This document shows positions 1 through 64,000 of a stretch of 64,000 nt of DNA, piece by piece. How positions within the stretch are numbered: position 1 is the stretch's first letter; each line of letters starts with the position of its first letter. Position numbers and translations under genes: made by a program. The notes under the pieces were generated by a model. That model had not been told where the DNA came from, did not search any database, and worked only from the letters and a program-made list of their open reading frames with translations. Origin of the DNA: Allomeiothermus silvanus DSM 9946 (lineage in GTDB: Bacteria > Deinococcota > Deinococci > Deinococcales > Thermaceae). The stretch is from positions 888,001 to 952,000 of the forward strand of contig NC_014212.1 of NCBI RefSeq assembly GCF_000092125.1, in the 5' to 3' direction.

Positions 1-648
1 GTGCTGGTGCTCGAGGCCCCCATGGGCAATGGCGACCTCAAGGTGGCCCGCAAGGGGGTGGGGCAGTACCGGCTCACCGCTCACGGCAAGGCCGCCCACC
101 AGGGGGTTGAACCGGAGAAGGGGGTCAACGCCATCGTGGAGCTTGCCCACCAGATCGCCCAGGTTGTGGCCTTGCAGGACTGGGAAAAAGGCACCACCCT
201 AGGCCCCAACGTGGTGCAGGGGGGTACGGTGAGCAACGTGGTGCCCGACGAAGCCCAGGTGCTGATTGACCTGAGGGTCTGGCAGATGGGCGAGGCAAAG
301 CGCATAGAGGGTGCCCTCCGGGCGCTACAGCCCCACCTGCCAGGGGCACGCCTGAGCCTCGAGGGGGGGATCAACCGCCCGCCGATGGAGCCCAGTGAAG
401 CCTCCCTGCGACTTTTTGAGCGGGCTAGGCGCGTCGGTGCACAGCTAGGGCTCAACCTGGGCGCGGGCTGGGTAGGTGGCGGATCGGACGGGAACTTCAC
501 CGCGGCCCTGGGGGTTCCCACCCTGGACGGGCTGGGCCTTTTCGGGGCCGATGCCCACCAGAAGACCGAGCGGGTAGCGGTTTCGCAGATTCCCCAGCGG
601 GTGGCGCTGCTGGCGGGCTTGCTGGAGGATCTGGTGGCCGATGTATGA
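1..648 (+). CDS. M20 family metallopeptidase, C-terminal part (5' end outside window)
   Basis: The first 215 visible residues match the second half of an M20 (carboxypeptidase G2 / ArgE-type) zinc peptidase. A lid/dimerisation domain (TAHGKAAHQG, then NVVQGGTVSNVVPDEA) is followed by the return to the catalytic domain with GGGSDGN and the late metal-binding histidine in LFGADAHQKTE. The N-terminal metal ligands must lie upstream of base 1, so the codon at base 1 is not the true start. The gene now ends at a TGA (646-648) supplied by the left end of an inserted IS. Removing the IS and one copy of the ATGTA duplication restores a protein three residues longer (VYTK end instead of V). Family is clear; exact substrate (acyl-amino acid or folyl-glutamate-like) is unknown. 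Confidence 0.85.
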   Translation: MLVLEAPMGNGDLKVARKGVGQYRLTAHGKAAHQGVEPEKGVNAIVELAHQIAQVVALQDWEKGTTLGPNVVQGGTVSNVVPDEAQVLIDLRVWQMGEAKRIEGALRALQPHLPGARLSLEGGINRPPMEPSEASLRLFERARRVGAQLGLNLGAGWVGGGSDGNFTAALGVPTLDGLGLFGADAHQKTERVAVSQIPQRVALLAGLLEDLVADV

Positions 649-1785
649 ACCCGGACAAACACATGTGAGACTCTAAGCTGGGATAAAAAGAGGGGAACCG
701 ACCAGGAAAGGAGGTTCCCCAGGTGCAGTTTACCACCGTTGGCCGAGAGATATGGAGAGGCGCTAGACAAGCACAGAGGCTGGCCGAGGCCAACGCAAGC
801 GACCCAGAGGTCCAGGAACGTCTGCGCAAGCTCCGACTGGTCAAAGCCCTGCGTGAAAGTAAAAAGAGCTGGAAGGAGATCCAGGACCTGGTCGGGATCA
901 GCCGGGCCACCTACCACCGCTGGCAAAAAGCCCTAAAAGAAAAGGGCCTGGCTGGACTCAAACCCCGCTCCCGCCGCCCTAAGCACCTGCGCACAAAGGT
1001 CCACTGGACCCCAGGGCTGCTCATTAGAATAGAAACTCTCCGCAAGGAAAACCCCACCTGGGGACGCTGGTCCATCTGGCTTACCCTCCGCAAGGAGGGT
1101 TTCCAGATGAGCGAACGCACGGTGGGGCGCATCCTGGCCTACCTGGAGAAGCACCGACGTATCGAGAGCGTGGCCGGCTACCTGGCCCGGACTCAAAGAG
1201 GGAAGCTAAAGCGAAGGGTAAACCGGCCCTACGCCAAAAGGAAGCCCCGAGGATACGAGGCCAGGGCTCCTGGGGACCTGGTCCAGGTGGACACCCTCAC
1301 CCTGACCTTAGGACCGGGAAGCATGGTCAAGCACTTCTCGGCGATTGACCTCCATAGCCGGTTTGTCCTGGCGGAGGTGCACAGCCGGGCCACGGCTAAG
1401 CTTTCTGAGGGGTTCTTGTCCTTGCTTCTGGCCAGGGCCCCTTTTCCCATCCGGGCCATCCAGGTGGATGGGGGCAGCGAGTTCATGGCCGAGTTTGAGG
1501 AGGCCTGCTGTGCTCTGGGGATTGCCTTGTTTGTGCTACCGCCGAGGAGTCCTAAACTCAATGGTCACGTGGAGCGGATGCAGCGGACCTTCAAGGAGGA
1601 GTTCTACACCCGGCCTTTGCCCACCCCGCTCAGCGAGCTGCAGGCAGAGCTGGATACCTACCTGGACTACTACAACCGCCGAAGGCCTCACATGGCCCTG
1701 GGGGGTCTTGCTCCGCTGGAGTTTTTGGCTAAGATGCAAGAGGAGTCGGTTCCTCAAAGAGTCTCAAATGTGTTGACCGATTACA
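646..1785 (+). mobile_element. IS481-like insertion sequence, copy 1 (1140 bp)
   Basis: Boundaries come from comparison with the second copy at 18771-19910: identity begins at TGAACCCGGACAAACACATG and ends at TGACCGATTACA. The ends form imperfect inverted repeats sharing CACATNTGAGACTCT. The element is flanked by a 5-bp direct duplication, ATGTA at 641-645 and 1786-1790. It carries one DDE transposase gene. Both ends read TG...CA, as is usual for this class. The family label rests on transposase architecture (HTH plus rve-type DDE) and is moderately secure. Confidence 0.9.
692..720 (+). promoter_or_regulatory. leader hairpin overlapping the transposase Shine-Dalgarno
   Basis: GGGGAACC (692-699) and GGTTCCCC (713-720) form a perfect 8-bp stem with a 13-nt loop. 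The Shine-Dalgarno GGAGG (710-714) sits at the loop/3'-arm junction, seven to eight bases before the GTG start at 723. Folding would hide part of the ribosome site. The same structure exists in copy 2. By analogy with other IS elements this may block translation of read-through transcripts; that role is inferred. Confidence 0.5.
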
Positions 1786-1802
1786 ATGTATATACGAAAT
1801 AA
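723..1802 (+). CDS. IS481-like DDE transposase, copy 1
   Basis: The 359-residue transposase has an N-terminal helix-turn-helix region (WKEIQDLVGISRATYHRW, about residues 50-68), a second DNA-binding segment, then an integrase-type core. The presumed DDE residues are D in DLVQVDTL, D in IQVDGGSEF and E in NGHVERMQ; the tail is RRPHMALGGLAPLEFL. GTG at 723 is preceded by AAAGGAGG. There is no stop codon inside the element: the frame crosses the right end at 1785 and uses the TAA at 1800-1802, which was the stop codon of the disrupted M20 gene. Copy 2 differs by one residue (Asn here, Thr there, base 1675). Confidence 0.9.
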   Translation: MQFTTVGREIWRGARQAQRLAEANASDPEVQERLRKLRLVKALRESKKSWKEIQDLVGISRATYHRWQKALKEKGLAGLKPRSRRPKHLRTKVHWTPGLLIRIETLRKENPTWGRWSIWLTLRKEGFQMSERTVGRILAYLEKHRRIESVAGYLARTQRGKLKRRVNRPYAKRKPRGYEARAPGDLVQVDTLTLTLGPGSMVKHFSAIDLHSRFVLAEVHSRATAKLSEGFLSLLLARAPFPIRAIQVDGGSEFMAEFEEACCALGIALFVLPPRSPKLNGHVERMQRTFKEEFYTRPLPTPLSELQAELDTYLDYYNRRRPHMALGGLAPLEFLAKMQEESVPQRVSNVLTDYNVYTK

Positions 1803-1825
1803 GCGGATCAGTGTATACTTGGTCT

Positions 1826-2074
1826 GTGGCTACCACCAAGGTCTTCAAAAGCGGTAACTCTCAGGCAGTGCGCATTCCCAAGAAATTTCAGTTCGCCGAG
1901 GAGGAGGTAGAAATCTTTAGACGTGGGGATGAAATCGTGCTGCGGCCCAGAAAACGCAGCTTGGCTGAGCTTATACGGGGGCTTCCCAAAGCTTCGGATG
2001 ACTTTTTCGCCGAGGGCCGCCATGATCCATCGCCCCAAAAACAGGAATCCCTAGATGAATCCCATCAACGATGA
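1826..2074 (+). CDS. vapB: VapB-type antitoxin (AbrB/MazE-like fold)
   Basis: This is a small antitoxin of about 82 residues with the swapped-hairpin DNA-binding signature TKVFKSGNSQAVRIPKKF, followed by EIFRRGDEIVLRP and an acidic/proline tail that should bind the toxin. I choose GTG 1826 because TATACT (1814-1819) lies six bases upstream, giving a plausible leaderless mRNA; GTG 1811 in the same frame is an alternative. The stop overlaps the vapC start (ATGA at 2071-2074), so the two are coupled. It lies 40 bp beyond the IS481-like right end. VapB normally neutralises VapC and represses the operon. Confidence 0.85.
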   Translation: MATTKVFKSGNSQAVRIPKKFQFAEEEVEIFRRGDEIVLRPRKRSLAELIRGLPKASDDFFAEGRHDPSPQKQESLDESHQR

Positions 2075-2466
2075 AGTATCTGCTGCATACTGATATCTGC
2101 ATCCACCTTTTGCGATCGCAGGAAGTACATCTCGAACCGCTTGAGCGCTTAACTCCGGGCGATGTGGGGATGTCGGCAGTCACCGCGGGTGAGCTGATCT
2201 TTGGCGCATATAAGAGCCAGCGGGTAGAGGAAAACCTGATCGCCGCTCGGGCTTTGCAAGAAGCCATTCCGGTAGTCGCACTGACGACGCAAACCGCCGA
2301 GGCCTACGGCCTTATCCGGTCTGTGCTGGAGCGTAAAGGTACGCCTATTGGGGCCAACGATCTGTGGATCGCCGCCCATGCTCTATCCCTTGGGCTCACC
2401 CTGGTCACCCGCAACACCCGTGAATTCAGCCGAGTCGAGGGGCTACGCGTGGAGCACTGGTTATGA
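2071..2466 (+). CDS. vapC: VapC-type PIN-domain toxin with altered first catalytic residue
   Basis: A 131-residue PIN domain, the usual VapC length. VapC toxins are Mg2+-dependent RNases, often cutting tRNA. Later acidic residues are in place: Glu in TAGELIFGA, Asp in GANDLWIAAHA and the closing TRNTREF. The N-terminal motif is LLHTDICIHLL where the family usually has LLDTNICIYLL, so the first catalytic Asp is His here. A shift of function to the Asp two residues on is possible; loss of RNase activity is the simpler reading. It is coupled to vapB upstream and overlaps ybaK downstream (ATGA). Confidence 0.85.
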   Translation: MKYLLHTDICIHLLRSQEVHLEPLERLTPGDVGMSAVTAGELIFGAYKSQRVEENLIAARALQEAIPVVALTTQTAEAYGLIRSVLERKGTPIGANDLWIAAHALSLGLTLVTRNTREFSRVEGLRVEHWL

Positions 2467-2942
2467 AGCAACTGAGCCCATCAGCGCAAAAAGTCCAAGA
2501 CGTTTTACGCCAGCGTGGCTTCGGCCACCTCGAGGTCCTCGAGCACGCCCGCTCCACCCGCACCGCCCAAGAGGCTGCTGACGCGGTGGGCACCTCGGTA
2601 GGCCAGATCGTCAAATCCCTGATCTTCAAAGGGGCCCAGTCCGGCAAGCCCTATCTGCTGCTGGTGAGCGGGCCTAACCGGGTGCACGAGGCCAAGGTGG
2701 CGGAGGTCATCGGAGAACCCCTGGAGCGGGCTGACCCCGACTTCGTGCGGGAGGTGACCGGTTTCGCCATCGGGGGGGTTCCCCCGGTGGGGCACGCCAC
2801 GCGGCTCGAGGCCCTCATCGACCCGGACTTGCTGCAATACCCGCACCTCTGGGCTGCCGCCGGGACGCCCAAGGCCGTGTTTTGCCTTACGCCGGATGAG
2901 CTGCTGCGGCTCACCGGGGGCCGCATCGTGCCGATGAAGTGA
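2463..2942 (+). CDS. ybaK: YbaK/aminoacyl-tRNA deacylase domain protein
   Basis: This 159-residue single-domain protein belongs to the YbaK/ProX editing family, which hydrolyses mischarged tRNA (Cys- or Ala-tRNAPro and relatives). Visible features are the TAQEAADAVGTSVGQIVKSLIFK segment with the conserved Lys, LLVSGPNRV, and the glycine-rich loop FAIGGVPPVGHA. The ATG overlaps the vapC stop, so it is the third gene of the vapBC transcription unit; the link may be only positional. No prolyl-tRNA synthetase domain is attached, so it acts as a free-standing editing factor. Exact tRNA specificity cannot be told. Confidence 0.85.
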   Translation: MKQLSPSAQKVQDVLRQRGFGHLEVLEHARSTRTAQEAADAVGTSVGQIVKSLIFKGAQSGKPYLLLVSGPNRVHEAKVAEVIGEPLERADPDFVREVTGFAIGGVPPVGHATRLEALIDPDLLQYPHLWAAAGTPKAVFCLTPDELLRLTGGRIVPMK

Positions 2943-3001
2943 TGCCCGCCGGTCCTCACCTGGCTTTGAAGGAGCGGCGTTAGCGGATAAGCTATCCTCA
3001 A

Positions 3002-3286
3002 ATGTTCCGCTTTTTTCGCCGAGCCGACGAGCACGTCAAACCCCAGGGGCCTAGCGCCTTCTTGGTGCGGGTGCGCACCCACAAGAGCGGGGAAGTCGTC
3101 GAGCTACGGCTGACCAAGGGCGGGGAGATCTCGCCCGATGAGAACGGTTATTACGTGCGCAAAACCATCATCGGCCCTAAGACCCTAGACCGCGCGGTGC
3201 TCGAGGTCTGGTTTGACCGGGGTTACCGCCCAACCCGCAAAAATGTGGAGGGCGGGGAATTGGTACCGATCCGGGAGTGGGATTGA
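3002..3286 (+). CDS. conserved-looking small protein of unknown function
   Basis: A 94-residue protein, basic at the N-terminus (MFRFFRRADEHVK) and otherwise soluble, rich in beta-strand-forming alternation (AFLVRVRTHKSGEVVELRLTK). There is no signal peptide and I do not recognise the family. ATG 3002 has no Shine-Dalgarno; TAAGCT and TATCCT hexamers lie just upstream, in line with the leaderless starts common here. It stands alone between ybaK and the aldolase gene with the same strand and base composition, so it is probably a real gene. Confidence 0.6.
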   Translation: MFRFFRRADEHVKPQGPSAFLVRVRTHKSGEVVELRLTKGGEISPDENGYYVRKTIIGPKTLDRAVLEVWFDRGYRPTRKNVEGGELVPIREWD

Positions 3287-3400
3287 GCGGGATTCGCTTT
3301 TCGGTAAGCTTGGTTGACGAAGTCCCTGCGTTAGCAGCGGAGCAGCCTGGTAAGCTAGGTGTATGTCAGCGCTGTGCGCTCGCTATGACAGGAGGTGGCT

Positions 3401-4474
3401 ATGAAGCGTGAATCCCCAATATTCACCCTGGTGGGTGAGGCTACCCCTGGCCTTGGGGGCTTGATACGGGAACTCAAAGCGGTCTTAGAGGCTAAAGGGT
3501 ATCGCTATGAAGAAAACCCCGACACCCCCCGGCTGGTGCTCAACCAGATCACCGCCGAGAACCCCCGGCCTTACCGACGCAAGGCCCAGGGCACCTTGGT
3601 GATCTCCTTTCTCGAGACCGCCCAGATGCCCCCCGACCCCATCGCCTCGCTCTACCCGTATCTGGTCAGGGCGCTTTCCAACCAGATGGTGCTTTATGTA
3701 CCGGGCGAGGGGGCGCACTTTTTGACCCTCGAGCTGGGTCATTACCTGGAACCTGACGGTCCGGGCTTCGCCGAGCGGGTCTATGAGCGCATCCGGCCCA
3801 TCGCCAGCTCGACCTTGGTGGTCAATAACCGTTTCGACCCGGACCTCGAGCCCGAACTGTGGCAGGGCGACGAACTCACCCGCGCCCTCTCCCGCGCCGG
3901 GGCCAAACTGGCCGAGTGGGACTTGCTCCCAGCGCCCTTCCCCATCGAAGAGATCCTCTCTCCCGAAGACCTTCGCCATGTCAAAAGGCTCTACGGGATC
4001 GGCGGGCTCTCCTACGGTAACCTCTCGGTGCGCAAGGACGCTAAGCGCTTTTGGATGTCGGCCAGTGGGGTGGATAAGGGCAACATGCGTGAGGTAGGCC
4101 GCGACTTCCTGATGGTCAAGGACTACGACGCGCGGGAGAACCTGATGGCGCTGTCGGTGCCGCCAGGGATAGAGCCTCGCCGGGTCAGCGTGGATGCCAT
4201 CGAACACTGGATGATCTACCGCGAGCACCCCGCGGTGGGGGCCATTATCCACGTCCATGCCTGGATGGAGGAGGCCCCCGCTACGCAGTTCAACTACCCC
4301 TGTGGCTCTTACCAACTGGCCGAGGCCGTAGCCGAGAAGGTGCGCGAGGCCAAAGACCCTAGTCGGGCCATCGTGGGCCTCAAAAACCACGGCCTAACCA
4401 TCACCGGGCGTAGCCTCGACGACATCTTGGAGCGCATCGAGGGCCGATTGCTCAAGACCGTCCCGATGACCTAA
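3401..4474 (+). CDS. class II aldolase/adducin family protein
   Basis: A 357-residue protein. The C-terminal half carries the class II aldolase/adducin fold: LYGIGGLSYGNLSVRKD, WMSASGVDKGNM, then HPAVGAIIHVHAW with the zinc-binding HxH, and a further His in GLKNHGLTITG. Such enzymes cleave or epimerise sugar phosphates such as fuculose- or ribulose-phosphate. The N-terminal 180 residues are an extra region I do not recognise. ATG 3401 is chosen over GTG 3395 because GGAGGT (3391-3396) is a ribosome site for it. Substrate unknown. Confidence 0.8.
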   Translation: MKRESPIFTLVGEATPGLGGLIRELKAVLEAKGYRYEENPDTPRLVLNQITAENPRPYRRKAQGTLVISFLETAQMPPDPIASLYPYLVRALSNQMVLYVPGEGAHFLTLELGHYLEPDGPGFAERVYERIRPIASSTLVVNNRFDPDLEPELWQGDELTRALSRAGAKLAEWDLLPAPFPIEEILSPEDLRHVKRLYGIGGLSYGNLSVRKDAKRFWMSASGVDKGNMREVGRDFLMVKDYDARENLMALSVPPGIEPRRVSVDAIEHWMIYREHPAVGAIIHVHAWMEEAPATQFNYPCGSYQLAEAVAEKVREAKDPSRAIVGLKNHGLTITGRSLDDILERIEGRLLKTVPMT

Positions 4475-4617
4475 CCGCAAACGGGTGGGTCTAGAGCTAT
4501 AGTAGGGGGTAGGTCAGCTGACCCCGCACAACGGGGAAGCCCTAGCTTTTTATGGTGCAAGCCCCCGCCCTTCCCGCTAAAGCCGTCAACCGCCTCTCCA
4601 CCGAGAGCCGGGTACTG

Positions 4618-5733
4618 ATGAAGGCTATCCTGTACCACGCCTCCATTCCCCGCTTCGTTGCGGCGCGGCTGTTGGGTAAGCGCTTCCCGGCTAGGGCGCT
4701 CCCCCTCAGGTGCGTAAGCTTACCCGAGCCCGAGCCCCTGCACGGCTATGAGCGCCTCAGGGTGCGGATGAGCGGGATCTGCGGTTCGGACTTGGCGTTG
4801 CTCTACGGCAAGAATTCCCCTGCCATCTCCCCTTTTTTCTCCTTCCCGGCAGTGCTGGGTCACGAGATCCTGGCCGAGCTGGGCGGGGTGCGGGTGGCGG
4901 TGAACCCGGTGCTCAGTTGCCTCGAGCGCGGCCTGCCCGATTGCCCGGCCTGTGCGCGGGGTGAAGACCATCTCTGCCAGAACATCGCCGAGGGTAACCT
5001 CTCCTCGAGCCTACTCGGCTTCTGCGCGGAGCTACCCGGCGGCTGGAGTCAGCGCATCCTGGCCCACCGCGAGCGCATTCACCCTATCCCCGAAGGGGTT
5101 CCCGACGAGCGGGCGGTGCTTACCGAGCCCTTGGCGGTGGTGGTGCGCGGGGTTAAACAGGGGCTGGCTAAGGACTGGCCCAAGGACGTACTGGTGATCG
5201 GGGCGGGAACCATCGGGTTGCTCACGGTAAAGGCTTTGCGGGTGCTGGGTTTTGCGGGCCCGATCCACGTGGTGGCTCGCCGTAGCCGTCAGGTCGAACT
5301 GGCCAAGGCCCTGGGGGCGAGCGCCACCCACGCCTCTACCGCCGAGGCCCAAAAAGCCTACGGGGCCAAGCGTTACCGGGGAGCCCTGGGAGCCACCGCC
5401 TGGCGCGGCGGCTTCGATGCGGTAATCGAGGCTTCGGGCAGCCCCGGCGGGCTTCAGGAGGCCAGTTGGGCGGTGCGCGAGGGCGGGCGGGTGGTGCTGC
5501 TCGGCGCCCCCGGCCAAGCCTGGCACGACTTCTCGCCCTACTGGTTCCGCGAGGTGCGCCTCTTCGGCAGCTACTGCTATAGCTGGGACGACTTCGCCGA
5601 GACGGTGAAGATGCTCCCTTATGCCGAGGGGATCGAGCAACTGGTAGGGGAGAAGTACCCGCTCGAGGCCTGGCCCGAGGCGATCAAGGCCGCAGCGACC
5701 CGCAAGGGCTCGAAGGTCGTGTTCAAGCCTTGA
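4618..5733 (+). CDS. zinc-containing alcohol dehydrogenase (MDR family)
   Basis: A medium-chain dehydrogenase of 371 residues from ATG 4618 (MKAILYHAS); an in-frame ATG at 4552 would add 22 residues with no family match. Catalytic zinc ligands are in SGICGSD and LGHEILAELG. A structural-zinc cysteine cluster spans CLERGLPDCPACARGEDHLC. The Rossmann loop is VIGAGTIGLL and the SGSPGG / GGRVVLLGAP segment is typical. The family oxidises secondary alcohols, polyols or L-threonine with NAD(P). The substrate is unknown; the nearby aldolase suggests polyol or sugar metabolism, but only weakly. Confidence 0.85.
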   Translation: MKAILYHASIPRFVAARLLGKRFPARALPLRCVSLPEPEPLHGYERLRVRMSGICGSDLALLYGKNSPAISPFFSFPAVLGHEILAELGGVRVAVNPVLSCLERGLPDCPACARGEDHLCQNIAEGNLSSSLLGFCAELPGGWSQRILAHRERIHPIPEGVPDERAVLTEPLAVVVRGVKQGLAKDWPKDVLVIGAGTIGLLTVKALRVLGFAGPIHVVARRSRQVELAKALGASATHASTAEAQKAYGAKRYRGALGATAWRGGFDAVIEASGSPGGLQEASWAVREGGRVVLLGAPGQAWHDFSPYWFREVRLFGSYCYSWDDFAETVKMLPYAEGIEQLVGEKYPLEAWPEAIKAAATRKGSKVVFKP

Positions 5734-5784
5734 GGTGTGGGGTAACGCAAAACCCCAGTGCTCGAGTAGGGCTAGGCTCGAGGC

Positions 5785-5943
5785 ATGTCCGAGACACCCG
5801 AGCAAAAAGACAGCCAGTTGGAAGGGCAGCGCACCGACCCCGATCGTTCCGTACAGCGCGCGAGCCTTACCGGTTACGTGGTTATGGGGCTGGTGGTGGT
5901 TGTAGTGTTTTTGCTCATCTACATGCTGGCCCCTCGGGGCTAG
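5785..5943 (+). CDS. small single-pass membrane protein (52 aa)
   Basis: A 52-codon frame starts with MSETPEQKDSQLEG, has a polar N-terminal half and ends with one hydrophobic helix (GYVVMGLVVVVVFLLIYML, about residues 30-48) and a short APRG tail. TAGGCT ends six bases upstream of the ATG, the leaderless spacing seen at other genes in the window. It sits 50 bp after the dehydrogenase and 63 bp before the antiporter gene on the same strand. Function unknown; predicted N-in/C-out helper peptide. Confidence 0.55.
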   Translation: MSETPEQKDSQLEGQRTDPDRSVQRASLTGYVVMGLVVVVVFLLIYMLAPRG

Positions 5944-6006
5944 CAGCCGCGAAGGTTTTGCCTTGCCGAACGCTTTGGGCAGGGAAATCGTCATTACAAT
6001 ACGAGC

Positions 6007-7077
6007 ATGCTGAACTACATTCTCCTCGTCTTCGTGCCAATTGCTTTAGTGCTCGAGCTGCTGCACGCTCCGGGGGTATGGATCTTTATCGTATCGGCCC
6101 TGGCGCTTTTGCCGCTGGCGAGTTGGATGGGCCGGGCCACCGAGGAACTCGCAGCCCGCACCGGGAGTACCGTAGGCGGGCTCTTAAATGCCACTTTCGG
6201 CAACGCCGCCGAGCTGATCATCGCAGGGGTGGCTTTGGCGGCGGGAAAGCTCGAGGTAGTGAAAGCCTCGATCACCGGTTCGATCCTCTCCAACTTGCTT
6301 TTGGTGTTGGGGCTTTCGATCTTCCTGGGGGGGTTGCGCTTCAACACCCAACGCTTCAACGCCAACTCGGCCAACATCATGGCGACGCTTCTGGTGCTTT
6401 CGATGGTGGCCTTTTTGCTCCCGGCCTTCTTCGACTTAGCCGAGCGTACTTACTTTCGGGTAGACCCCACCCTGCCCGATCTTGATTTCAGCCATGCAGC
6501 GGCCATAGTGCTGGTTTTGGTGTACCTGGCCAATATCTGGTTCAGCCTGCGCACCCACCGCGATCTGGTAAGCGGGCGCGATGAAACCCACCTCGAGGAC
6601 CACCCGGCTACTTGGAGCGTTCCGGTCTCGATCGGAGTGCTGGCAGCAGCCACGGTAGGGGTGGCGGTGATGGCCGAGTTTTTGGTGGGGAGCCTCGAGG
6701 CCGCCACCTCGGTGCTGGGTCTATCCGAGTTCTTCGTGGGGATCATCCTGATCCCGCTGGTCGGCAACGCCGCCGAGCACTTCGCGGCGATCGGCTTCGC
6801 CATCAAGAACAAAATGGACCTGGCGGTACAGATCGCCATCGGCTCAGCCCTCCAGATTGCCCTGCTGGTCGCGCCGCTGCTCATCCTTCTGGGTTGGATC
6901 ATCGGCCGGCCGATGAACCTGGTATTCCAAAATCCCCTCGAGCTGGCCGCCCTAGCAGCTAGCATCATTGCCACCAACGCGGTGGTACGGGATGGGGAGA
7001 CCAACTGGCTGGAAGGTTTTTTGCTGCTAGGGGTTTACGTGCTGCTGGGGTTCGCGTTCTTCTTCACGCCGAGGTAG
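6007..7077 (+). CDS. Ca2+/H+ antiporter (CaCA superfamily)
   Basis: An integral membrane exchanger of 356 residues with about eleven hydrophobic segments. It carries the two duplicated alpha-repeat motifs that bind the cation, NATFGNAAELI (about residue 60) and PLVGNAAEHF (about residue 255). Length and motifs fit ChaA/VCX1-type Ca2+/H+ antiporters, which export calcium using the proton gradient. ATG 6007 lies six bases after TACAAT (5995-6000), suggesting a leaderless transcript. Confidence 0.9.
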   Translation: MLNYILLVFVPIALVLELLHAPGVWIFIVSALALLPLASWMGRATEELAARTGSTVGGLLNATFGNAAELIIAGVALAAGKLEVVKASITGSILSNLLLVLGLSIFLGGLRFNTQRFNANSANIMATLLVLSMVAFLLPAFFDLAERTYFRVDPTLPDLDFSHAAAIVLVLVYLANIWFSLRTHRDLVSGRDETHLEDHPATWSVPVSIGVLAAATVGVAVMAEFLVGSLEAATSVLGLSEFFVGIILIPLVGNAAEHFAAIGFAIKNKMDLAVQIAIGSALQIALLVAPLLILLGWIIGRPMNLVFQNPLELAALAASIIATNAVVRDGETNWLEGFLLLGVYVLLGFAFFFTPR

Positions 7078-7138
7078 TCTCGTACTGTTCGACGCTATAC
7101 GTCTTGACCCTCAAGCCCCAACTCTCGACCATATACCC

Positions 7139-8371
7139 ATGAGCGCACTCGCTGGCCTTCGTGTTCTAGACCTCTCGCGCGTGCTGGCCGGGCCGTACTG
7201 CACCCAGATACTCGCCGATCTGGGGGCTGTGGTGTGGAAAATTGAACCCCCCTGGGGCGACGAAACCCGCAGTTGGGGGCCTCCCTTTATCGAACCTGAC
7301 GGATGTGCCGCTTGGAAGCCGGGGCCGAAAGGGGAGAGTGCGTATTACCTCTCGGTGAACCGGAATAAGAAAAGCCTGGCGATCAACCTGAAAGACCCTC
7401 GAGGGGCCGAACTCGTGCGGCGACTGGCTGAGAGGGCGGATGTGCTGGTGGAGAACTACAAGGTGGGCGACCTGGCCCGCTACGGCTTGGATTACGCGAC
7501 CCTAGCTGCCCTCAACCCGCGGCTTATCTACCTCTCGGTAACCGGTTATGGGCAGACCGGGCCGCGGCGGGGAGAGCCCGGTTACGATGTGGCGGTGCAG
7601 GGGCTTATTGGCATCATGTCGGTGACGGGTGAGCCGGAGGGGCCGCCGATGCGGGTGCCAGTGGCCTGGATCGACCTGATGACCGGGATGAACGGAGCCA
7701 TCGCGGTGCTGGCGGCGCTCTTGGAGCGACAAACCAGCGGCCTGGGGCAGCACATTGATCTGGCCCTTTTTGACGTGGGCCTGGCTGCGATGGCCAATCT
7801 AGCGCAAAGCTATCTCCTCACCGGCGAGCTTCCGGCTCGCTTGGGCAACGACCACCCGCAAATCGTGCCGTACGGGGCGTTTGAGGCCGCCGACGGCTGG
7901 TTTATGCTCACTATCGGCAACGACGAGCAGTACCGCCGGTTTTGTGGGGCCATCGGCCACCTCGAGCTGTGGGAGGATCCCCGCTTCCAGAGCAACCCCA
8001 GCCGGGTCGAGCACCGAACAGAACTCGTCGGGCGGCTCGCAGAAATCTTGCGCACCCGGCCCAGAAACCACTGGCTGAGCCTGCTGCGGGAGGCTGGGGT
8101 TCCCGCTACCCCGGTCAACACCCTGGCCGAAGCCTTTGCCGAGCCACAGACCCAAGCCCGGCGGATGCGGGAGGAGGCCCAGCACCCCACGCTCGGAAGG
8201 ATCCCCCTCCTGGGGAGCCCGCTAGGCCATCTCTCGCGCACCCCCGCCGCGATCCGCCAGGCCCCACCGCTCTTGGGGGCCGATACGCTCGAGGTTTTGC
8301 ACGACGAACTGGGCTTGAGCGAGCCGGAAGTACTCGAGCTGGCCCAAGCCGGGGTACTCAAGCTACCGTAA
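7139..8371 (+). CDS. CaiB/BaiF family CoA transferase
   Basis: A class III CoA transferase of 410 residues, the normal length. Family landmarks are LAGPYCTQILADLGAVVWKIEPPWGD at the N-terminus, SVNRNKKSLAINLKD, and the catalytic Asp in VAWIDLMTGMNG (about residue 177). Such enzymes move CoA between carboxylic acids, for example formyl-, carnitine-, succinyl- or bile-acid-CoA. No partner lyase or dehydrogenase gene is adjacent, so the acid cannot be guessed. The following 120 bp hold a possible promoter and then an IS. Confidence 0.88.
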   Translation: MSALAGLRVLDLSRVLAGPYCTQILADLGAVVWKIEPPWGDETRSWGPPFIEPDGCAAWKPGPKGESAYYLSVNRNKKSLAINLKDPRGAELVRRLAERADVLVENYKVGDLARYGLDYATLAALNPRLIYLSVTGYGQTGPRRGEPGYDVAVQGLIGIMSVTGEPEGPPMRVPVAWIDLMTGMNGAIAVLAALLERQTSGLGQHIDLALFDVGLAAMANLAQSYLLTGELPARLGNDHPQIVPYGAFEAADGWFMLTIGNDEQYRRFCGAIGHLELWEDPRFQSNPSRVEHRTELVGRLAEILRTRPRNHWLSLLREAGVPATPVNTLAEAFAEPQTQARRMREEAQHPTLGRIPLLGSPLGHLSRTPAAIRQAPPLLGADTLEVLHDELGLSEPEVLELAQAGVLKLP

Positions 8372-8430
8372 AGCTCGAGCCCGCCCTTTTGCCGACCGCT
8401 TTAACCTCTCGGCTGAGCTAGGTAATCTTG

Positions 8431-8459
8431 CTGACAAACTGGAAAACCTGGAGTGTTAT
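8431..8459 (+). promoter_or_regulatory. candidate promoter, now separated from downstream operon by an IS
   Basis: CTGACA (8431-8436), a 17-bp spacer and TGTTAT (8454-8459) give a reasonable sigma-A-type promoter (5/6 and 4/6 matches). It points at the osmoprotectant operon but lies 35 bp before the IS insertion point, so it would now have to read through 1.1 kb of IS. Judged by eye only. Confidence 0.4.
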
Positions 8460-8494
8460 GTTGCAGACCTAATGAGCCTCCCACCTTATAGGTC

Positions 8495-9586
8495 TAGGAG
8501 TTACGCAGTTGCAGTTGACTGGACATTCTTCTGTGTGCTAGGAGGAGAGTGCTTAGCCAAGCTTCTCCAAAGGGGGTGATGCCCATGAACCCACCGAAGT
8601 GCGATGACCTGGACTACATCCACTTTCTCATCGCCGCTCAGCGGGTCTTCACCTGTACCGAGGCCGCTCGCTGTAGTCCAAAGGAGAAGAGCCCTCCCGC
8701 CCATGATGCCTTTACCCGCCTGCTGCAAAGACAGCCGCCCGACACGGCGGCGCTGTGGCAGGAGGCCAAGGCCTTCGTGAAGCTCAGGGAGGGGCTGCTG
8801 ATCCTGGACGACACCACCCTGGATAAGCCCTACGCTCGGGACATGGATCTGGTGAGTTACCACTGGAGCGGCAAACACCAAAGGGTGGTTAGGGGCATCG
8901 CCCTCATGACCCTGCTGTGGACGGAGGGGCAGGCCCTGATCCCCTGCGACTTTCGGGTCTACGACAAGCCCCAGGATGGGAAGAGCAAAAACGACCACTT
9001 TCAGACCATGCTCCAGAAAGCGAAGGAGCGGGGGTTTCAGCCGGAATATGTCCTGATGGACAGCTGGTATGCCAGCTTGGAGAACCTCAAGGCCATAGTC
9101 AGCTTTGGCTGGCGGTTTCTGACGCGGCTGAAGGGCAACCGCCTGGTCAACCCGGAGGGGAAGGGAAATGTACCCATCCGTGAGGTGGAAATCCCTGGGG
9201 AGGGGAGGGTGGTTCATCTTCGGGGTTTTGGGTTCGTGAGGGTGTTCCGAACGCTCTCCAAGGACGGGGAGGCGGAGTACTGGGCCACGAACCATCTGGG
9301 GATGAGCGAAGAGAAGCGGGCGGAGTTAGAGCGGCAAGGATGGGGGATCGAAGTGTACCATCGGGGGCTCAAGCAGTGCTGTGGGGTGGAGCGGGCCCAG
9401 GTGAGGAAGGCGGTCTCCATCCTGCGGCACCTCCTCCTGGCTTTGCGGGCCTTCCTCCGGCTGGAGGTCTACCGGCTGCGCAGGGGGGTGAGCTGGTACG
9501 AGGCCAAGGCGTCCATTGTTCGCGAGGCAATACGAAGTTATCTCGCCCATCCCCTCCACATCCTTCAGCCAACTGCGTAAGTCCTA
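8495..9586 (+). mobile_element. IS4/IS701-like insertion sequence, copy A (1092 bp)
   Basis: Ends are set by comparison with copy B (57590-58681). Terminal inverted repeats are 17 bp, TAGGA[G/C]TTACGCAGTTG, with one mismatch. A 5-bp target duplication AGGTC flanks the element at 8490-8494 and 9587-9591. One transposase gene fills it. Its stop codon (9578-9580) lies inside the right inverted repeat. Confidence 0.92.
8549..9580 (+). CDS. IS4/IS701-like DDE transposase, copy A
   Basis: A transposase of up to 343 residues. The presumed catalytic residues are Asp in LLILDDTTLDKPYA (about residue 91), Asp in YVLMDSWYASL (about 170) and Glu in the YREK-like WGIEVYHRGLKQ (about 270), the arrangement of the IS4/IS701 clan. 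GTG 8549 follows AGGAGG closely; ATG 8579 or 8585, after AGGGGGTG, are alternatives. The protein is identical to that of copy B, so the two insertions are recent. It is oriented towards the osmoprotectant operon that starts 40 bp beyond the element. Confidence 0.9.
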   Translation: MLSQASPKGVMPMNPPKCDDLDYIHFLIAAQRVFTCTEAARCSPKEKSPPAHDAFTRLLQRQPPDTAALWQEAKAFVKLREGLLILDDTTLDKPYARDMDLVSYHWSGKHQRVVRGIALMTLLWTEGQALIPCDFRVYDKPQDGKSKNDHFQTMLQKAKERGFQPEYVLMDSWYASLENLKAIVSFGWRFLTRLKGNRLVNPEGKGNVPIREVEIPGEGRVVHLRGFGFVRVFRTLSKDGEAEYWATNHLGMSEEKRAELERQGWGIEVYHRGLKQCCGVERAQVRKAVSILRHLLLALRAFLRLEVYRLRRGVSWYEAKASIVREAIRSYLAHPLHILQPTA

Positions 9587-9626
9587 AGGTCTTTTTGCCA
9601 ACGGGGGCTCGAACCGGGAGGAGAGC

Positions 9627-10529
9627 ATGAATAAAGTATTCGCCTTTTTGGTTGCGCTGGGGATGGGCTTGGCCCTGGCGCAAAAGGGTCCTATCACCAT
9701 CGGTTCCAAGATCGACACCGAGGGGGCGGTGCTGTGCCAGATGACCAAGCTGGTCCTCGAGGCAAACGGTTTTCGGGTCAACGACCGCTGCAGCTTTGGT
9801 CCCACCGCGGTGGTACGCAAGGCCCTCATCTCGGGCGAGATCGACCTCTACCCCGAGTACACCGGTACCGCCGTCACCCAGTTCTTCCCGGGCGAGAAAA
9901 TAGACGCCCGTAATGCCGCCCAGGCTTATGCCAAAGCTAAGGAGCTGGACGCTAAAAACGGTATTGTCTGGTTGGCTGCAGCTCCTGCTAATAACACCTG
10001 GGCCATCGCGGTGCCCAAGGCTTTAGCCGAAAAAGAGAAGCTCAAGACCATCGCTGACTTTGCCCGGTACGTCAACGCGGGCAAGCCGGTGAAGTTGGCG
10101 GCTAGTCAGGAGTTCGTCGATCGCGAGGATGCCCTCAAGGCTTTCGAGAAGGTCTACGGCTTCAAGCTCAAGCCCGAGCAACTGCTCATCCTCCCCGGCG
10201 GTAACACCACCCAAACCGAACAGGCCGCCGCTCGGGGCACCAGTGGGGTTAATGCGGCCATGGCTTACGGTACCGATGGCGGGATCGCGGCCCTCGGCCT
10301 GGTGGCCCTCACCGACCCGCAGGGCGCGGTGGCGGTGTACCAGCCCGCCCTTACCGTGCGCAAGGCCGTAGCCGACAAATACCCGGAGATCGCCCGGCTG
10401 ATGAACCCGGTCTTCGCCGCTCTCAACGAGGCTACCCTCTCGAGCTTGAATGCCCAGGTCGCGGTGAACGGCAAGAACCCGGCCGACGTGGCGCGGGATT
10501 ACCTCAAGAACAAGGGCCTCCTGAAGTAG
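9627..10529 (+). CDS. osmoprotectant ABC transporter substrate-binding protein (OpuCC/OsmF-like)
   Basis: A 300-residue exported binding protein with a signal peptide (KVFAFLVALGMGLALAQ, cleavage near residue 20; no lipobox Cys). It has the OpuAC-type fold: ITIGSKIDTEGAVLCQM, FGPTAVVRKALISGEIDLYPEYTGTA and a C-terminal PVFAALNEATLSSLNAQV. It should bind glycine betaine, choline or carnitine outside the membrane and deliver it to the permeases that follow. GGAGGAGAG precedes the ATG. The IS copy A right end lies 40 bp upstream, so the original promoter has been displaced. Confidence 0.85.
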   Translation: MNKVFAFLVALGMGLALAQKGPITIGSKIDTEGAVLCQMTKLVLEANGFRVNDRCSFGPTAVVRKALISGEIDLYPEYTGTAVTQFFPGEKIDARNAAQAYAKAKELDAKNGIVWLAAAPANNTWAIAVPKALAEKEKLKTIADFARYVNAGKPVKLAASQEFVDREDALKAFEKVYGFKLKPEQLLILPGGNTTQTEQAAARGTSGVNAAMAYGTDGGIAALGLVALTDPQGAVAVYQPALTVRKAVADKYPEIARLMNPVFAALNEATLSSLNAQVAVNGKNPADVARDYLKNKGLLK

Positions 10530-10558
10530 CGAGTAGGGGCTAGCGTAATCTAAAGGGA

Positions 10559-11863
10559 ATGTTCCGGCGCTTGTTCTCGGGCCTCAACCCGGTGGCTTTG
10601 TTGGCTGCGGGGTTGGGCCTTGCGGCGCTCTTTTTGCCTTGGCTGCTGCTCAAGCCGACGCGCATATCGCCCGGGGTGGGTTATGCGGCGTTCGGGCTAG
10701 AGCCACTCTGGGCGGCGGGTATGCTGGTCCTTTGGCTTACGCTGCCCGCTTTCAAGGGTGTCTGGCGCGGGCTGGTCGCGGGGTTGGGATTACTGGTTTG
10801 GGGCGGCCTGATTGCCGCCGGGGCCCAGCGGCTACTCGAAGGGGCCGGGGAGTTCGCCCGGGTTTCCCCTGCTGGGGGGTTTTGGCTAGGCATCCCGGCT
10901 TTCTACCTGGCTTTTTTCGCCGCCTACCGCGAAGCGGGCTGGCGGGCCACCTGGACGGCTCCGGTCGCCTTCGTGGCCCTGCTCCTGATGGGGGTGTTTA
11001 GCCGGCTCGGCCCCTTGGTGGAGCTTGGGGCTTGGCGCTCTCAGTTTGCTACCGAGGTTTGGCGGCACCTGGCCCTGTCCGCAAGCGCTTTGATCCAGGC
11101 CGTGCTGATCGGGGTTCCATTGGGGATTTTGGCCTCTCGGGGGGGTGGGTTTGGCTGGGTGGTGGGGGTAACGGGTTTTCTGCAAACCATCCCATCGTTG
11201 GCGCTCTTCGGTATTTTGTTGGGGCCGCTGGCGTGGCTCTCCAGGGCCCTGAGCCTCGAGGTCGCCCTGGCCATACTGATCGTTGGGGCTTTGCTGGTGC
11301 GCGTATTCCGGGCGGTGGGGAATTGGCTGGTGTTCGCGGTGGCTTTGCCGGTGGGCGTGCTGGGTATGGTGGTGATCGGGACCGTGCTCTTTGGTCTTTT
11401 CGGCCCGGATGCGCTGCGCCTGGCTTTGCATGCGCCGCTCAGCGAAGCCGGGGTACGGGGCATCGGGGCCTCCCCGGCGGTGCTGGCGCTTACCCTATAT
11501 GCGCTCTTGCCCATTGTAGCTGGGACCAGGGCGGGGTTACAGGCCGTTTCCGACGATCTCCGCCAGGCCGGGCGGGGGATGGGGATGAGCGCACGGCAGC
11601 TTCTTTGGCGGGTGGAACTGCCGCTGGCCTTGCCCTTGGTGATGGAGGGGGTGCGTGGGGCTGCCGTGCTTACCATCGGCATCACCACCATCGCCGCCCT
11701 CATCGGGGCGGGCGGCCTGGGCTTCTTTATCCTGCGCGGGGTGGAAGGCGGGGCGCCGGATCTGGTACTGCTGGGGGCCATTCCGGTGATCGTCCTGGCC
11801 CTGCTGGCTGATGGGTTGCTGCGGCAGGTGGGGCGATGGTTGACGCCGCGGGGGGTGCGATGA
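10559..11863 (+). CDS. osmoprotectant ABC transporter permease with long N-terminal membrane region
   Basis: A membrane permease of 434 residues. The C-terminal half is a normal OpuCB-type BPD permease with the EAA loop GMGMSARQLLWRVELPLALP (about residue 340) that contacts the ATPase. The N-terminal 150 residues add about four hydrophobic segments and make it roughly twice the usual size; I infer an extra membrane domain rather than a second permease. The stop overlaps the ATPase start (ATGA). It forms the pore with the second permease at 12987. Confidence 0.85.
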   Translation: MFRRLFSGLNPVALLAAGLGLAALFLPWLLLKPTRISPGVGYAAFGLEPLWAAGMLVLWLTLPAFKGVWRGLVAGLGLLVWGGLIAAGAQRLLEGAGEFARVSPAGGFWLGIPAFYLAFFAAYREAGWRATWTAPVAFVALLLMGVFSRLGPLVELGAWRSQFATEVWRHLALSASALIQAVLIGVPLGILASRGGGFGWVVGVTGFLQTIPSLALFGILLGPLAWLSRALSLEVALAILIVGALLVRVFRAVGNWLVFAVALPVGVLGMVVIGTVLFGLFGPDALRLALHAPLSEAGVRGIGASPAVLALTLYALLPIVAGTRAGLQAVSDDLRQAGRGMGMSARQLLWRVELPLALPLVMEGVRGAAVLTIGITTIAALIGAGGLGFFILRGVEGGAPDLVLLGAIPVIVLALLADGLLRQVGRWLTPRGVR

Positions 11864-12867
11864 TCCGCTTTGAGAACGTCGTCAAGCGCTATGGCGAGGC
11901 CCTGGCCCTGGGGGGGGTCAGCCTCGAGGTGGCGCAGGGCGAGCTGTGCGTGCTGCTAGGGCCTTCGGGGTGCGGCAAGACCACCCTCTTGCGCTTGGTG
12001 AATCGCCTCATCGAACCCAGTGAGGGCCGGATCTTCGTGGGCAACCGGGACGTGATGGACTTGGACCCGGTGGAGCTGCGGCGGGGGATGGGTTACGTCA
12101 TCCAAAGTATTGGGCTTTTTCCCCACATGACCGTGCTCGAGAACGTAGGGGTGGTGCCCAAGCTCCTGGGTTGGCCCAAGGAGAAGCGCGTGGCCCGGGC
12201 CCGCGAGATGTTGGCATTGGTAGGGCTCGAGCCAAAGACCTTCCTCAACCGCTACCCCCGCGAGCTTTCCGGCGGACAAGCCCAGCGGGTGGGGCTGGCG
12301 CGGGCGCTGGCCGCCGACCCGCCGATTTTGCTGATGGACGAACCCTTCGGCGCGGTGGACCCGCCTACCCGCGCCCGGTTGCAAGAGGAGTTCTTGAAGC
12401 TCCAGGCCATGCTGAAAAAAACCATCCTCTTTGTCACCCACGACCTCGAGGAGGCCGTGCGGCTAGCCGACCGCATCTGCTTGATGAACCAGGGTCAGAT
12501 CGAACAGCTGGACCCCCCCGAGCGTCTGCTGACACACCCCCGGACCCCCTTCGTGGAACGATTTTTAGGAGAGAGTCGGGCTTTGCTAGTACTCGAGCTC
12601 CACCACCTTTTCGAACTGCTCCAACCCCTGCCGGGTAGCCTAAGCCAGGACGGCCTGCCGGTCCTCTCGCTCTCCGCCACTGCCCGCGATGCCCTCTCGC
12701 AGATGATCGCCGCCGGGAGCGACCGGGCGCTGGTGCAAAACGAAGCGGGCGAAGTGGTGGGCGAGGTCTGGATGAGCACGGTATTGGCCCTGAGCAAAGG
12801 GGCCCGGTTTAGCGGGGATGGTAGGGGAGGGGCGTTTTTAGGACGACCGCGGGAAGGGGCGGGTTAG
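11860..12867 (+). CDS. osmoprotectant ABC transporter ATPase (ProV/OpuCA-like)
   Basis: A 335-residue ATPase starting at the ATG that overlaps the permease stop; an in-frame ATG at 11836 would add eight residues. It has Walker A GPSGCGKTT, Q-loop YVIQSIGLFPHM, signature LSGGQAQR, Walker B ILLMDEPFGAVD and switch His in LFVTHDLEEAV. The C-terminal 100 residues resemble degenerate CBS-type regulatory domains, which in ProV/OpuA sense ionic strength. It powers uptake of compatible solutes. Confidence 0.88.
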   Translation: MIRFENVVKRYGEALALGGVSLEVAQGELCVLLGPSGCGKTTLLRLVNRLIEPSEGRIFVGNRDVMDLDPVELRRGMGYVIQSIGLFPHMTVLENVGVVPKLLGWPKEKRVARAREMLALVGLEPKTFLNRYPRELSGGQAQRVGLARALAADPPILLMDEPFGAVDPPTRARLQEEFLKLQAMLKKTILFVTHDLEEAVRLADRICLMNQGQIEQLDPPERLLTHPRTPFVERFLGESRALLVLELHHLFELLQPLPGSLSQDGLPVLSLSATARDALSQMIAAGSDRALVQNEAGEVVGEVWMSTVLALSKGARFSGDGRGGAFLGRPREGAG

Positions 12868-12986
12868 GCATCCTGTGGAGAGCTTCGCAGCATGGTCGAG
12901 CGCAGCCATCATGATGCTGTTGTCAGGCTCCAAGATCAGTGGGTGGGCGCTGGGTTTTGCCGAGCCAGGCAAAGGATGATGCTAGC

Positions 12987-13736
12987 GTGAATCAGATCGC
13001 GGCCCCTCGGAATAAGGGAATCTGGCTCTCGCTTGGACTATGGGTGGGGGTACTGGTGCTCTTTGCCCAGCAGGGGCTCTGGCGGACAGTGCTGGGATGG
13101 CTATTCCCCAGCGTACAGACCCCCATTTTCGAGCGGCAGACGCTTTTTAATCTGGCCCTCGAGCACCTGGGCCTCACCTTTGTAGCGGGTGGACTGGTGC
13201 TGGGGGTGGGTCTCCCGCTGGCGGTCTGGGTGAGCCGGTCTCAGGGGGAAGCTTTCCGACCCCTGGTGGAGAATCTGGCCGCGGTGGGGCAGACCTTCCC
13301 GCCTCCGGCGGTACTGGCGCTGGCCCTGCCCTTGTTTGGGTTCGGGGCGCAGGGGGCGGTGCTGGCTCTTTTCATCTACGGGCTCTTGCCGGTGGTGCGC
13401 AACACCCTCGAGGGCCTAGCCGGGCTCCCTCAGGACGTGCTCGAGTCGGCTCGGGGGATGGGCCTCTCGCCGCGCGAGCGGTTGTTCCGGGTCGAGCTTC
13501 CCTTGGCGCTGCCGGTGATCCTCTCCGGGATCCGCACCAGCTTCGTGCTGATCCTGGCCACAGCCACCTTGGCCCCGCTGGTGGGCGGGGGCGGCCTGGG
13601 GGTGCCGATCATCGCTGGGCTAGCGGTTTCCAACCTGGCCTTAGTAGCCCAAGGGGCAGCCGCGGTGGCGATCCTGGCGATCCTCTTAGACTACACTTTC
13701 GCCCAGCTCGAGGCCTTTTTAGCCCCCTGGCGGTGA
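12987..13736 (+). CDS. osmoprotectant ABC transporter permease, second subunit
   Basis: A permease of 249 residues with about six membrane segments and the EAA loop RGMGLSPRERLFRVELPLAL (about residue 155). I start it at GTG 12987 (NQIAAPRNKG), after AAGGATG; GTG/ATG choices upstream would add residues of non-membrane character. It follows the ATPase after 119 bp and is the second pore subunit of the OpuC-type transporter. Confidence 0.82.
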   Translation: MNQIAAPRNKGIWLSLGLWVGVLVLFAQQGLWRTVLGWLFPSVQTPIFERQTLFNLALEHLGLTFVAGGLVLGVGLPLAVWVSRSQGEAFRPLVENLAAVGQTFPPPAVLALALPLFGFGAQGAVLALFIYGLLPVVRNTLEGLAGLPQDVLESARGMGLSPRERLFRVELPLALPVILSGIRTSFVLILATATLAPLVGGGGLGVPIIAGLAVSNLALVAQGAAAVAILAILLDYTFAQLEAFLAPWR

Positions 13737-14070
13737 CCAGCCATCGTAGCAGTCACCTCATGCATGGCCCCCTTTTTGGTCAAGATGGCTATAACGCTGG
13801 TGTAACGCTTGGTCTGCTAGGGTTAGCCTCGAGGCTGCTTCAAGGCTGATTGGCTAGTTGCACCGACATGTCCCGGCCTCATCGGGCGCGGTTTCCAAGT
13901 TGACCCTATTCCTCTACCTCGGGCGATGACGCAAAAGCCACCGTGACCCCTTCCCAGTGCGGGGAAAGGAGGAGCGGTTTACCCAGGATCGGCTCGCCAG
14001 ACGGGTTCTGCCCCTATCTGCCCGAATGGCGAGGAGCGCTTTAGGCGTGGGGCCTGCGGAAAGGAGCTTT
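13737..14070. other. 334-bp intergenic region
   Basis: No protein, RNA or repeat stands out. There is a TTGACC at 13900-13905 without a convincing -10 at 17 bp. This gap must contain the promoter for the ATP-grasp cluster unless that cluster is read from the osmoprotectant operon. An in-frame ATG at 13957 would extend the next protein by 38 residues, but ATG 14071 has the better ribosome site. Confidence 0.4.
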
Positions 14071-16161
14071 ATGGCCAGAGAAAAACCTACCGAAGCTATC
14101 CGCATTGAAAAAGAACGTTCACAGTTCCGCCAGTTGATCGCCAGGAATCCCAACCACTTCGGCAACTTACAAAGCGGTCCCAAGGCCGCCCTTAAGTGGC
14201 AGCCCAACACCAAGTACGAACAGCTCACCTGCTTGGGCTATAACCCCGACCTCGACCAGCTCGAGGCGGTGATCGAGGTCAAGCTTCCGTTTGGCTACGG
14301 GGGCAGCCTTTGCCAGAAGGGCACGTTCGAGTACGTGCGCTTCTTCATCGACTACGGCGGGGGTTGGCAGGATGTAGGGGTAGTGGCCACCCACGTCCAC
14401 GATATTCCCAACGCCAACGACTGTGCTGGAAAGCCTAACAAGCCCCTGACCTACGCGATGAGTCTCAAGCTCGATCCCCACCGCAAGTGCTGCGACACCG
14501 CGGTGATGCCCCGGGTACGGGCTATCCTCTCCTGGGAATGGGTTCCCCCGCCCCTGCCTACCTGGCTTCCCCCCTGGGGAAACGTGCTGGATGAGCACAT
14601 CCAGATCAAGCCCACCAACAAATGGTGGTGCCTGTTTGAGCACGTAGACGTGACGATCTGGGACAAGCTCAAGCTCGACCCGGAGATCCTTAAACAAATC
14701 GTCAAGCCCATCCCCATCCCCGAACCTGACCCACCCCCCTTCGTCGAGCTGGCCAAGCTTTACACCATGCCGGGCGGGGCCCGGGAACTCAAGACCTCGG
14801 TAGAGCCACACCGCTTCGGCTTTAGCGAGCTGCACCAGGTTCTCACTGCCCAGGGTGTTGGCCCGGAACTCATCTCTGGGAAGCTCGAGCAGTGGAAAAA
14901 CCTTGGCCTAGACTGGGCCGCAGCCGTGGATGCCCTTGACAAGACCCAAGGCAACGTCAGCTATGAGGAACTCGACTGCCTAGCCCTAGATACCCACCGT
15001 GAATGGTTGGTCGCCGCCTTTACCATAAAGCGGCCTAGCGGTTACTCAGGGGATCTATGCAGCAAAGGGAGCCTCGAGTACGTGGCTTTCTGGGCTGACT
15101 GGGAAGATACATGCGAGTGGGAATACCTGGGCACGGTGGCGGTGAATGTTCACGATATAGCGAATATTCCTGCAGGGGGGTTGCACTACGCGGCCTTACT
15201 TAAGGTAGACCTCAACCCGCACCGCCGTCCGTGCGCTAAAGCCAAACCCTCCAGGGTGCGGGCGGTGCTCTCTTGGGCTACTCCGCCCTCCACTACTGAC
15301 CCCGACGCCGTACCTTACTGGGGCAATCGCCGCGATACGCACGTGCAAATCCGTCCGGGCCAGCCCGGCATTAACCTCTACCGCATCGGCGGGATCGTGG
15401 TTACCGATATTGACGGCTCGAGCGGCCTGACCCTGCCCAGTGCGACCTTCGAAAACGGCTTTGCTCCCGACGCGCTGGGTCGCCCCTGCCCGTTCGCGGG
15501 CCGGGTGGTGGTCACCGGGCCGGCCTACCCCGGCATGTATTACCGCGTACAGGTGCGGCGGCAGAACCCGCTCACCCTGGCCTGGGAATCTTGGGCCAAC
15601 GTCACCACTACCTTGAACCTGGTGAGCCCTTCCCTGGTTCCCTTCAGCAACGCTGAGGTCATGAATGGTTTCTTCCTCTACGCCCCGGACATCGACAACC
15701 GCTTGGCTTGGTGGGACACCGCCGGGGACGAGCTATGGGAACTCCGGTTGCAGCGGGCCACTGCTCCCAACGATGCCTCTATCGTAGACGAGGAGACCCA
15801 CCGGGTCCAGCTCGACAACACCTGGCCCGAGGCGGACATCAACATCGACTCCGGCGGCAACTGCAAGGACTTTACCCAGGGTGTGACGCTCACCGGCCAC
15901 TTCGTGGCCCGCGACAAGTACTTTGGCTCCTACAGCCTGGGCACGCTCCCCTTTGCGGCCCCCGCGGGGCAGCCGGTGCCCTCCGGTGGAACCAGCCAGA
16001 CCGCTGTGGCCCCCGGCGACCCCTGGTCGCTCAACACCACCGGGATGCAGCCTTGCGGCTACGTGATGATCGTGAATGTTTGGGACCGAGCCATTGTCAA
16101 TAGTGCCTCAGTGGGCCACCAAAGCTCCAAGGCGGTGGGGTTCTGCTTACGGGAGAAATAA
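14071..16161 (+). CDS. large duplicated-domain protein of unknown function (ATP-grasp cluster)
   Basis: A 696-residue protein with no signal peptide or membrane helix; I do not recognise it. Two homologous blocks are visible, about residues 49-182 and 296-430. Each runs from a YE[QE]L[TD]CL start through GY[GS]G[SD]LC[QS]KG, an FEYV/LEYV strand, V[NT]HVHDI / VNVHDI, L[KD]xDPHR / LNPHR, a Cys near the end, VRA[IV]LSW, WGN and H[IV]QI[KR]P. Cys and His pairs recur at equivalent places, suggesting metal sites or disulfides. The last 270 residues are beta-rich with further Cys (DALGRPCPF, MQPCGYVM, KAVGFCLRE). AAGGAG precedes ATG 14071. It is the first gene of a cluster with two ATP-grasp proteins and may be their substrate or partner. 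Confidence 0.75.
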   Translation: MAREKPTEAIRIEKERSQFRQLIARNPNHFGNLQSGPKAALKWQPNTKYEQLTCLGYNPDLDQLEAVIEVKLPFGYGGSLCQKGTFEYVRFFIDYGGGWQDVGVVATHVHDIPNANDCAGKPNKPLTYAMSLKLDPHRKCCDTAVMPRVRAILSWEWVPPPLPTWLPPWGNVLDEHIQIKPTNKWWCLFEHVDVTIWDKLKLDPEILKQIVKPIPIPEPDPPPFVELAKLYTMPGGARELKTSVEPHRFGFSELHQVLTAQGVGPELISGKLEQWKNLGLDWAAAVDALDKTQGNVSYEELDCLALDTHREWLVAAFTIKRPSGYSGDLCSKGSLEYVAFWADWEDTCEWEYLGTVAVNVHDIANIPAGGLHYAALLKVDLNPHRRPCAKAKPSRVRAVLSWATPPSTTDPDAVPYWGNRRDTHVQIRPGQPGINLYRIGGIVVTDIDGSSGLTLPSATFENGFAPDALGRPCPFAGRVVVTGPAYPGMYYRVQVRRQNPLTLAWESWANVTTTLNLVSPSLVPFSNAEVMNGFFLYAPDIDNRLAWWDTAGDELWELRLQRATAPNDASIVDEETHRVQLDNTWPEADINIDSGGNCKDFTQGVTLTGHFVARDKYFGSYSLGTLPFAAPAGQPVPSGGTSQTAVAPGDPWSLNTTGMQPCGYVMIVNVWDRAIVNSASVGHQSSKAVGFCLREK

Positions 16162-16169
16162 GCGTGCAA

Positions 16170-16195
16170 GGGGACGGTGAGCGTTCACCGTCCCC
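16170..16195 (+). promoter_or_regulatory. intercistronic hairpin in the ATP-grasp cluster
   Basis: GGGGACGGTGA (16170-16180), loop GCGT, TCACCGTCCCC (16185-16195): a perfect 11-bp stem nine bases after the stop of the large protein gene and 19 bases before the first ATP-grasp ATG. No T-run follows, so it is more likely a processing/stability stem or partial attenuator than a full terminator. It would favour the first cistron over the ligases. Confidence 0.65.
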
Positions 16196-16214
16196 CACAA
16201 AGCATGGAGAGAGC

Positions 16215-17123
16215 ATGTATTTACTCATCGGTACGCCCTTTGACGCTTGTATCGAGCGGGTCCACCGGCGGCTTCAGGCCACGGGCGAGGAGGTGCTGGT
16301 TACGCCTGAGCCGCTGGCCGGGGAAGCCCAGGTGTGCTGGGACCTGACCACTGCCTATTCGCTGAGCCACCTGAGGTTGGGCCAGCGCTCCCTCAGCCAG
16401 GGGGATCTGCGCGGCGTGTTGGTGAGGGGCTCGGGGATACCCCTGCAAACTACCGACTGGGACCCTAAAGACTACGCCTACATGCAGGCCGAGGCCCAGT
16501 CGGCCTTGCTGGCCTGGCTTAAGAGCCTGCCCTGCCCGGTGGTCAACCCGGCTAGGGCCGAGACCTTTTACCGCGAGCGCACCTTGCCCGAACAGCGGGT
16601 CTGGCTCGCTCGAGCAGGCTTTCCTACCGCGCCGATCCTCGTCACCAACTCCCCTGCTGAGGCCCGCGGGTTTGCCCGGCGTTGGGGAGGCAACCTCAGC
16701 TACGTTCCCCTCACCTCAACCACCCGCTACCCCATCGATACCCCCGCGCAGTGGGCCGAACTCGAGCGCTTGATGACCCACTTTCCACTAGCTTTGATGG
16801 AGCCCGAAGGCCCCAGCTTCTACCTGAGCTTGGCCGCAGACCGATTGCTCTGGAGCGAGGGGCCAGATAGCCGGGTGGAACCTACCCCAAAACAAAAAGA
16901 GCGTCTCGGGGACGCCACCCGGCGGCTGGCTGGCTTGCTGGGGGTGCAGATGTTGCAAGTCGAAATTCAGCTCAGCGATGGGCATCCTCCCGGCTATCGC
17001 CGCGAAAATACGCCTCGAGCTTTCGGGTTCAGCTTATACCCGGAGTTCGCCCTATACGGCGAAGCCGAACAAGAGGAGCTGGCCCAAGGAGTCGTAGCTG
17101 CTTTGCAGGGGGTGCGGGCATGA
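16215..17123 (+). CDS. degenerate ATP-grasp paralogue (predicted pseudo-ligase)
   Basis: A 302-residue protein starting at ATG 16215 after GGAGAG. It aligns along its length with the next gene product: GVLVRG versus GVFVRY, PCPVVNPA versus PILVVNRA, APILVTNSPAEA versus PPTLVTSDPEAA, RRWGGNLSYVPLTST versus QRHGGEVVFKSLSGV. The ATP-binding Lys of VVFKSLSG is replaced (LSYVPLTS). The metal-binding FEINP segment is missing, replaced by a non-matching REN/FGFSLYP stretch. I infer an inactive ATP-grasp fold acting as regulatory or substrate-binding partner of the active paralogue. The stop overlaps the next start (ATGA). Confidence 0.75.
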   Translation: MYLLIGTPFDACIERVHRRLQATGEEVLVTPEPLAGEAQVCWDLTTAYSLSHLRLGQRSLSQGDLRGVLVRGSGIPLQTTDWDPKDYAYMQAEAQSALLAWLKSLPCPVVNPARAETFYRERTLPEQRVWLARAGFPTAPILVTNSPAEARGFARRWGGNLSYVPLTSTTRYPIDTPAQWAELERLMTHFPLALMEPEGPSFYLSLAADRLLWSEGPDSRVEPTPKQKERLGDATRRLAGLLGVQMLQVEIQLSDGHPPGYRRENTPRAFGFSLYPEFALYGEAEQEELAQGVVAALQGVRA

Positions 17124-18052
17124 TCTTGGTCTGCGGCGGCTTAGCCGACGTGGTCACCGAGCTGGTGTGCGCCCGGCTCGAGGCCCTCGGCTACCCCTAC
17201 CGGCTCCTCGACCTGGGGCTTTTTCCCGAGGGCTACCGGGTGGCCTGGCGCTGGGCCAAGGGCAAGCCCGGCGGGTGGGTGCACGGCCCTGGCTGGAAAC
17301 TGCACTTGAGCGAGGTGAGCGGGGTCTTCGTGCGCTATCTGGGCTCGGACGGGCACGCCCCGCTGCCGGAACTCTCCCCCGCGATGGCCGAGGCGGTGAT
17401 CGCCGAGAGCCAGGCTGGCCTGATGGCCTTGCTCGAACACCTGCCCATCTTGGTGGTGAACCGCGCGGCCCCTTCGGTTTCTAACCACTCCAAGCCCTAT
17501 CAGGCCCTCATGGTGCGGGATTCTGGCCTACAGACTCCACCTACCCTGGTTACCAGCGACCCGGAAGCTGCGCTCGAGTTCTACCAACGCCACGGTGGCG
17601 AAGTCGTCTTCAAATCCTTGAGCGGGGTGCGTTCGGTGGTGCGCAAGATGAACCCCTCCGACCTGGAGCGGCTGCACCTGTTGCGGCACGGGGCAGCACA
17701 GTTCCAGCGTTATTTGCCGGGCGACAACGTGCGGGTTCACACCGTCGGTGACGAGATATTCGCCACCCGCATTCGCTCGGAGGCGGTGGATTATCGCTAC
17801 GCCCGGCGGCAAGGTCACGCCGCCGAGATGGAGCCCACCGACCTGCCAGATTCGGTGGCCGAAGCTTGCTTGCGACTGGCCCGCTCGAGCGGTCTTTATC
17901 TCGCAGGCATCGACTTGAAGCAGACCCCCCAAGACGAGTGGTATTGCTTCGAGATCAACCCTTGCCCAGGATTTGCCTACTACGAGCAGCATACCGGCCA
18001 GCCTATCAGTGCCGCACTGGCCGAACTGCTCAAGGCAGGCCTCCGGGCCTAA
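17120..18052 (+). CDS. RimK-like ATP-grasp ligase
   Basis: A 310-residue ATP-grasp protein with an N-terminal pre-ATP-grasp domain (about 1-125). The nucleotide-binding half shows GGEVVFKSLSGVRS (ATP-binding Lys), FQRYLPGDNVRVHTVGDEIF, and the metal/catalytic end GIDLKQ...WYCFEINPCPGF with Asp, Glu and Asn ligands. The layout fits RimK/glutathione-synthase-type enzymes and the ligases of graspetide (microviridin-like) pathways. These activate a carboxylate as acyl-phosphate and join it to an amine or hydroxyl. Translationally coupled to the degenerate paralogue and 12 bp before the repeat protein gene. Substrate unknown. Confidence 0.82.
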   Translation: MILVCGGLADVVTELVCARLEALGYPYRLLDLGLFPEGYRVAWRWAKGKPGGWVHGPGWKLHLSEVSGVFVRYLGSDGHAPLPELSPAMAEAVIAESQAGLMALLEHLPILVVNRAAPSVSNHSKPYQALMVRDSGLQTPPTLVTSDPEAALEFYQRHGGEVVFKSLSGVRSVVRKMNPSDLERLHLLRHGAAQFQRYLPGDNVRVHTVGDEIFATRIRSEAVDYRYARRQGHAAEMEPTDLPDSVAEACLRLARSSGLYLAGIDLKQTPQDEWYCFEINPCPGFAYYEQHTGQPISAALAELLKAGLRA

Positions 18053-18064
18053 GGAGAGAAGCCC

Positions 18065-18568
18065 ATGGCAGAAAAAGAACCTTTCGTACCGCAGGAAGAC
18101 CGGCCCAATGTGGAGTTGCCCAAGCCCGACCAGCCCCTCACCGAGCTGCGGGTACGCGACCTGAGCGCGCTGCTGGGCAATGCCTTGGCCATCAAGCCCT
18201 GGTTCAAGGACCTGAAGGACCATAAGTTCGAGAAGTTCGAAAAACCCGAGTTCAAGGAGTGGAAGGATCACAAGCACGAGAAGTTCGAGAAGCCCGAGCA
18301 CAAGGAGTTCAAAGACCACAAGCACGAGAAGTTTGAGAAACCCGAGATCAAAGACGGCAAACACGAGAAGTTCGAGATCCAAGAGCCCAAGCAGTTCAGC
18401 CTCGAGCCCGGACCCGGCAAGGGAGCAGGCTTCGAGCCCGGCCCTGACCCCACCAAGCGTTTTGAGGAGGTCATCAACCAGGTTATCCAGACCGTGAGCG
18501 AGCTTAAGGCCTCGGTGGACAAGCTGGGTGAGCGGGTGAGCGCCTTGGAAAAAGGCCGACGCGGCTAA
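18065..18568 (+). CDS. Lys/Glu/His/Phe repeat protein of the ATP-grasp cluster (candidate substrate)
   Basis: A 167-residue protein. The N-terminal 50 residues contain an amphipathic segment (LTELRVRDLSALLGNAL). Residues 51-104 are tandem 16-residue units, consensus KDHKHEKFEKPEHKEF. A Gly/Pro linker (EPGPGKGAGFEPGPDP) follows, then a heptad-like helix at about 133-163 (FEEVINQVIQTVSELKASV) that should form a coiled coil. There is no signal peptide. GGAGAG precedes the ATG. Placement right behind a RimK-like ligase and the dense Glu/Lys repeat suggest a substrate for side-chain amide formation or amino-acid addition; a scaffold role is equally possible. A terminator follows within 15 bp. Confidence 0.7.
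   Translation: MAEKEPFVPQEDRPNVELPKPDQPLTELRVRDLSALLGNALAIKPWFKDLKDHKFEKFEKPEFKEWKDHKHEKFEKPEHKEFKDHKHEKFEKPEIKDGKHEKFEIQEPKQFSLEPGPGKGAGFEPGPDPTKRFEEVINQVIQTVSELKASVDKLGERVSALEKGRRG
18215..18376 (+). repeat. 48-bp coding tandem repeat (3 full units plus a partial)
   Basis: Units at 18215-18262, 18263-18310 and 18311-18358 encode 16 residues each, and a fourth partial unit continues to about 18376. Units 2 and 3 differ mostly at third positions and in the last three codons, so the array is maintained by coding selection or unequal exchange. Confidence 0.85.
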
Positions 18569-19833
18569 CCATAAGCAAGTTTGCCAGCCCCTAGGGCCTT
18601 GGGGGCTGGCGAATTTTGCGAACAAAAACGTCCCCGGCTTCCTGACGGCACCCGTTCCGGGGCACTTAGGGCTGCTGCCTTCCGGCCCTGACCCGGTTCA
18701 TGCTGGAACGCCGCGTCAGACCGAGGACGCTCGAGAATCGTAGCACATCCAGGGGGCAAAAGAAAGCCTATGTAATCGGTCAACACATTTGAGACTCTTT
18801 GAGGAACCGACTCCTCTTGCATCTTAGCCAAAAACTCCAGCGGAGCAAGACCCCCCAGGGCCATGTGAGGCCTTCGGCGGGTGTAGTAGTCCAGGTAGGT
18901 ATCCAGCTCTGCCTGCAGCTCGCTGAGCGGGGTGGGCAAAGGCCGGGTGTAGAACTCCTCCTTGAAGGTCCGCTGCATCCGCTCCACGTGACCATTGAGT
19001 TTAGGACTCCTCGGCGGTAGCACAAACAAGGCAATCCCCAGAGCACAGCAGGCCTCCTCAAACTCGGCCATGAACTCGCTGCCCCCATCCACCTGGATGG
19101 CCCGGATGGGAAAAGGGGCCCTGGCCAGAAGCAAGGACAAGAACCCCTCAGAAAGCTTAGCCGTGGCCCGGCTGTGCACCTCCGCCAGGACAAACCGGCT
19201 ATGGAGGTCAATCGCCGAGAAGTGCTTGACCATGCTTCCCGGTCCTAAGGTCAGGGTGAGGGTGTCCACCTGGACCAGGTCCCCAGGAGCCCTGGCCTCG
19301 TATCCTCGGGGCTTCCTTTTGGCGTAGGGCCGGTTTACCCTTCGCTTTAGCTTCCCTCTTTGAGTCCGGGCCAGGTAGCCGGCCACGCTCTCGATACGTC
19401 GGTGCTTCTCCAGGTAGGCCAGGATGCGCCCCACCGTGCGTTCGCTCATCTGGAAACCCTCCTTGCGGAGGGTAAGCCAGATGGACCAGCGTCCCCAGGT
19501 GGGGTTTTCCTTGCGGAGAGTTTCTATTCTAATGAGCAGCCCTGGGGTCCAGTGGACCTTTGTGCGCAGGTGCTTAGGGCGGCGGGAGCGGGGTTTGAGT
19601 CCAGCCAGGCCCTTTTCTTTTAGGGCTTTTTGCCAGCGGTGGTAGGTGGCCCGGCTGATCCCGACCAGGTCCTGGATCTCCTTCCAGCTCTTTTTACTTT
19701 CACGCAGGGCTTTGACCAGTCGGAGCTTGCGCAGACGTTCCTGGACCTCTGGGTCGCTTGCGTTGGCCTCGGCCAGCCTCTGTGCTTGTCTAGCGCCTCT
19801 CCATATCTCTCGGCCAACGGTGGTAAACTGCAC
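18565..19833 (-). CDS. IS481-like DDE transposase, copy 2, open frame running out of the IS
   Basis: The transposase proper (359-residue type, motifs as in copy 1) is encoded from 19833 to the element end at 18771; one residue differs (YTRRRP instead of YNRRRP). There is no stop inside the element, so translation would continue 200 bp antisense to nothing but straight through the SRP RNA gene, adding about 67 unrelated residues before the stop at 18565. The added tail is probably meaningless. Any ribosome following it would traverse SRP RNA sequence. Confidence 0.85.
   Translation of the reverse strand: MQFTTVGREIWRGARQAQRLAEANASDPEVQERLRKLRLVKALRESKKSWKEIQDLVGISRATYHRWQKALKEKGLAGLKPRSRRPKHLRTKVHWTPGLLIRIETLRKENPTWGRWSIWLTLRKEGFQMSERTVGRILAYLEKHRRIESVAGYLARTQRGKLKRRVNRPYAKRKPRGYEARAPGDLVQVDTLTLTLGPGSMVKHFSAIDLHSRFVLAEVHSRATAKLSEGFLSLLLARAPFPIRAIQVDGGSEFMAEFEEACCALGIALFVLPPRSPKLNGHVERMQRTFKEEFYTRPLPTPLSELQAELDTYLDYYTRRRPHMALGGLAPLEFLAKMQEESVPQRVSNVLTDYIGFLLPPGCATILERPRSDAAFQHEPGQGRKAAALSAPERVPSGSRGRFCSQNSPAPKALGAGKLAYG
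18583..18610. terminator. bidirectional hairpin terminator between the ATP-grasp cluster and SRP RNA
   Basis: GCCAGCCCC and GGGGGCTGGC pair around a short loop. It lies 15 bp after the repeat-protein stop on the plus strand and 20 bp after the SRP RNA 3' end on the minus strand. T-rich tracts flank it loosely on both sides. Confidence 0.65.
18630..18729 (-). ncRNA. ffs: signal recognition particle 4.5S-type RNA
   Basis: On the minus strand the 100-nt segment has the universal SRP domain IV: GGGTCAGGGCCGGAAGGCAG then CAGCC, with the GGAA tetraloop and asymmetric internal loop that bind Ffh. Its ends, GTCCTCGG and CCGGGGAC, pair with one wobble to close a single long hairpin, as in small bacterial SRP RNAs. 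It has its own extended -10 seven bases upstream and a hairpin terminator downstream. An IS481-like element sits 41 bp upstream of the 5' end. Confidence 0.92.
18737..18745 (-). promoter_or_regulatory. extended -10 of the SRP RNA promoter
   Basis: On the minus strand TGCTACGAT is an extended -10 (TGn + TACGAT) ending seven bases before the SRP RNA 5' end. There is no good -35: the bases 17 upstream read TTTCTT. The IS481-like element begins at 18771, just upstream of that position, so any activating or UP sequence has been replaced by IS DNA. Confidence 0.6.
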
Positions 19834-19910
19834 CTGGGGAACCTCCTTTCCTGGTCGGTTCCCCTCTTTTTATCCCAGCTTAGAGTCTCACATGTGTTTG
19901 TCCGGGTTCA
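18771..19910 (-). mobile_element. IS481-like insertion sequence, copy 2 (1140 bp, inverted relative to copy 1)
   Basis: Same ends and length as copy 1, with one base difference seen in the coding region (18881, matching 1675). A 5-bp target duplication GCCTA flanks it at 18766-18770 and 19911-19915. The transposase right end faces the SRP RNA gene. Confidence 0.92.
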
Positions 19911-20015
19911 GCCTACGGCCGGCTTCAGTAATCTCTATGCGCAGCATTAAGAGAAATGTAACCTTTGTGTTTATATGTCCCGCCGGGAGCTGGAACCGGC
20001 CATATACTGTGGGCC

Positions 20016-20948
20016 ATGAACGCAGTCGAAGCCGCGGCGGGCGCCTCTGCTCCGGTCCAACCAACGAGCCTCGAGGCCCAGAATGTGGGCAAAAAATATG
20101 GCCGCAAACCGGTCCTCGAGTCGGTAAGCTTCCGGCTCCACCCCGGCGAGGTCTACGCCCTGGCCGGTCCCAACGGCTCGGGCAAGACCACCTTGATCCG
20201 GCTTTTGACCGGGCTGGCTTTTCCTACCTCGGGCCGGGTATTGATGCTGGGCCACGACCTGCATAACGGTGGCTACGCGGTGCGGCGCTACCTGGGTGCG
20301 GTAGTGGAGGCCCCGGCGGCTTTCTATCCCCACCTCACCGGGCGGCAAAACCTTGAGATGCAGGCCTTTCTCTCCGGACTTACCAACGCCGAGGCCCGCA
20401 TCCGCGAAGTGCTGGCCAAACTCGAGCTGCTAGCGGTGGCCGACCAGCCTACCGGGGCGTACTCGCTGGGGCAGCGGCAGCGCTTGGGCTTAGCCGCGGC
20501 GATTCTTCCGGCGCCCAAGGTGCTGGTGCTGGACGAGCCTACCAGCGGTCTGGACCCGCTGGGGATCAACAAGGTTCACGAGATCCTGGCTGAACTGGCC
20601 TGGAACGGGACCGCGGTGCTGCTCTCCACCCACCACCTGCGCGAGGTTTCCGGCTATGCCGATCGGGTGGGCATTCTGGGCGGAGGCCGCCTTATTGACG
20701 AGGTGACCATGACCGCCAAGGGGGAGCGCTACCGGCTGCGGGTGAGCGAGCCCGAGCGGGTGGCTGCCCTGCTCAAGACGATCCCTGGCATTGAGAACGT
20801 AACCTTACGCGATGTGGTGATCGTCTTCGAGGGCGCCCCGCAAACCGCTATTGCCGAGGTAGTGCGGGAGGGATACCAGGTGCAAGCCCTCGAGCGCGAC
20901 TACTTCGACCTGTACGACTACTACCGCGAGCGGGTGCGCAATGCTTAG
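20016..20948 (+). CDS. ABC transporter ATP-binding protein (ABC-2 exporter type)
   Basis: A 310-residue ATPase starting at ATG 20016, seven bases after TATACT (20003-20008), so probably leaderless. Walker A GPNGSGKTT, signature YSLGQRQRLGLA, Walker B VLVLDEPTSGLD and switch STHHLREVSG are all present. The C-terminal 90 residues form the usual extension of drug/lipid ABC-2 exporters. Its last codons overlap the first possible start of the permease gene. Substrate unknown. Confidence 0.87.
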   Translation: MNAVEAAAGASAPVQPTSLEAQNVGKKYGRKPVLESVSFRLHPGEVYALAGPNGSGKTTLIRLLTGLAFPTSGRVLMLGHDLHNGGYAVRRYLGAVVEAPAAFYPHLTGRQNLEMQAFLSGLTNAEARIREVLAKLELLAVADQPTGAYSLGQRQRLGLAAAILPAPKVLVLDEPTSGLDPLGINKVHEILAELAWNGTAVLLSTHHLREVSGYADRVGILGGGRLIDEVTMTAKGERYRLRVSEPERVAALLKTIPGIENVTLRDVVIVFEGAPQTAIAEVVREGYQVQALERDYFDLYDYYRERVRNA

Positions 20949-21822
20949 AGAGGAATCTATGGTGCTAGAACCGAAGGCTGGTGTCGGAGGGATTAGACCC
21001 TTGGGCCGGGTAGTCTTGTGGGAGTTTGGCAAGCTGGTGCGGCTGCGTTCGGTTCGGGTGGGATTGCTGGTGGCGTTTTTGCTTCCCTTTTTGTGGGCGT
21101 TGGCTCCCACCGCTGGGCTTAACCAGATCTATGGCCTGATCCTGGTTTCGGGCTGGCAGGTTCCGGCTTTGGCCTTGTTGGCCGGGATGAACTTCCTCTT
21201 TCCCTTTCTCACTGCGATGGCTGCGGCTGAGGTAATCGGCAGCGAGGTGGCCCAAGGGACTCTTAAATCGCTATTGCTGCGGCCTTTCCCCCGTTCGGGG
21301 ATCCTGCTGGCGAAGATTGTGACGGTGCTCAGCTACCCCTACATGCTGTTGCTAGCGAGCCTCCTAGGGTCGTTTTTAGCCGGGGTCATTCACGGCTTTG
21401 GCCCCTTCGCAGGGGGCACCGGGCTGGGAGCAGAGGGTTTTGCCGGGGTGGGGCTGGTGGCTCCCGTCCAGGCTAATGCCGAGATTGTGCGGGCTTATGC
21501 CCTGGCTGGGCTGGTGCTGTGGCCCATCTCGGTGCTGGCGCTGTTGTTTGCGGTGGTGTTCCTTTCGACCACTGCGGCGGCGCTGGCGGCGGTGGCCTCG
21601 ATTCTTTTGATGCAGCTTCTAAGCCCTTTTATCTTTCTACGCCCTTTCCTTCTCACCACCTACTTGGGGCTGTACAGCCCCGCTACCTATGCCCAAACCG
21701 CTGGGCTTTTGGGGCTAGCCTCGACCCACACCGTGGTTCCCCAGGGGTTGGTGCTGCTCTTGATCTACACGGTGGGTTTTGCGGCTTTGGCGGTACTGGT
21801 CTTCGACCGCAAGGATGTGTAG
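20941..21822 (+). CDS. ABC-2 type transporter permease
   Basis: A membrane protein of 293 residues (287 from ATG 20959, which has AGAGAGGA upstream). Six hydrophobic segments are visible after a basic N-terminus. The EVIGSEVAQGTLKSLLLRPFPR block between helices 2 and 3 is the hallmark of ABC-2 permeases that pair with CcmA/NatA-type ATPases. It overlaps the ATPase gene and forms an exporter with it. Confidence 0.85.
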   Translation: MLREESMVLEPKAGVGGIRPLGRVVLWEFGKLVRLRSVRVGLLVAFLLPFLWALAPTAGLNQIYGLILVSGWQVPALALLAGMNFLFPFLTAMAAAEVIGSEVAQGTLKSLLLRPFPRSGILLAKIVTVLSYPYMLLLASLLGSFLAGVIHGFGPFAGGTGLGAEGFAGVGLVAPVQANAEIVRAYALAGLVLWPISVLALLFAVVFLSTTAAALAAVASILLMQLLSPFIFLRPFLLTTYLGLYSPATYAQTAGLLGLASTHTVVPQGLVLLLIYTVGFAALAVLVFDRKDV

Positions 21823-21940
21823 GTGCTCGCTATCGGTTGGCTGAAAACCCTTTCAGGGCTAGCTGTTAGGTGCACACACCTGCCCTTTTCGTCGGCGGTC
21901 TTCCGGGGGAAAGGGGTGGCGGATTGGACCAGCGGTATAG

Positions 21941-21960
21941 GCCACAAGCCACAAGCCAGG
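21941..21960 (+). repeat. short GCCACAA heptamer array
   Basis: Two adjacent GCCACAA heptamers followed by GCCAGG, in the gap before moaC. Part of a set of heptamer-phased tracts in this window (see 38024, 40682, 40734). Confidence 0.5.
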
Positions 21961-21998
21961 AGCCTCTAGCGGTTGGCGTTGTGGGTTAGGCTATCCTC

Positions 21999-22475
21999 AT
22001 GGGTAAGTTGACCCACTTCCAAGACGGCAAGCCGCGCATGGTGGACGTAAGCGAGAAAACCTCTACCTTGCGCATAGCGAGGGCTGAGGCCAGCGTTTTG
22101 CTCGAGCCCGAGGCAGTAAGGGCTTTGCAAGAAGGCGGGGTGGGGAAGGGCGACCCTTTGGGGGTGGCCCAGCTCGCCGGGATCATGGCGGCGAAGAAGA
22201 CCGGCGAGCTAATCCCGCTGTGCCACCCTTTGCCGATCTCTATGGCCGAGGTTACCCTTACCTTTGAGCCGGAGAAAGCCAGGGTTCACATCACCGCCAC
22301 GGTCAAGACCAAGGCCGAAACTGGGGTGGAGATGGAAGCTCTAACCGCCTGCGCGGTGGCCGCGCTTACCGTCTATGACATGCTCAAAGCAGCCAGCAAG
22401 GGGCTTGAGATCACTGATTTGCGCCTCACGTACAAATCGGGCGGTAAGTCGGGGGAGTGGCGGCGCCAAGGATAG
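21999..22475 (+). CDS. moaC: cyclic pyranopterin monophosphate synthase MoaC
   Basis: A 158-residue MoaC, the normal length. Family landmarks are [24 protein letters not shown] with the catalytic His, and [20 protein letters not shown]. It converts the MoaA product to cyclic pyranopterin phosphate in molybdenum cofactor synthesis. No other moa gene is nearby. TAGGCT ends six bases before the ATG, suggesting a leaderless start. Confidence 0.95.
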
Positions 22476-22554
22476 GTGCTGTGCAGTCCTGGGAATCAAC
22501 AGCTCGAACGCACGGGATCTGTATGGCGGCGGTTGAACCGTGTGTTTGAGCACC

Positions 22555-23181
22555 TCACAGCTCGATTAAGGTGTACTCGAAAGCGTTCACCACCCGCACC
22601 CCCTCCGGGCTTACGTATTCCCGCTGAGGCTGGGCCTCGTAGAGGTGGACGTGCCCGTGAACGTGCAGCCGGGGCCGGTAAAGCCGGTGAAACAGCGCCA
22701 AAGCGGGGCTGCCGCGGTGGGCGAAGTCGCTCCCGGCGTGGGGGCCGGGGGGTGGGGCGTGGGTGAGCAGGATGTCTACCCCGTGCCCCCGAACGTAGCG
22801 CCGGGGGAGGAGTACCGGCGCCCAAGAGAGGACTCGAGCCGTGGCCTCAGACTCGGTGTACTGTCCGAAATCCCGGTTGTTGTACCGGGGTACGCCGCCC
22901 CATCCGGCAATACGAACCCCGGCCACGTCCACGATGCGTCCGTGGACGGGGATGGCCCCACCCGGCGGGGTCAGGTTGCCCAGATAATCCTGGATGTACT
23001 CTTCGCTGTGGTTGCCGTGAACAAACACCATTGGGACGCTCACCTTGGTGGCTACAAACTCGATGTAGCTGCCGGGCAAATCTCCGGCGACAAGCACCAG
23101 GTCAAACGGCGGCAGGTTCCCTGGGAAACGGGTCTGGTGGATAAAGGGATGAATTTGATCCGATAGGGCTAGGATCCGCAC
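22555..23181 (-). CDS. metallophosphoesterase
   Basis: A 208-residue calcineurin-type phosphoesterase with the ordered metal motifs SDQIH, VAGDLP, FVHGNHSEE, LLTHAPPPG and HGHVH. The family includes phosphodiesterases and protein phosphatases; the small size resembles YfcE or ICC-like enzymes. It is convergent with moaC (79 bp gap) and divergent from the mannose-6-phosphate isomerase gene. Substrate unknown. Confidence 0.85.
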   Translation of the reverse strand: MRILALSDQIHPFIHQTRFPGNLPPFDLVLVAGDLPGSYIEFVATKVSVPMVFVHGNHSEEYIQDYLGNLTPPGGAIPVHGRIVDVAGVRIAGWGGVPRYNNRDFGQYTESEATARVLSWAPVLLPRRYVRGHGVDILLTHAPPPGPHAGSDFAHRGSPALALFHRLYRPRLHVHGHVHLYEAQPQREYVSPEGVRVVNAFEYTLIEL

Positions 23182-23230
23182 GGTTTGGCCTAGATTACCC
23201 TACCTTTTGCGCGCAAGTAGAATACAGCCC

Positions 23231-24196
23231 ATGAAGATTCCGGCACTGGCCCTCGAGCCCCAGGCCGTCCCACGGGTATGGGGTGGCCCCCGCCTAACCC
23301 GCTTTATCGCTCAGGAAAGGCCTGAACCTATCGGGGAACTCTGGCTGGCCTACGACGAGAACTTAGTCTCGAGCCCTCCTTTCACCGGGCGGCGGCTCAA
23401 AGAGGTATTGCCTGAACTGGGGCCGGAATGGTTAGGATCGGTGCCGTATGGGCGATACGGCCTAGAACTGCCCCTTTTGATCAAGTTTCTGGATGCCGCC
23501 GAGTGGCTTTCGGTGCAGGTTCACCCCGACGACTCATACGCCCATACCGTCGAGGCAGCCAGCGGTTTTCATGGCAAGACCGAGGCCTGGTATGTTCTTG
23601 AGGGCAAAAGCGAACTGGTGTACGGCCTAAAACGCCCCATGACCCGCGAGGAACTCCACCAAGGGCTGCTGGATGGGAGCGCTTGGGAGAATCTGCGCCG
23701 GGTGGATGTAGGGCCGGGGGATGTAATCTTCGTCCCGGCGGGAACCATCCACGCCTTGGGTCCGAGACTATTGCTCTACGAGGTGCAGCAGCGCTCCGAC
23801 CTAACCTACCGGCTCTACGATTACGGGCGAGGACGGCAATTGCATCTGGAGAAGGGCTTGGAGGTCTCTAAGCTCGAGCCTACCCCCATCCCCAAGCTGC
23901 AACCCTACCCTGAAGGCCACAAGGAGATCTTGCTGGCCTCGAGCGCCTTTGTGCTTGAGCGGTATCGGCTCGAGGGGACCGCTACCATTCAAGCACCCCA
24001 GGAGAGTTTCCTCCTCCTGACGCTGGTGCGGGGCCAGGCCAGTTGGGAAGGGCGAACGCTGCGTTGGGGCGAGACATTACTGATAGGGGCGGGGAAGAAG
24101 GTAGCACTCAGCGGACGGGCAGAACTGTTGGGAGCCTTTATGCCATCGGAACAGCAGTTGCGCAGCTATCCGGCTTCGGTGCGGGCGTCGCTCTAA
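23231..24196 (+). CDS. manA: mannose-6-phosphate isomerase, class I
   Basis: A cupin-type isomerase of 321 residues from ATG 23231, seven bases after TAGAAT (leaderless; ATG/GTG further up is less likely). VQVHPDDSYA and the GKTEAWYVLEG strand carry the zinc ligands, and GDVIFVPAGTIHALG is the second cupin motif. It interconverts mannose-6-phosphate and fructose-6-phosphate, feeding GDP-mannose and glycan synthesis. No linked glycan genes are seen. Confidence 0.9.
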   Translation: MKIPALALEPQAVPRVWGGPRLTRFIAQERPEPIGELWLAYDENLVSSPPFTGRRLKEVLPELGPEWLGSVPYGRYGLELPLLIKFLDAAEWLSVQVHPDDSYAHTVEAASGFHGKTEAWYVLEGKSELVYGLKRPMTREELHQGLLDGSAWENLRRVDVGPGDVIFVPAGTIHALGPRLLLYEVQQRSDLTYRLYDYGRGRQLHLEKGLEVSKLEPTPIPKLQPYPEGHKEILLASSAFVLERYRLEGTATIQAPQESFLLLTLVRGQASWEGRTLRWGETLLIGAGKKVALSGRAELLGAFMPSEQQLRSYPASVRASL

Positions 24197-24294
24197 TCCA
24201 GGGGTATTTGTCTCATGCGCCTTATTGAGCTCGGGAAGCCGATAACTGTTCGCGAGTCTATAATTGCGTTCGAATTCTGCCAAATAATAGATTC

Positions 24295-34625: not shown

Positions 34626-35312
34626 ATGACCCTTACGTTCGTTTCCGCTTTCTTCGCGGGGCTTTTCTCGTTCTTGTCGCCCTGCGTTTTGCCGCTGGTG
34701 CCCACTTATTTGCTCTACTTGGGGGGTGAGCGCGGGCGGCCTCTGTTCAACGCCCTCTTCTTCGTGGGGGGGTTTGGGTTGGTGTTCTTGCTGCTGGGGC
34801 TGCCTTTCACCTTGCTGGGTAACCTGCTGGCCGAGCACAAGAGCCTGCTGGGGCAGGTCGGCGGGGTAGTGATGATTCTGTTCGGGGCCTACATGTTCAA
34901 TCTCTTCGGCCTCAAGAGCCTGTTCTCGAGAGGGGTGGGCCTGCGCTACCAGGGCGACACCGCTCGGCCCTGGGGGGCCTTCGCGCTGGGGGTGGTGCTG
35001 GCTTTGGGCTGGACGCCTTGCATCGGCCCCATCCTGGGCGGTATCCTCACCCTCACCACGGTGGAGGGGCGGGGGGCCGAACTGCTGCTTATCTACATTC
35101 TGGGGCTGGCCGTGCCGTTTTTGCTGGTGGCGTTGTTCGCTGACCGGGCAGTGGCCTTGATCCGCCGCACCGGCCACCTCACCAAATGGGTCGAGCGCGG
35201 CGCTGGGGCCTTTCTGATGCTAGTAGGGGTCTTGCTCCTCAGCGGCTACTACACCCAGCTCAACGGCTTCTTTCTCAAGATCACTCCCTCCTGGCTGCTC
35301 GAACGACTATAA
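34626..35312 (+). CDS. ccdA: cytochrome c biogenesis protein CcdA
   Basis: A 228-residue, six-helix membrane protein with the paired redox cysteines in LSPCVLPLVPTYLLY and LGWTPCIGPILGG. CcdA carries electrons from cytosolic thioredoxin across the membrane to keep apocytochrome CXXCH thiols reduced, here through the CcmG-type thioredoxin at 40118. First gene of the maturation operon. Confidence 0.92.
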   Translation: MTLTFVSAFFAGLFSFLSPCVLPLVPTYLLYLGGERGRPLFNALFFVGGFGLVFLLLGLPFTLLGNLLAEHKSLLGQVGGVVMILFGAYMFNLFGLKSLFSRGVGLRYQGDTARPWGAFALGVVLALGWTPCIGPILGGILTLTTVEGRGAELLLIYILGLAVPFLLVALFADRAVALIRRTGHLTKWVERGAGAFLMLVGVLLLSGYYTQLNGFFLKITPSWLLERL

Positions 35313-35339
35313 TTACCCCCACCCGGTATGCTATATCCC

Positions 35340-35957
35340 ATGACCCATTCCCCCCCGCAGCCCTACCTGCTCCGTGCCGAGGCTCTCTCCAAGCGTTACG
35401 GGCGGGACTGGGTGATCCGGGAACTGGATTTTAGCCTGGCCGGGGGCGAGGTAGTGGCGCTCCTGGGGCCCAACGGGGCGGGAAAGACCACCCTCTTGCG
35501 CTTGCTGGCCGGGCTGGTGCGCCCCACTGCGGGAAAGGTGAGCGCTCAGGCCAAGGTCGGCCTTCTGGCCAATCCCCCAGCCTTCTACCGCCACCTCTCG
35601 GGAGAGGAGAACCTGGCCTATGCCCTGCGCCTAGAGGACCGCAGGGTTGACCTGGGGGCGATCCACCAGCTCCTCGAACACGTTGGGTTACCCCCCAAGA
35701 AGCCGGTGCTCTCTTACTCGAGCGGAATGAAAAAGCGTCTGGCTTTGGCCCGGATGCAACTGCTTAGGCCCGAGGTCTGGCTCCTCGACGAGCCGGAGGC
35801 AGCCCTGGATGCTCAAGGCCGTGAACTCCTGGGCGAGATCGTGCACCAAGCGCGCAGGGGAGGCGGGGTGGTGATCGCCACCCATGACCGGACCTGGATC
35901 GCTGGGCTGGCCGACCGCCAGGTGGTGTTGGGGCACACCTTGAGGGGTGAGCGGTGA
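35340..35957 (+). CDS. ccmA: heme exporter ATPase CcmA
   Basis: A 205-residue ABC ATPase: GPNGAGKTTLLRLLAGL, LSYSSGMKKRLALARM (signature), WLLDEPEAALD and IATHDRTWI. Start at ATG 35340 (an in-frame ATG lies at 35328). The product powers CcmBCD-dependent release of holo-CcmE. The stop overlaps the earliest ccmB start (GTGA). Confidence 0.88.
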   Translation: MTHSPPQPYLLRAEALSKRYGRDWVIRELDFSLAGGEVVALLGPNGAGKTTLLRLLAGLVRPTAGKVSAQAKVGLLANPPAFYRHLSGEENLAYALRLEDRRVDLGAIHQLLEHVGLPPKKPVLSYSSGMKKRLALARMQLLRPEVWLLDEPEAALDAQGRELLGEIVHQARRGGGVVIATHDRTWIAGLADRQVVLGHTLRGER

Positions 35958-36679
35958 GGACGGCGGGCTCTTCCCCCAGAGCGTACTCCGGTAGGCTGGA
36001 AGGCGGGGGGGCGGTGCGGAGGATTTTTTGGTTGGCCTGGCGCGATTTGACCCTCGAGCTGCGGGGGCGGGCTGGGCTACTGGCAGTGGTGTTTTTTCTC
36101 ACGGTGATGCTGCTCATTCTGGGGCTGGCTTTTGGCCCCTATCCCCAGGACTTGCGCAAGGCCGCGCCGGGGGTGTTATGGGTAGCGCTGGCTTTTGCCG
36201 GGAGCCTGTTGGCGGGCCGGGCTTTCGGGCTCGAGGTCGAAGACAACACCCTGGATGACCTGCTGCTCACCCCGGGTGGCAAAGAGTGGATCTACTTTGG
36301 CAAGCTGCTTTTTCAGATGATCCTGCTGCTACTGGTGGGGCTCATCCTGGTGGTGTTCACCGCCGGGCTTTTTTACCTGCCGCTTTTGGCCTGGCCGGGG
36401 TTCTTGCTCACTTTGCTCTTGGGTACCCTGGGTTACGCCAGCGTCTCCACCTTCTACGCCGGCATGCTGGCCCGCTTGCGCGGACGCGAAGTGCTGCTGC
36501 CGCTGCTCTTGTTCCCTATCGTGGTTCCGGTGGTGCTTTCCTCAGTTCAGGCCACCATCGCTTTGGCCCAAGGTGTGCCCGTAGCCGAGATGCGGCACTG
36601 GTGGCAGCTTCTGTTGGTCTTCGACGTGATCTACGTTACGGTGTGTAGCCTTATCTTCCCCTGGGTGCTGGAAGGGTGA
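35954..36679 (+). CDS. ccmB: heme exporter membrane protein CcmB
   Basis: A six-helix membrane protein of 241 residues from GTG 35954, or 221 from GTG 36014 (RRIFWLAWRDLTLELRG), which fits the family length better; the earlier start is coupled to the ccmA stop. It shows the usual LEVEDNTLDDLLLTPGGKEWIYFGK block between helices 2 and 3. It forms the CcmABCD complex with CcmA. Confidence 0.85.
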   Translation: MRTAGSSPRAYSGRLEGGGAVRRIFWLAWRDLTLELRGRAGLLAVVFFLTVMLLILGLAFGPYPQDLRKAAPGVLWVALAFAGSLLAGRAFGLEVEDNTLDDLLLTPGGKEWIYFGKLLFQMILLLLVGLILVVFTAGLFYLPLLAWPGFLLTLLLGTLGYASVSTFYAGMLARLRGREVLLPLLLFPIVVPVVLSSVQATIALAQGVPVAEMRHWWQLLLVFDVIYVTVCSLIFPWVLEG

Positions 36680-36774
36680 GCGTCGTGTCCCACATCTGGC
36701 CCGGTCTCGAACGCGTATTCCTTACCAGCGCACCCATTCTCATGCCGCTTGTCGGACAATAAAAAGGAGTCAGT

Positions 36775-37473
36775 ATGCAGACCCTCGAGCGCACCCCCAC
36801 CACCCGCCTGGACGGCCTGACCCTGGCCCTCTTGGGAACCGGCACCCTGGCTTTTCTCGTTGCCCTGTACTTCGTGCTGACCTCCCCCCCTGAGGTGAGC
36901 CAGGGGTATGTCTACCGGATCGTCTTCGTTCATATTTCCACGGCCTGGGTAGGGTACCTAGCCTGCTTCGGCTGTCTGGCCTACTCGGTGGCCTACCTGG
37001 TGACCCGCAAACCCGCCCACGACCGCATGGCCGCGGTGATGGCCGAGCTGATCCTGCTGTTCATGGGCCTGACCCTGGTGCAGGGGATGCTCTATGCCCG
37101 CCCGACCTGGGGGGTGTACTGGGAGTGGGAACCCCGCCTCACCACTACCGCTATCCTCTTTGCAGTCTACGTGGGCTACTTCGTGCTGCGCGCGGCCATC
37201 GAAGACCCCGAGCTCAGGGCCAAGGCCGCCGCTGCGGTGGGCATCCTGGGGGTCATCAACGTGCCCATCAGCTACATGTCGGTGATCTGGTGGCGCAGCC
37301 TACACCAGGTGCAAAGCTTCAACCTCACCACCGGCAAAAGCCAGTTCGACCCGGCCATGCTCCCCGCGCTCTTGGTCACCCTGACGGCCCTTACCCTGCT
37401 CTTCTTCGGCTTTGCTCGCTTCAAGGGGTATCTGGCCGCCCAGAGCGCCCATAAGGAGGTCATGGATGGATAA
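36775..37473 (+). CDS. ccmC: heme lyase complex protein CcmC
   Basis: A 232-residue, six-helix protein of the heme-handling family. The tryptophan-rich periplasmic loop reads TWGVYWEWEPRLTTT, so the usual Asp of the WWD motif is Glu. His in FVHISTAW and SLHQVQSF fit the axial heme ligands. It loads heme on CcmE. AAAAGGAG precedes ATG 36775. Confidence 0.9.
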   Translation: MQTLERTPTTRLDGLTLALLGTGTLAFLVALYFVLTSPPEVSQGYVYRIVFVHISTAWVGYLACFGCLAYSVAYLVTRKPAHDRMAAVMAELILLFMGLTLVQGMLYARPTWGVYWEWEPRLTTTAILFAVYVGYFVLRAAIEDPELRAKAAAAVGILGVINVPISYMSVIWWRSLHQVQSFNLTTGKSQFDPAMLPALLVTLTALTLLFFGFARFKGYLAAQSAHKEVMDG

Positions 37474-37585
37474 CCCCCTGTTTAATCCGGCCAACCCCTT
37501 CGTAGTTTGGGCATACCTGCTTACTTACGGAGCGGTGCTGGGGTATCTGGGCTATTTGGTTTGGCGCTACCGGCGGAGGGAGTAA
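37466..37585 (+). CDS. ccmD: CcmD-like small membrane protein (39 aa)
   Basis: A 39-codon frame beginning inside the last codons of ccmC (ATG 37466, after AAGGAGG). It has one hydrophobic helix (FVVWAYLLTYGAVLGYLGYL) and a basic tail (WRYRRRE), the usual CcmD topology. Its place between ccmC and ccmE matches the conserved order. CcmD helps release holo-CcmE from CcmABC. Confidence 0.8.
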   Translation: MDNPLFNPANPFVVWAYLLTYGAVLGYLGYLVWRYRRRE

Positions 37586-37591
37586 AGAAGA

Positions 37592-38020
37592 ATGAGACCC
37601 AAATACATCCTCGGCATCCTGGTCGTCCTCGCGGCGCTAGCCTATATGGTCTTTGGCGGTCTGGGGCAGAACCTGGTGTACTTCATCACCCCCTCGGAGT
37701 ACTTCCAGCAGCCTGCGCGCTACCAAAACCGGCCGGTGCGGCTGGGAGGGATCGTCAAAGCCGGGACCGTTCGCTACAACAAGGACACCCTCGAGCTACG
37801 CTTCGTCCTTTCCGACGGGGTTTCTGAGGTTCTGGTGGAGGCCAGGGGTACCCCTCCTGCGCTCTTCAAGGAGCGCCAGGGGGTAGTGGTGGAGGGCCGC
37901 TTCCAGGGCCAGAGCTTCCAGGGTGATACCCTCTTGGTAAAACACTCGGAGTCCTACCAGGCTCCTAAAGCGGGCTGGACCCCCGACCAAGTGCGTAAGC
38001 TGATCGAGGAGACCCGATGA
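37592..38020 (+). CDS. ccmE: heme chaperone CcmE
   Basis: A 142-residue chaperone: N-terminal membrane anchor (ILGILVVLAALAYMVFGGL), an OB-fold domain (VRLGGIVKAGTVRY, VEGRFQGQSF), and the covalent heme-binding HxxxY motif in LLVKHSESYQAP. It carries heme from CcmC to CcmF. The gene is followed by 85 bp of heptamer-phased sequence before ccmF. Confidence 0.92.
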   Translation: MRPKYILGILVVLAALAYMVFGGLGQNLVYFITPSEYFQQPARYQNRPVRLGGIVKAGTVRYNKDTLELRFVLSDGVSEVLVEARGTPPALFKERQGVVVEGRFQGQSFQGDTLLVKHSESYQAPKAGWTPDQVRKLIEETR

Positions 38021-38023
38021 AGC

Positions 38024-38102
38024 CGTACGTTTTAGGCGATACGTCTTACGCTAAGGGATTTTTTGACGTACCCCGTGCGACGTACGGCGTGAGGCGGAGG
38101 TA
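38024..38102. repeat. heptamer-phased sequence between ccmE and ccmF
   Basis: The gap can be cut into 7-bp words that share TACG/ACG endings, for instance CCGTACG, CGATACG, TCTTACG in the first half. GACGTAC recurs exactly 14 bp apart in the second half (GACGTAC-CCCGTGC-GACGTAC). It interrupts an otherwise tightly packed operon. Confidence 0.45.
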
Positions 38103-38105
38103 CGC

Positions 38106-40121
38106 ATGACCCCCGGCCTCCTGGGTGGACTCTCGCTGGTCGCTGCGCTCCTTTTCTCGCTGATTGGGCTAGGTTTGTCTGTCTTCGCCCATTTCCAGCG
38201 GGACGGGCGCTACCTCGAGGCGGCCCGACGCACCTCGGGGCTGGCCCTGCTCGCAGCCCTGGCTGCCTTCGGGGCGCTCGAGTGGGCCTTGCTCACCGAT
38301 GATTTCAGCGTACGGTATGTGGCGGAGCACCACTCCAGCACCTCGCCCCTATGGGTCAAGCTGGTTACCCCCTGGGCGGCGCTCGAGGGCAGCATCCTGC
38401 TATGGGCTACCCTGCAAACCCTCTATACCTGGATCGTCTCCTGGCGGGTGCATACCCGTGCTCTTCCCGAGGGCAAAAACGGCCTCGACCCCTACCGCGC
38501 CCCTATCGCGCTGGGGGTGCTTTTCACCGTGCAGGTGTTCTTCTTCGCGGTGATGGTCTTCCTGGCCCATCCCTTCGATGCGGTGATCCCACCCCCCACC
38601 GAGGGGCCAGGGCCTAACCCGCTCTTGCAAAACCACTGGATGATGGCGGTGCACCCGGTGCTGATGTACTTGGGCTTCGTAGGCTTCAGCGTGCCGTTTG
38701 CCTACGCGGTAGCAGCGATGGTCACCCGGCGCTACCAGAGCTGGGTGTACGAGACCCGCTGGTGGACTATGATCGCCTGGGGCTTCCTGACCGCGGGCAA
38801 GATGGCCGGGGCCTGGTGGAGCTACGAGGTGCTGGGTTGGGGCGGGTACTGGGCTTGGGATCCGGTGGAAAACGCCTCTTTCCTGCCCTGGCTGCTCGCC
38901 ACAGCTTTCTTGCACACCTCCATGGTGCAGGAGCGGCGGGGCCTATTGCGAAGCTGGAACTTTGCGTTGGTGATCCTTACCTTTGTGGCCACTTTCTTCA
39001 TGACCTTCCTGACCCGCTCGGGGGTCATCCAATCGGTGCATGCATTTGGTGAAGGACCGGTGGGGCCGGTGTTTCTGGCCTTCTTGCTCTCGCTGGCGTT
39101 CGTCAGCTTTTACTTGCTCTCTCGAGTCTCCTCCGAGGTCAAAGACGCCGGGGAGGTGCGGCTTATAAGCCGCGAAGGGGCCTTGCTGGGTGGGGCCATC
39201 CTCTTCAGTGCGCTCACCTTCGGGGTGTTGGTGGGTACGGTCTGGCCGCTGGTGGTGGAGGCCTTGAGCGGGGCTAAGGTTTCCGTAGGGGCGCCCTTCT
39301 TCAACCAGATGGCAGCCCCCTTTGGCGTGGGCATGCTGATGCTGATGGGCATCGGGCCGGTATTGCCCTGGCGGCGGAGCAAGCCTGAGGCGGCGCGTAA
39401 CCTGCGGATCCTGCTGGCGGTGCTGTTGGTAGGTACGCTGGCGGGTCTGGTCTGGGGCTGGACCTTAGGAGTTTCGCTAGCGGTGGGGCTTTTCCTGTAT
39501 AACCTGGCGGCGGTGGGGTTGATGGTGAACCAGGGAGTACGCGAGCGGGCTCAATCCTTGGGTATCTCGGCGGCTCGAGCCTTTGCCGATCTCGCCCTCA
39601 CCCACAAGCGGCGCTTCGGCAGTCACATCGTTCACGTGGGGGTGGCGTTGGGCTGTCTGGCCATCGCTTTCAGCCAGGCCTACCGGGTAGAGGCTCAGAA
39701 GACTCTGCGCATCGGGGAGATCTGGAAAGAGGTGGGGCTCGAGGTGCGGCTGCTCGACGTGCGGCAGCTACAAGAACCCAACCGCCTAGCTACCGTCGCG
39801 GTCTTGGACGTGCGCGGCACTACCCGTCAGGGCTTGTGGGCAGAAGGGCAGTACCAGCCTCGGCTCAACGTCTACCGGGCGATGAACCAGCCGTTGCCCT
39901 CCCCTGCAGTGAAGTACACCCTGGGCAACGATTACTACTTCATCCTCCAACAGTTTGGCCAGGACGAGCGGGGGGTGTGGGCTACGGTTCGGGTGATCGT
40001 CACCCCGCTGGTGCTGTGGTTGTGGGTGGCGGGAGCGATTATGGTCATGGGGACGGTGTACATCCTGTGGCCCTCAGGCGTGCGGGCTTTGGCCAAGGCT
40101 CCGGGAGGGGCCACCGCGTGA
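38106..40121 (+). CDS. ccmF: cytochrome c heme lyase subunit CcmF
   Basis: A 671-residue protein with about fifteen membrane helices. The heme-handling loop reads WWSYEVLGWGGYWAWDPVEN (about residue 240), with periplasmic His residues around it (HHSST, LHTSM). It attaches heme to apocytochrome c together with CcmH/CcmI. The stop overlaps the ccmG start (GTGA). Confidence 0.93.
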   Translation: MTPGLLGGLSLVAALLFSLIGLGLSVFAHFQRDGRYLEAARRTSGLALLAALAAFGALEWALLTDDFSVRYVAEHHSSTSPLWVKLVTPWAALEGSILLWATLQTLYTWIVSWRVHTRALPEGKNGLDPYRAPIALGVLFTVQVFFFAVMVFLAHPFDAVIPPPTEGPGPNPLLQNHWMMAVHPVLMYLGFVGFSVPFAYAVAAMVTRRYQSWVYETRWWTMIAWGFLTAGKMAGAWWSYEVLGWGGYWAWDPVENASFLPWLLATAFLHTSMVQERRGLLRSWNFALVILTFVATFFMTFLTRSGVIQSVHAFGEGPVGPVFLAFLLSLAFVSFYLLSRVSSEVKDAGEVRLISREGALLGGAILFSALTFGVLVGTVWPLVVEALSGAKVSVGAPFFNQMAAPFGVGMLMLMGIGPVLPWRRSKPEAARNLRILLAVLLVGTLAGLVWGWTLGVSLAVGLFLYNLAAVGLMVNQGVRERAQSLGISAARAFADLALTHKRRFGSHIVHVGVALGCLAIAFSQAYRVEAQKTLRIGEIWKEVGLEVRLLDVRQLQEPNRLATVAVLDVRGTTRQGLWAEGQYQPRLNVYRAMNQPLPSPAVKYTLGNDYYFILQQFGQDERGVWATVRVIVTPLVLWLWVAGAIMVMGTVYILWPSGVRALAKAPGGATA

Positions 40122-40675
40122 AGCGTACTTTCGCGGCGCAGGCTGGGTGGCGCCTTTGGCCTTTTGCCCTGCTGGTCGTGCTAGGAGCGCTGTTGTTCTG
40201 GGGCTTGCGGCGGGGCGATCCCGGTGCGCTGCCTTCGGTGTTGGTGGGAAAACCCGCCCCGGATTTTACCCTGCCCACCTTCGCTCCGTACCGAGCGGAG
40301 TGGGGAGAGCAGATCCAGCTTTCCAAGTACTTGGGTCGAAAACCCATCCTGGTCAATCTATGGGCCAGTTGGTGCGTGCCCTGCCGTGACGAGGCCCCCC
40401 TACTCGAGGCCGCCTGGCGGCAGTACAAAGACCGCTTGCTGATCCTGGGAGTCAACGTGCAGGATACCAACCCCGGGGCTGCCTTGGGTTTCATCCAGGA
40501 ATTCGGCCTCTCCTTTCCCAGCGGCATCGACACCAACGGGCGGGTCTGGATTGACTATGGCGGTTATGGGGTGCCCGAGACCTTCTTGATCGGCAAAGAC
40601 GGCAAGGTGCTCTACCGCCACGCCGGGCCGCTGAACCCGGCCACGCTTCAGGAGTTGCTGGGGAAGGTGCTATAG
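40118..40675 (+). CDS. ccmG: thioredoxin-like CcmG/DsbE protein
   Basis: A 185-residue membrane-anchored thioredoxin (GTG 40118). It has one N-terminal helix (WPFALLVVLGALLFWGL), PDFTLPTF, the active site NLWASWCVPCRDE and cis-Pro in YGVPETFLIG. It reduces apocytochrome c thiols using electrons from CcdA. Overlaps the ccmF stop. Confidence 0.9.
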   Translation: MKRTFAAQAGWRLWPFALLVVLGALLFWGLRRGDPGALPSVLVGKPAPDFTLPTFAPYRAEWGEQIQLSKYLGRKPILVNLWASWCVPCRDEAPLLEAAWRQYKDRLLILGVNVQDTNPGAALGFIQEFGLSFPSGIDTNGRVWIDYGGYGVPETFLIGKDGKVLYRHAGPLNPATLQELLGKVL

Positions 40676-41188
40676 GTGATGGCCAAACGCCAAACGCCAA
40701 ACGCTAAACGCCGGATACCAGGTGTCATTTTGAGCGTATTGCGTATTGCGTATTGCGGCTGGCTTCTGGGACTGGCCCTCGCCCAACCTGCTGCCAACAC
40801 CCCACCGCCCGATTTTTCGCCTCAGGTCTTCGAGATCGCCCGTGAACTGCGCTGCCCGGTCTGCCAGGGGGAGTCGGTGGCGGAGTCGAACGCCGGGATC
40901 AGCCTCGAGATGCGCCGCATCATCGCCGAGCAACTGGCCCAGGGCAAAAGCGAAGAGGAGATCAAGGCCTACTTCGTGAGCCGCTACGGGCCCTGGATCC
41001 TCTACGAGCCGCCGCGCTCCGGGCTCACCCTGTGGGTCTGGCTGGCCCCGCTGGTGGGGGTGGGGTTCATCGGGGCGGGCCTATACTTCTACCTGCAATC
41101 CGCCCGGCGGCGCTCGCTCGAGGCTGGCACGGCGGAGGTTTCCGAAGAGGAACTGCGCCGCGCCGAAGCCGAACTCGACCAACCATGA
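40676..41188 (+). CDS. ccmH: CcmH/CycL-type apocytochrome reductase
   Basis: A 170-residue protein with an unusually repeat-derived N-terminus (AKRQTPNAKRR, RIAYCGW), signal-type helix, RCPVCQGESVAESNA redox motif near residue 62, the three-helix domain EMRRIIAEQLAQGKSEEEI, and a C-terminal helix (LWVWLAPLVGVGFIGAGLYF). It reduces disulfides in apocytochrome c. GTG 40676 follows the ccmG stop directly; ATG 40679 is an alternative. Confidence 0.88.
   Translation: MMAKRQTPNAKRRIPGVILSVLRIAYCGWLLGLALAQPAANTPPPDFSPQVFEIARELRCPVCQGESVAESNAGISLEMRRIIAEQLAQGKSEEEIKAYFVSRYGPWILYEPPRSGLTLWVWLAPLVGVGFIGAGLYFYLQSARRRSLEAGTAEVSEEELRRAEAELDQP
40682..40709 (+). repeat. GCCAAAC heptamer array (4 units)
   Basis: GCCAAAC at 40682-40688, 40689-40695, 40696-40702, then GCTAAAC at 40703-40709. 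It encodes the first residues of CcmH. Because the unit is 7 bp, gain or loss of one unit would shift the reading frame. Confidence 0.85.
40734..40754 (+). repeat. GCGTATT heptamer array (3 units)
   Basis: Three exact GCGTATT units at 40734-40740, 40741-40747 and 40748-40754, encoding part of the CcmH signal region. The second heptamer array within 70 bp. Confidence 0.85.
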
Positions 41189-42174
41189 CCCTGATCCTTA
41201 TCCTTGCCCTGCTGGCCTTGTTGGTTGCCATCGGCTACGCGCTGTTACCGCTATACCAGGTGGCTCAGCCTTTCCCGCCCAACCCCCGCCCCGAAGAACT
41301 CCAGGCCGAATTGCAGTTGCTCAAGGCCCAAGCTAAAGAGGCTGAAGGCGAAGAGCGTAAGCGGCTTTTGTTTCAGATCGTGCAGTTGGAACGGGAAATC
41401 GGGCCTGCCAGCGAACCGCCCCCCCCGCGCAGGCTTTCTCCGGCGCTTTGGGGTGTGGTGGCGCTGGGGGTGATCGCGCTGGGTGTGGGCCTTTACACCT
41501 TCACCCTGCCCCGGCTGCCCGGCGAGACCACGGTTACCGCCCGCTCCGAAGCGCGGGAGTTGAAGCGGCTGGAGGGCAGGGCCAAACAGACCGGGCAGAC
41601 AGGGGACTGGCTGGCTTTCGCACACAAGGCCTGGGAACTCCAGGACTTCGACCGGGCGGGCCAGGCCTACATTCGGGTGCTACAGCAAGACCCCCGCAAC
41701 GTCGAGGCGGTGCGACGGGTAGGGATACTGCTCTTTATGGGGGGCCGCCCGCAGGAAGCGGTACAGTTCCTCCAGATCGCCCTGCGCGCCGACCCCAAGG
41801 CCACCGAGGGCTGGCTTTTCCTGGGGAATGCTTACTTGCAACTCGGCCAGCGCGAACAGGCGATCCAGGCTTGGGAGAACTACCTGGCCAATGGCGGCGA
41901 GGCTCGAGAACGCGTACAAAACCTCATCGCCACCGCCAAGGCCCAACAGAGCGCTCCTGGCGCATCAGGCCAGCAGGTCTATCTGCAAAAGTGCGCTGCC
42001 TGCCACGGCTCCCAGGCTCAGGGGGGAGTCGGGCCAAAGCTAGCCGGAAACCCCATCGTCAAAGTGCCGCAGGCGGTTAGCGAGATCGTGAAGAACGGAC
42101 GGGGAACGATGCCCGCGATTTTGCTCAGCGACGAGGAGCTGAAAACACTGCTCGAGTATTTGGGGGGTTTATGA
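41185..42174 (+). CDS. CcmI-like TPR protein fused to a cytochrome c domain
   Basis: A 329-residue protein from ATG 41185, overlapping the ccmH stop. Two N-terminal membrane helices (about 1-20 and 85-105) flank a coiled-coil stretch as in CcmI. TPR units follow (about 130-250: AGQAYIRVLQQDPRN, EGWLFLGNAYLQLGQ), then a mono-heme class I cytochrome c domain with CAACH near residue 271 and the axial Met in GRGTMPAILLSDEE. CcmI normally holds apocytochrome for heme attachment; here it carries its own cytochrome domain. Confidence 0.88.
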   Translation: MTLILILALLALLVAIGYALLPLYQVAQPFPPNPRPEELQAELQLLKAQAKEAEGEERKRLLFQIVQLEREIGPASEPPPPRRLSPALWGVVALGVIALGVGLYTFTLPRLPGETTVTARSEARELKRLEGRAKQTGQTGDWLAFAHKAWELQDFDRAGQAYIRVLQQDPRNVEAVRRVGILLFMGGRPQEAVQFLQIALRADPKATEGWLFLGNAYLQLGQREQAIQAWENYLANGGEARERVQNLIATAKAQQSAPGASGQQVYLQKCAACHGSQAQGGVGPKLAGNPIVKVPQAVSEIVKNGRGTMPAILLSDEELKTLLEYLGGL

Positions 42175-42743
42175 AGCTCACCCGGCGCGACCTCATCTGG
42201 ATTCTACCCAGCACGGCTACGGCAGGGTTTTTTGGCTGGTTCGCCCTGCGGGCCTATAACATCCAGCTCAGAAAAGCCGGGGTCGGTGTGCCGCAGTGGA
42301 AAGAGGGGCCCCGGCTCGAGGTGGCTAGGGTCTCCGCTCTGGCCCACCCTTGGGACTTTCGCTACTTCAAGTATCCGGTCAAGATCGGGGCGACCACCCA
42401 GCAGCTCGAGGCGGTGCTGGTTCGGGTTCCCCAGCCGCAAGTAGGTGGACTGACCGTCGGCGAGGCCCACTTCCTGGCCCTCTCGCGCATCTGCACCCAC
42501 CAGGGTTGCACGGTGCGGTACGTGCCCGACCCCGAGGTGGGTTCCATCGCCTATAATTACCGCTCCGACCACCCCTTCCTGGGCTGCCCCTGCCACTTCG
42601 GGGCCTACGACCCCCTACAGGCCGGAAAGGCCGTGTATGGTCCCCCGCGCTACCCGTTGCCCCGGCTGCGCCTAGCAGAAGAGGCGGGGATGCTCTACGT
42701 TACCGGCTACGAAACCCCGCTCCGCCCGGCAGAGGGGGGTTGA
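42171..42743 (+). CDS. Rieske iron-sulfur protein
   Basis: A 190-residue membrane-anchored protein. A TAT-like/basic start (KLTRRDLIWI) precedes one helix. The [2Fe-2S] ligands are in CTHQGCTV and GCPCHFGAY, the Rieske box pair, with both disulfide cysteines present. It belongs to cytochrome bc complexes and passes electrons to a c-type cytochrome; coupling to the CcmI-cytochrome gene (ATGA overlap) suggests a working pair. Confidence 0.9.
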   Translation: MKLTRRDLIWILPSTATAGFFGWFALRAYNIQLRKAGVGVPQWKEGPRLEVARVSALAHPWDFRYFKYPVKIGATTQQLEAVLVRVPQPQVGGLTVGEAHFLALSRICTHQGCTVRYVPDPEVGSIAYNYRSDHPFLGCPCHFGAYDPLQAGKAVYGPPRYPLPRLRLAEEAGMLYVTGYETPLRPAEGG

Positions 42744-42760
42744 AGGGTCTCCATCGAGGT

Positions 42761-42810
42761 TTGCCTAAACACCCGCTGGGATAGGCGGGGGCGGCTTTTG
42801 GTGTAGGCAA
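42761..42810. terminator. hairpin between convergent ccm operon and tyrS
   Basis: TTGCCTA and TAGGCAA form the outer stem, CACC/GGTG continues it, and CCCGC...GCGGG forms an inner stem. It lies in the 78-bp gap between the Rieske gene and tyrS, facing each other. No clean T-run; likely bidirectional terminator. Confidence 0.5.
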
Positions 42811-42821
42811 CCTGACGCGGT

Positions 42822-45540
<2,719 letters not shown>

Positions 45541-45588
45541 GGAGTTTTGTGAACCAAGTTTTATGAGAAAAGCGCCTATACTAAACCC

Positions 45589-45972
45589 GTGCGTACTTTA
45601 TTGATCCTGGCCGTCCTGCTGGGGGGCCTTTACCTCTATGCTGAGAATTTCGGTTTGGCCGTGGGTGGGCCACCCTTTATCCCGGTCTATTACTGGAAAT
45701 ATAGCGGTACCGCTACCAAGCAGCTCCGGGTGACTGGGATCGCCGATTCGGTCAAAATCATGGTCAGCGGTGGGCTATCCGAAGGCAGTGTCACCATCGA
45801 GGTGCGGCAGGGGGGACAGCTTGTCTCCGCACCGAAAACCTATACCGGCACCTTCAAGGATCAGCTCCAGTACCGGGTGAGCCCGGGGCTTTACGACATC
45901 GTCTTCCGCATCGAGCGGGCCAAGGGCAGCGTCCGTTATGATTGGGTCTCGACCAAATTCGATCCCTACTAA
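45589..45972 (+). CDS. exported protein of unknown function
   Basis: A 127-residue protein with a signal peptide or N-terminal anchor (TLLILAVLLGGLYLYAENFG), then a beta-rich domain (VKIMVSGGLSEGSVTIEVRQGG, YRVSPGLYDIVFRIERAKG) that looks like a small lectin/C2-type sandwich. I do not recognise the family. GTG 45589 is six bases after TATACT (45577-45582), a leaderless start. Confidence 0.65.
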   Translation: MRTLLILAVLLGGLYLYAENFGLAVGGPPFIPVYYWKYSGTATKQLRVTGIADSVKIMVSGGLSEGSVTIEVRQGGQLVSAPKTYTGTFKDQLQYRVSPGLYDIVFRIERAKGSVRYDWVSTKFDPY

Positions 45973-46045
45973 ATGCTTGGGACCTACCGGGTCTTGCTGC
46001 ACGGCCCCCGTCACTGAAGGGACGGGACCAGCCCACCCGCGGCAA

Positions 46046-46074
46046 TTGCTAGAACCCATCCTGTGTGGTAACCT
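46046..46074 (+). promoter_or_regulatory. candidate promoter of rpsT-thx
   Basis: TTGCTA (46046-46051), 17-bp spacer, TAACCT (46069-46074). The resulting leader of about 45 nt contains TGCCCGAAACGGGCA (46086-46100), a small perfect hairpin, before the ribosome site AGGAG. The hairpin might take part in S20 feedback; unproven. Confidence 0.5.
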
Positions 46075-46124
46075 TGGGGTTGGCTTGCCCGAAACGGGCA
46101 TGGATACGCTTTGATAGGAGAAGC

Positions 46125-46418
46125 ATGGCACAGAAAAAGACCACCCGTAACCCCTCGGCGATGAAGCGCCACCGCCAGTCCCTGAAGCGGCGGGCGGCCA
46201 ACCGTTCTAAGAAGTCCACCATCAAAACCATCAGCAAAAAGGCTGTGGCTCTGGCTCAGGAGGGCAACACCGAAGAGGCCACCAAGTTCTTGCGCCTAGC
46301 TGAGAGCTTGATTGACAAGGCCGCTAAGGGATCCACCTTGCATAAGCGAGCTGCCAGCCGTAAGAAGTCCCGTCTGGCTAAGAGCGTGAGCAAGTTGCTC
46401 ACCGCCAAGTCGGCCTAG
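46125..46418 (+). CDS. rpsT: 30S ribosomal protein S20
   Basis: A 97-residue, very basic, alpha-helical protein ([39 protein letters not shown]). Length and sequence fit S20, which binds 16S rRNA in the 30S body. ATG 46125 is chosen for TAGGAGAAGC upstream. It is followed by the thx gene after 23 bp. Confidence 0.95.
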
Positions 46419-46441
46419 CAACCAGCTTCCAGGGGTACATG

Positions 46442-46522
46442 ATGGGCAAGGGAGATCGTCGCACTCGTCGGGGTAAAATTTGGCGCGGTAGCTACGGCAA
46501 GTACCGCCCTCGGAAGAAGTAA
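46442..46522 (+). CDS. thx: 30S ribosomal protein Thx (bTHX/S31e-type)
   Basis: A 26-residue peptide, [20 protein letters not shown] followed by a YRPRKK end, nearly the same as the Thermus thermophilus Thx peptide that sits in the head of the 30S subunit. AGGGGT precedes it; ATG 46439 directly upstream is in the same frame. It is co-transcribed with rpsT and closed by a strong terminator. The peptide is a useful marker for Thermaceae. Confidence 0.93.
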
Positions 46523-46562
46523 CCCCGCCAAATCGGAAAACGAACCTAGGATTCTTGTGCCA

Positions 46563-46593
46563 GCCTCCATCCTTTCGGTATGGAGGCTTTTTA
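46563..46593 (+). terminator. rho-independent terminator of rpsT-thx
   Basis: GCCTCCAT (46563-46570) and ATGGAGGC (46580-46587) form a stem with a CCTTTCGGT loop, followed by TTTTTAT. Confidence 0.9.
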
Positions 46594-47355
46594 TCGCTGT
46601 TCAGCGTTAGGCGTCCTCTGCTCGGCTTCTTCCTCCCACAGCAAATCCCGCAGCAGCCAACCCTTGCCGGGCGGGGCAATCTCACCTTTACGAATGCCCT
46701 GGATCAGGTAGCGGCGCACCAGATTGATGCTGTAACCGCTTTGAACAATAGCGCCCAGGTTGCGGCTGCCGTCGAGGTGGACCGTGATGTCGTCGGGTTG
46801 GGGGGCTTGCCCGGCTAGGGTACGGCGAGCGGTGGGATGCCGGATGCGTAGGCCGAACCAGGCGTACTTTCGCAGGGGCACCAAATCGCCTTCGCGCAGG
46901 CCCCGCCAGGCCCGCTCCGCTGCGATGATGAGGGGTACTTCCCAAACTCTGGCGGCTCCCCGAACGCTTTTCCCGCCAACAAAGACTCCATACGGCTCGG
47001 AGGCCCGCAAAGCCTCCAGTACCCGGCTGGGCGAGTCGTAGAGCTGACGGAAGCGGGTCCACTCATCGTACAGCCGGGCCCATTCGCCTATCAGGGCCTT
47101 GAAGCGTAACAGGGGAGTGCCGGTTTGGACTCCACTGGTAAAGCGAAACGAACCCCCTCGAGGTTGCAGAGGCAAGGTGGAGATGGCCTCGAGCCCTTCC
47201 CAGTCAAGGATGCCTCCGCTAACAACCTCGCCCTCGAGAAAGCGAAAATGTACCGGCAAACCCTCCACCTCGAGGCGAAGCTCGCCGGACCGCCGGTTCT
47301 GGTGGATCATCTCCAGCAGTTCCAAAAGCCCAATGGTCTCTAAGTTGCCTTCCAC
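46591..47355 (-). CDS. DUF4388 (PATAN-type) domain protein
   Basis: A 254-residue protein. Residues 1-110 are a DUF4388 domain (LETIGLLELLEMIHQNRRSGELRLE, HFRFLEGEVVSGGI), a module often found with two-component and gliding/twitching regulators. The remainder is helical and ends in RRYLIQGIRKGEIAPPGKG. The last residues (EQRTPNAEQR) resemble the repeat-derived start of CcmH. Convergent with thx. Function unknown, probably regulatory. Confidence 0.75.
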   Translation of the reverse strand: MEGNLETIGLLELLEMIHQNRRSGELRLEVEGLPVHFRFLEGEVVSGGILDWEGLEAISTLPLQPRGGSFRFTSGVQTGTPLLRFKALIGEWARLYDEWTRFRQLYDSPSRVLEALRASEPYGVFVGGKSVRGAARVWEVPLIIAAERAWRGLREGDLVPLRKYAWFGLRIRHPTARRTLAGQAPQPDDITVHLDGSRNLGAIVQSGYSINLVRRYLIQGIRKGEIAPPGKGWLLRDLLWEEEAEQRTPNAEQR

Positions 47356-47367
47356 AGATGGCCTTCT

Positions 47368-48240
47368 CTAGCCTTCCTTTCGGTAGCCCTCACCCGGATC
47401 CACCACCATGATCCGTCCTTGCTTACCAACATACTCCAGCAGTGCCTCTTGGATAGCCTCAATTGCACTATAGGTGGTGAGGGCGGCTAGGGCTGGCCCG
47501 GCCCCGCCAACAAACGCCGCCAGCGCTCCAGCTTGATAGACCCGTTCCAAAGCGGCCTCAAGCCCCGGCATGAGGTGAGCCCGGTAGGGCTGGTGCAGCC
47601 GATCCCGGGCGGCTTCGCGTAGAGCCTCCAAGCGGCCGGAGAAGAGGGCTGCGGGCCACAAGGCCGCGCGGGCCAGGTTGAACACCGCATCGGCGTGGGG
47701 GACTGCCGAGGGTAAGGCGGTCCGCGCTAGCGGGGTGGGCACTTCGTATGGGGGAATCCCCAGGACGAACGTAAGCCCCCTTGGGTAGGGCAGGGGTAGG
47801 GCTAACGGAGGTTCGGCCAAGGCTGCTACGAACCCGCCATAGATGGCCGGGGCCACGTTGTCGGGGTGGCCCTCGAGCTGGGCTGTGACCCGAAATACCC
47901 CCTCTTTCCCCAGCTCGCCCCCCGAGAAGTGGTCGGCCAAAGCTGCGCCCGCTACCAGCGCCGCCGAACTCGAGCCCATCCCCCGCGCGAGCGGGATTGG
48001 GTTGAGCGCCCGGATAGCAATAGGAGGGGCAGGCTCCCCAAGCAGAGCCCAGGCCGAGCGGTAGCCCTCATGGATCAGGTTATCGGGGCGAGGAGGTACA
48101 TTCCCCTCGCCCTCGTAGAAAAAGGAATCCTGTGCGGCAAGGCTGGCTTCGACCTCCAGGTATAGATCCAGGGCCACCCCTAAAGCGTCGAAGCCGGAGC
48201 CCAGGTTGGCCAAAGTTGCGGGGACGTACAGGCGTACCAC
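47368..48240 (-). CDS. thrB: homoserine kinase
   Basis: A 290-residue GHMP kinase with the glycine-rich ATP loop PLARGMGSSSAALVAG, the N-terminal VPATLANLGSGFDALGVAL and C-terminal GGAGPALAAL. It phosphorylates homoserine in threonine synthesis. GTG 48240 is eight bases after a perfect TATAAT (48249-48254, minus strand). Confidence 0.92.
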   Translation of the reverse strand: MVRLYVPATLANLGSGFDALGVALDLYLEVEASLAAQDSFFYEGEGNVPPRPDNLIHEGYRSAWALLGEPAPPIAIRALNPIPLARGMGSSSAALVAGAALADHFSGGELGKEGVFRVTAQLEGHPDNVAPAIYGGFVAALAEPPLALPLPYPRGLTFVLGIPPYEVPTPLARTALPSAVPHADAVFNLARAALWPAALFSGRLEALREAARDRLHQPYRAHLMPGLEAALERVYQAGALAAFVGGAGPALAALTTYSAIEAIQEALLEYVGKQGRIMVVDPGEGYRKEG

Positions 48241-48273
48241 TGCGGCGAATTATACCGGAGCGCGACCGGTCCG

Positions 48274-49713
48274 CTAATGCCAGTAGGGCCGGACCTGCCC
48301 CTGGGCCAGCTGCTTTCTGGCTTGGGGTAGCGCGTCGGCGAGTTCGTGGGCTAGCATGCCTACCCTAGCCAGGAGATCTCCGGCCAAGCCGTGCAGATAG
48401 ACTCCCAGCCGGGCTGCGTCCCAAGGTGCGAGCCCCGCCGCCAGAAAAGCCCCGATCACCCCAGAGAGCACATCCCCCATGCCGCCGGTGGCCATCGCCG
48501 GGTTGCCGGTGGTGTTGACCGCCAAGCGGCCATTTTCGGCGATCACCGTCGGTCCTCCCTTGAGCACCACCGTCACCGCGAAGCGCTCGGCCAGTGTGCG
48601 GGCGGCCTCGAGCGGGGCTTGGGCCACTTCCTGCGCGGAGCTTTGCAGCAGCCGGGCCGCCTCGCCAGGGTGCGGGGTGATGACGGTGGGAATCCCCGCC
48701 CCGGCGAACTCCTCCACGGTCTCAGAGTGTAAAGCGTCGGCGTCCAGGAGGGTGGGCAGACCCAGCTCGAGCACAGCTTTGGCGGCCTCTTTTCCTGATG
48801 GCCCGGCCCCCATCCCCACTGCTACCGCTTCGGCCTTGGCGGGCTTTAGGGCTGCGTGGCTCCAGCCCGCTACCGGGAGGCGCACGGCCTCGAGCGGGGG
48901 AACCACCGCTGCTTCCTGGGGATAGGCCACCGTCACTAACCCCGCCCCGGCGCGGTAGGCGGCGATGGCGCTTAGGGCCGGAGCTCCGGTGTAGCTAGGG
49001 TAGCCGCCCACTACCAGCACTCGCCCCACGTTGCCTTTGTGGGCGTTGCCGGGGCGGGGGGGGAGCAGGGCGTGCAGGGCTTGGGGGGTGAGGAGTTCCG
49101 GCAGGGATTCGTCTGCCAGCGCCTCTGGCGGCATCCCTATCTCTGCCAGGAGGATCTTTCCGCAAGCGGCACGGTGAGGGTAAAAAACGTGCTCGAGCTT
49201 GAGAGCGGCCAGGGCCACGGTCAGGTCGGCCTCGACGTGCGGTACATAGGGAAGCCCGGAGGGCAAGTCGGCGGCCACCACGCTGAGCCCGGATTGATTG
49301 ATCTTTCCCACCAGATCAGCGTAAAAGCCCTGAAGCGGACGGTTGAGCCCGGTGCCGAAGAGGGCGTCGAGCAGGACGGTTCCGGGGGTGGGTTGCCAAT
49401 CGGTGAGGGGGCGGATGGTTAGTTTGTGGCTCTCGAGCGCCTGCCGCATCGCCTTGGCATCGCCTTGCTGGCCTTCTGCGGCATAGACTTCCACCTCGCA
49501 TCCCCACACCCGCATCCAGCGGGCTGCCGCCAGTCCGTCCCCGCCATTGTTGCCCTTGCCGCACAATACCACTACCCGTCGGTTCGGATAAGCCTGTAAC
49601 AGGGCCCTAGCGACCTTGCGCCCCGCCGTGTCCATCAGCAGCAGGCTAGGGTAGCCGATTTGGGTAGCTTTTTGGTCGGCGAGCCGCATCGCTTCGGCGG
49701 TAAAAAGGCGCAT
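48274..49713 (-). CDS. nnr: bifunctional NAD(P)H-hydrate epimerase / ADP-dependent dehydratase
   Basis: A 479-residue fusion. An N-terminal YjeF_N epimerase domain (about 1-205: LMDTAGRKVA, VVVLCGKGNNGGDGLAAARW) is joined to a C-terminal ribokinase-like dehydratase (VLVVGGYPSYTGAPALSAIAA, TPHPGEAARLL, TTGNPAMATGGMGDVLSG). It repairs hydrated NADH and NADPH. Damage to NAD(P)H is faster at high temperature, which fits a thermophile. Confidence 0.93.
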   Translation of the reverse strand: MRLFTAEAMRLADQKATQIGYPSLLLMDTAGRKVARALLQAYPNRRVVVLCGKGNNGGDGLAAARWMRVWGCEVEVYAAEGQQGDAKAMRQALESHKLTIRPLTDWQPTPGTVLLDALFGTGLNRPLQGFYADLVGKINQSGLSVVAADLPSGLPYVPHVEADLTVALAALKLEHVFYPHRAACGKILLAEIGMPPEALADESLPELLTPQALHALLPPRPGNAHKGNVGRVLVVGGYPSYTGAPALSAIAAYRAGAGLVTVAYPQEAAVVPPLEAVRLPVAGWSHAALKPAKAEAVAVGMGAGPSGKEAAKAVLELGLPTLLDADALHSETVEEFAGAGIPTVITPHPGEAARLLQSSAQEVAQAPLEAARTLAERFAVTVVLKGGPTVIAENGRLAVNTTGNPAMATGGMGDVLSGVIGAFLAAGLAPWDAARLGVYLHGLAGDLLARVGMLAHELADALPQARKQLAQGQVRPYWH

Positions 49714-49783
49714 GAGACTAGCTTATCCCAAGGGGCCCGCGGGCCGATTTTCCTAGGGCTCACGCCCAGCGTACACTTGGGGT

Positions 49784-50581
49784 ATGGAGGCGCGAGAAGC
49801 CCGTAGGCGGCTCAAGGAAGCTAAGCGGGTTGCGGTACTCACCGGGGCGGGGATCTCGGCCCCTTCGGGGATACCTACGTTCCGCGACGCGGGAGGATTA
49901 TGGAAGGACTTTCGCATCGAGGACTACGCTACCCCCGAAGCCTACCGCCGCGACCCCCTTAAGGTGTGGGAGTGGTATGCCTGGCGCTATGCCAACGCGA
50001 TGCAGGCCCAGCCCAACCGGGCCCACCGGCTTTTGGCCGAGCTCGAGCGCCAGTTCACCACCCCTTCCCCCCACGTGGGCGACCGGCTCACCCCCACCGC
50101 CCGCGAAGGAAGTGGGTTTCTCCTGGTCACCCAGAACGTGGACGGGCTCCACGCCCGGGCCGGTTCTACCCACCTGGTCGAACTCCACGGCTCGATCGGG
50201 CGGGCCCGCTGTGAGGAATGCGGGGCTCGTTTCCCCCTCCCCGATCCCGGCTTGTTCATCCCCCCGCCTGTCTGCCCTAAGTGCGGCGGGCGGGGTCGCC
50301 CGGACGTGGTCTGGTTCGGCGAGCTGCTGCCGCCGGGAGCTTTCGAGCGGGCCGAAAACGCCTTCGCCAAAGCCGAGGTGGCGTTGGTGGTCGGGACCAG
50401 CGCGGAGATCGAGCCCGCCGCCAGCCTGGGCCGACTGGCGAGCTGGGCAGGGGCCTATCTAATCGAGATCAACCCCAACCAGACCCCGCTTTCGCGGCTG
50501 GCCGATTGTAGCCTGCGGATGGGAGCGATAGAGGGTCTGGAGGCGTTGCTTTCCCCAACATCCCTGCTCGACCTAGAGTAG
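49784..50581 (+). CDS. Sir2 family NAD-dependent protein deacylase with internal insertion
   Basis: A 265-residue sirtuin: GAGISAPSGIPTFRDAGG, VTQNVDGLHARAG, catalytic His in LHGSIGRARCEECG and the CxxC...CxxC zinc module (CEECGARF, CPKCGGRG), then VVGTSAEIEPAA. About 20 residues (FTTPSPHVGDRLTPTAREGS) are inserted just before FLLVTQNVD, where family members have a short turn. ATG 49784 is six bases after TACACT, a leaderless start. Confidence 0.9.
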   Translation: MEAREARRRLKEAKRVAVLTGAGISAPSGIPTFRDAGGLWKDFRIEDYATPEAYRRDPLKVWEWYAWRYANAMQAQPNRAHRLLAELERQFTTPSPHVGDRLTPTAREGSGFLLVTQNVDGLHARAGSTHLVELHGSIGRARCEECGARFPLPDPGLFIPPPVCPKCGGRGRPDVVWFGELLPPGAFERAENAFAKAEVALVVGTSAEIEPAASLGRLASWAGAYLIEINPNQTPLSRLADCSLRMGAIEGLEALLSPTSLLDLE

Positions 50582-50589
50582 CCGCCGGT

Positions 50590-51903
50590 TTACCGGGTCT
50601 CTTTCTCGCCCCCCCTTCGCCCTTTAAAGACCATCCGGAAAGGCACTTCTGCCAAGCCTAGGTCTTCCCCGATACGGTTTCTGAGGTATCCTTCGAAGGC
50701 CCTTGTCACGAACTCGGGGTAGTTGACGAAGAAGACAAAGGTCGGAGGGGCGACTTCCGGCTGGGTGACGAAGAAGATCTTGAGCGGCTTGCCCTTGAAG
50801 TTGGGTAGAGCCACCTTGGCCGTCCAGGCCGAGAGGTAGCGGTTGAGTTCGGCAGTCTCGAAGCGTTCGCGGGCCAAAGCGTAGAGCCGGGTGGCCTCGG
50901 TGAAGAGCTTGTGCAGGTTGAGCCCCGTTAGCGAGGAAACATAGACCCGCGGTAGGTGTCCTAGATGGGCCAGCCGCTCGCTGATCTCGCGGCGCACCTT
51001 GGGCTGGTCGTCTTTTTTCACCAGGTCCCACTTGGTAACGGTGAGAATCACCGGTTTTCCCGCCTCGAGGGCCTCGTTAGCTAGCTTGAGTTCACGGTCG
51101 CCAAAGTTGGCAGGATCGATCACCAAGAATACGATGTCGGCTTCCTCGATGCTCTTGTGCGCGCGGGCGATGGCCAATTCCTCCACCAGGGTCTCGGGAC
51201 GCTTACGGATACCGGCGGTGTCCACCAACTGGAAGAGCGTGCCGCCGTAGTCAAACTCTACGTCGATCGAGTCGCGGGTGGTTCCGGGCTCCTCCGAGAC
51301 GATGACCCGCTCCTCGCCCAAGATGGCGTTCAGCAGGCTCGACTTTCCCGCATTGGGGCGGCCTACGATAGCGATCTTGATGGGTACCACCTCGGGCTCA
51401 GATTCCCCCTCCTGGCGCACGGGCAGTTTGCTCCAGATTTTGTCCTCGAGTTCGTCCAACCCCCGCGCGTGGCTGCTCGAGGTCGGCACCGGCTCGCCAA
51501 ATCCCAAAGCCCACAGATCCCCCAAGTAGTTCTCGTGCTTGGGGTCATCCACCTTGGTGGCCACCAGCAGCACATTGGAGTGTTTGCGCCGCAGGAAGTC
51601 AGCCACCTCCAGATCCGCCGGGCTGATATCGGCTCGACCATCCACGGTGAAGAGCACCAGATCGGCATCCTCGAGCGCGGCCTCCACCTTTTCTTTGATC
51701 TTCTGCTCCCACACGTCGCCTGACCACAAACCCCCAGTGTCCACCAGCTTGAAGCGGCCCCGCTCGCTTTCCACGGTAGCCTCCTTGAGGTCACGGGTTA
51801 CCCCCGGTTGGTCAGCTACCACGGCGTGCCGCTTGCCTAGCAAGCGGTTGAAGAGGCTGGATTTGCCCACATTGGGGCGGCCCACGATCACGACTTTATA
51901 CAT
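50590..51903 (-). CDS. der: ribosome-associated GTPase Der (EngA)
   Basis: A 437-residue tandem GTPase: first G domain GRPNVGKSSLFNRL, DTGG; second GRPNAGKSSLLNAI, DTAGIRKR, TKWDLV; and a C-terminal KH-like domain. It acts in 50S subunit assembly and is essential in most bacteria. Normal length and complete motifs. Confidence 0.95.
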   Translation of the reverse strand: MYKVVIVGRPNVGKSSLFNRLLGKRHAVVADQPGVTRDLKEATVESERGRFKLVDTGGLWSGDVWEQKIKEKVEAALEDADLVLFTVDGRADISPADLEVADFLRRKHSNVLLVATKVDDPKHENYLGDLWALGFGEPVPTSSSHARGLDELEDKIWSKLPVRQEGESEPEVVPIKIAIVGRPNAGKSSLLNAILGEERVIVSEEPGTTRDSIDVEFDYGGTLFQLVDTAGIRKRPETLVEELAIARAHKSIEEADIVFLVIDPANFGDRELKLANEALEAGKPVILTVTKWDLVKKDDQPKVRREISERLAHLGHLPRVYVSSLTGLNLHKLFTEATRLYALARERFETAELNRYLSAWTAKVALPNFKGKPLKIFFVTQPEVAPPTFVFFVNYPEFVTRAFEGYLRNRIGEDLGLAEVPFRMVFKGRRGGEKETR

Positions 51904-51956
51904 AGCGACACCCGCTCCTCATGGGAGCCAACAGTCTCCCATAGTAGCACGAGGGC

Positions 51957-52448
51957 TCAGAGGGTAGGTGGAACGAGGTCGGTATCGGTTTCTGGGGGCA
52001 TTGTATACCCCCAGATGCGCGCCAGGGTCATCATCTGGCCCTTGTGGTGGAACTCGTGGGTAATGGGGTGCATCAGCAGCCAGCGCTGGGAGACAGACAT
52101 GCGCCAGCCCCGGATTGGGTGAGTCCACTCGTAGACCTCATCCAGACGGGTGAACTTTTGGAAAGCCTCCTCCACGGTCGCGTCTACCTGGTCAAATAGC
52201 CTTCGCATCGCCGGGACATCGGGGATATCCTGGCCCTGTACGGCCAGGCTCGCATTGCCGAGCCCCACATTCCCCACCCACCACAAATAGCACTCTGCCA
52301 CGTGGGCGTGTAGGTTGCGGAGGCTACCGAAGCCGAAGTCGGGGTGCTCACGGGTATAGACCTCGAGCGGTAACCCTTGGCAAAAGTCCAGCACTTGGGC
52401 TCGGGTGCGCCGAACCCACGAGTAGGTGAGAACAAGCCCTTGGTCCAT
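51957..52448 (-). CDS. DinB family protein
   Basis: A 163-residue four-helix protein from ATG 52448. The metal-binding His residues are in NLHAHVAECYLWW and THEFHHKGQMMTLAR. DinB/YfiT proteins include metal-dependent thiol transferases (bacillithiol-, mycothiol-linked). TATCAT ends seven bases before the ATG on the minus strand (leaderless). Target unknown. Confidence 0.82.
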   Translation of the reverse strand: MDQGLVLTYSWVRRTRAQVLDFCQGLPLEVYTREHPDFGFGSLRNLHAHVAECYLWWVGNVGLGNASLAVQGQDIPDVPAMRRLFDQVDATVEEAFQKFTRLDEVYEWTHPIRGWRMSVSQRWLLMHPITHEFHHKGQMMTLARIWGYTMPPETDTDLVPPTL

Positions 52449-52506
52449 AGCTCCGATGATACAAGCGAGTAGGCCGCCCACCGGGCGGCCTACGGGGATG
52501 GCTAGC

Positions 52507-53820
52507 TTACCGTACGGTGGCGTTGTAGCGGGCGATGGCCTCGTTGGATTTCTGCGCGGCCTGGTTCAGCGCTTCCTCCACGCTGGCTTTACCCGCAATG
52601 GCAAGTTCCATGGCCTCTTCGATGTGCTGGCGGATTTGTGGCATCACCCCTGCCACCGCGCCCTGGCTGGACTTGGTAGGCGGGCTGGAGAGAATGATGT
52701 CTACCGGCGTTTTAGCGTTGGGGTTTTCCTTCCAGTAGGCCTTGGTCTCGGGAAGTTCAATGGCCGCCCTCGAGACCGGGTAGTAGCCGGTGGCCTTGTG
52801 CCACTCGAACTGTACCTTGGGTGAGATGGCGTACTTGATGAAATCCCAGGCGCATTTTACCTCGTTATCAGGGTGGCCCTTGAAGACGTAAAGAGCGGCT
52901 CCACCGATGGCCGTGCCACCTTTGGTACCTTCCGGGCGAGGTAGTGGTGCGGTTTTGAACTGGAAGCGCCCACCCACCTCGCGCTGCACCGCGCCCAAGG
53001 CGGCCGTAGACTCCACGAACATGGCGGCCTTGCCGGAGGTGAAAGCCTGGCGCTGGGCTGCGCCGTCACGCCCTACGTTGGGCATTAGGCCCTCGCGGGT
53101 CATGTCCACGATCCACTTCACCGCCCGCATCCCCTCGGGGCCGTTGTAAGTCACCGCGGTGGCCCGCTTGGTGCGCCCGTTTTCGTTGTTGACTACATAA
53201 CCGCCCTGGTTGTAGATAAGCTGCTCAATAAACCAGCCGTACACCCGGATGGTAGCCCCGTACTGGATTACGTTGCCATTGGCGTCTTTCTTGGTCAGCT
53301 TGCGGGCGTAGTCTACAAACTCCTCGAAGGTCTTGGGCGGACGGATGAACCCGGCGGCCTTGAGCGCGTCCACGTTGTAGTAAAGCTCCGCCGTAGAGGC
53401 GTTGAAGGGGATGCCGTAGTACTTGCCGTCGAGATTGTAGTAACGGGCCAACGGGAAGAGGATTCCCGAAAGGTCGTATTTGTCCTGGCGGGCCAGATCT
53501 GAGGCGGGGATGATCTGTCCGGACTCTGCCATGGCTTGCAAGCCCAGGTCGTAGATCTGCTGGATGTGCGGAGGGTTCTTGCCCCTAAGGGCGGCTTGCA
53601 GCTTGGTCAGGCCGTCGTCATAGGAGCCCACGTAGGTGGGTTCGACCACGCAGGCAGATTGTGAGGCGTTATACGCCTTCACCATGCGGTCTACGGCCTC
53701 ACCGTTGACCCCGCCCATAGAGTGCCAGAAGCTCACCTTAACCGGGGCTTGGGCCATGCTCCACCCCAACCCCATCGCCACAAGACCAATGCCGAGGATT
53801 TTCCATCGTTGACGCTGCAT
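52507..53820 (-). CDS. ABC transporter substrate-binding protein (UgpB-like)
   Basis: A 437-residue exported protein with signal peptide (ILGIGLVAMGLGWSMAQA) and the cluster-D binding-protein fold (VSFWHSMGGVNGEAVDRMV, FTSGKAAMFVES). The sequence is close to glycerol-3-phosphate binding UgpB; sugars are also possible. AGGAGG precedes the ATG. Third gene after the two permeases; no ATPase gene is present, so a shared ATPase must be encoded elsewhere. Confidence 0.85.
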   Translation of the reverse strand: MQRQRWKILGIGLVAMGLGWSMAQAPVKVSFWHSMGGVNGEAVDRMVKAYNASQSACVVEPTYVGSYDDGLTKLQAALRGKNPPHIQQIYDLGLQAMAESGQIIPASDLARQDKYDLSGILFPLARYYNLDGKYYGIPFNASTAELYYNVDALKAAGFIRPPKTFEEFVDYARKLTKKDANGNVIQYGATIRVYGWFIEQLIYNQGGYVVNNENGRTKRATAVTYNGPEGMRAVKWIVDMTREGLMPNVGRDGAAQRQAFTSGKAAMFVESTAALGAVQREVGGRFQFKTAPLPRPEGTKGGTAIGGAALYVFKGHPDNEVKCAWDFIKYAISPKVQFEWHKATGYYPVSRAAIELPETKAYWKENPNAKTPVDIILSSPPTKSSQGAVAGVMPQIRQHIEEAMELAIAGKASVEEALNQAAQKSNEAIARYNATVR

Positions 53821-53890
53821 ATAACCTCCTTGGTGAGGTGTCCCTCGCCTAATACCTTACCGACTTTGCTAAGAGGATGTCAGAGCCCTA

Positions 53891-54751
53891 TCAGCCCTTG
53901 ACCCCACCTACCGAGATACCGCGTACGAAAGCCCGCTCTAGCAGGATAAAAGCGATCAGCGTGGGAGCCAGCACCAAGATGGCCCCGGCGGCCACGAACC
54001 CGTAGTTGGAGCCCTCCTGGTCGACCAGGAAAAAGCGCAGCCCGATCTGGGCGGTGCGCCAGGTGGGGGCGCTGGTCACGATCAGCGGCCAAAGATACTG
54101 GTTCCAGGTGTTGAGGAAGGTCAGCAGGGCCAGCGAGGCCAGGGCTGGTCTGGCTAGCGGCATGGCCACGAAGCGGAGCTGTTGCAGCGGGGTGGCCCCA
54201 TCTATCTTGGCGGCGTCGAAGTACTCCTCGGGGATTTGCAAAAAATTCTGCCGCAGCAAAAAAATGCCGAAGGCCCCGGCCAGGAAGGGTAGCACCAGCC
54301 CCCAGTAGCTATCCAGCAGCCGCAGGTGGGAGATGGTCAGGTAGTTGGGGATCAGGGTGAGTTCCCAAGGCACCATGTAGGTGGCCAGCACCCCCAAAAA
54401 CAAGGCCCGTTTGGCCGGGAAGTGGAGCCGGGCGAAGCCAAAAGCAGCCAGGGTCGAGGTCAGCAGTTGGCCTAGCGTCACCCCCAAGGAAACCAGCAGG
54501 GTGTTGAGCAGATAGCGGGCCAGGGGAGCTTTTTCTAAAGCGCCCCGGTAGTTCTCGAGCGAGAATTCTCGCGGGATCAAACGGGGTGGGTACTCGAACA
54601 CGTCACCCGGTGGCTTGAGCGAGGCCGATAGCAACACCAGCACCGGCAGCAGCACCAGCACCGCGAGCAGCGTGAGTCCGGCGTAGGAGAGAATCCACTC
54701 GCCCCAGGGGCGGCGTTTACGGGTTTGCGGGAAAGGTTGGCTTGGGTGCAT
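53891..54751 (-). CDS. ABC transporter permease (UgpE/MalG-like)
   Basis: A 286-residue, six-helix permease with the EAA loop EYFDAAKIDGATPLQQLRFV (about residue 190) and the terminal hydrophobic helix plus GISVGGVKG end. Its start lies nine bases after the partner permease stop. Imports glycerol-3-phosphate or a sugar together with the UgpA-like protein. Confidence 0.87.
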   Translation of the reverse strand: MHPSQPFPQTRKRRPWGEWILSYAGLTLLAVLVLLPVLVLLSASLKPPGDVFEYPPRLIPREFSLENYRGALEKAPLARYLLNTLLVSLGVTLGQLLTSTLAAFGFARLHFPAKRALFLGVLATYMVPWELTLIPNYLTISHLRLLDSYWGLVLPFLAGAFGIFLLRQNFLQIPEEYFDAAKIDGATPLQQLRFVAMPLARPALASLALLTFLNTWNQYLWPLIVTSAPTWRTAQIGLRFFLVDQEGSNYGFVAAGAILVLAPTLIAFILLERAFVRGISVGGVKG

Positions 54752-54760
54752 GCTCCCTCC

Positions 54761-55669
54761 CTACTGGTAATGCACCCGCCGCTCGAGGCGGTTTTGTAAT
54801 ACGGTGAAGCCCAAGATCAGGATGAATAGCAACACTGCCTGGGCGGTGGCGTAGCCGAAGCGGAAGTTGATAAAGCCCTCGGTGTAGATGCGGTATACGG
54901 CCACCTGGGTGGCGTTGGCCGGGCCGCCGCGGGTCAACAGATCAATAGGGCCGAAGGTGGTCATGGCATGGATCACTCCTACGATCGAGGCGAAAAACAA
55001 GGTGGGGGAGAGCAAGGGCAGGGTGATGCGGGCAAAGATGTTTGCTGGGGTGGCCCCATCTAGCCGCGCGGCTTCGATCAGGTCCTCGGGGATGCTCTGC
55101 AAGGCGGCCAGCAGCAGGATGGCGTTCAGCCCGAGTTGTTGCCAAGCCACTGCTAGGGCTACCGCGGCTAGAGCTACGTTGGGGTCTTGCAGCCAGGAGA
55201 CCGGCGGCAGGTGGAACAGGCTGAGCGCGTAGTTGATGTACCCCACCACCGGGTGATACAGCCAGCGCCAAGCGATGGCGGCGGTGGCGGTCGGCACCGC
55301 TACCGGTAGGAATAAGAGTATCCGGTAGAAGCGGATTCCCGGTAACGTGCGGTGCAAGAGTACCGCGGCCAGTAGCCCCCCGCCGATCGAGAGCGGCACG
55401 GTCATAAGGGTGAAGAACAAGGTGGTGAGCAGGCTGCTGTGAAACTCGCGGTCGCGCAGCAGATCTTGATAGTTTTGCGACCCCACCCACACCGAGTTCC
55501 CCGAGAAGGGGGCTTCGCTATGCAGCGAGAGCCAGAACGCGCTGAGGGCTGGATAGACAGTAAAAGCAGTTATAAAGAGCAGGGCTGGGGCTAAGAACCA
55601 CAAACCGCCAGGACTTACCCGACGGCTTTTGTGAGCCCCGCGGTGTGCGGAAGCGGTAGCATGGGCCAT
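54761..55669 (-). CDS. ABC transporter permease (UgpA/MalF-like)
   Basis: A 302-residue permease with a basic N-terminus, six helices and the EAA loop DLIEAARLDGATPANIFARI (about residue 200). First gene of the transporter operon on the minus strand, divergent from the acyltransferase gene 80 bp away. Confidence 0.87.
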   Translation of the reverse strand: MAHATASAHRGAHKSRRVSPGGLWFLAPALLFITAFTVYPALSAFWLSLHSEAPFSGNSVWVGSQNYQDLLRDREFHSSLLTTLFFTLMTVPLSIGGGLLAAVLLHRTLPGIRFYRILLFLPVAVPTATAAIAWRWLYHPVVGYINYALSLFHLPPVSWLQDPNVALAAVALAVAWQQLGLNAILLLAALQSIPEDLIEAARLDGATPANIFARITLPLLSPTLFFASIVGVIHAMTTFGPIDLLTRGGPANATQVAVYRIYTEGFINFRFGYATAQAVLLFILILGFTVLQNRLERRVHYQ

Positions 55670-55749
55670 ATTCGCGCTTAATATACAGCCCCTACCAGGG
55701 AGGGCTTAAGCACACCCGAAGGGTAGAGAAAACCTAGTAGACTATTTTG

Positions 55750-56346
55750 ATGTCTGCCGTGTACCGTCCCCGCGGACTACGCCAACGCCTAGCGGCTGGG
55801 ATACTCAACTTGTTGGGCTGGAAAGTCGTCCTCGAGCCTCCGCCCGGCCCCAAAGTGGTGATGGTGGGATACCCCCACACCTCTAACGTAGACTTCTTCT
55901 ATGCCATCCTGTGGGCCTGGGCTACTGGCCGCAAGATGAGCTGGATCGGTAAACGGCAGCTTTTTGGCGGCCTCATGGGGCCAATCATGCGGCGGCTGGG
56001 TGGGATCCCCGTTGACCGCGACAAGACTAAGAACTTTGTCAAGCAAGTGGCAGAAATCTTCGCCCAACGCGAAGAGCTTTGGCTGGTCATCGCTGCCGAG
56101 GGTACGCGCAGCCGGGCCGATTACTGGCGCAGCGGGTTTTATTACATGGCCCTCGAGGCCAAGGTTCCCATCGCGCTCGCCTACCTGGACTACTCGAGAA
56201 AAGAAGCCGGGGTGGGCGGGTATTTTATGCCCAGCGGCGATATTACAAAAGACTTCGAGATCGTCCAGAAGTTTTATGCCGATAAAGTGGGGCATACCCC
56301 AAAAAACCAGGGCCCGGTGCAGTTGAAGCCGCCGAATAACCCTTAG
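55750..56346 (+). CDS. lysophospholipid acyltransferase (PlsC-like)
   Basis: A 198-residue acyltransferase. The catalytic HxxxxD is [13 protein letters not shown] and the glycerophosphate-binding motif AAEGTRSR is intact. It is short, with no clear membrane helix, so probably membrane-peripheral. It may acylate lysophosphatidate; a glycolipid target is possible. ATG 55750 is six bases after TAGACT (leaderless). Stops of this gene and glyA overlap by 4 bp. Confidence 0.85.
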
Positions 56347-57575
56347 GGCATGGGATGCTTGAGGGCCAGCTCGCGCACCCGCTCCTTGAGTTCGGGGCTA
56401 GGCCCCTGGGAGAGGGCCTCATCGATGAACTCGGCGACCAGGGACATCTCTGCTACGGTGAACTCGCGGGTGGTGAGGGCCGGAGTACCGATGCGGATAC
56501 CCGAGGTTACCCAGGGCTTTTCCGGGTCGTAGGGCACGGTGCTTTTGGAAACGGTGATATTCACCTGATCGAGCAAATTGGAGGCCTTGTTGCCTTTGAT
56601 TCCTTTGTTGCGCAAATCAAGGACGAAGAGGTGGTTGTCAGTGCCGCCCGAGACCACCCGGTAGCCCCGCTCCACGAAGGACTGGGCCATAGCCTTGGCG
56701 TTTTCGATGATGCGGGCGCAATAGTCTTTGAAGCTTGGTTGCATGGCTTCCCAGAAAGCCACCGCCTTCCCGGCGATGACGTGCTCGAGGGGGCCCCCCT
56801 GGAGTCCGGGGAAGATCATCTTGTCAATCTTGGCCCCTAGTTCTAGGTCGTTAGATAGGATCAGTCCCGAGCGCGGACCGCGCAGGGTTTTGTGGGTGGT
56901 GGAGGTCACCACGTGGGCGTAGGGCATGGGGTCGGGGTGGAGGCCGGTGGCTACCAGCCCGGCGATGTGGGCGATGTCGGCCATCAGGTAGGCCCCTACT
57001 TCATCGGCGATCTCGCGGAACTTGGCGAAGTCGATGAGGCGGCTATAGGCGCTGGCTCCGGCGATGATGAGCTTAGGCTTGTGCTCTAGGGCCAGCTTGC
57101 GTACCAGGTCGTAGTCGAGATATTCGCTCTCGCGATCCACAGGGTAGCCCACCACGCGGTAGTTCATCCCGGAGAAGTTCACCGGGCTTCCGTGGGTGAG
57201 GTGGCCACCTTGGTCAAGGGCCATGCCCAGCACGGTATCGCCCGGCTCGAGCAGCGCATAGTAGACCGCCAAGTTGGCTGAGGAGCCGGAGTGCGGCTGC
57301 ACGTTGGCCCAAGCTGCCCCGAAAAGCTGCTTGGCCCGATCGATCGCCAACTGCTCGATCTCATCAATGAATTCGCAGCCGCCATAGTAACGTTTGCCCG
57401 GATAGCCCTCGGCATACTTGTTGGTAAGCACGCTGCCCACCGCTTCGCGCACCGCCTTGGAGGTAAAGTTCTCGCTGGCGATCAGCTCGAGGCCCTCGCG
57501 CTGGCGGGCTTCTTCTTTGGCGATGAGACTGAATACGAGTTCATCGCGGGGTTCAGACTTGGGGAGGGTTTGCAT
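56343..57575 (-). CDS. glyA: serine hydroxymethyltransferase
   Basis: A 410-residue PLP enzyme: [32 protein letters not shown], and the PLP-Lys motif [15 protein letters not shown]. It converts serine to glycine while loading tetrahydrofolate. The minus-strand ATG at 57575 is seven bases after TATAAT, so translation is probably leaderless. IS copy B sits directly against that -10 box, replacing the native -35 region. Confidence 0.95.
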
Positions 57576-57582
57576 AGGGTCA

Positions 57583-57588
57583 ATTATA
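57583..57588 (-). promoter_or_regulatory. -10 box of glyA at the IS junction
   Basis: TATAAT on the minus strand, seven bases before the glyA ATG. It overlaps the TATAT target duplication (57585-57589). Upstream bases now belong to the IS end; at 17 bp the IS gives AACTGC, a poor -35. Confidence 0.7.
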
Positions 57589-57589
57589 T

Positions 57590-58681
57590 TAGGAGTTACG
57601 CAGTTGCAGTTGACTGGACATTCTTCTGTGTGCTAGGAGGAGAGTGCTTAGCCAAGCTTCTCCAAAGGGGGTGATGCCCATGAACCCACCGAAGTGCGAT
57701 GACCTGGACTACATCCACTTTCTCATCGCCGCTCAGCGGGTCTTCACCTGTACCGAGGCCGCTCGCTGTAGTCCAAAGGAGAAGAGCCCTCCCGCCCATG
57801 ATGCCTTTACCCGCCTGCTGCAAAGACAGCCGCCCGACACGGCGGCGCTGTGGCAGGAGGCCAAGGCCTTCGTGAAGCTCAGGGAGGGGCTGCTGATCCT
57901 GGACGACACCACCCTGGATAAGCCCTACGCTCGGGACATGGATCTGGTGAGTTACCACTGGAGCGGCAAACACCAAAGGGTGGTTAGGGGCATCGCCCTC
58001 ATGACCCTGCTGTGGACGGAGGGGCAGGCCCTGATCCCCTGCGACTTTCGGGTCTACGACAAGCCCCAGGATGGGAAGAGCAAAAACGACCACTTTCAGA
58101 CCATGCTCCAGAAAGCGAAGGAGCGGGGGTTTCAGCCGGAATATGTCCTGATGGACAGCTGGTATGCCAGCTTGGAGAACCTCAAGGCCATAGTCAGCTT
58201 TGGCTGGCGGTTTCTGACGCGGCTGAAGGGCAACCGCCTGGTCAACCCGGAGGGGAAGGGAAATGTACCCATCCGTGAGGTGGAAATCCCTGGGGAGGGG
58301 AGGGTGGTTCATCTTCGGGGTTTTGGGTTCGTGAGGGTGTTCCGAACGCTCTCCAAGGACGGGGAGGCGGAGTACTGGGCCACGAACCATCTGGGGATGA
58401 GCGAAGAGAAGCGGGCGGAGTTAGAGCGGCAAGGATGGGGGATCGAAGTGTACCATCGGGGGCTCAAGCAGTGCTGTGGGGTGGAGCGGGCCCAGGTGAG
58501 GAAGGCGGTCTCCATCCTGCGGCACCTCCTCCTGGCTTTGCGGGCCTTCCTCCGGCTGGAGGTCTACCGGCTGCGCAGGGGGGTGAGCTGGTACGAGGCC
58601 AAGGCGTCCATTGTTCGCGAGGCAATACGAAGTTATCTCGCCCATCCCCTCCACATCCTTCAGCCAACTGCGTAAGTCCTA
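57590..58681 (+). mobile_element. IS4/IS701-like insertion sequence, copy B (1092 bp)
   Basis: Same length and ends as copy A (17-bp inverted repeats TAGGA[G/C]TTACGCAGTTG). Target duplication TATAT at 57585-57589 and 58682-58686. Oriented away from glyA. Confidence 0.93.
57644..58675 (+). CDS. IS4/IS701-like DDE transposase, copy B
   Basis: Identical in its 343 residues to copy A, with the same three acidic residues (LDDTTL, LMDSWYA, GIEVYHRGLKQ) and the same start ambiguity (GTG 57644, ATG 57674 or 57680). Perfect identity implies recent transposition. It reads away from glyA, so it does not supply sense transcription to that gene. Confidence 0.9.
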   Translation: MLSQASPKGVMPMNPPKCDDLDYIHFLIAAQRVFTCTEAARCSPKEKSPPAHDAFTRLLQRQPPDTAALWQEAKAFVKLREGLLILDDTTLDKPYARDMDLVSYHWSGKHQRVVRGIALMTLLWTEGQALIPCDFRVYDKPQDGKSKNDHFQTMLQKAKERGFQPEYVLMDSWYASLENLKAIVSFGWRFLTRLKGNRLVNPEGKGNVPIREVEIPGEGRVVHLRGFGFVRVFRTLSKDGEAEYWATNHLGMSEEKRAELERQGWGIEVYHRGLKQCCGVERAQVRKAVSILRHLLLALRAFLRLEVYRLRRGVSWYEAKASIVREAIRSYLAHPLHILQPTA

Positions 58682-58838
58682 TATATGTCGTACGTCTCAC
58701 GGCCTACGCCTGAAGGGGAAAAGAGCGATGCATTAGCTATCGGCTATCCCCCTTCCCAGACGTTTGCGTTCGACATCTAGCCTTTTCCCGTTGAGCCAAC
58801 TCGTTTTGCTCTAAGGTCGAGTGCGCTAGACTAATGGT

Positions 58839-59084
58839 ATGAGAAGCGCATTCGGACGGATCCCGCTTTTTATCGGCCTTGCCTTGTTGGTGGTTGCCCT
58901 CATTCTGCTGGCTTATCTTTCGGTGGACTATGTGCGGCTCTCGGCGGCGGCATCCACCCTCAACCGCACCTACCCCAACCCCATGGGCACGGTAGTGCTT
59001 GCCATGTTGTTGTGTTTGGGTTCAGGCTTCTTCTTAGGCCTCAGCGTGCGCTCTGGGCGGCGTGAGGAGAAACCCCTCGCCTGA
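58839..59084 (+). CDS. small two-helix membrane protein
   Basis: An 81-residue protein with two hydrophobic helices (LFIGLALLVVALILLAYLSV and TVVLAMLLCLGSGFFLGLSV) joined by a short polar loop and ending in a basic tail. Family not recognised. ATG 58839 lies six bases after TAGACT (58827-58832), a leaderless start. It precedes the AcuB-like gene by 41 bp. Confidence 0.65.
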   Translation: MRSAFGRIPLFIGLALLVVALILLAYLSVDYVRLSAAASTLNRTYPNPMGTVVLAMLLCLGSGFFLGLSVRSGRREEKPLA

Positions 59085-59125
59085 CAAGATCGGCTCAGGA
59101 CGAAAAGCCCAGAACCGGGTGGCTA

Positions 59126-59851
59126 ATGTCGGCTAAGCGGAGAATTCCCGGGTTTAGTCTGTTGCCCAAAAAGCAGCCTGCCCGCTCCGCAGAACCTTCC
59201 CCGAGCAAGCCCCAGGAGCCCGTCATGCTGGTCAAAGATGTGATGCGATACCCGGTGCTCACCGTGGACGAGCGCGCTACCCTGCGCTCGGCTTACCAGG
59301 TGATGCAAGACCACCAGATCCGCCATCTGCCGGTGACCAAGGCGGGTAAGCTGGTAGGCATAGTCACTGACCGGGACATCCGCTTGGCGGTGAGCCCATT
59401 GGCGGAGGGCGGTCCCCGCCACCTCGAGGCCGCAGTGGGCTCGATCATGAGCCAACCGGTGCTGAGCGCTGATCCGCTAGACCCGGTGGAGGAGGCCGCT
59501 CGCCTGATGCGCCGCCGCAAGATCGGGGCCTTGCCGGTGCTGGAGGGGGAGGAGCTGGTAGGTATCGTTACCGGGATTGACCTGCTGGATGCCCTGGTCA
59601 CCCTCACCGGGGTGGAAAAGCCCAGCGGCAGGATCGAGGTGCGCCTTCCCGATCGCCCCGGCGAGCTGGGACGGCTAACCCAATTCCTGGGGCGTGAAGG
59701 GATTAACATTCACTCCCTGCTTACCTACCCCGATGATCCCAAGACAGTGCGCACGGTGCTACGGGTAGGTACTCCCATGACCCACCAGGTCGCCGAAATG
59801 CTACGGATAGAGGGCTTTAACGTTATTTGGCCACCGCAGAAAAAGGGCTAG
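59126..59851 (+). CDS. acuB: AcuB-like CBS-ACT protein
   Basis: A 241-residue protein. After a basic proline-rich leader come two CBS domains (about 33-90 and 100-160: VKDVMRYPVLTVDERATL, SIMSQPVLSADPLDPVEE) and a C-terminal ACT domain (RIEVRLPDRPGELGRLTQFL). This CBS-CBS-ACT order is that of AcuB. CBS pairs bind adenine nucleotides. The next gene is an AcuC-type deacetylase, keeping the acuB-acuC order of Bacillus; AcuA is absent here. Confidence 0.85.
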   Translation: MSAKRRIPGFSLLPKKQPARSAEPSPSKPQEPVMLVKDVMRYPVLTVDERATLRSAYQVMQDHQIRHLPVTKAGKLVGIVTDRDIRLAVSPLAEGGPRHLEAAVGSIMSQPVLSADPLDPVEEAARLMRRRKIGALPVLEGEELVGIVTGIDLLDALVTLTGVEKPSGRIEVRLPDRPGELGRLTQFLGREGINIHSLLTYPDDPKTVRTVLRVGTPMTHQVAEMLRIEGFNVIWPPQKKG

Positions 59852-59870
59852 AGGGAAGACGCTTTACGCC

Positions 59871-61007
59871 ATGAGCGTCCCCGTTTTGTATCATCCGGCC
59901 TATAAGACCTATACCTTCGGGCCGGAACACCCCTTTAGCCCACGTCGGCTCGAGATGCTGACCGCGCTGCTCGAGGCGCTGGGTTACCCGGTTGGGGCAT
60001 CTTCCTTACAACCTGCCACCCGTGAGGACATCCTGATGGTCCACGCCGAGCGGCTGGTGCGGCGGGTGGAGGGTTGTTCGGTGGGGGAGGTTGCCGCCGA
60101 TGCCGAACACTATGGCCTGGGGACCGCCGACACCCCTATATTCCCCGGCATGGACGAGGCCACCCGTTGGCTGGTGGGGGGGACGCTCGAGGCGGCCCGG
60201 ATGATCCTGCGGGGGGAGGCCCAGGAGGTGCTGCAGCTAGGAGGTGGCCTGCACCATGCCCAGTACGACCGCAGCTCGGGCTTTTGCGTCTACAACGACC
60301 TCTCGGTGGCGATCCGGCACCTCACCCGCTCCGGGTTGCGGGTGGCTTACCTCGACATCGACGTGCACCACGGCGACGGAGTGCAGTGGATCCACTACGA
60401 CGAAGCCGAGGTACTCACGCTGAGCTTCCACGAGTCGGGGCGCTACCTATTCCCCGGCACCGGGGCCATCTACGAGATCGGTAAGGGGGCCGGGCTGGGC
60501 CGCAAGCTCAACGTGCCGCTCGAGCCCTTTACCCAAGACGAGAGCTACCTGGAGGTGTTCGAGGCGGTGCTCGAGCCTGCCTTGGCCTGGTTCCGCCCGG
60601 ATGTCATGGTCATTCAGTGCGGGGCCGACGCGCACTTCCTCGACCCGCTGGCCGATCTGGTATTGAGCACCCAGGCTTACCAGAAGCTTTTCCTCCGGAT
60701 GCGTGAATATGTCCGGGAGTTCTCCGGGGGGAAGGCAGTGTACACCCTGGGAGGGGGCTATAGCCTGGACGCCACCACCCGCATCTGGGCCATGCTGTAT
60801 TTGCTCCTGCAAGGCCACCCCCTCCCCGACCGCCTGCCCGAAGCTTGGCGGCAGCACTGGGAGGGCCAACTCCACAAAGCGCTTACCCCTACCCTCCACG
60901 ATGCCCTGGATGCTGTGCCGGAGATCCCCCGCCGCCCTGAGATCGTCCGGCACAACTGGGGGCAGGTGGTGCGTTTGCTCGAGCTGGTCAAACCCTACTG
61001 GACGTGA
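59871..61007 (+). CDS. acuC: AcuC-type histone deacetylase family protein
   Basis: A 378-residue zinc deacetylase of the arginase/HDAC fold: GGGLHHAQYDRSSGFCVYNDL (His-His dyad) and YLDIDVHHGDGVQW (zinc Asp/His), later CGADAHFLDPLADL and a GGGY near the end. AcuC removes acetyl groups from acetyl-CoA synthetase in Bacillus, switching on acetate use. Directly downstream of acuB. Confidence 0.9.
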   Translation: MSVPVLYHPAYKTYTFGPEHPFSPRRLEMLTALLEALGYPVGASSLQPATREDILMVHAERLVRRVEGCSVGEVAADAEHYGLGTADTPIFPGMDEATRWLVGGTLEAARMILRGEAQEVLQLGGGLHHAQYDRSSGFCVYNDLSVAIRHLTRSGLRVAYLDIDVHHGDGVQWIHYDEAEVLTLSFHESGRYLFPGTGAIYEIGKGAGLGRKLNVPLEPFTQDESYLEVFEAVLEPALAWFRPDVMVIQCGADAHFLDPLADLVLSTQAYQKLFLRMREYVREFSGGKAVYTLGGGYSLDATTRIWAMLYLLLQGHPLPDRLPEAWRQHWEGQLHKALTPTLHDALDAVPEIPRRPEIVRHNWGQVVRLLELVKPYWT

Positions 61008-61078
61008 GACCAGCGAGCTGCTTCCCCTCACATTTGCCAAGAAGCCTTCTGTCTAGCCTTGGTTGGGTGGAGGGATGC

Positions 61079-61354
61079 ATGCACGGAGAGTACAAAACCC
61101 CAGGCGGAAAGCTGGTGGTGGTGGATCTTGAGGTCTACACCGGGCGGTTGACCCGAGTCCAGGTGAGCGGGGATTTCTTCCTCGAGCCCGAAGAAGCCCT
61201 GGATTGGATCAACGCCGCGCTCGAGGGCCTACCTGCTACAAGCGACGAAGCCGAGATCGCCCAGACTGTCCGGCAGGCGACCGCTCATGCCGAGATGATC
61301 GGGTTCTCGCCAGAGGCCATCGCGGTGGCGGTGAAGCGGGCGCTCTCGAGCTAA
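61079..61354 (+). CDS. lipoate-protein ligase accessory subunit (LplB-like)
   Basis: A 91-residue protein that matches the C-terminal accessory domain of LplA ligases (MHGEYKTPGGKLVVVDLEVY, VQVSGDFFLEPEEALDWINAAL). As in Thermoplasma, the ligase is split into two polypeptides; the small one is needed for lipoate adenylation. It lies 82 bp upstream of the catalytic subunit gene on the same strand. ATG 61079 follows GGAGGG. Confidence 0.82.
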   Translation: MHGEYKTPGGKLVVVDLEVYTGRLTRVQVSGDFFLEPEEALDWINAALEGLPATSDEAEIAQTVRQATAHAEMIGFSPEAIAVAVKRALSS

Positions 61355-61436
61355 GTGCGCCCAAGGTAGAAGGGTGAATTCCCAGATTTGCGGCGGCGCG
61401 GCCTGGTCAACTACCTCTTCTCCACGGAGAACCTTT

Positions 61437-62210
61437 ATGCGGACGAACTGGCACGACTACGACTGGCAACTCTTGCGGGATGGCCCCCTGAGCCCCAACC
61501 TGCACATGGCCCTGGACGAGGTGCTGACCTACGAGGTGGGGGCCGGACGGCGCAAACCGACGGTGCGCATCTGGGAGTGGGGGGCTCCGGCGGTGGTGAT
61601 CGGGCGCTATCAGTCGGTAAAGAACGAGGTGGACCCGGAGAACCTGGGGCGCTACGGTTTCGAGGTGGTGCGCCGGATTAGCGGGGGCGGGGCTATGTTT
61701 ATCGAGCCCGGCAACACCATCACCTACTCGGTGTACGCCCCGCAGGAGTTGGTGGCGGGGATGAGCTTCCAGGAGTCGTATGCCCTGATGGATTCGTGGG
61801 TGCTCGAGGCCCTCAAAACCCTAGGGATCAAGGCTTGGTATCAGCCCATCAACGACATTACCAGCGAGGGCGGCAAGATCGCCGGGGCTGCCCAGACCCG
61901 GCGCGGTGGGGCGGTGCTCCACCACGTCACAATGGCCTACGACATCGACGCGGCCAAGATGGTGCAGGTGCTCAGGATCGGGCGGGAAAAGCTCTCCGAT
62001 AAGGGCCAGACCAGCGCCCAGAAGCGGGTGGACCCCCTGCGCTCGCAGACCGGCCTGCCCCGAGCGGCAGTGATTGACCGGATGATCGAGACCTTCGATG
62101 ACCTGTACGGCCTAAACCGGGATGAGCTAAAGCCCGAGGAACTCGAGGCCGCCCGGAACCTGGCGGAGACCAAATTCTCCAGGAAGGAATGGATTTACAT
62201 CATCCCCTAG
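61437..62210 (+). CDS. lipoate-protein ligase catalytic subunit (LplA-like)
   Basis: A 257-residue BPL/LplA fold protein from ATG 61437. RRISGGGAMFIEPGNTITYSV is the substrate-binding glycine motif and the adenylate Lys is in SEGGKIAGAAQTRRGG. It lacks the C-terminal accessory domain, which is encoded just upstream. It attaches lipoate (or octanoate) to 2-oxoacid dehydrogenase and glycine cleavage proteins. Confidence 0.88.
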   Translation: MRTNWHDYDWQLLRDGPLSPNLHMALDEVLTYEVGAGRRKPTVRIWEWGAPAVVIGRYQSVKNEVDPENLGRYGFEVVRRISGGGAMFIEPGNTITYSVYAPQELVAGMSFQESYALMDSWVLEALKTLGIKAWYQPINDITSEGGKIAGAAQTRRGGAVLHHVTMAYDIDAAKMVQVLRIGREKLSDKGQTSAQKRVDPLRSQTGLPRAAVIDRMIETFDDLYGLNRDELKPEELEAARNLAETKFSRKEWIYIIP

Positions 62211-62398
62211 CGCAGACCGGTATTCGAATCGAGCAAGACCAAGCCAATCGCCTTATGACGAAGCCTCGAGCCTACAGCGCCGCCCTGAGCGCCCCACCCC
62301 CGGCGGGGTTGGCCCCCCTCTGGGAGATGATCTGGGCGGGGCTCGAGGACGTGCTGGACATTCAACCTTCGCCTACGGTGCTCCACGGGGAACTGGCG

Positions 62399-63211
62399 TC
62401 ACAAAAACTCGTCCAGCAATCGGTAAAACTCGAGCCGCGTCCAATCCGGCTCCCGGATGCCGTAAGCTTCGAGAAAAACCCGGTCCCATCCCTCTCCAAA
62501 CTGCGGGTTGAGGTCGGAAGTGAGGCTGCGGGTCATGAGGGCCAGGTCTTGGTAGCGGTCGGCTACGCCGAGGCGCCCCAGGTCAACGAATCCGCTGAGC
62601 TTCCCCTCCTGCAGCAGGACGTTGGGCAGGCAGTAGTCCCCGTGGCAGACCACTAAATCCTCATCGGTGGGGCGCGTCTGGAGGAGCACCTCGAGCGGTT
62701 CCTCTGCCGACTTTCCTTGCCAGCGTTCATCGAAGTCTGCGAGGTCCACCAACCCCAGTTCGGTGCGCTGCCGCGCCTGGGCGAGCTTGGCCTCGAGCCG
62801 TTGGTCGAAGGGGCAGCGCTCGAGGGGGATCGAGTGAAGCTTCCTAAGCGCTTCAGCAATCGCTACGACCACTCGAGGCCGCTCCTCCGGAGGCCAGTTC
62901 TCGGCCCCACTCCGCCCTACAATCTCGGTCATCAGCAGGTACTCGCAGCCGTCTTGTTGGCTATACTCGAGCACCTCCGGCCCCGGAACCCAGGCCGAGA
63001 GCCAGCGCATCTTCTCGGCCTCTGGAGCCAACCGAAACCCCGGATCAGGGTCGTGGGAATCGGGGCGAATCTTAAGGATCAGACCGGGTTTCCCCGCTTT
63101 GCGCCACCGGTAGACGCCCGCGCCGGACATTCCCACCGTGACCGGCTCAGCCTCGTACCCTTGGAGCCAGCGGGATACCGCTTGGGGCAGCGCCTCGAGC
63201 ATCAGACCCAT
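62399..63211 (-). CDS. aminoglycoside phosphotransferase (APH) family kinase
   Basis: A 270-residue small-molecule kinase: ATP region GAGVYRWRKAGKPGLILKI, catalytic loop VVCHGDYCLPNVLL, metal motif FVDLGRLGVADRYQDLAL (DxG). The closest resemblance is APH(3')-type enzymes, which phosphorylate kanamycin-like drugs; other substrates are possible. ATG overlaps the adenine deaminase end by 10 bp, so they share a transcript. Confidence 0.83.
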   Translation of the reverse strand: MGLMLEALPQAVSRWLQGYEAEPVTVGMSGAGVYRWRKAGKPGLILKIRPDSHDPDPGFRLAPEAEKMRWLSAWVPGPEVLEYSQQDGCEYLLMTEIVGRSGAENWPPEERPRVVVAIAEALRKLHSIPLERCPFDQRLEAKLAQARQRTELGLVDLADFDERWQGKSAEEPLEVLLQTRPTDEDLVVCHGDYCLPNVLLQEGKLSGFVDLGRLGVADRYQDLALMTRSLTSDLNPQFGEGWDRVFLEAYGIREPDWTRLEFYRLLDEFL

Positions 63212-64000
63212 AGGCTCACGAAGCGGAACTTCTCCACGTCTACCAGCCCCTTATCGGTGAGCTTGAGCTTGGGAATGACCTCGAGGGGCAAAAACGCCAC
63301 GTGCATCACCGGGTCATGGAGGGTAGAGCCGAGCTGTTGGGTGGCGGCGAGCAGCGTATCCATCTGCTCGCGGATCTGGGGGATGGGCTGGTCGCTCATC
63401 AGCCCGGCGATGGGCAAGGGGGTGAGCGCCAACACTGCCTGGCCCAGCGCTACCGCGTAGCCCCCGCCCGCCTCGGCTAAGGCCCGCATCGCCGTACGCA
63501 TGGATTCGTCGTCGGCCCCTACGCAAGTGAGGTTATGGCTGTCGTGGCCGACGGTCCCCGCGATAGCTCCTTTCCGCAACCCCAGCCCGTGGACGAAGCC
63601 CAAACCGACCCCGGCGTTTCCGTAACGGTTCACCACCGCCACCTTGAGCAGGTCGTTTTCCGGGTCGGCCTGGGCCAGCCCGTCCACCACCCTGGGCCGC
63701 ACGATCCGCTCCTCGGTGACAACCTGGTTGGGCACCACCCCGATAGCCCGGAGTGTATTCCCTTGGGCAGGGACATCCAGCGAGAGGCGGCTTGGGTCTA
63801 CCTGCACGGTGTTGCGCACCCGGCTCTGATCGGCCTCTGGACGCACCCACTCGCCCACCGGAACCCCCGCCTCGCCCACCCAGCGGCCACCCGCATAGAC
63901 CCGCTCGGCGCGGAAGTCCTCGAGCGAACGCACCACCACCAGATCCGCTCTCCGGCCCGGTGCGATGGCTCCTCGGTCGTAGAGCCGGTGGGCGTTGGCG
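63202..64000 (-). CDS. ade: adenine deaminase, C-terminal part (5' end outside window)
   Basis: The visible 265 residues (reading from 64000 down: ANAHRLYDRGAIAPGRRADL and on) are the C-terminal two thirds of a bacterial adenine deaminase. VNRYGNAGVGLGFVHGLGL, GTVGHDSHNLTCVGADDESM with metal-associated His, and LMSDQPIPQIREQMDTLL are typical. It turns adenine into hypoxanthine for salvage. The amidohydrolase N-terminus lies beyond base 64000. The stop overlaps the downstream kinase gene start. Confidence 0.9.
   Translation of the reverse strand, partial: ANAHRLYDRGAIAPGRRADLVVVRSLEDFRAERVYAGGRWVGEAGVPVGEWVRPEADQSRVRNTVQVDPSRLSLDVPAQGNTLRAIGVVPNQVVTEERIVRPRVVDGLAQADPENDLLKVAVVNRYGNAGVGLGFVHGLGLRKGAIAGTVGHDSHNLTCVGADDESMRTAMRALAEAGGGYAVALGQAVLALTPLPIAGLMSDQPIPQIREQMDTLLAATQQLGSTLHDPVMHVAFLPLEVIPKLKLTDKGLVDVEKFRFVSLWV

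Follow-up and report, generated by a model that had tools for sequence, protein, structure and literature searches.

Why should a bacterial genome keep, directly in front of an apparently intact ATP-grasp ligase, a second copy of that ligase from which the catalytic residues have gone? The question is raised by a locus of the hot-water bacterium Allomeiothermus (Meiothermus) silvanus DSM 9946, lying in the 64,000-nucleotide stretch of contig NC_014212.1 that was analysed here (the window). The locus encodes the pseudo-ATP-grasp partner P0001, the ligase P0002 and a third protein rich in charged repeats, P0003 (Table 1). P0001 and P0002 are ATP-grasp paralogues, and the coordinates and reading frames given for them in an earlier, sequence-only reading of the window are correct. 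The likely start of P0001 is the ATG at 16215, just preceded by GGAGAG, with the GTG at 16164 as a possible longer start. The sequence-only reading took the overlap of the two genes to imply equal synthesis. An overlap of 4 nt between partner and active ligase, found in 8 of the 13 paired loci described below (partner first in all of them), points to coupled translation; a 1:1 ratio does not follow from it. The two proteins had also been described as aligning end to end. This holds at the profile level (hhalign probability 99.9, E 2.4e-34, columns 1-293 against 1-309) and for the predicted fold, but BLASTP covers only residues 1-169 of P0001 (29% identity, E 1e-10). Upstream of the pair lies P0004, which had no match in family-model searches. 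It is not supported as a conserved component: it lies upstream of the pair only in the window and in G001, and G005 and G011 have no copy there. On the minus strand, a transposase-like ORF (18565-19833) meets P0003 at its 3' end; none was seen beside the trio in G001. Matches in a promoter and terminator scan were at chance level.

Table 1. Features of the paired ATP-grasp locus, in coordinates of the window.
Feature	Position	Strand	Remarks
P0004	14071-16161		696 aa; internal halves resemble each other; 53 nt before P0001
P0001	16215..17123	+	Pseudo-ATP-grasp partner, 302 aa
V164 of P0001 (LSYVPLTS)	16704..16706	+	In the place of P0002 K165, by alignment
ATGA overlap, P0001 stop/P0002 start	17120..17123	+	4 nt, read from sequence
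P0002	17120..18052	+	Intact graspetide-synthetase-like ATP-grasp ligase, 310 aa
K165 of P0002 (VVFKSLSG)	17612..17614	+	ATP-binding Lys; invariant in 16/16 aligned actives
D224-Y225-R226 of P0002	17789..17797	+	Counterpart of graspetide DFR motif; DYR in 13/13 paired actives, 0 partners
E278 and N280 of P0002 (FEINP)	17951..17959	+	ExN metal-binding motif; invariant in 16/16 aligned actives, 0 partners
P0003	18065..18568	+	K/H/E-repeat protein, 167 aa; candidate precursor/substrate; follows P0002 by 12 nt
Tag candidate FVPQEDRPNV of P0003	18083..18112	+	Pattern F[IV]xxxxRPx[VIL]
Leader-like stretch of P0003, LTELRVRDLSALLGNAL	18137..18187	+	Conserved in Thermaceae loci, L018 and L041
K/H/E repeat core of P0003	18203..18394	+	16-aa unit; TRF period 48 nt, 3.2 copies, score 189
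Coiled-coil-like C-terminal segment of P0003	18461..18553	+	Conserved in A3; weak ZapB-like match only

Judged by its sequence, P0002 is a full graspetide (microviridin-type RiPP) synthetase-like ligase, whose activity is predicted. It is matched by TIGR04187 (E 6e-47), MvdD (1e-31) and MvdC (4e-27), with every score under the curated cut-off (for TIGR04187, 160 bits against 350 bits). The best PDB sequence match is PsnB (E 8e-24), and MdnC, PruB, CdnC, MdnB and AMdnB are also found. Other ATP-grasp families, the RimK-like ones included, are weaker candidates for its best home by model score. A search for plasmid and viral homologues of P0002 found none. The DFR motif of graspetide synthetases, to which DYR of P0002 corresponds, has been called critical (PMC13097080).

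P0001 has taken the opposite course. The loss of the ATP-binding lysine and of the Glu/Asn motif, already seen in the sequence-only reading, is borne out by the alignment, in which K165 is replaced by V164 and the Glu and Asn of FEINP are absent. Counterparts of K125, of the QFQ and DYR motifs and of D265 are missing too, i.e. every catalytic position checked is lost. The position of V164 is occupied by valine in Thermaceae and by A, T, G or S in other full-length partners. P0001 matches TIGR04187 over residues 8-170 only (E 6e-10) and no Pfam family. Its AlphaFold2 model (pLDDT 83.7, pTM 0.82) nevertheless has PruB, CdnC, AMdnB, MdnC and PsnB as top Foldseek matches, ahead of RimK, LysX and Ddl, with query-normalised TM-scores of 0.62-0.75 to graspetide macrocyclases. 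Since the nearest structures are graspetide macrocyclases, P0001 is a degenerate graspetide synthetase rather than a generic ATP-grasp protein.

Searches of the Thermaceae (50 genomes), the rest of the phylum and Chloroflexota (whose loci come mostly from fragmentary assemblies) yielded 13 loci with an active ligase of the P0002 clade, and in all 13 a partner is encoded directly upstream. These paired loci belong to two phyla, being found in Thermaceae (4/50 genomes) and in Chloroflexota. Eleven partners are comparable, since that of L057 (near-identical to L044) is cut by a contig end and that of L072 is partly masked. In the alignment, K125, K165, QFQ, DYR, D265, E278 and N280 are all kept in 13/13 paired actives, and none of them is kept in any of the 11 comparable partners. 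The pairing of an active with an inactive paralogue, proposed from the window alone, is therefore general among these loci, and orthologues of P0001, which had been singled out as a check, have retained the active site in none of the 11 comparable loci of the two phyla. Partners in L043 and L044 are truncated to about 230-240 aa, with the ATP lid deleted together with the position of V164; this deletion is the far end of the same trend. Constraint on the partner is uneven: 24-25% of columns are invariant in the N domain and lid, and 2% in the C-terminal third, versus 44% in the C-terminal third of the active.

Nei-Gojobori dN/dS in Thermaceae, where some pairs had a high dS, shows purifying selection on the partner (0.17-0.24); the active gave 0.13-0.15 and P0003 0.006-0.16. 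In the phylogenetic tree, partners form one clade (99/98) and paired actives another (95/95), and the single-ligase ATP-grasps likewise make up one side of a branch (100/98). Partner and active have co-diversified: the mirror-tree correlation of their distances is r 0.90 (0/5000 permutations), and r 0.82 with one Thermaceae row (3/5000 permutations). Since the same pair is found in two bacterial phyla, the dead copy has evidently kept some job.

The sequence-only reading had noted neither the graspetide character of the locus nor its likely substrate, P0003, which is encoded directly after the pair. Its ATG is preceded by AAGGAGAG, a good ribosome-binding site, and its N-terminus is conserved (FVPQEDRPNVEL ... 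LTELRVRDLSALL). P0003, P0001 and P0002 are present in exactly the same 4/50 Thermaceae genomes, and counterparts of P0003 follow the pair in two Chloroflexota genomes (L018 and L041). The 64-aa core contains 19 Lys, 14 Glu and 5 Asp residues and no Ser, Thr or Cys, and has 27 repeated 4-mers versus 1.6 in shuffles. Both donor (Lys) and acceptor (Asp/Glu) residues expected of a graspetide precursor are thus present in P0003, near the ligase. None of the family models, RiPP precursor families included, matched P0003. P0003 is probably what the ligase pair crosslinks.

P0003 also carries a short recognition-tag candidate that extends beyond its own family. P0003 or a protein encoded nearby carries the pattern F[IV]xxxxRPx[VIL] in 12/12 paired loci tested; linkage to the ligase was seen in 0/11 single-ATP-grasp loci. 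There are 13 matches, one of them stray, in 248,774 residues of open frames versus 0.65 in shuffles, a comparison somewhat in favour of the pattern because the latter was loosened after the first examples. The carriers are diverse. On P0003-like proteins the tag is N-terminal. Elsewhere it sits at the C-terminus, behind tails rich in K, D and E: on a protein of 414 aa containing a HELVE sequence (L044), one of 510 aa that has an Ig-like domain (L043) and a DUF6519 protein of 1885 aa (L072). In L071 and L073 the ligase itself carries it, in an extension at the C-terminus; L071 has no obvious K/E-repeat core, and its SELTVRDL is related to the leader-like stretch of P0003. The C-terminal position, or the position on the ligase itself, in several loci sets the tag apart from a classical N-terminal leader. 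Because the partner and the tag are both markers of one clade, finding them together may reflect one event in its history and is not functional proof.

Two of the paired loci stand out by their gene content. In L073, the 583-aa active ligase (5926-7677) has an extension consisting of the tag followed by a region like the HELVE protein of L044, and the ORF appears to be a ligase-substrate-like fusion. In L042, the pair is followed by a 47-aa K/E-rich ORF (~5210-5350) and by a PqqD-like protein (5496-6029) with the tag variant FISSALRPPVG, and an HPr-kinase-like ORF lies beyond the PqqD-like protein and the peptide.

Taken together, we consider it fairly probable that this is a graspetide-type two-subunit RiPP locus, in which P0002 is the catalytic subunit, P0001 a non-catalytic partner and the repeats of P0003 are crosslinked. 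P0002 would use ATP to phosphorylate Glu/Asp side chains in the K/H/E repeats, and Lys side chains would attack the activated carboxylates, giving Lys-Glu/Asp isopeptide crosslinks within the repeats. Amide crosslinks would be expected because the repeat core is devoid of Ser, Thr and Cys. P0001 would be a conserved pseudo-ligase that has kept the fold, above all the N-terminal half and lid, and lost the catalytic residues. It would act as an obligate non-catalytic partner, most likely as a subunit of the kind of heterodimer proposed in the sequence-only reading, binding the F[IV]xxxxRPx[VIL] tag or leader and presenting the repeats to P0002, activating P0002, or both. The product may be a rigid, protease-resistant structural or surface protein.

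The part assigned to P0001 is where a different view of a graspetide locus is easiest to hold. The pseudo-ligase could be a regulator, a chaperone or a solubility factor, comparable to MirC or CorC in other graspetides, or could serve in substrate release or immunity, instead of being the half of a heterodimer that reads the tag. Those partner-dependent graspetide synthetases that have been characterised rely on unrelated proteins for stabilisation or activation, and CorC, which activates CorB, was judged not to carry substrate (PMC13097080); the nearly unconstrained C-terminal third of the partner, compared to its N domain and lid, points in the same direction. However, P0001 is itself a ligase paralogue, from a family with dimers among its crystal structures (PMC10452190), and the tag co-occurs with the partner. 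We therefore regard this alternative as unlikely. The chemistry could differ as well, with a RimK-like P0002 adding amino acids (e.g. glutamate) to the charged tail, a plausible acceptor, and the pseudo-partner helping to bind that tail. P0002 does pass Pfam RimK (E 2e-7) and matches the TIGR00768 RimK-family model (1e-14), yet TIGR04187 is far better at 6e-47, the best PDB matches are graspetide macrocyclases and DYR, the DFR counterpart, is invariant in paired actives, making a RimK-like activity improbable. It is more doubtful still that P0003 stands outside the pathway of the pair, as an independent metal-binding or structural repeat protein merely adjoining the ligase. Exact co-occurrence in Thermaceae, adjacency in L018 and L041 and the presence of the tag at paired loci on otherwise unrelated proteins all speak against it, even though no family model recognises P0003 and His/Lys/Glu repeats could bind metal or polyanions unmodified. 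Finally, local decay of P0001 into a dying, functionless duplicate of P0002, for which the lost catalytic residues and the fast-evolving C-terminal third might be quoted, is effectively ruled out: the same residues are gone at 11 comparable loci of two phyla, dN/dS is about 0.2, the partners make up a single clade, the reading frames are intact, and gene order is conserved, with frequent overlap.

Graspetide-type ATP-grasps without a partner provide a separate set of observations. Directly upstream of such single ligases lie an astacin (L045:6584-8047), an M43 peptidase (L046:3792-5405) and a tyrosinase (L074:6134-7606). The C-terminal tails of these three enzymes consist of tandem K/[DE] (or T/K-D) repeats and are strongly repetitive, with 39, 44 and 23 repeated 4-mers versus 0.9, 2.9 and 0.5 in shuffles, respectively. 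This suggests that peptidases beside such single ligases are substrates and not processing enzymes. Tentatively, and with more doubt than for the two-subunit locus itself, a wider reading can be put forward: the dead synthetase would be a reader of F[IV]xxxxRPx[VIL], its active twin would crosslink Lys/Glu-repeat tails on unlike proteins, and the astacin, the M43 peptidase and the tyrosinase would be stapled substrates. If true, this would solve the missing-precursor puzzle of graspetide branches 7 and 8, where peptidases but no precursor are found, and would propose substrates for ligase groups reported without detectable precursors (PMC8939145). It would also mean that a two-subunit RiPP ligase can split recognition and chemistry between twin folds, that a portable tag could direct isopeptide stapling to the tails of unrelated proteins, and that thermophiles should contain repeat proteins of a new, covalently stiffened type.

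How does the locus compare with known systems? With the graspetide synthetases MvdC/MvdD, PsnB, CdnC and PruB, P0002 shares the family, the catalytic Lys, ExN and DFR/DYR, differing in that it scores under the curated cut-offs; P0001 shares the fold. Microviridin clusters have two active paralogues (MdnB and MdnC), whereas here one is dead in every comparable locus, and a microviridin-style pair of active ligases was rejected on this ground. The literature searched yielded no description of graspetide tails fused to enzymes, nor of this pair in Meiothermus. The closest precedent is provided by the branch 8 graspetide loci described in 2022, in which a truncated ATP-grasp, called catalytically inactive, lies beside the ligase, with peptidases near and no precursor found (PMC8939145). 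The truncated partners of L043 and L044 resemble branch 8, as compared by description, and the paired loci may correspond to an already published group, either branch 8 or RODEO groups 34/35. The arrangement, called unusual in the sequence-only reading, is thus partly precedented by branch 8. What sets the window apart is a partner that has degenerated at full length, a dedicated K/H/E-repeat protein as likely substrate, and a tag shared among the loci. Ligases that need a second protein are known from rosaritide and corallotide, the latter having a large precursor with Lys-Asp isopeptide repeats (PMC13097080); those two systems use a PPIase-like protein and a 2OG oxygenase in this role, whereas here it falls to a dead paralogue of the ligase. 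Activation of an active enzyme by its dead paralogue is known from AdoMetDC-prozyme (PMC5201418) and Fam20C-Fam20A (PMC5865150). Both are eukaryotic and belong to other enzyme families, and for P0001 activation is what we infer. Each part of the proposed mechanism has a separate precedent, and their combination would be a new variant.

What the first reader, a model, noticed from the sequence alone, without database searches (positions are those of the whole stretch)
41185..42743. CcmI fused to a cytochrome c domain and coupled to a Rieske gene
The last maturation protein carries its own CAACH heme domain with a GTMP Met ligand and overlaps a Rieske protein gene. The operon thus both builds c-type cytochromes and encodes an electron-transfer pair, perhaps a self-test substrate or part of an alternative bc-type complex. 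No cytochrome b gene is adjacent.
Basis: partly seen in the sequence, partly recalled or inferred. Interest (0 to 1): 0.5.

Follow-up and report, generated by a model that had tools for sequence, protein, structure and literature searches.

The report
CcmI–cytochrome c fusion with ccm-linked Rieske
In Thermus-like bacteria the machine that attaches heme to cytochromes c carries its own cytochrome c domain and a partner iron-sulfur protein, an arrangement kept across almost all related genomes that could be read and probably wiring the machine to the respiratory chain.

Summary
One 329-aa frame (41185-42174) joins a two-helix CcmI, a TPR domain and a class I cytochrome c (CAACH, Met309). It overlaps by 4 nt a 190-aa Rieske gene (42171-42743; twin-arginine motif, one N-terminal helix) at the end of a complete ccdA-ccmABCDEFGHI operon.

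It is not an error. Of 111 Deinococcota genomes held, 100 carry the fusion, 2 lack the cytochrome domain, 8 could not be read and 1 has no ccm. The Rieske gene follows directly in 50 of 50 genomes of the window's family and 47 of the 61 others.

The "alternative bc complex" reading fails: 35 of 39 f5 (Trueperaceae) genomes give no cytochrome b hit, and 34 of those 35 have this Rieske.

By fold the Rieske is nearest arsenite-oxidase AioB, but it scores under that family's cut-off and the window's genome has no AioA over cut-off.

Best reading: a System I accessory carrying electrons from the CcmFHI heme-ligation complex through the Rieske cluster and the CcmI-tethered heme to the cytochrome c pool. 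Partner and direction are inferred. The boldest reading is bc1-like bifurcation of menaquinol at CcmF, whose heme reductant a 2023 review calls unknown. Nine searches showed no paper describing the pair.

The parts
34626..35312 (+). ccdA-like thiol-reductant transporter (PF02683)
   Evidence: Pfam match, 49 bits
35340..35957 (+). ccmA, heme-export ABC ATPase
   Evidence: PF00005; position in operon
36014..36679 (+). ccmB (start codon not settled)
   Evidence: PF03379 129 bits
36775..37473 (+). ccmC
   Evidence: PF01578 102 bits
37466..37585 (+). ccmD-like small membrane protein, 39 aa
   Evidence: read from sequence; assigned by size and position only
37592..38020 (+). ccmE heme chaperone
   Evidence: PF03100 101 bits
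38106..40121 (+). ccmF heme lyase/heme reductase; match to the solved CcmF 6ZMQ (E 3e-242); the two tryptophans of the proposed electron conduit (W214, W251 in Thermus thermophilus) are conserved, counting chain residue 18 as Met1
   Evidence: tryptophan role from a passage of PMC10663686
40112..40675 (+). ccmG thioredoxin-like (start codon not settled)
   Evidence: TIGR00385 dsbE 111.1 bits, cut-off 123.15; PF00578 over cut-off
40676..41188 (+). ccmH
   Evidence: PF03918 111 bits
41185..42174 (+). ccmI-cytochrome c fusion, 329 aa
   Evidence: AlphaFold2 mean pLDDT 88.9
41188..41505 (+). two predicted membrane helices (residues 2-19 and 86-107) with a 66-residue loop between them
   Evidence: helices in model; layout of known CcmI proteins in a passage of PMC3884852
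41530..41952 (+). TPR domain, residues 116-256
   Evidence: Pfam; model; Foldseek best hits are TPR proteins
41953..42171 (+). cytochrome c domain, residues 257-329; CAACH at 41992-42006, axial Met309 at 42109-42111
   Evidence: C270, C273, H274, M309, P310 invariant in 34 rows
42171..42743 (+). Rieske [2Fe-2S] protein, 190 aa, twin-arginine motif (residues 5-6) and single helix (residues 5-32) at N terminus; CTHQGC at 42492-42509, CPCH at 42585-42596

Best explanation
The Rieske protein and the heme domain on CcmI form an accessory electron-transfer module of cytochrome c maturation System I in the Deinococcota that have ccm genes. Shown from sequence: a Rieske protein with a twin-arginine motif and a single N-terminal helix, and a class I cytochrome c tethered to the chaperone subunit CcmI, are encoded together at the end of the ccm operon and are kept together in almost every genome that could be read. 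Inferred: because CcmI belongs to the CcmFHI heme-ligation complex in other bacteria, the tethered heme sits beside CcmF; electrons go Rieske to CcmI heme to the soluble cytochrome c/oxidase pool, as from AioB to cytochrome c552 or from the bc1 Rieske to c1. The module thus gives CcmFHI a high-potential electron exit. What feeds the Rieske is not shown; menaquinol at CcmF is the most attractive source, and heme or thiol handling are alternatives.
For: Fusion in 100 of 111 genomes, 2 without the cytochrome domain, 8 not readable or not fetched, 1 without ccm. Rieske directly downstream on the same strand in 50 of 50 genomes of the family (hit-to-hit gap at most 266 nt, 48 within 70 nt, 16 sharing a base) and in 47 of the 61 other genomes (45 with the cytochrome domain, gap at most 236 nt, plus G108 and G109). 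Strong Rieske hit (E 1e-15 or better) in 107 of 111; ccmF in 109 of 111. The one genome at least 90% complete without ccmF (G098; no PF01578 match either) has only a weak Rieske hit at 1.2e-6, although it has three cytochrome b hits. Heme and cluster ligands invariant in the aligned rows (34 and 23); CXXCH present in all 73 fusion sequences. Mean identity of the cytochrome domain to the window 54.1%, of the TPR domain 49.9%; higher in 23 of 33 rows. Where the Rieske is not next to ccmF-I (G058; seven g14 drafts) the Rieske is kept in all 8 and the fusion in the 6 that could be read. CcmI as part of CcmFHI: passages of PMC3884852.
Against: No interaction, redox or phenotype data. Two genomes (G108, G109) lack the cytochrome domain and keep the Rieske, so the pair is separable. 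In the seven genus g14 drafts the Rieske is on a different contig from ccmF. The CcmI part is dispensable in E. coli (passage of PMC3601427), and E. coli and other proteobacteria mature cytochromes c with System I without, as far as I recall, such a module. Conserved linkage alone does not prove a function in maturation. G098 is a single draft, so the co-loss rests on one case.
Confidence: 0.5

Rival explanations
1. Ordinary respiratory carriers riding in the ccm operon: the Rieske and tethered cytochrome pass electrons in respiration, and CcmI serves only as membrane anchor.
For: Both proteins keep the ligands of working redox carriers; 110 of 111 genomes have a heme-copper oxidase hit.
Against: The cytochrome domain is on the maturation chaperone itself in 100 of 102 genomes that could be judged. 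Quinol oxidation may be covered otherwise: 38 of 39 f5 genomes have an NrfD-type hit, as alternative complex III carries (G072, 67% complete, has none; NrfD also occurs in other enzymes), and 50 of 50 genomes of the window's family have a cytochrome b.
Confidence: 0.22
2. Heme-oxidising role: the pair draws electrons from heme or holo-CcmE to keep heme ferric for loading onto CcmE.
For: Oxidised heme is held to favour the CcmE adduct (passages of PMC10663686). In G058 the Rieske gene stands right after ccmE, apart from ccmF-I.
Against: The G058 order is also what simple removal of ccmF-I would leave. The cytochrome is on CcmI, not on CcmABCDE.
Confidence: 0.13
3. Alternative bc-type complex with a cytochrome b encoded elsewhere.
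For: Rieske and cytochrome c are two of the three redox subunits of such a complex; the window's genome has one cytochrome b gene far away.
Against: 35 of 39 f5 genomes give no cytochrome b hit with two models that find the same 75 genomes, yet 34 of the 35 have this Rieske. In the window's genome the cytochrome b has its own Rieske beside it (L003).
Confidence: 0.04
4. Self-test or self-priming substrate: the fused CXXCH domain is a built-in substrate that reports or primes the machine.
For: The domain is tethered to the chaperone that binds apocytochromes; CXXCH is invariant.
Against: It does not explain the Rieske. The axial Met is also conserved, as expected of a working electron carrier. 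Two genomes dispense with the domain.
Confidence: 0.08

Closest known systems
System I CcmI (cycH), subunit of the CcmFHI heme-ligation complex
   Same: Two predicted membrane helices, TPR domain, gene directly after ccmH in a full ccm operon
   Different: Carries a C-terminal class I cytochrome c domain; among the 60 PDB sequences listed for the fusion none is named CcmI, and they are TPR proteins or cytochrome proteins
Arsenite oxidase small subunit AioB
   Same: Closest Rieske by fold: VIA Z 16.8, rmsd 2.3 over 123 residues, against 13.4 for the Thermus bc Rieske 1nyk. Many relatives share the CHFS-FDP cluster loop of AioB 8r3a, though the window has CHFGAYDP. A solved complex of arsenite oxidase with cytochrome c552 exists, 8ed4
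   Different: 44.3 bits against a cut-off of 95.65. No AioA over cut-off in the window's genome; 28 of 111 genomes overall. In G048 a different Rieske hit lies beside AioA
Rieske subunit of cytochrome bc1/b6f complexes
   Same: CTHxGC and CxCH cluster boxes, twin-arginine motif, N-terminal helix
   Different: Far under the bc1/b6f cut-offs (27.7 against 97.4 bits for TIGR01416); no partner cytochrome b in 35 of 39 f5 genomes
CcoP / cbb3-type and c6-type cytochromes c
   Same: Cytochrome domain matches PF13442; PDB hits include CcoP and cytochrome c6
   Different: Fused to CcmI rather than to an oxidase or soluble

Membership tests
System I CcmI | gene follows ccmH in a ccm operon with ccmF | tested here: met
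   same order in relatives
System I CcmI | two membrane helices then periplasmic TPR domain | tested here: met
   Pfam TPR models over cut-off; helices 2-19 and 86-107 in the AlphaFold2 model; topology itself not measured
System I CcmI | scores over the cut-off of PF23914 TPR_CcmH_CycH | tested here: not met
   32.8 bits against 42, so membership rests on operon position and architecture; 30 of 34 rows match at E 0.001 or better
System I CcmI | physically part of CcmFHI and binds apocytochrome c | not testable with these tools
   reported for other bacteria only (passages)
class I cytochrome c domain | CXXCH and distal Met ligand | tested here: met
   invariant in 34 rows; present in every locus called fused
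class I cytochrome c domain | heme covalently bound in the cell | not testable with these tools
   needs heme stain or spectra
bc1/b6f Rieske subunit | high-potential Rieske boxes CTHxGC and CxCH with extra disulfide cysteines | tested here: met
   C108, H110, C113, C139, C141, H142 invariant in 23 rows
bc1/b6f Rieske subunit | a cytochrome b partner encoded in carriers | tested here: not met
   no hit in 35 of 39 f5 genomes
bc1/b6f Rieske subunit | family score over curated cut-off | tested here: not met
   27.7 of 97.4 (TIGR01416), 38.6 of 275 (NF050121), 19.1 of 250 (NF045928) bits
arsenite oxidase AioB | score over TIGR02694 cut-off | tested here: not met
   44.3 of 95.65 bits; all 23 rows of A3, the window included, match the model at E 0.001 or better
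arsenite oxidase AioB | paired AioA molybdenum subunit | tested here: not met
   none over cut-off in G000; 28 of 111 genomes overall
arsenite oxidase AioB | fold | tested here: met
   top nine VIA rows are AioB, Z 16.6-16.8

The most novel reading that the evidence does not exclude
CcmF, Rieske and CcmI-cytochrome c work as a bc1-like electron-bifurcating unit inside the heme lyase. Menaquinol at CcmF gives one electron to the Rieske cluster, then the CcmI heme and the cytochrome c pool, and the other to the low-potential CcmF heme (-147 mV, PMC10663686), which reduces holo-CcmE heme. The downhill branch would pay for the uphill one, so the module would settle how CcmF heme is reduced in these bacteria.
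Probability: 0.12. Interest if true: 0.9.

Novelty: new variant of a known kind. Interest (0 to 1): 0.55.

Why it matters
System I is a textbook pathway, yet the reductant of CcmF heme is stated to be unknown (PMC10663686, passage). Here a bacterial group has fixed a cytochrome c onto the CcmI chaperone and kept a dedicated Rieske gene with it, including in lineages with no cytochrome b hit. That gives a genetic handle, in Thermus, whose CcmF structure is solved, on how heme ligation may be coupled to the respiratory chain. It also warns that a Rieske plus cytochrome c pair does not imply a bc complex.

Tried and rejected
Annotation or sequencing error: rejected, the junction is covered by one hit in one frame in 50 of 50 genomes of the family. 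Four drafts (G038, G042, G046, G047) show breaks in the CcmI part, not at the junction.

bc complex with distant cytochrome b: rejected as a general role. AioB: rejected as membership.

The eight genomes not judged for the fusion: G051 (58% complete, no ccm hit), G052, G069 and G070 (CcmI not on the stretches fetched), G075, G076 and G079 (contig ends), and G063, which I never fetched.

Outside Deinococcota: the genome-contig scan with the Rieske alignment found 107 relatives, of which the best 80 (79 loci) were kept; 27 were not shown. In the 4.5-10.4 kb held for these 13, no ccm gene was found by tblastn except a 25%-identity CcmF/CcmC-like hit about 4.4 kb from the Rieske in L167. Of the 66 I ran that check on 10. 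CcmI-cytochrome fusions outside the phylum were not searched, except in plasmids (no match); the genome search could not be centred on another phylum.

No genome of Deinococcaceae could be recognised among the 111 or in the loci, so that family is untested. The ResB control rings in Deinobacterium chartae, a hint of System II there, but the ResB model also cross-matches CcmF in 2 of 11 genomes.

G098: no ccmF, no PF01578, no ResB match, so how it matures cytochromes c is open.

Tree: only the quick Rieske tree was finished. Family labels need 8 changes where 5 is the least possible (shuffled mean 53.4), but five outgroup rows (L157-L160, L162) fall inside the ccm-type rows and two f5 rows (L081, L184) join other outgroups, on long branches, so monophyly is not shown. 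The RR count of that script included upstream codons and is a weak test; I rely on R5 and R6 being nearly invariant. The fold search of the whole fusion showed no cytochrome c in its 50 listed rows, mostly TPR proteins.

Papers: searches (17, 25 and 50 returned nothing) listed none that by title or abstract start describes this fusion or the ccm-linked Rieske in Deinococcota. I saw listings, plus passages of PMC10746174, PMC3884852, PMC10663686 and PMC3601427. The papers on the Thermus CcmF structure and on CcmF heme redox were not read.

Full report
What is there. The window lies in a 3.72-Mb genome of three contigs. Its size matches, from memory, Meiothermus (Allomeiothermus) silvanus; no tool printed the name. 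A complete System I operon runs from 34626 to 42743: ccdA, ccmA, ccmB, ccmC, a ccmD-like gene, ccmE, ccmF, ccmG, ccmH, ccmI-cytochrome c and Rieske. A tyrS-like gene follows on the opposite strand. The last two genes overlap by ATGA at 42171-42174.

The fusion protein. It has 329 residues and 35.9 kDa: two predicted membrane helices, a TPR domain (116-256) and a cytochrome c domain (257-329). The AlphaFold2 model has mean pLDDT 88.9 and pTM 0.58, so the domains are well predicted and their arrangement is not. C270, C273, H274, M309 and P310 are invariant in 34 rows, as expected of a heme-bearing, Met-ligated cytochrome; these 34 were chosen from 73 fusion sequences plus the window, and all 73 have CXXCH. 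Mean identity to the window is 54.1% for the cytochrome domain and 49.9% for the TPR domain.

The Rieske protein. It has 190 residues, a twin-arginine motif (R5, R6 in 90% or more of 23 rows), one N-terminal helix and CTHQGC/CPCH boxes. All 85 ccm-type sequences, the window included, have both boxes. Its nearest fold is AioB, Z 16.8 against 13.4 for the Thermus bc Rieske, but it lies under the cut-offs of all six NCBIfam families it matches. In the window's genome it is one of five Rieske hits; by eye the others are an oxygenase, a ferredoxin and two bc-like proteins, one of them beside the cytochrome b.

Distribution. 111 Deinococcota genomes are held, in five families labelled f1 to f5. The fusion is present in 100: f1 50, f2 2, f3 4, f4 11, f5 33. 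It lacks the cytochrome domain in 2 (G108, G109; G108 has the size, from memory, of Truepera radiovictrix), was not readable or not fetched in 8 (G051, G052, G063, G069, G070, G075, G076, G079), and ccm itself is missing in 1 (G098). A strong Rieske hit is in 107; there is none in G051, G063 and G076 (drafts, 58-85% complete) and a weak one in G098. ccmF is in 109, missing in G051 and G098.

Linkage. In 50 of 50 genomes of f1 the Rieske follows on the same strand within 266 nt, hit to hit. So it does in 47 of the 61 others: 45 with the cytochrome domain (within 236 nt) and the two without it. The other 14: G058, where the Rieske follows ccmE while ccmF-G-H-I-cytochrome lies at 1.98 Mb; seven g14 drafts, where Rieske and ccmF are on different contigs, with 2.9 kb (G068), 4.7 kb (G071) and 4.9 kb (G067) of Rieske-free sequence after the fusion; and six that could not be judged or lack the genes (G051, G052, G063, G075, G076, G098). 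In the two genomes without the cytochrome domain the Rieske frame is intact.

Test of the bc idea. PF13631 and PF00033 each find cytochrome b in the same 75 of 111 genomes. Only 4 of 39 f5 genomes are among them (G083, G088, G098, G099). So 35 f5 genomes show no cytochrome b, and 34 of them have the Rieske. 38 of 39 f5 genomes have an NrfD-type hit and 39 of 39 a heme-copper oxidase hit. Hence in those genomes the Rieske is unlikely to be a cytochrome bc subunit.

Mechanism. CcmI forms CcmFHI with CcmF and CcmH in other bacteria (passages of PMC3884852), though it is dispensable in E. coli (passage of PMC3601427). CcmF is held to reduce holo-CcmE heme through its own heme of -147 mV, from an unknown reductant, possibly a quinone or NADH (passages of PMC10663686). 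The two tryptophans proposed as conduit are conserved here. A Rieske cluster and a Met-ligated c-heme are normally high-potential carriers (established knowledge, not measured here), so the module more likely removes electrons than supplies CcmF heme directly. The arsenite oxidase-cytochrome c552 complex (8ed4, title) is a precedent for Rieske-to-cytochrome transfer without cytochrome b. I therefore commit to an electron-exit module at CcmFHI (0.5). Bifurcation of menaquinol at CcmF is the boldest form (0.12). Shown: gene content, fusion, ligands, conservation, independence from cytochrome b. Inferred: location beside CcmF, electron direction, quinol as source.

Limits. No experiment; Deinococcaceae not examined; the fusion was not searched outside the phylum apart from plasmids; the Rieske tree is a quick one with long outgroup branches; the co-loss case is one draft genome.

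Noticed in passing
window 44310-45470 (-): Two minus-strand ORFs (44310-44801, 44973-45470) read by eye like pieces of an IS605-type OrfB/TnpB gene split by a frame break; no family search run.
   Followed up: no
window 42822-44195 (-); L173 8396-9724; L078 10031-11362: A tyrS-like gene (named by eye, no family search) lies just downstream of the Rieske in the window and within about 2 kb of it in G066 and G058, even where ccm genes have moved away, suggesting Rieske-tyrS is an old neighbourhood.
   Followed up: partly
L084 and L085 (G108, G109): CcmI lacks the cytochrome domain and ends in an Ala/Pro/Thr-rich tail, while the Rieske follows intact: a natural domain-loss case for testing the role of the heme.
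   Followed up: partly
f5 genomes G072-G110: 35 of 39 give no cytochrome b hit but 38 of 39 have NrfD-type hits, suggesting that alternative complex III replaced the bc complex.
   Followed up: partly
G098: A 96%-complete f5 genome with no ccmF, PF01578 or ResB match but three cytochrome b hits and COX1; its cytochrome c maturation is unexplained.
   Followed up: partly
L081-L083, L086, L087, L090 and other f5 loci: In f5 genomes the CcmI fusion is about 490-560 aa, and in many a second TPR stretch lies between the usual TPR region and the cytochrome domain.
   Followed up: no
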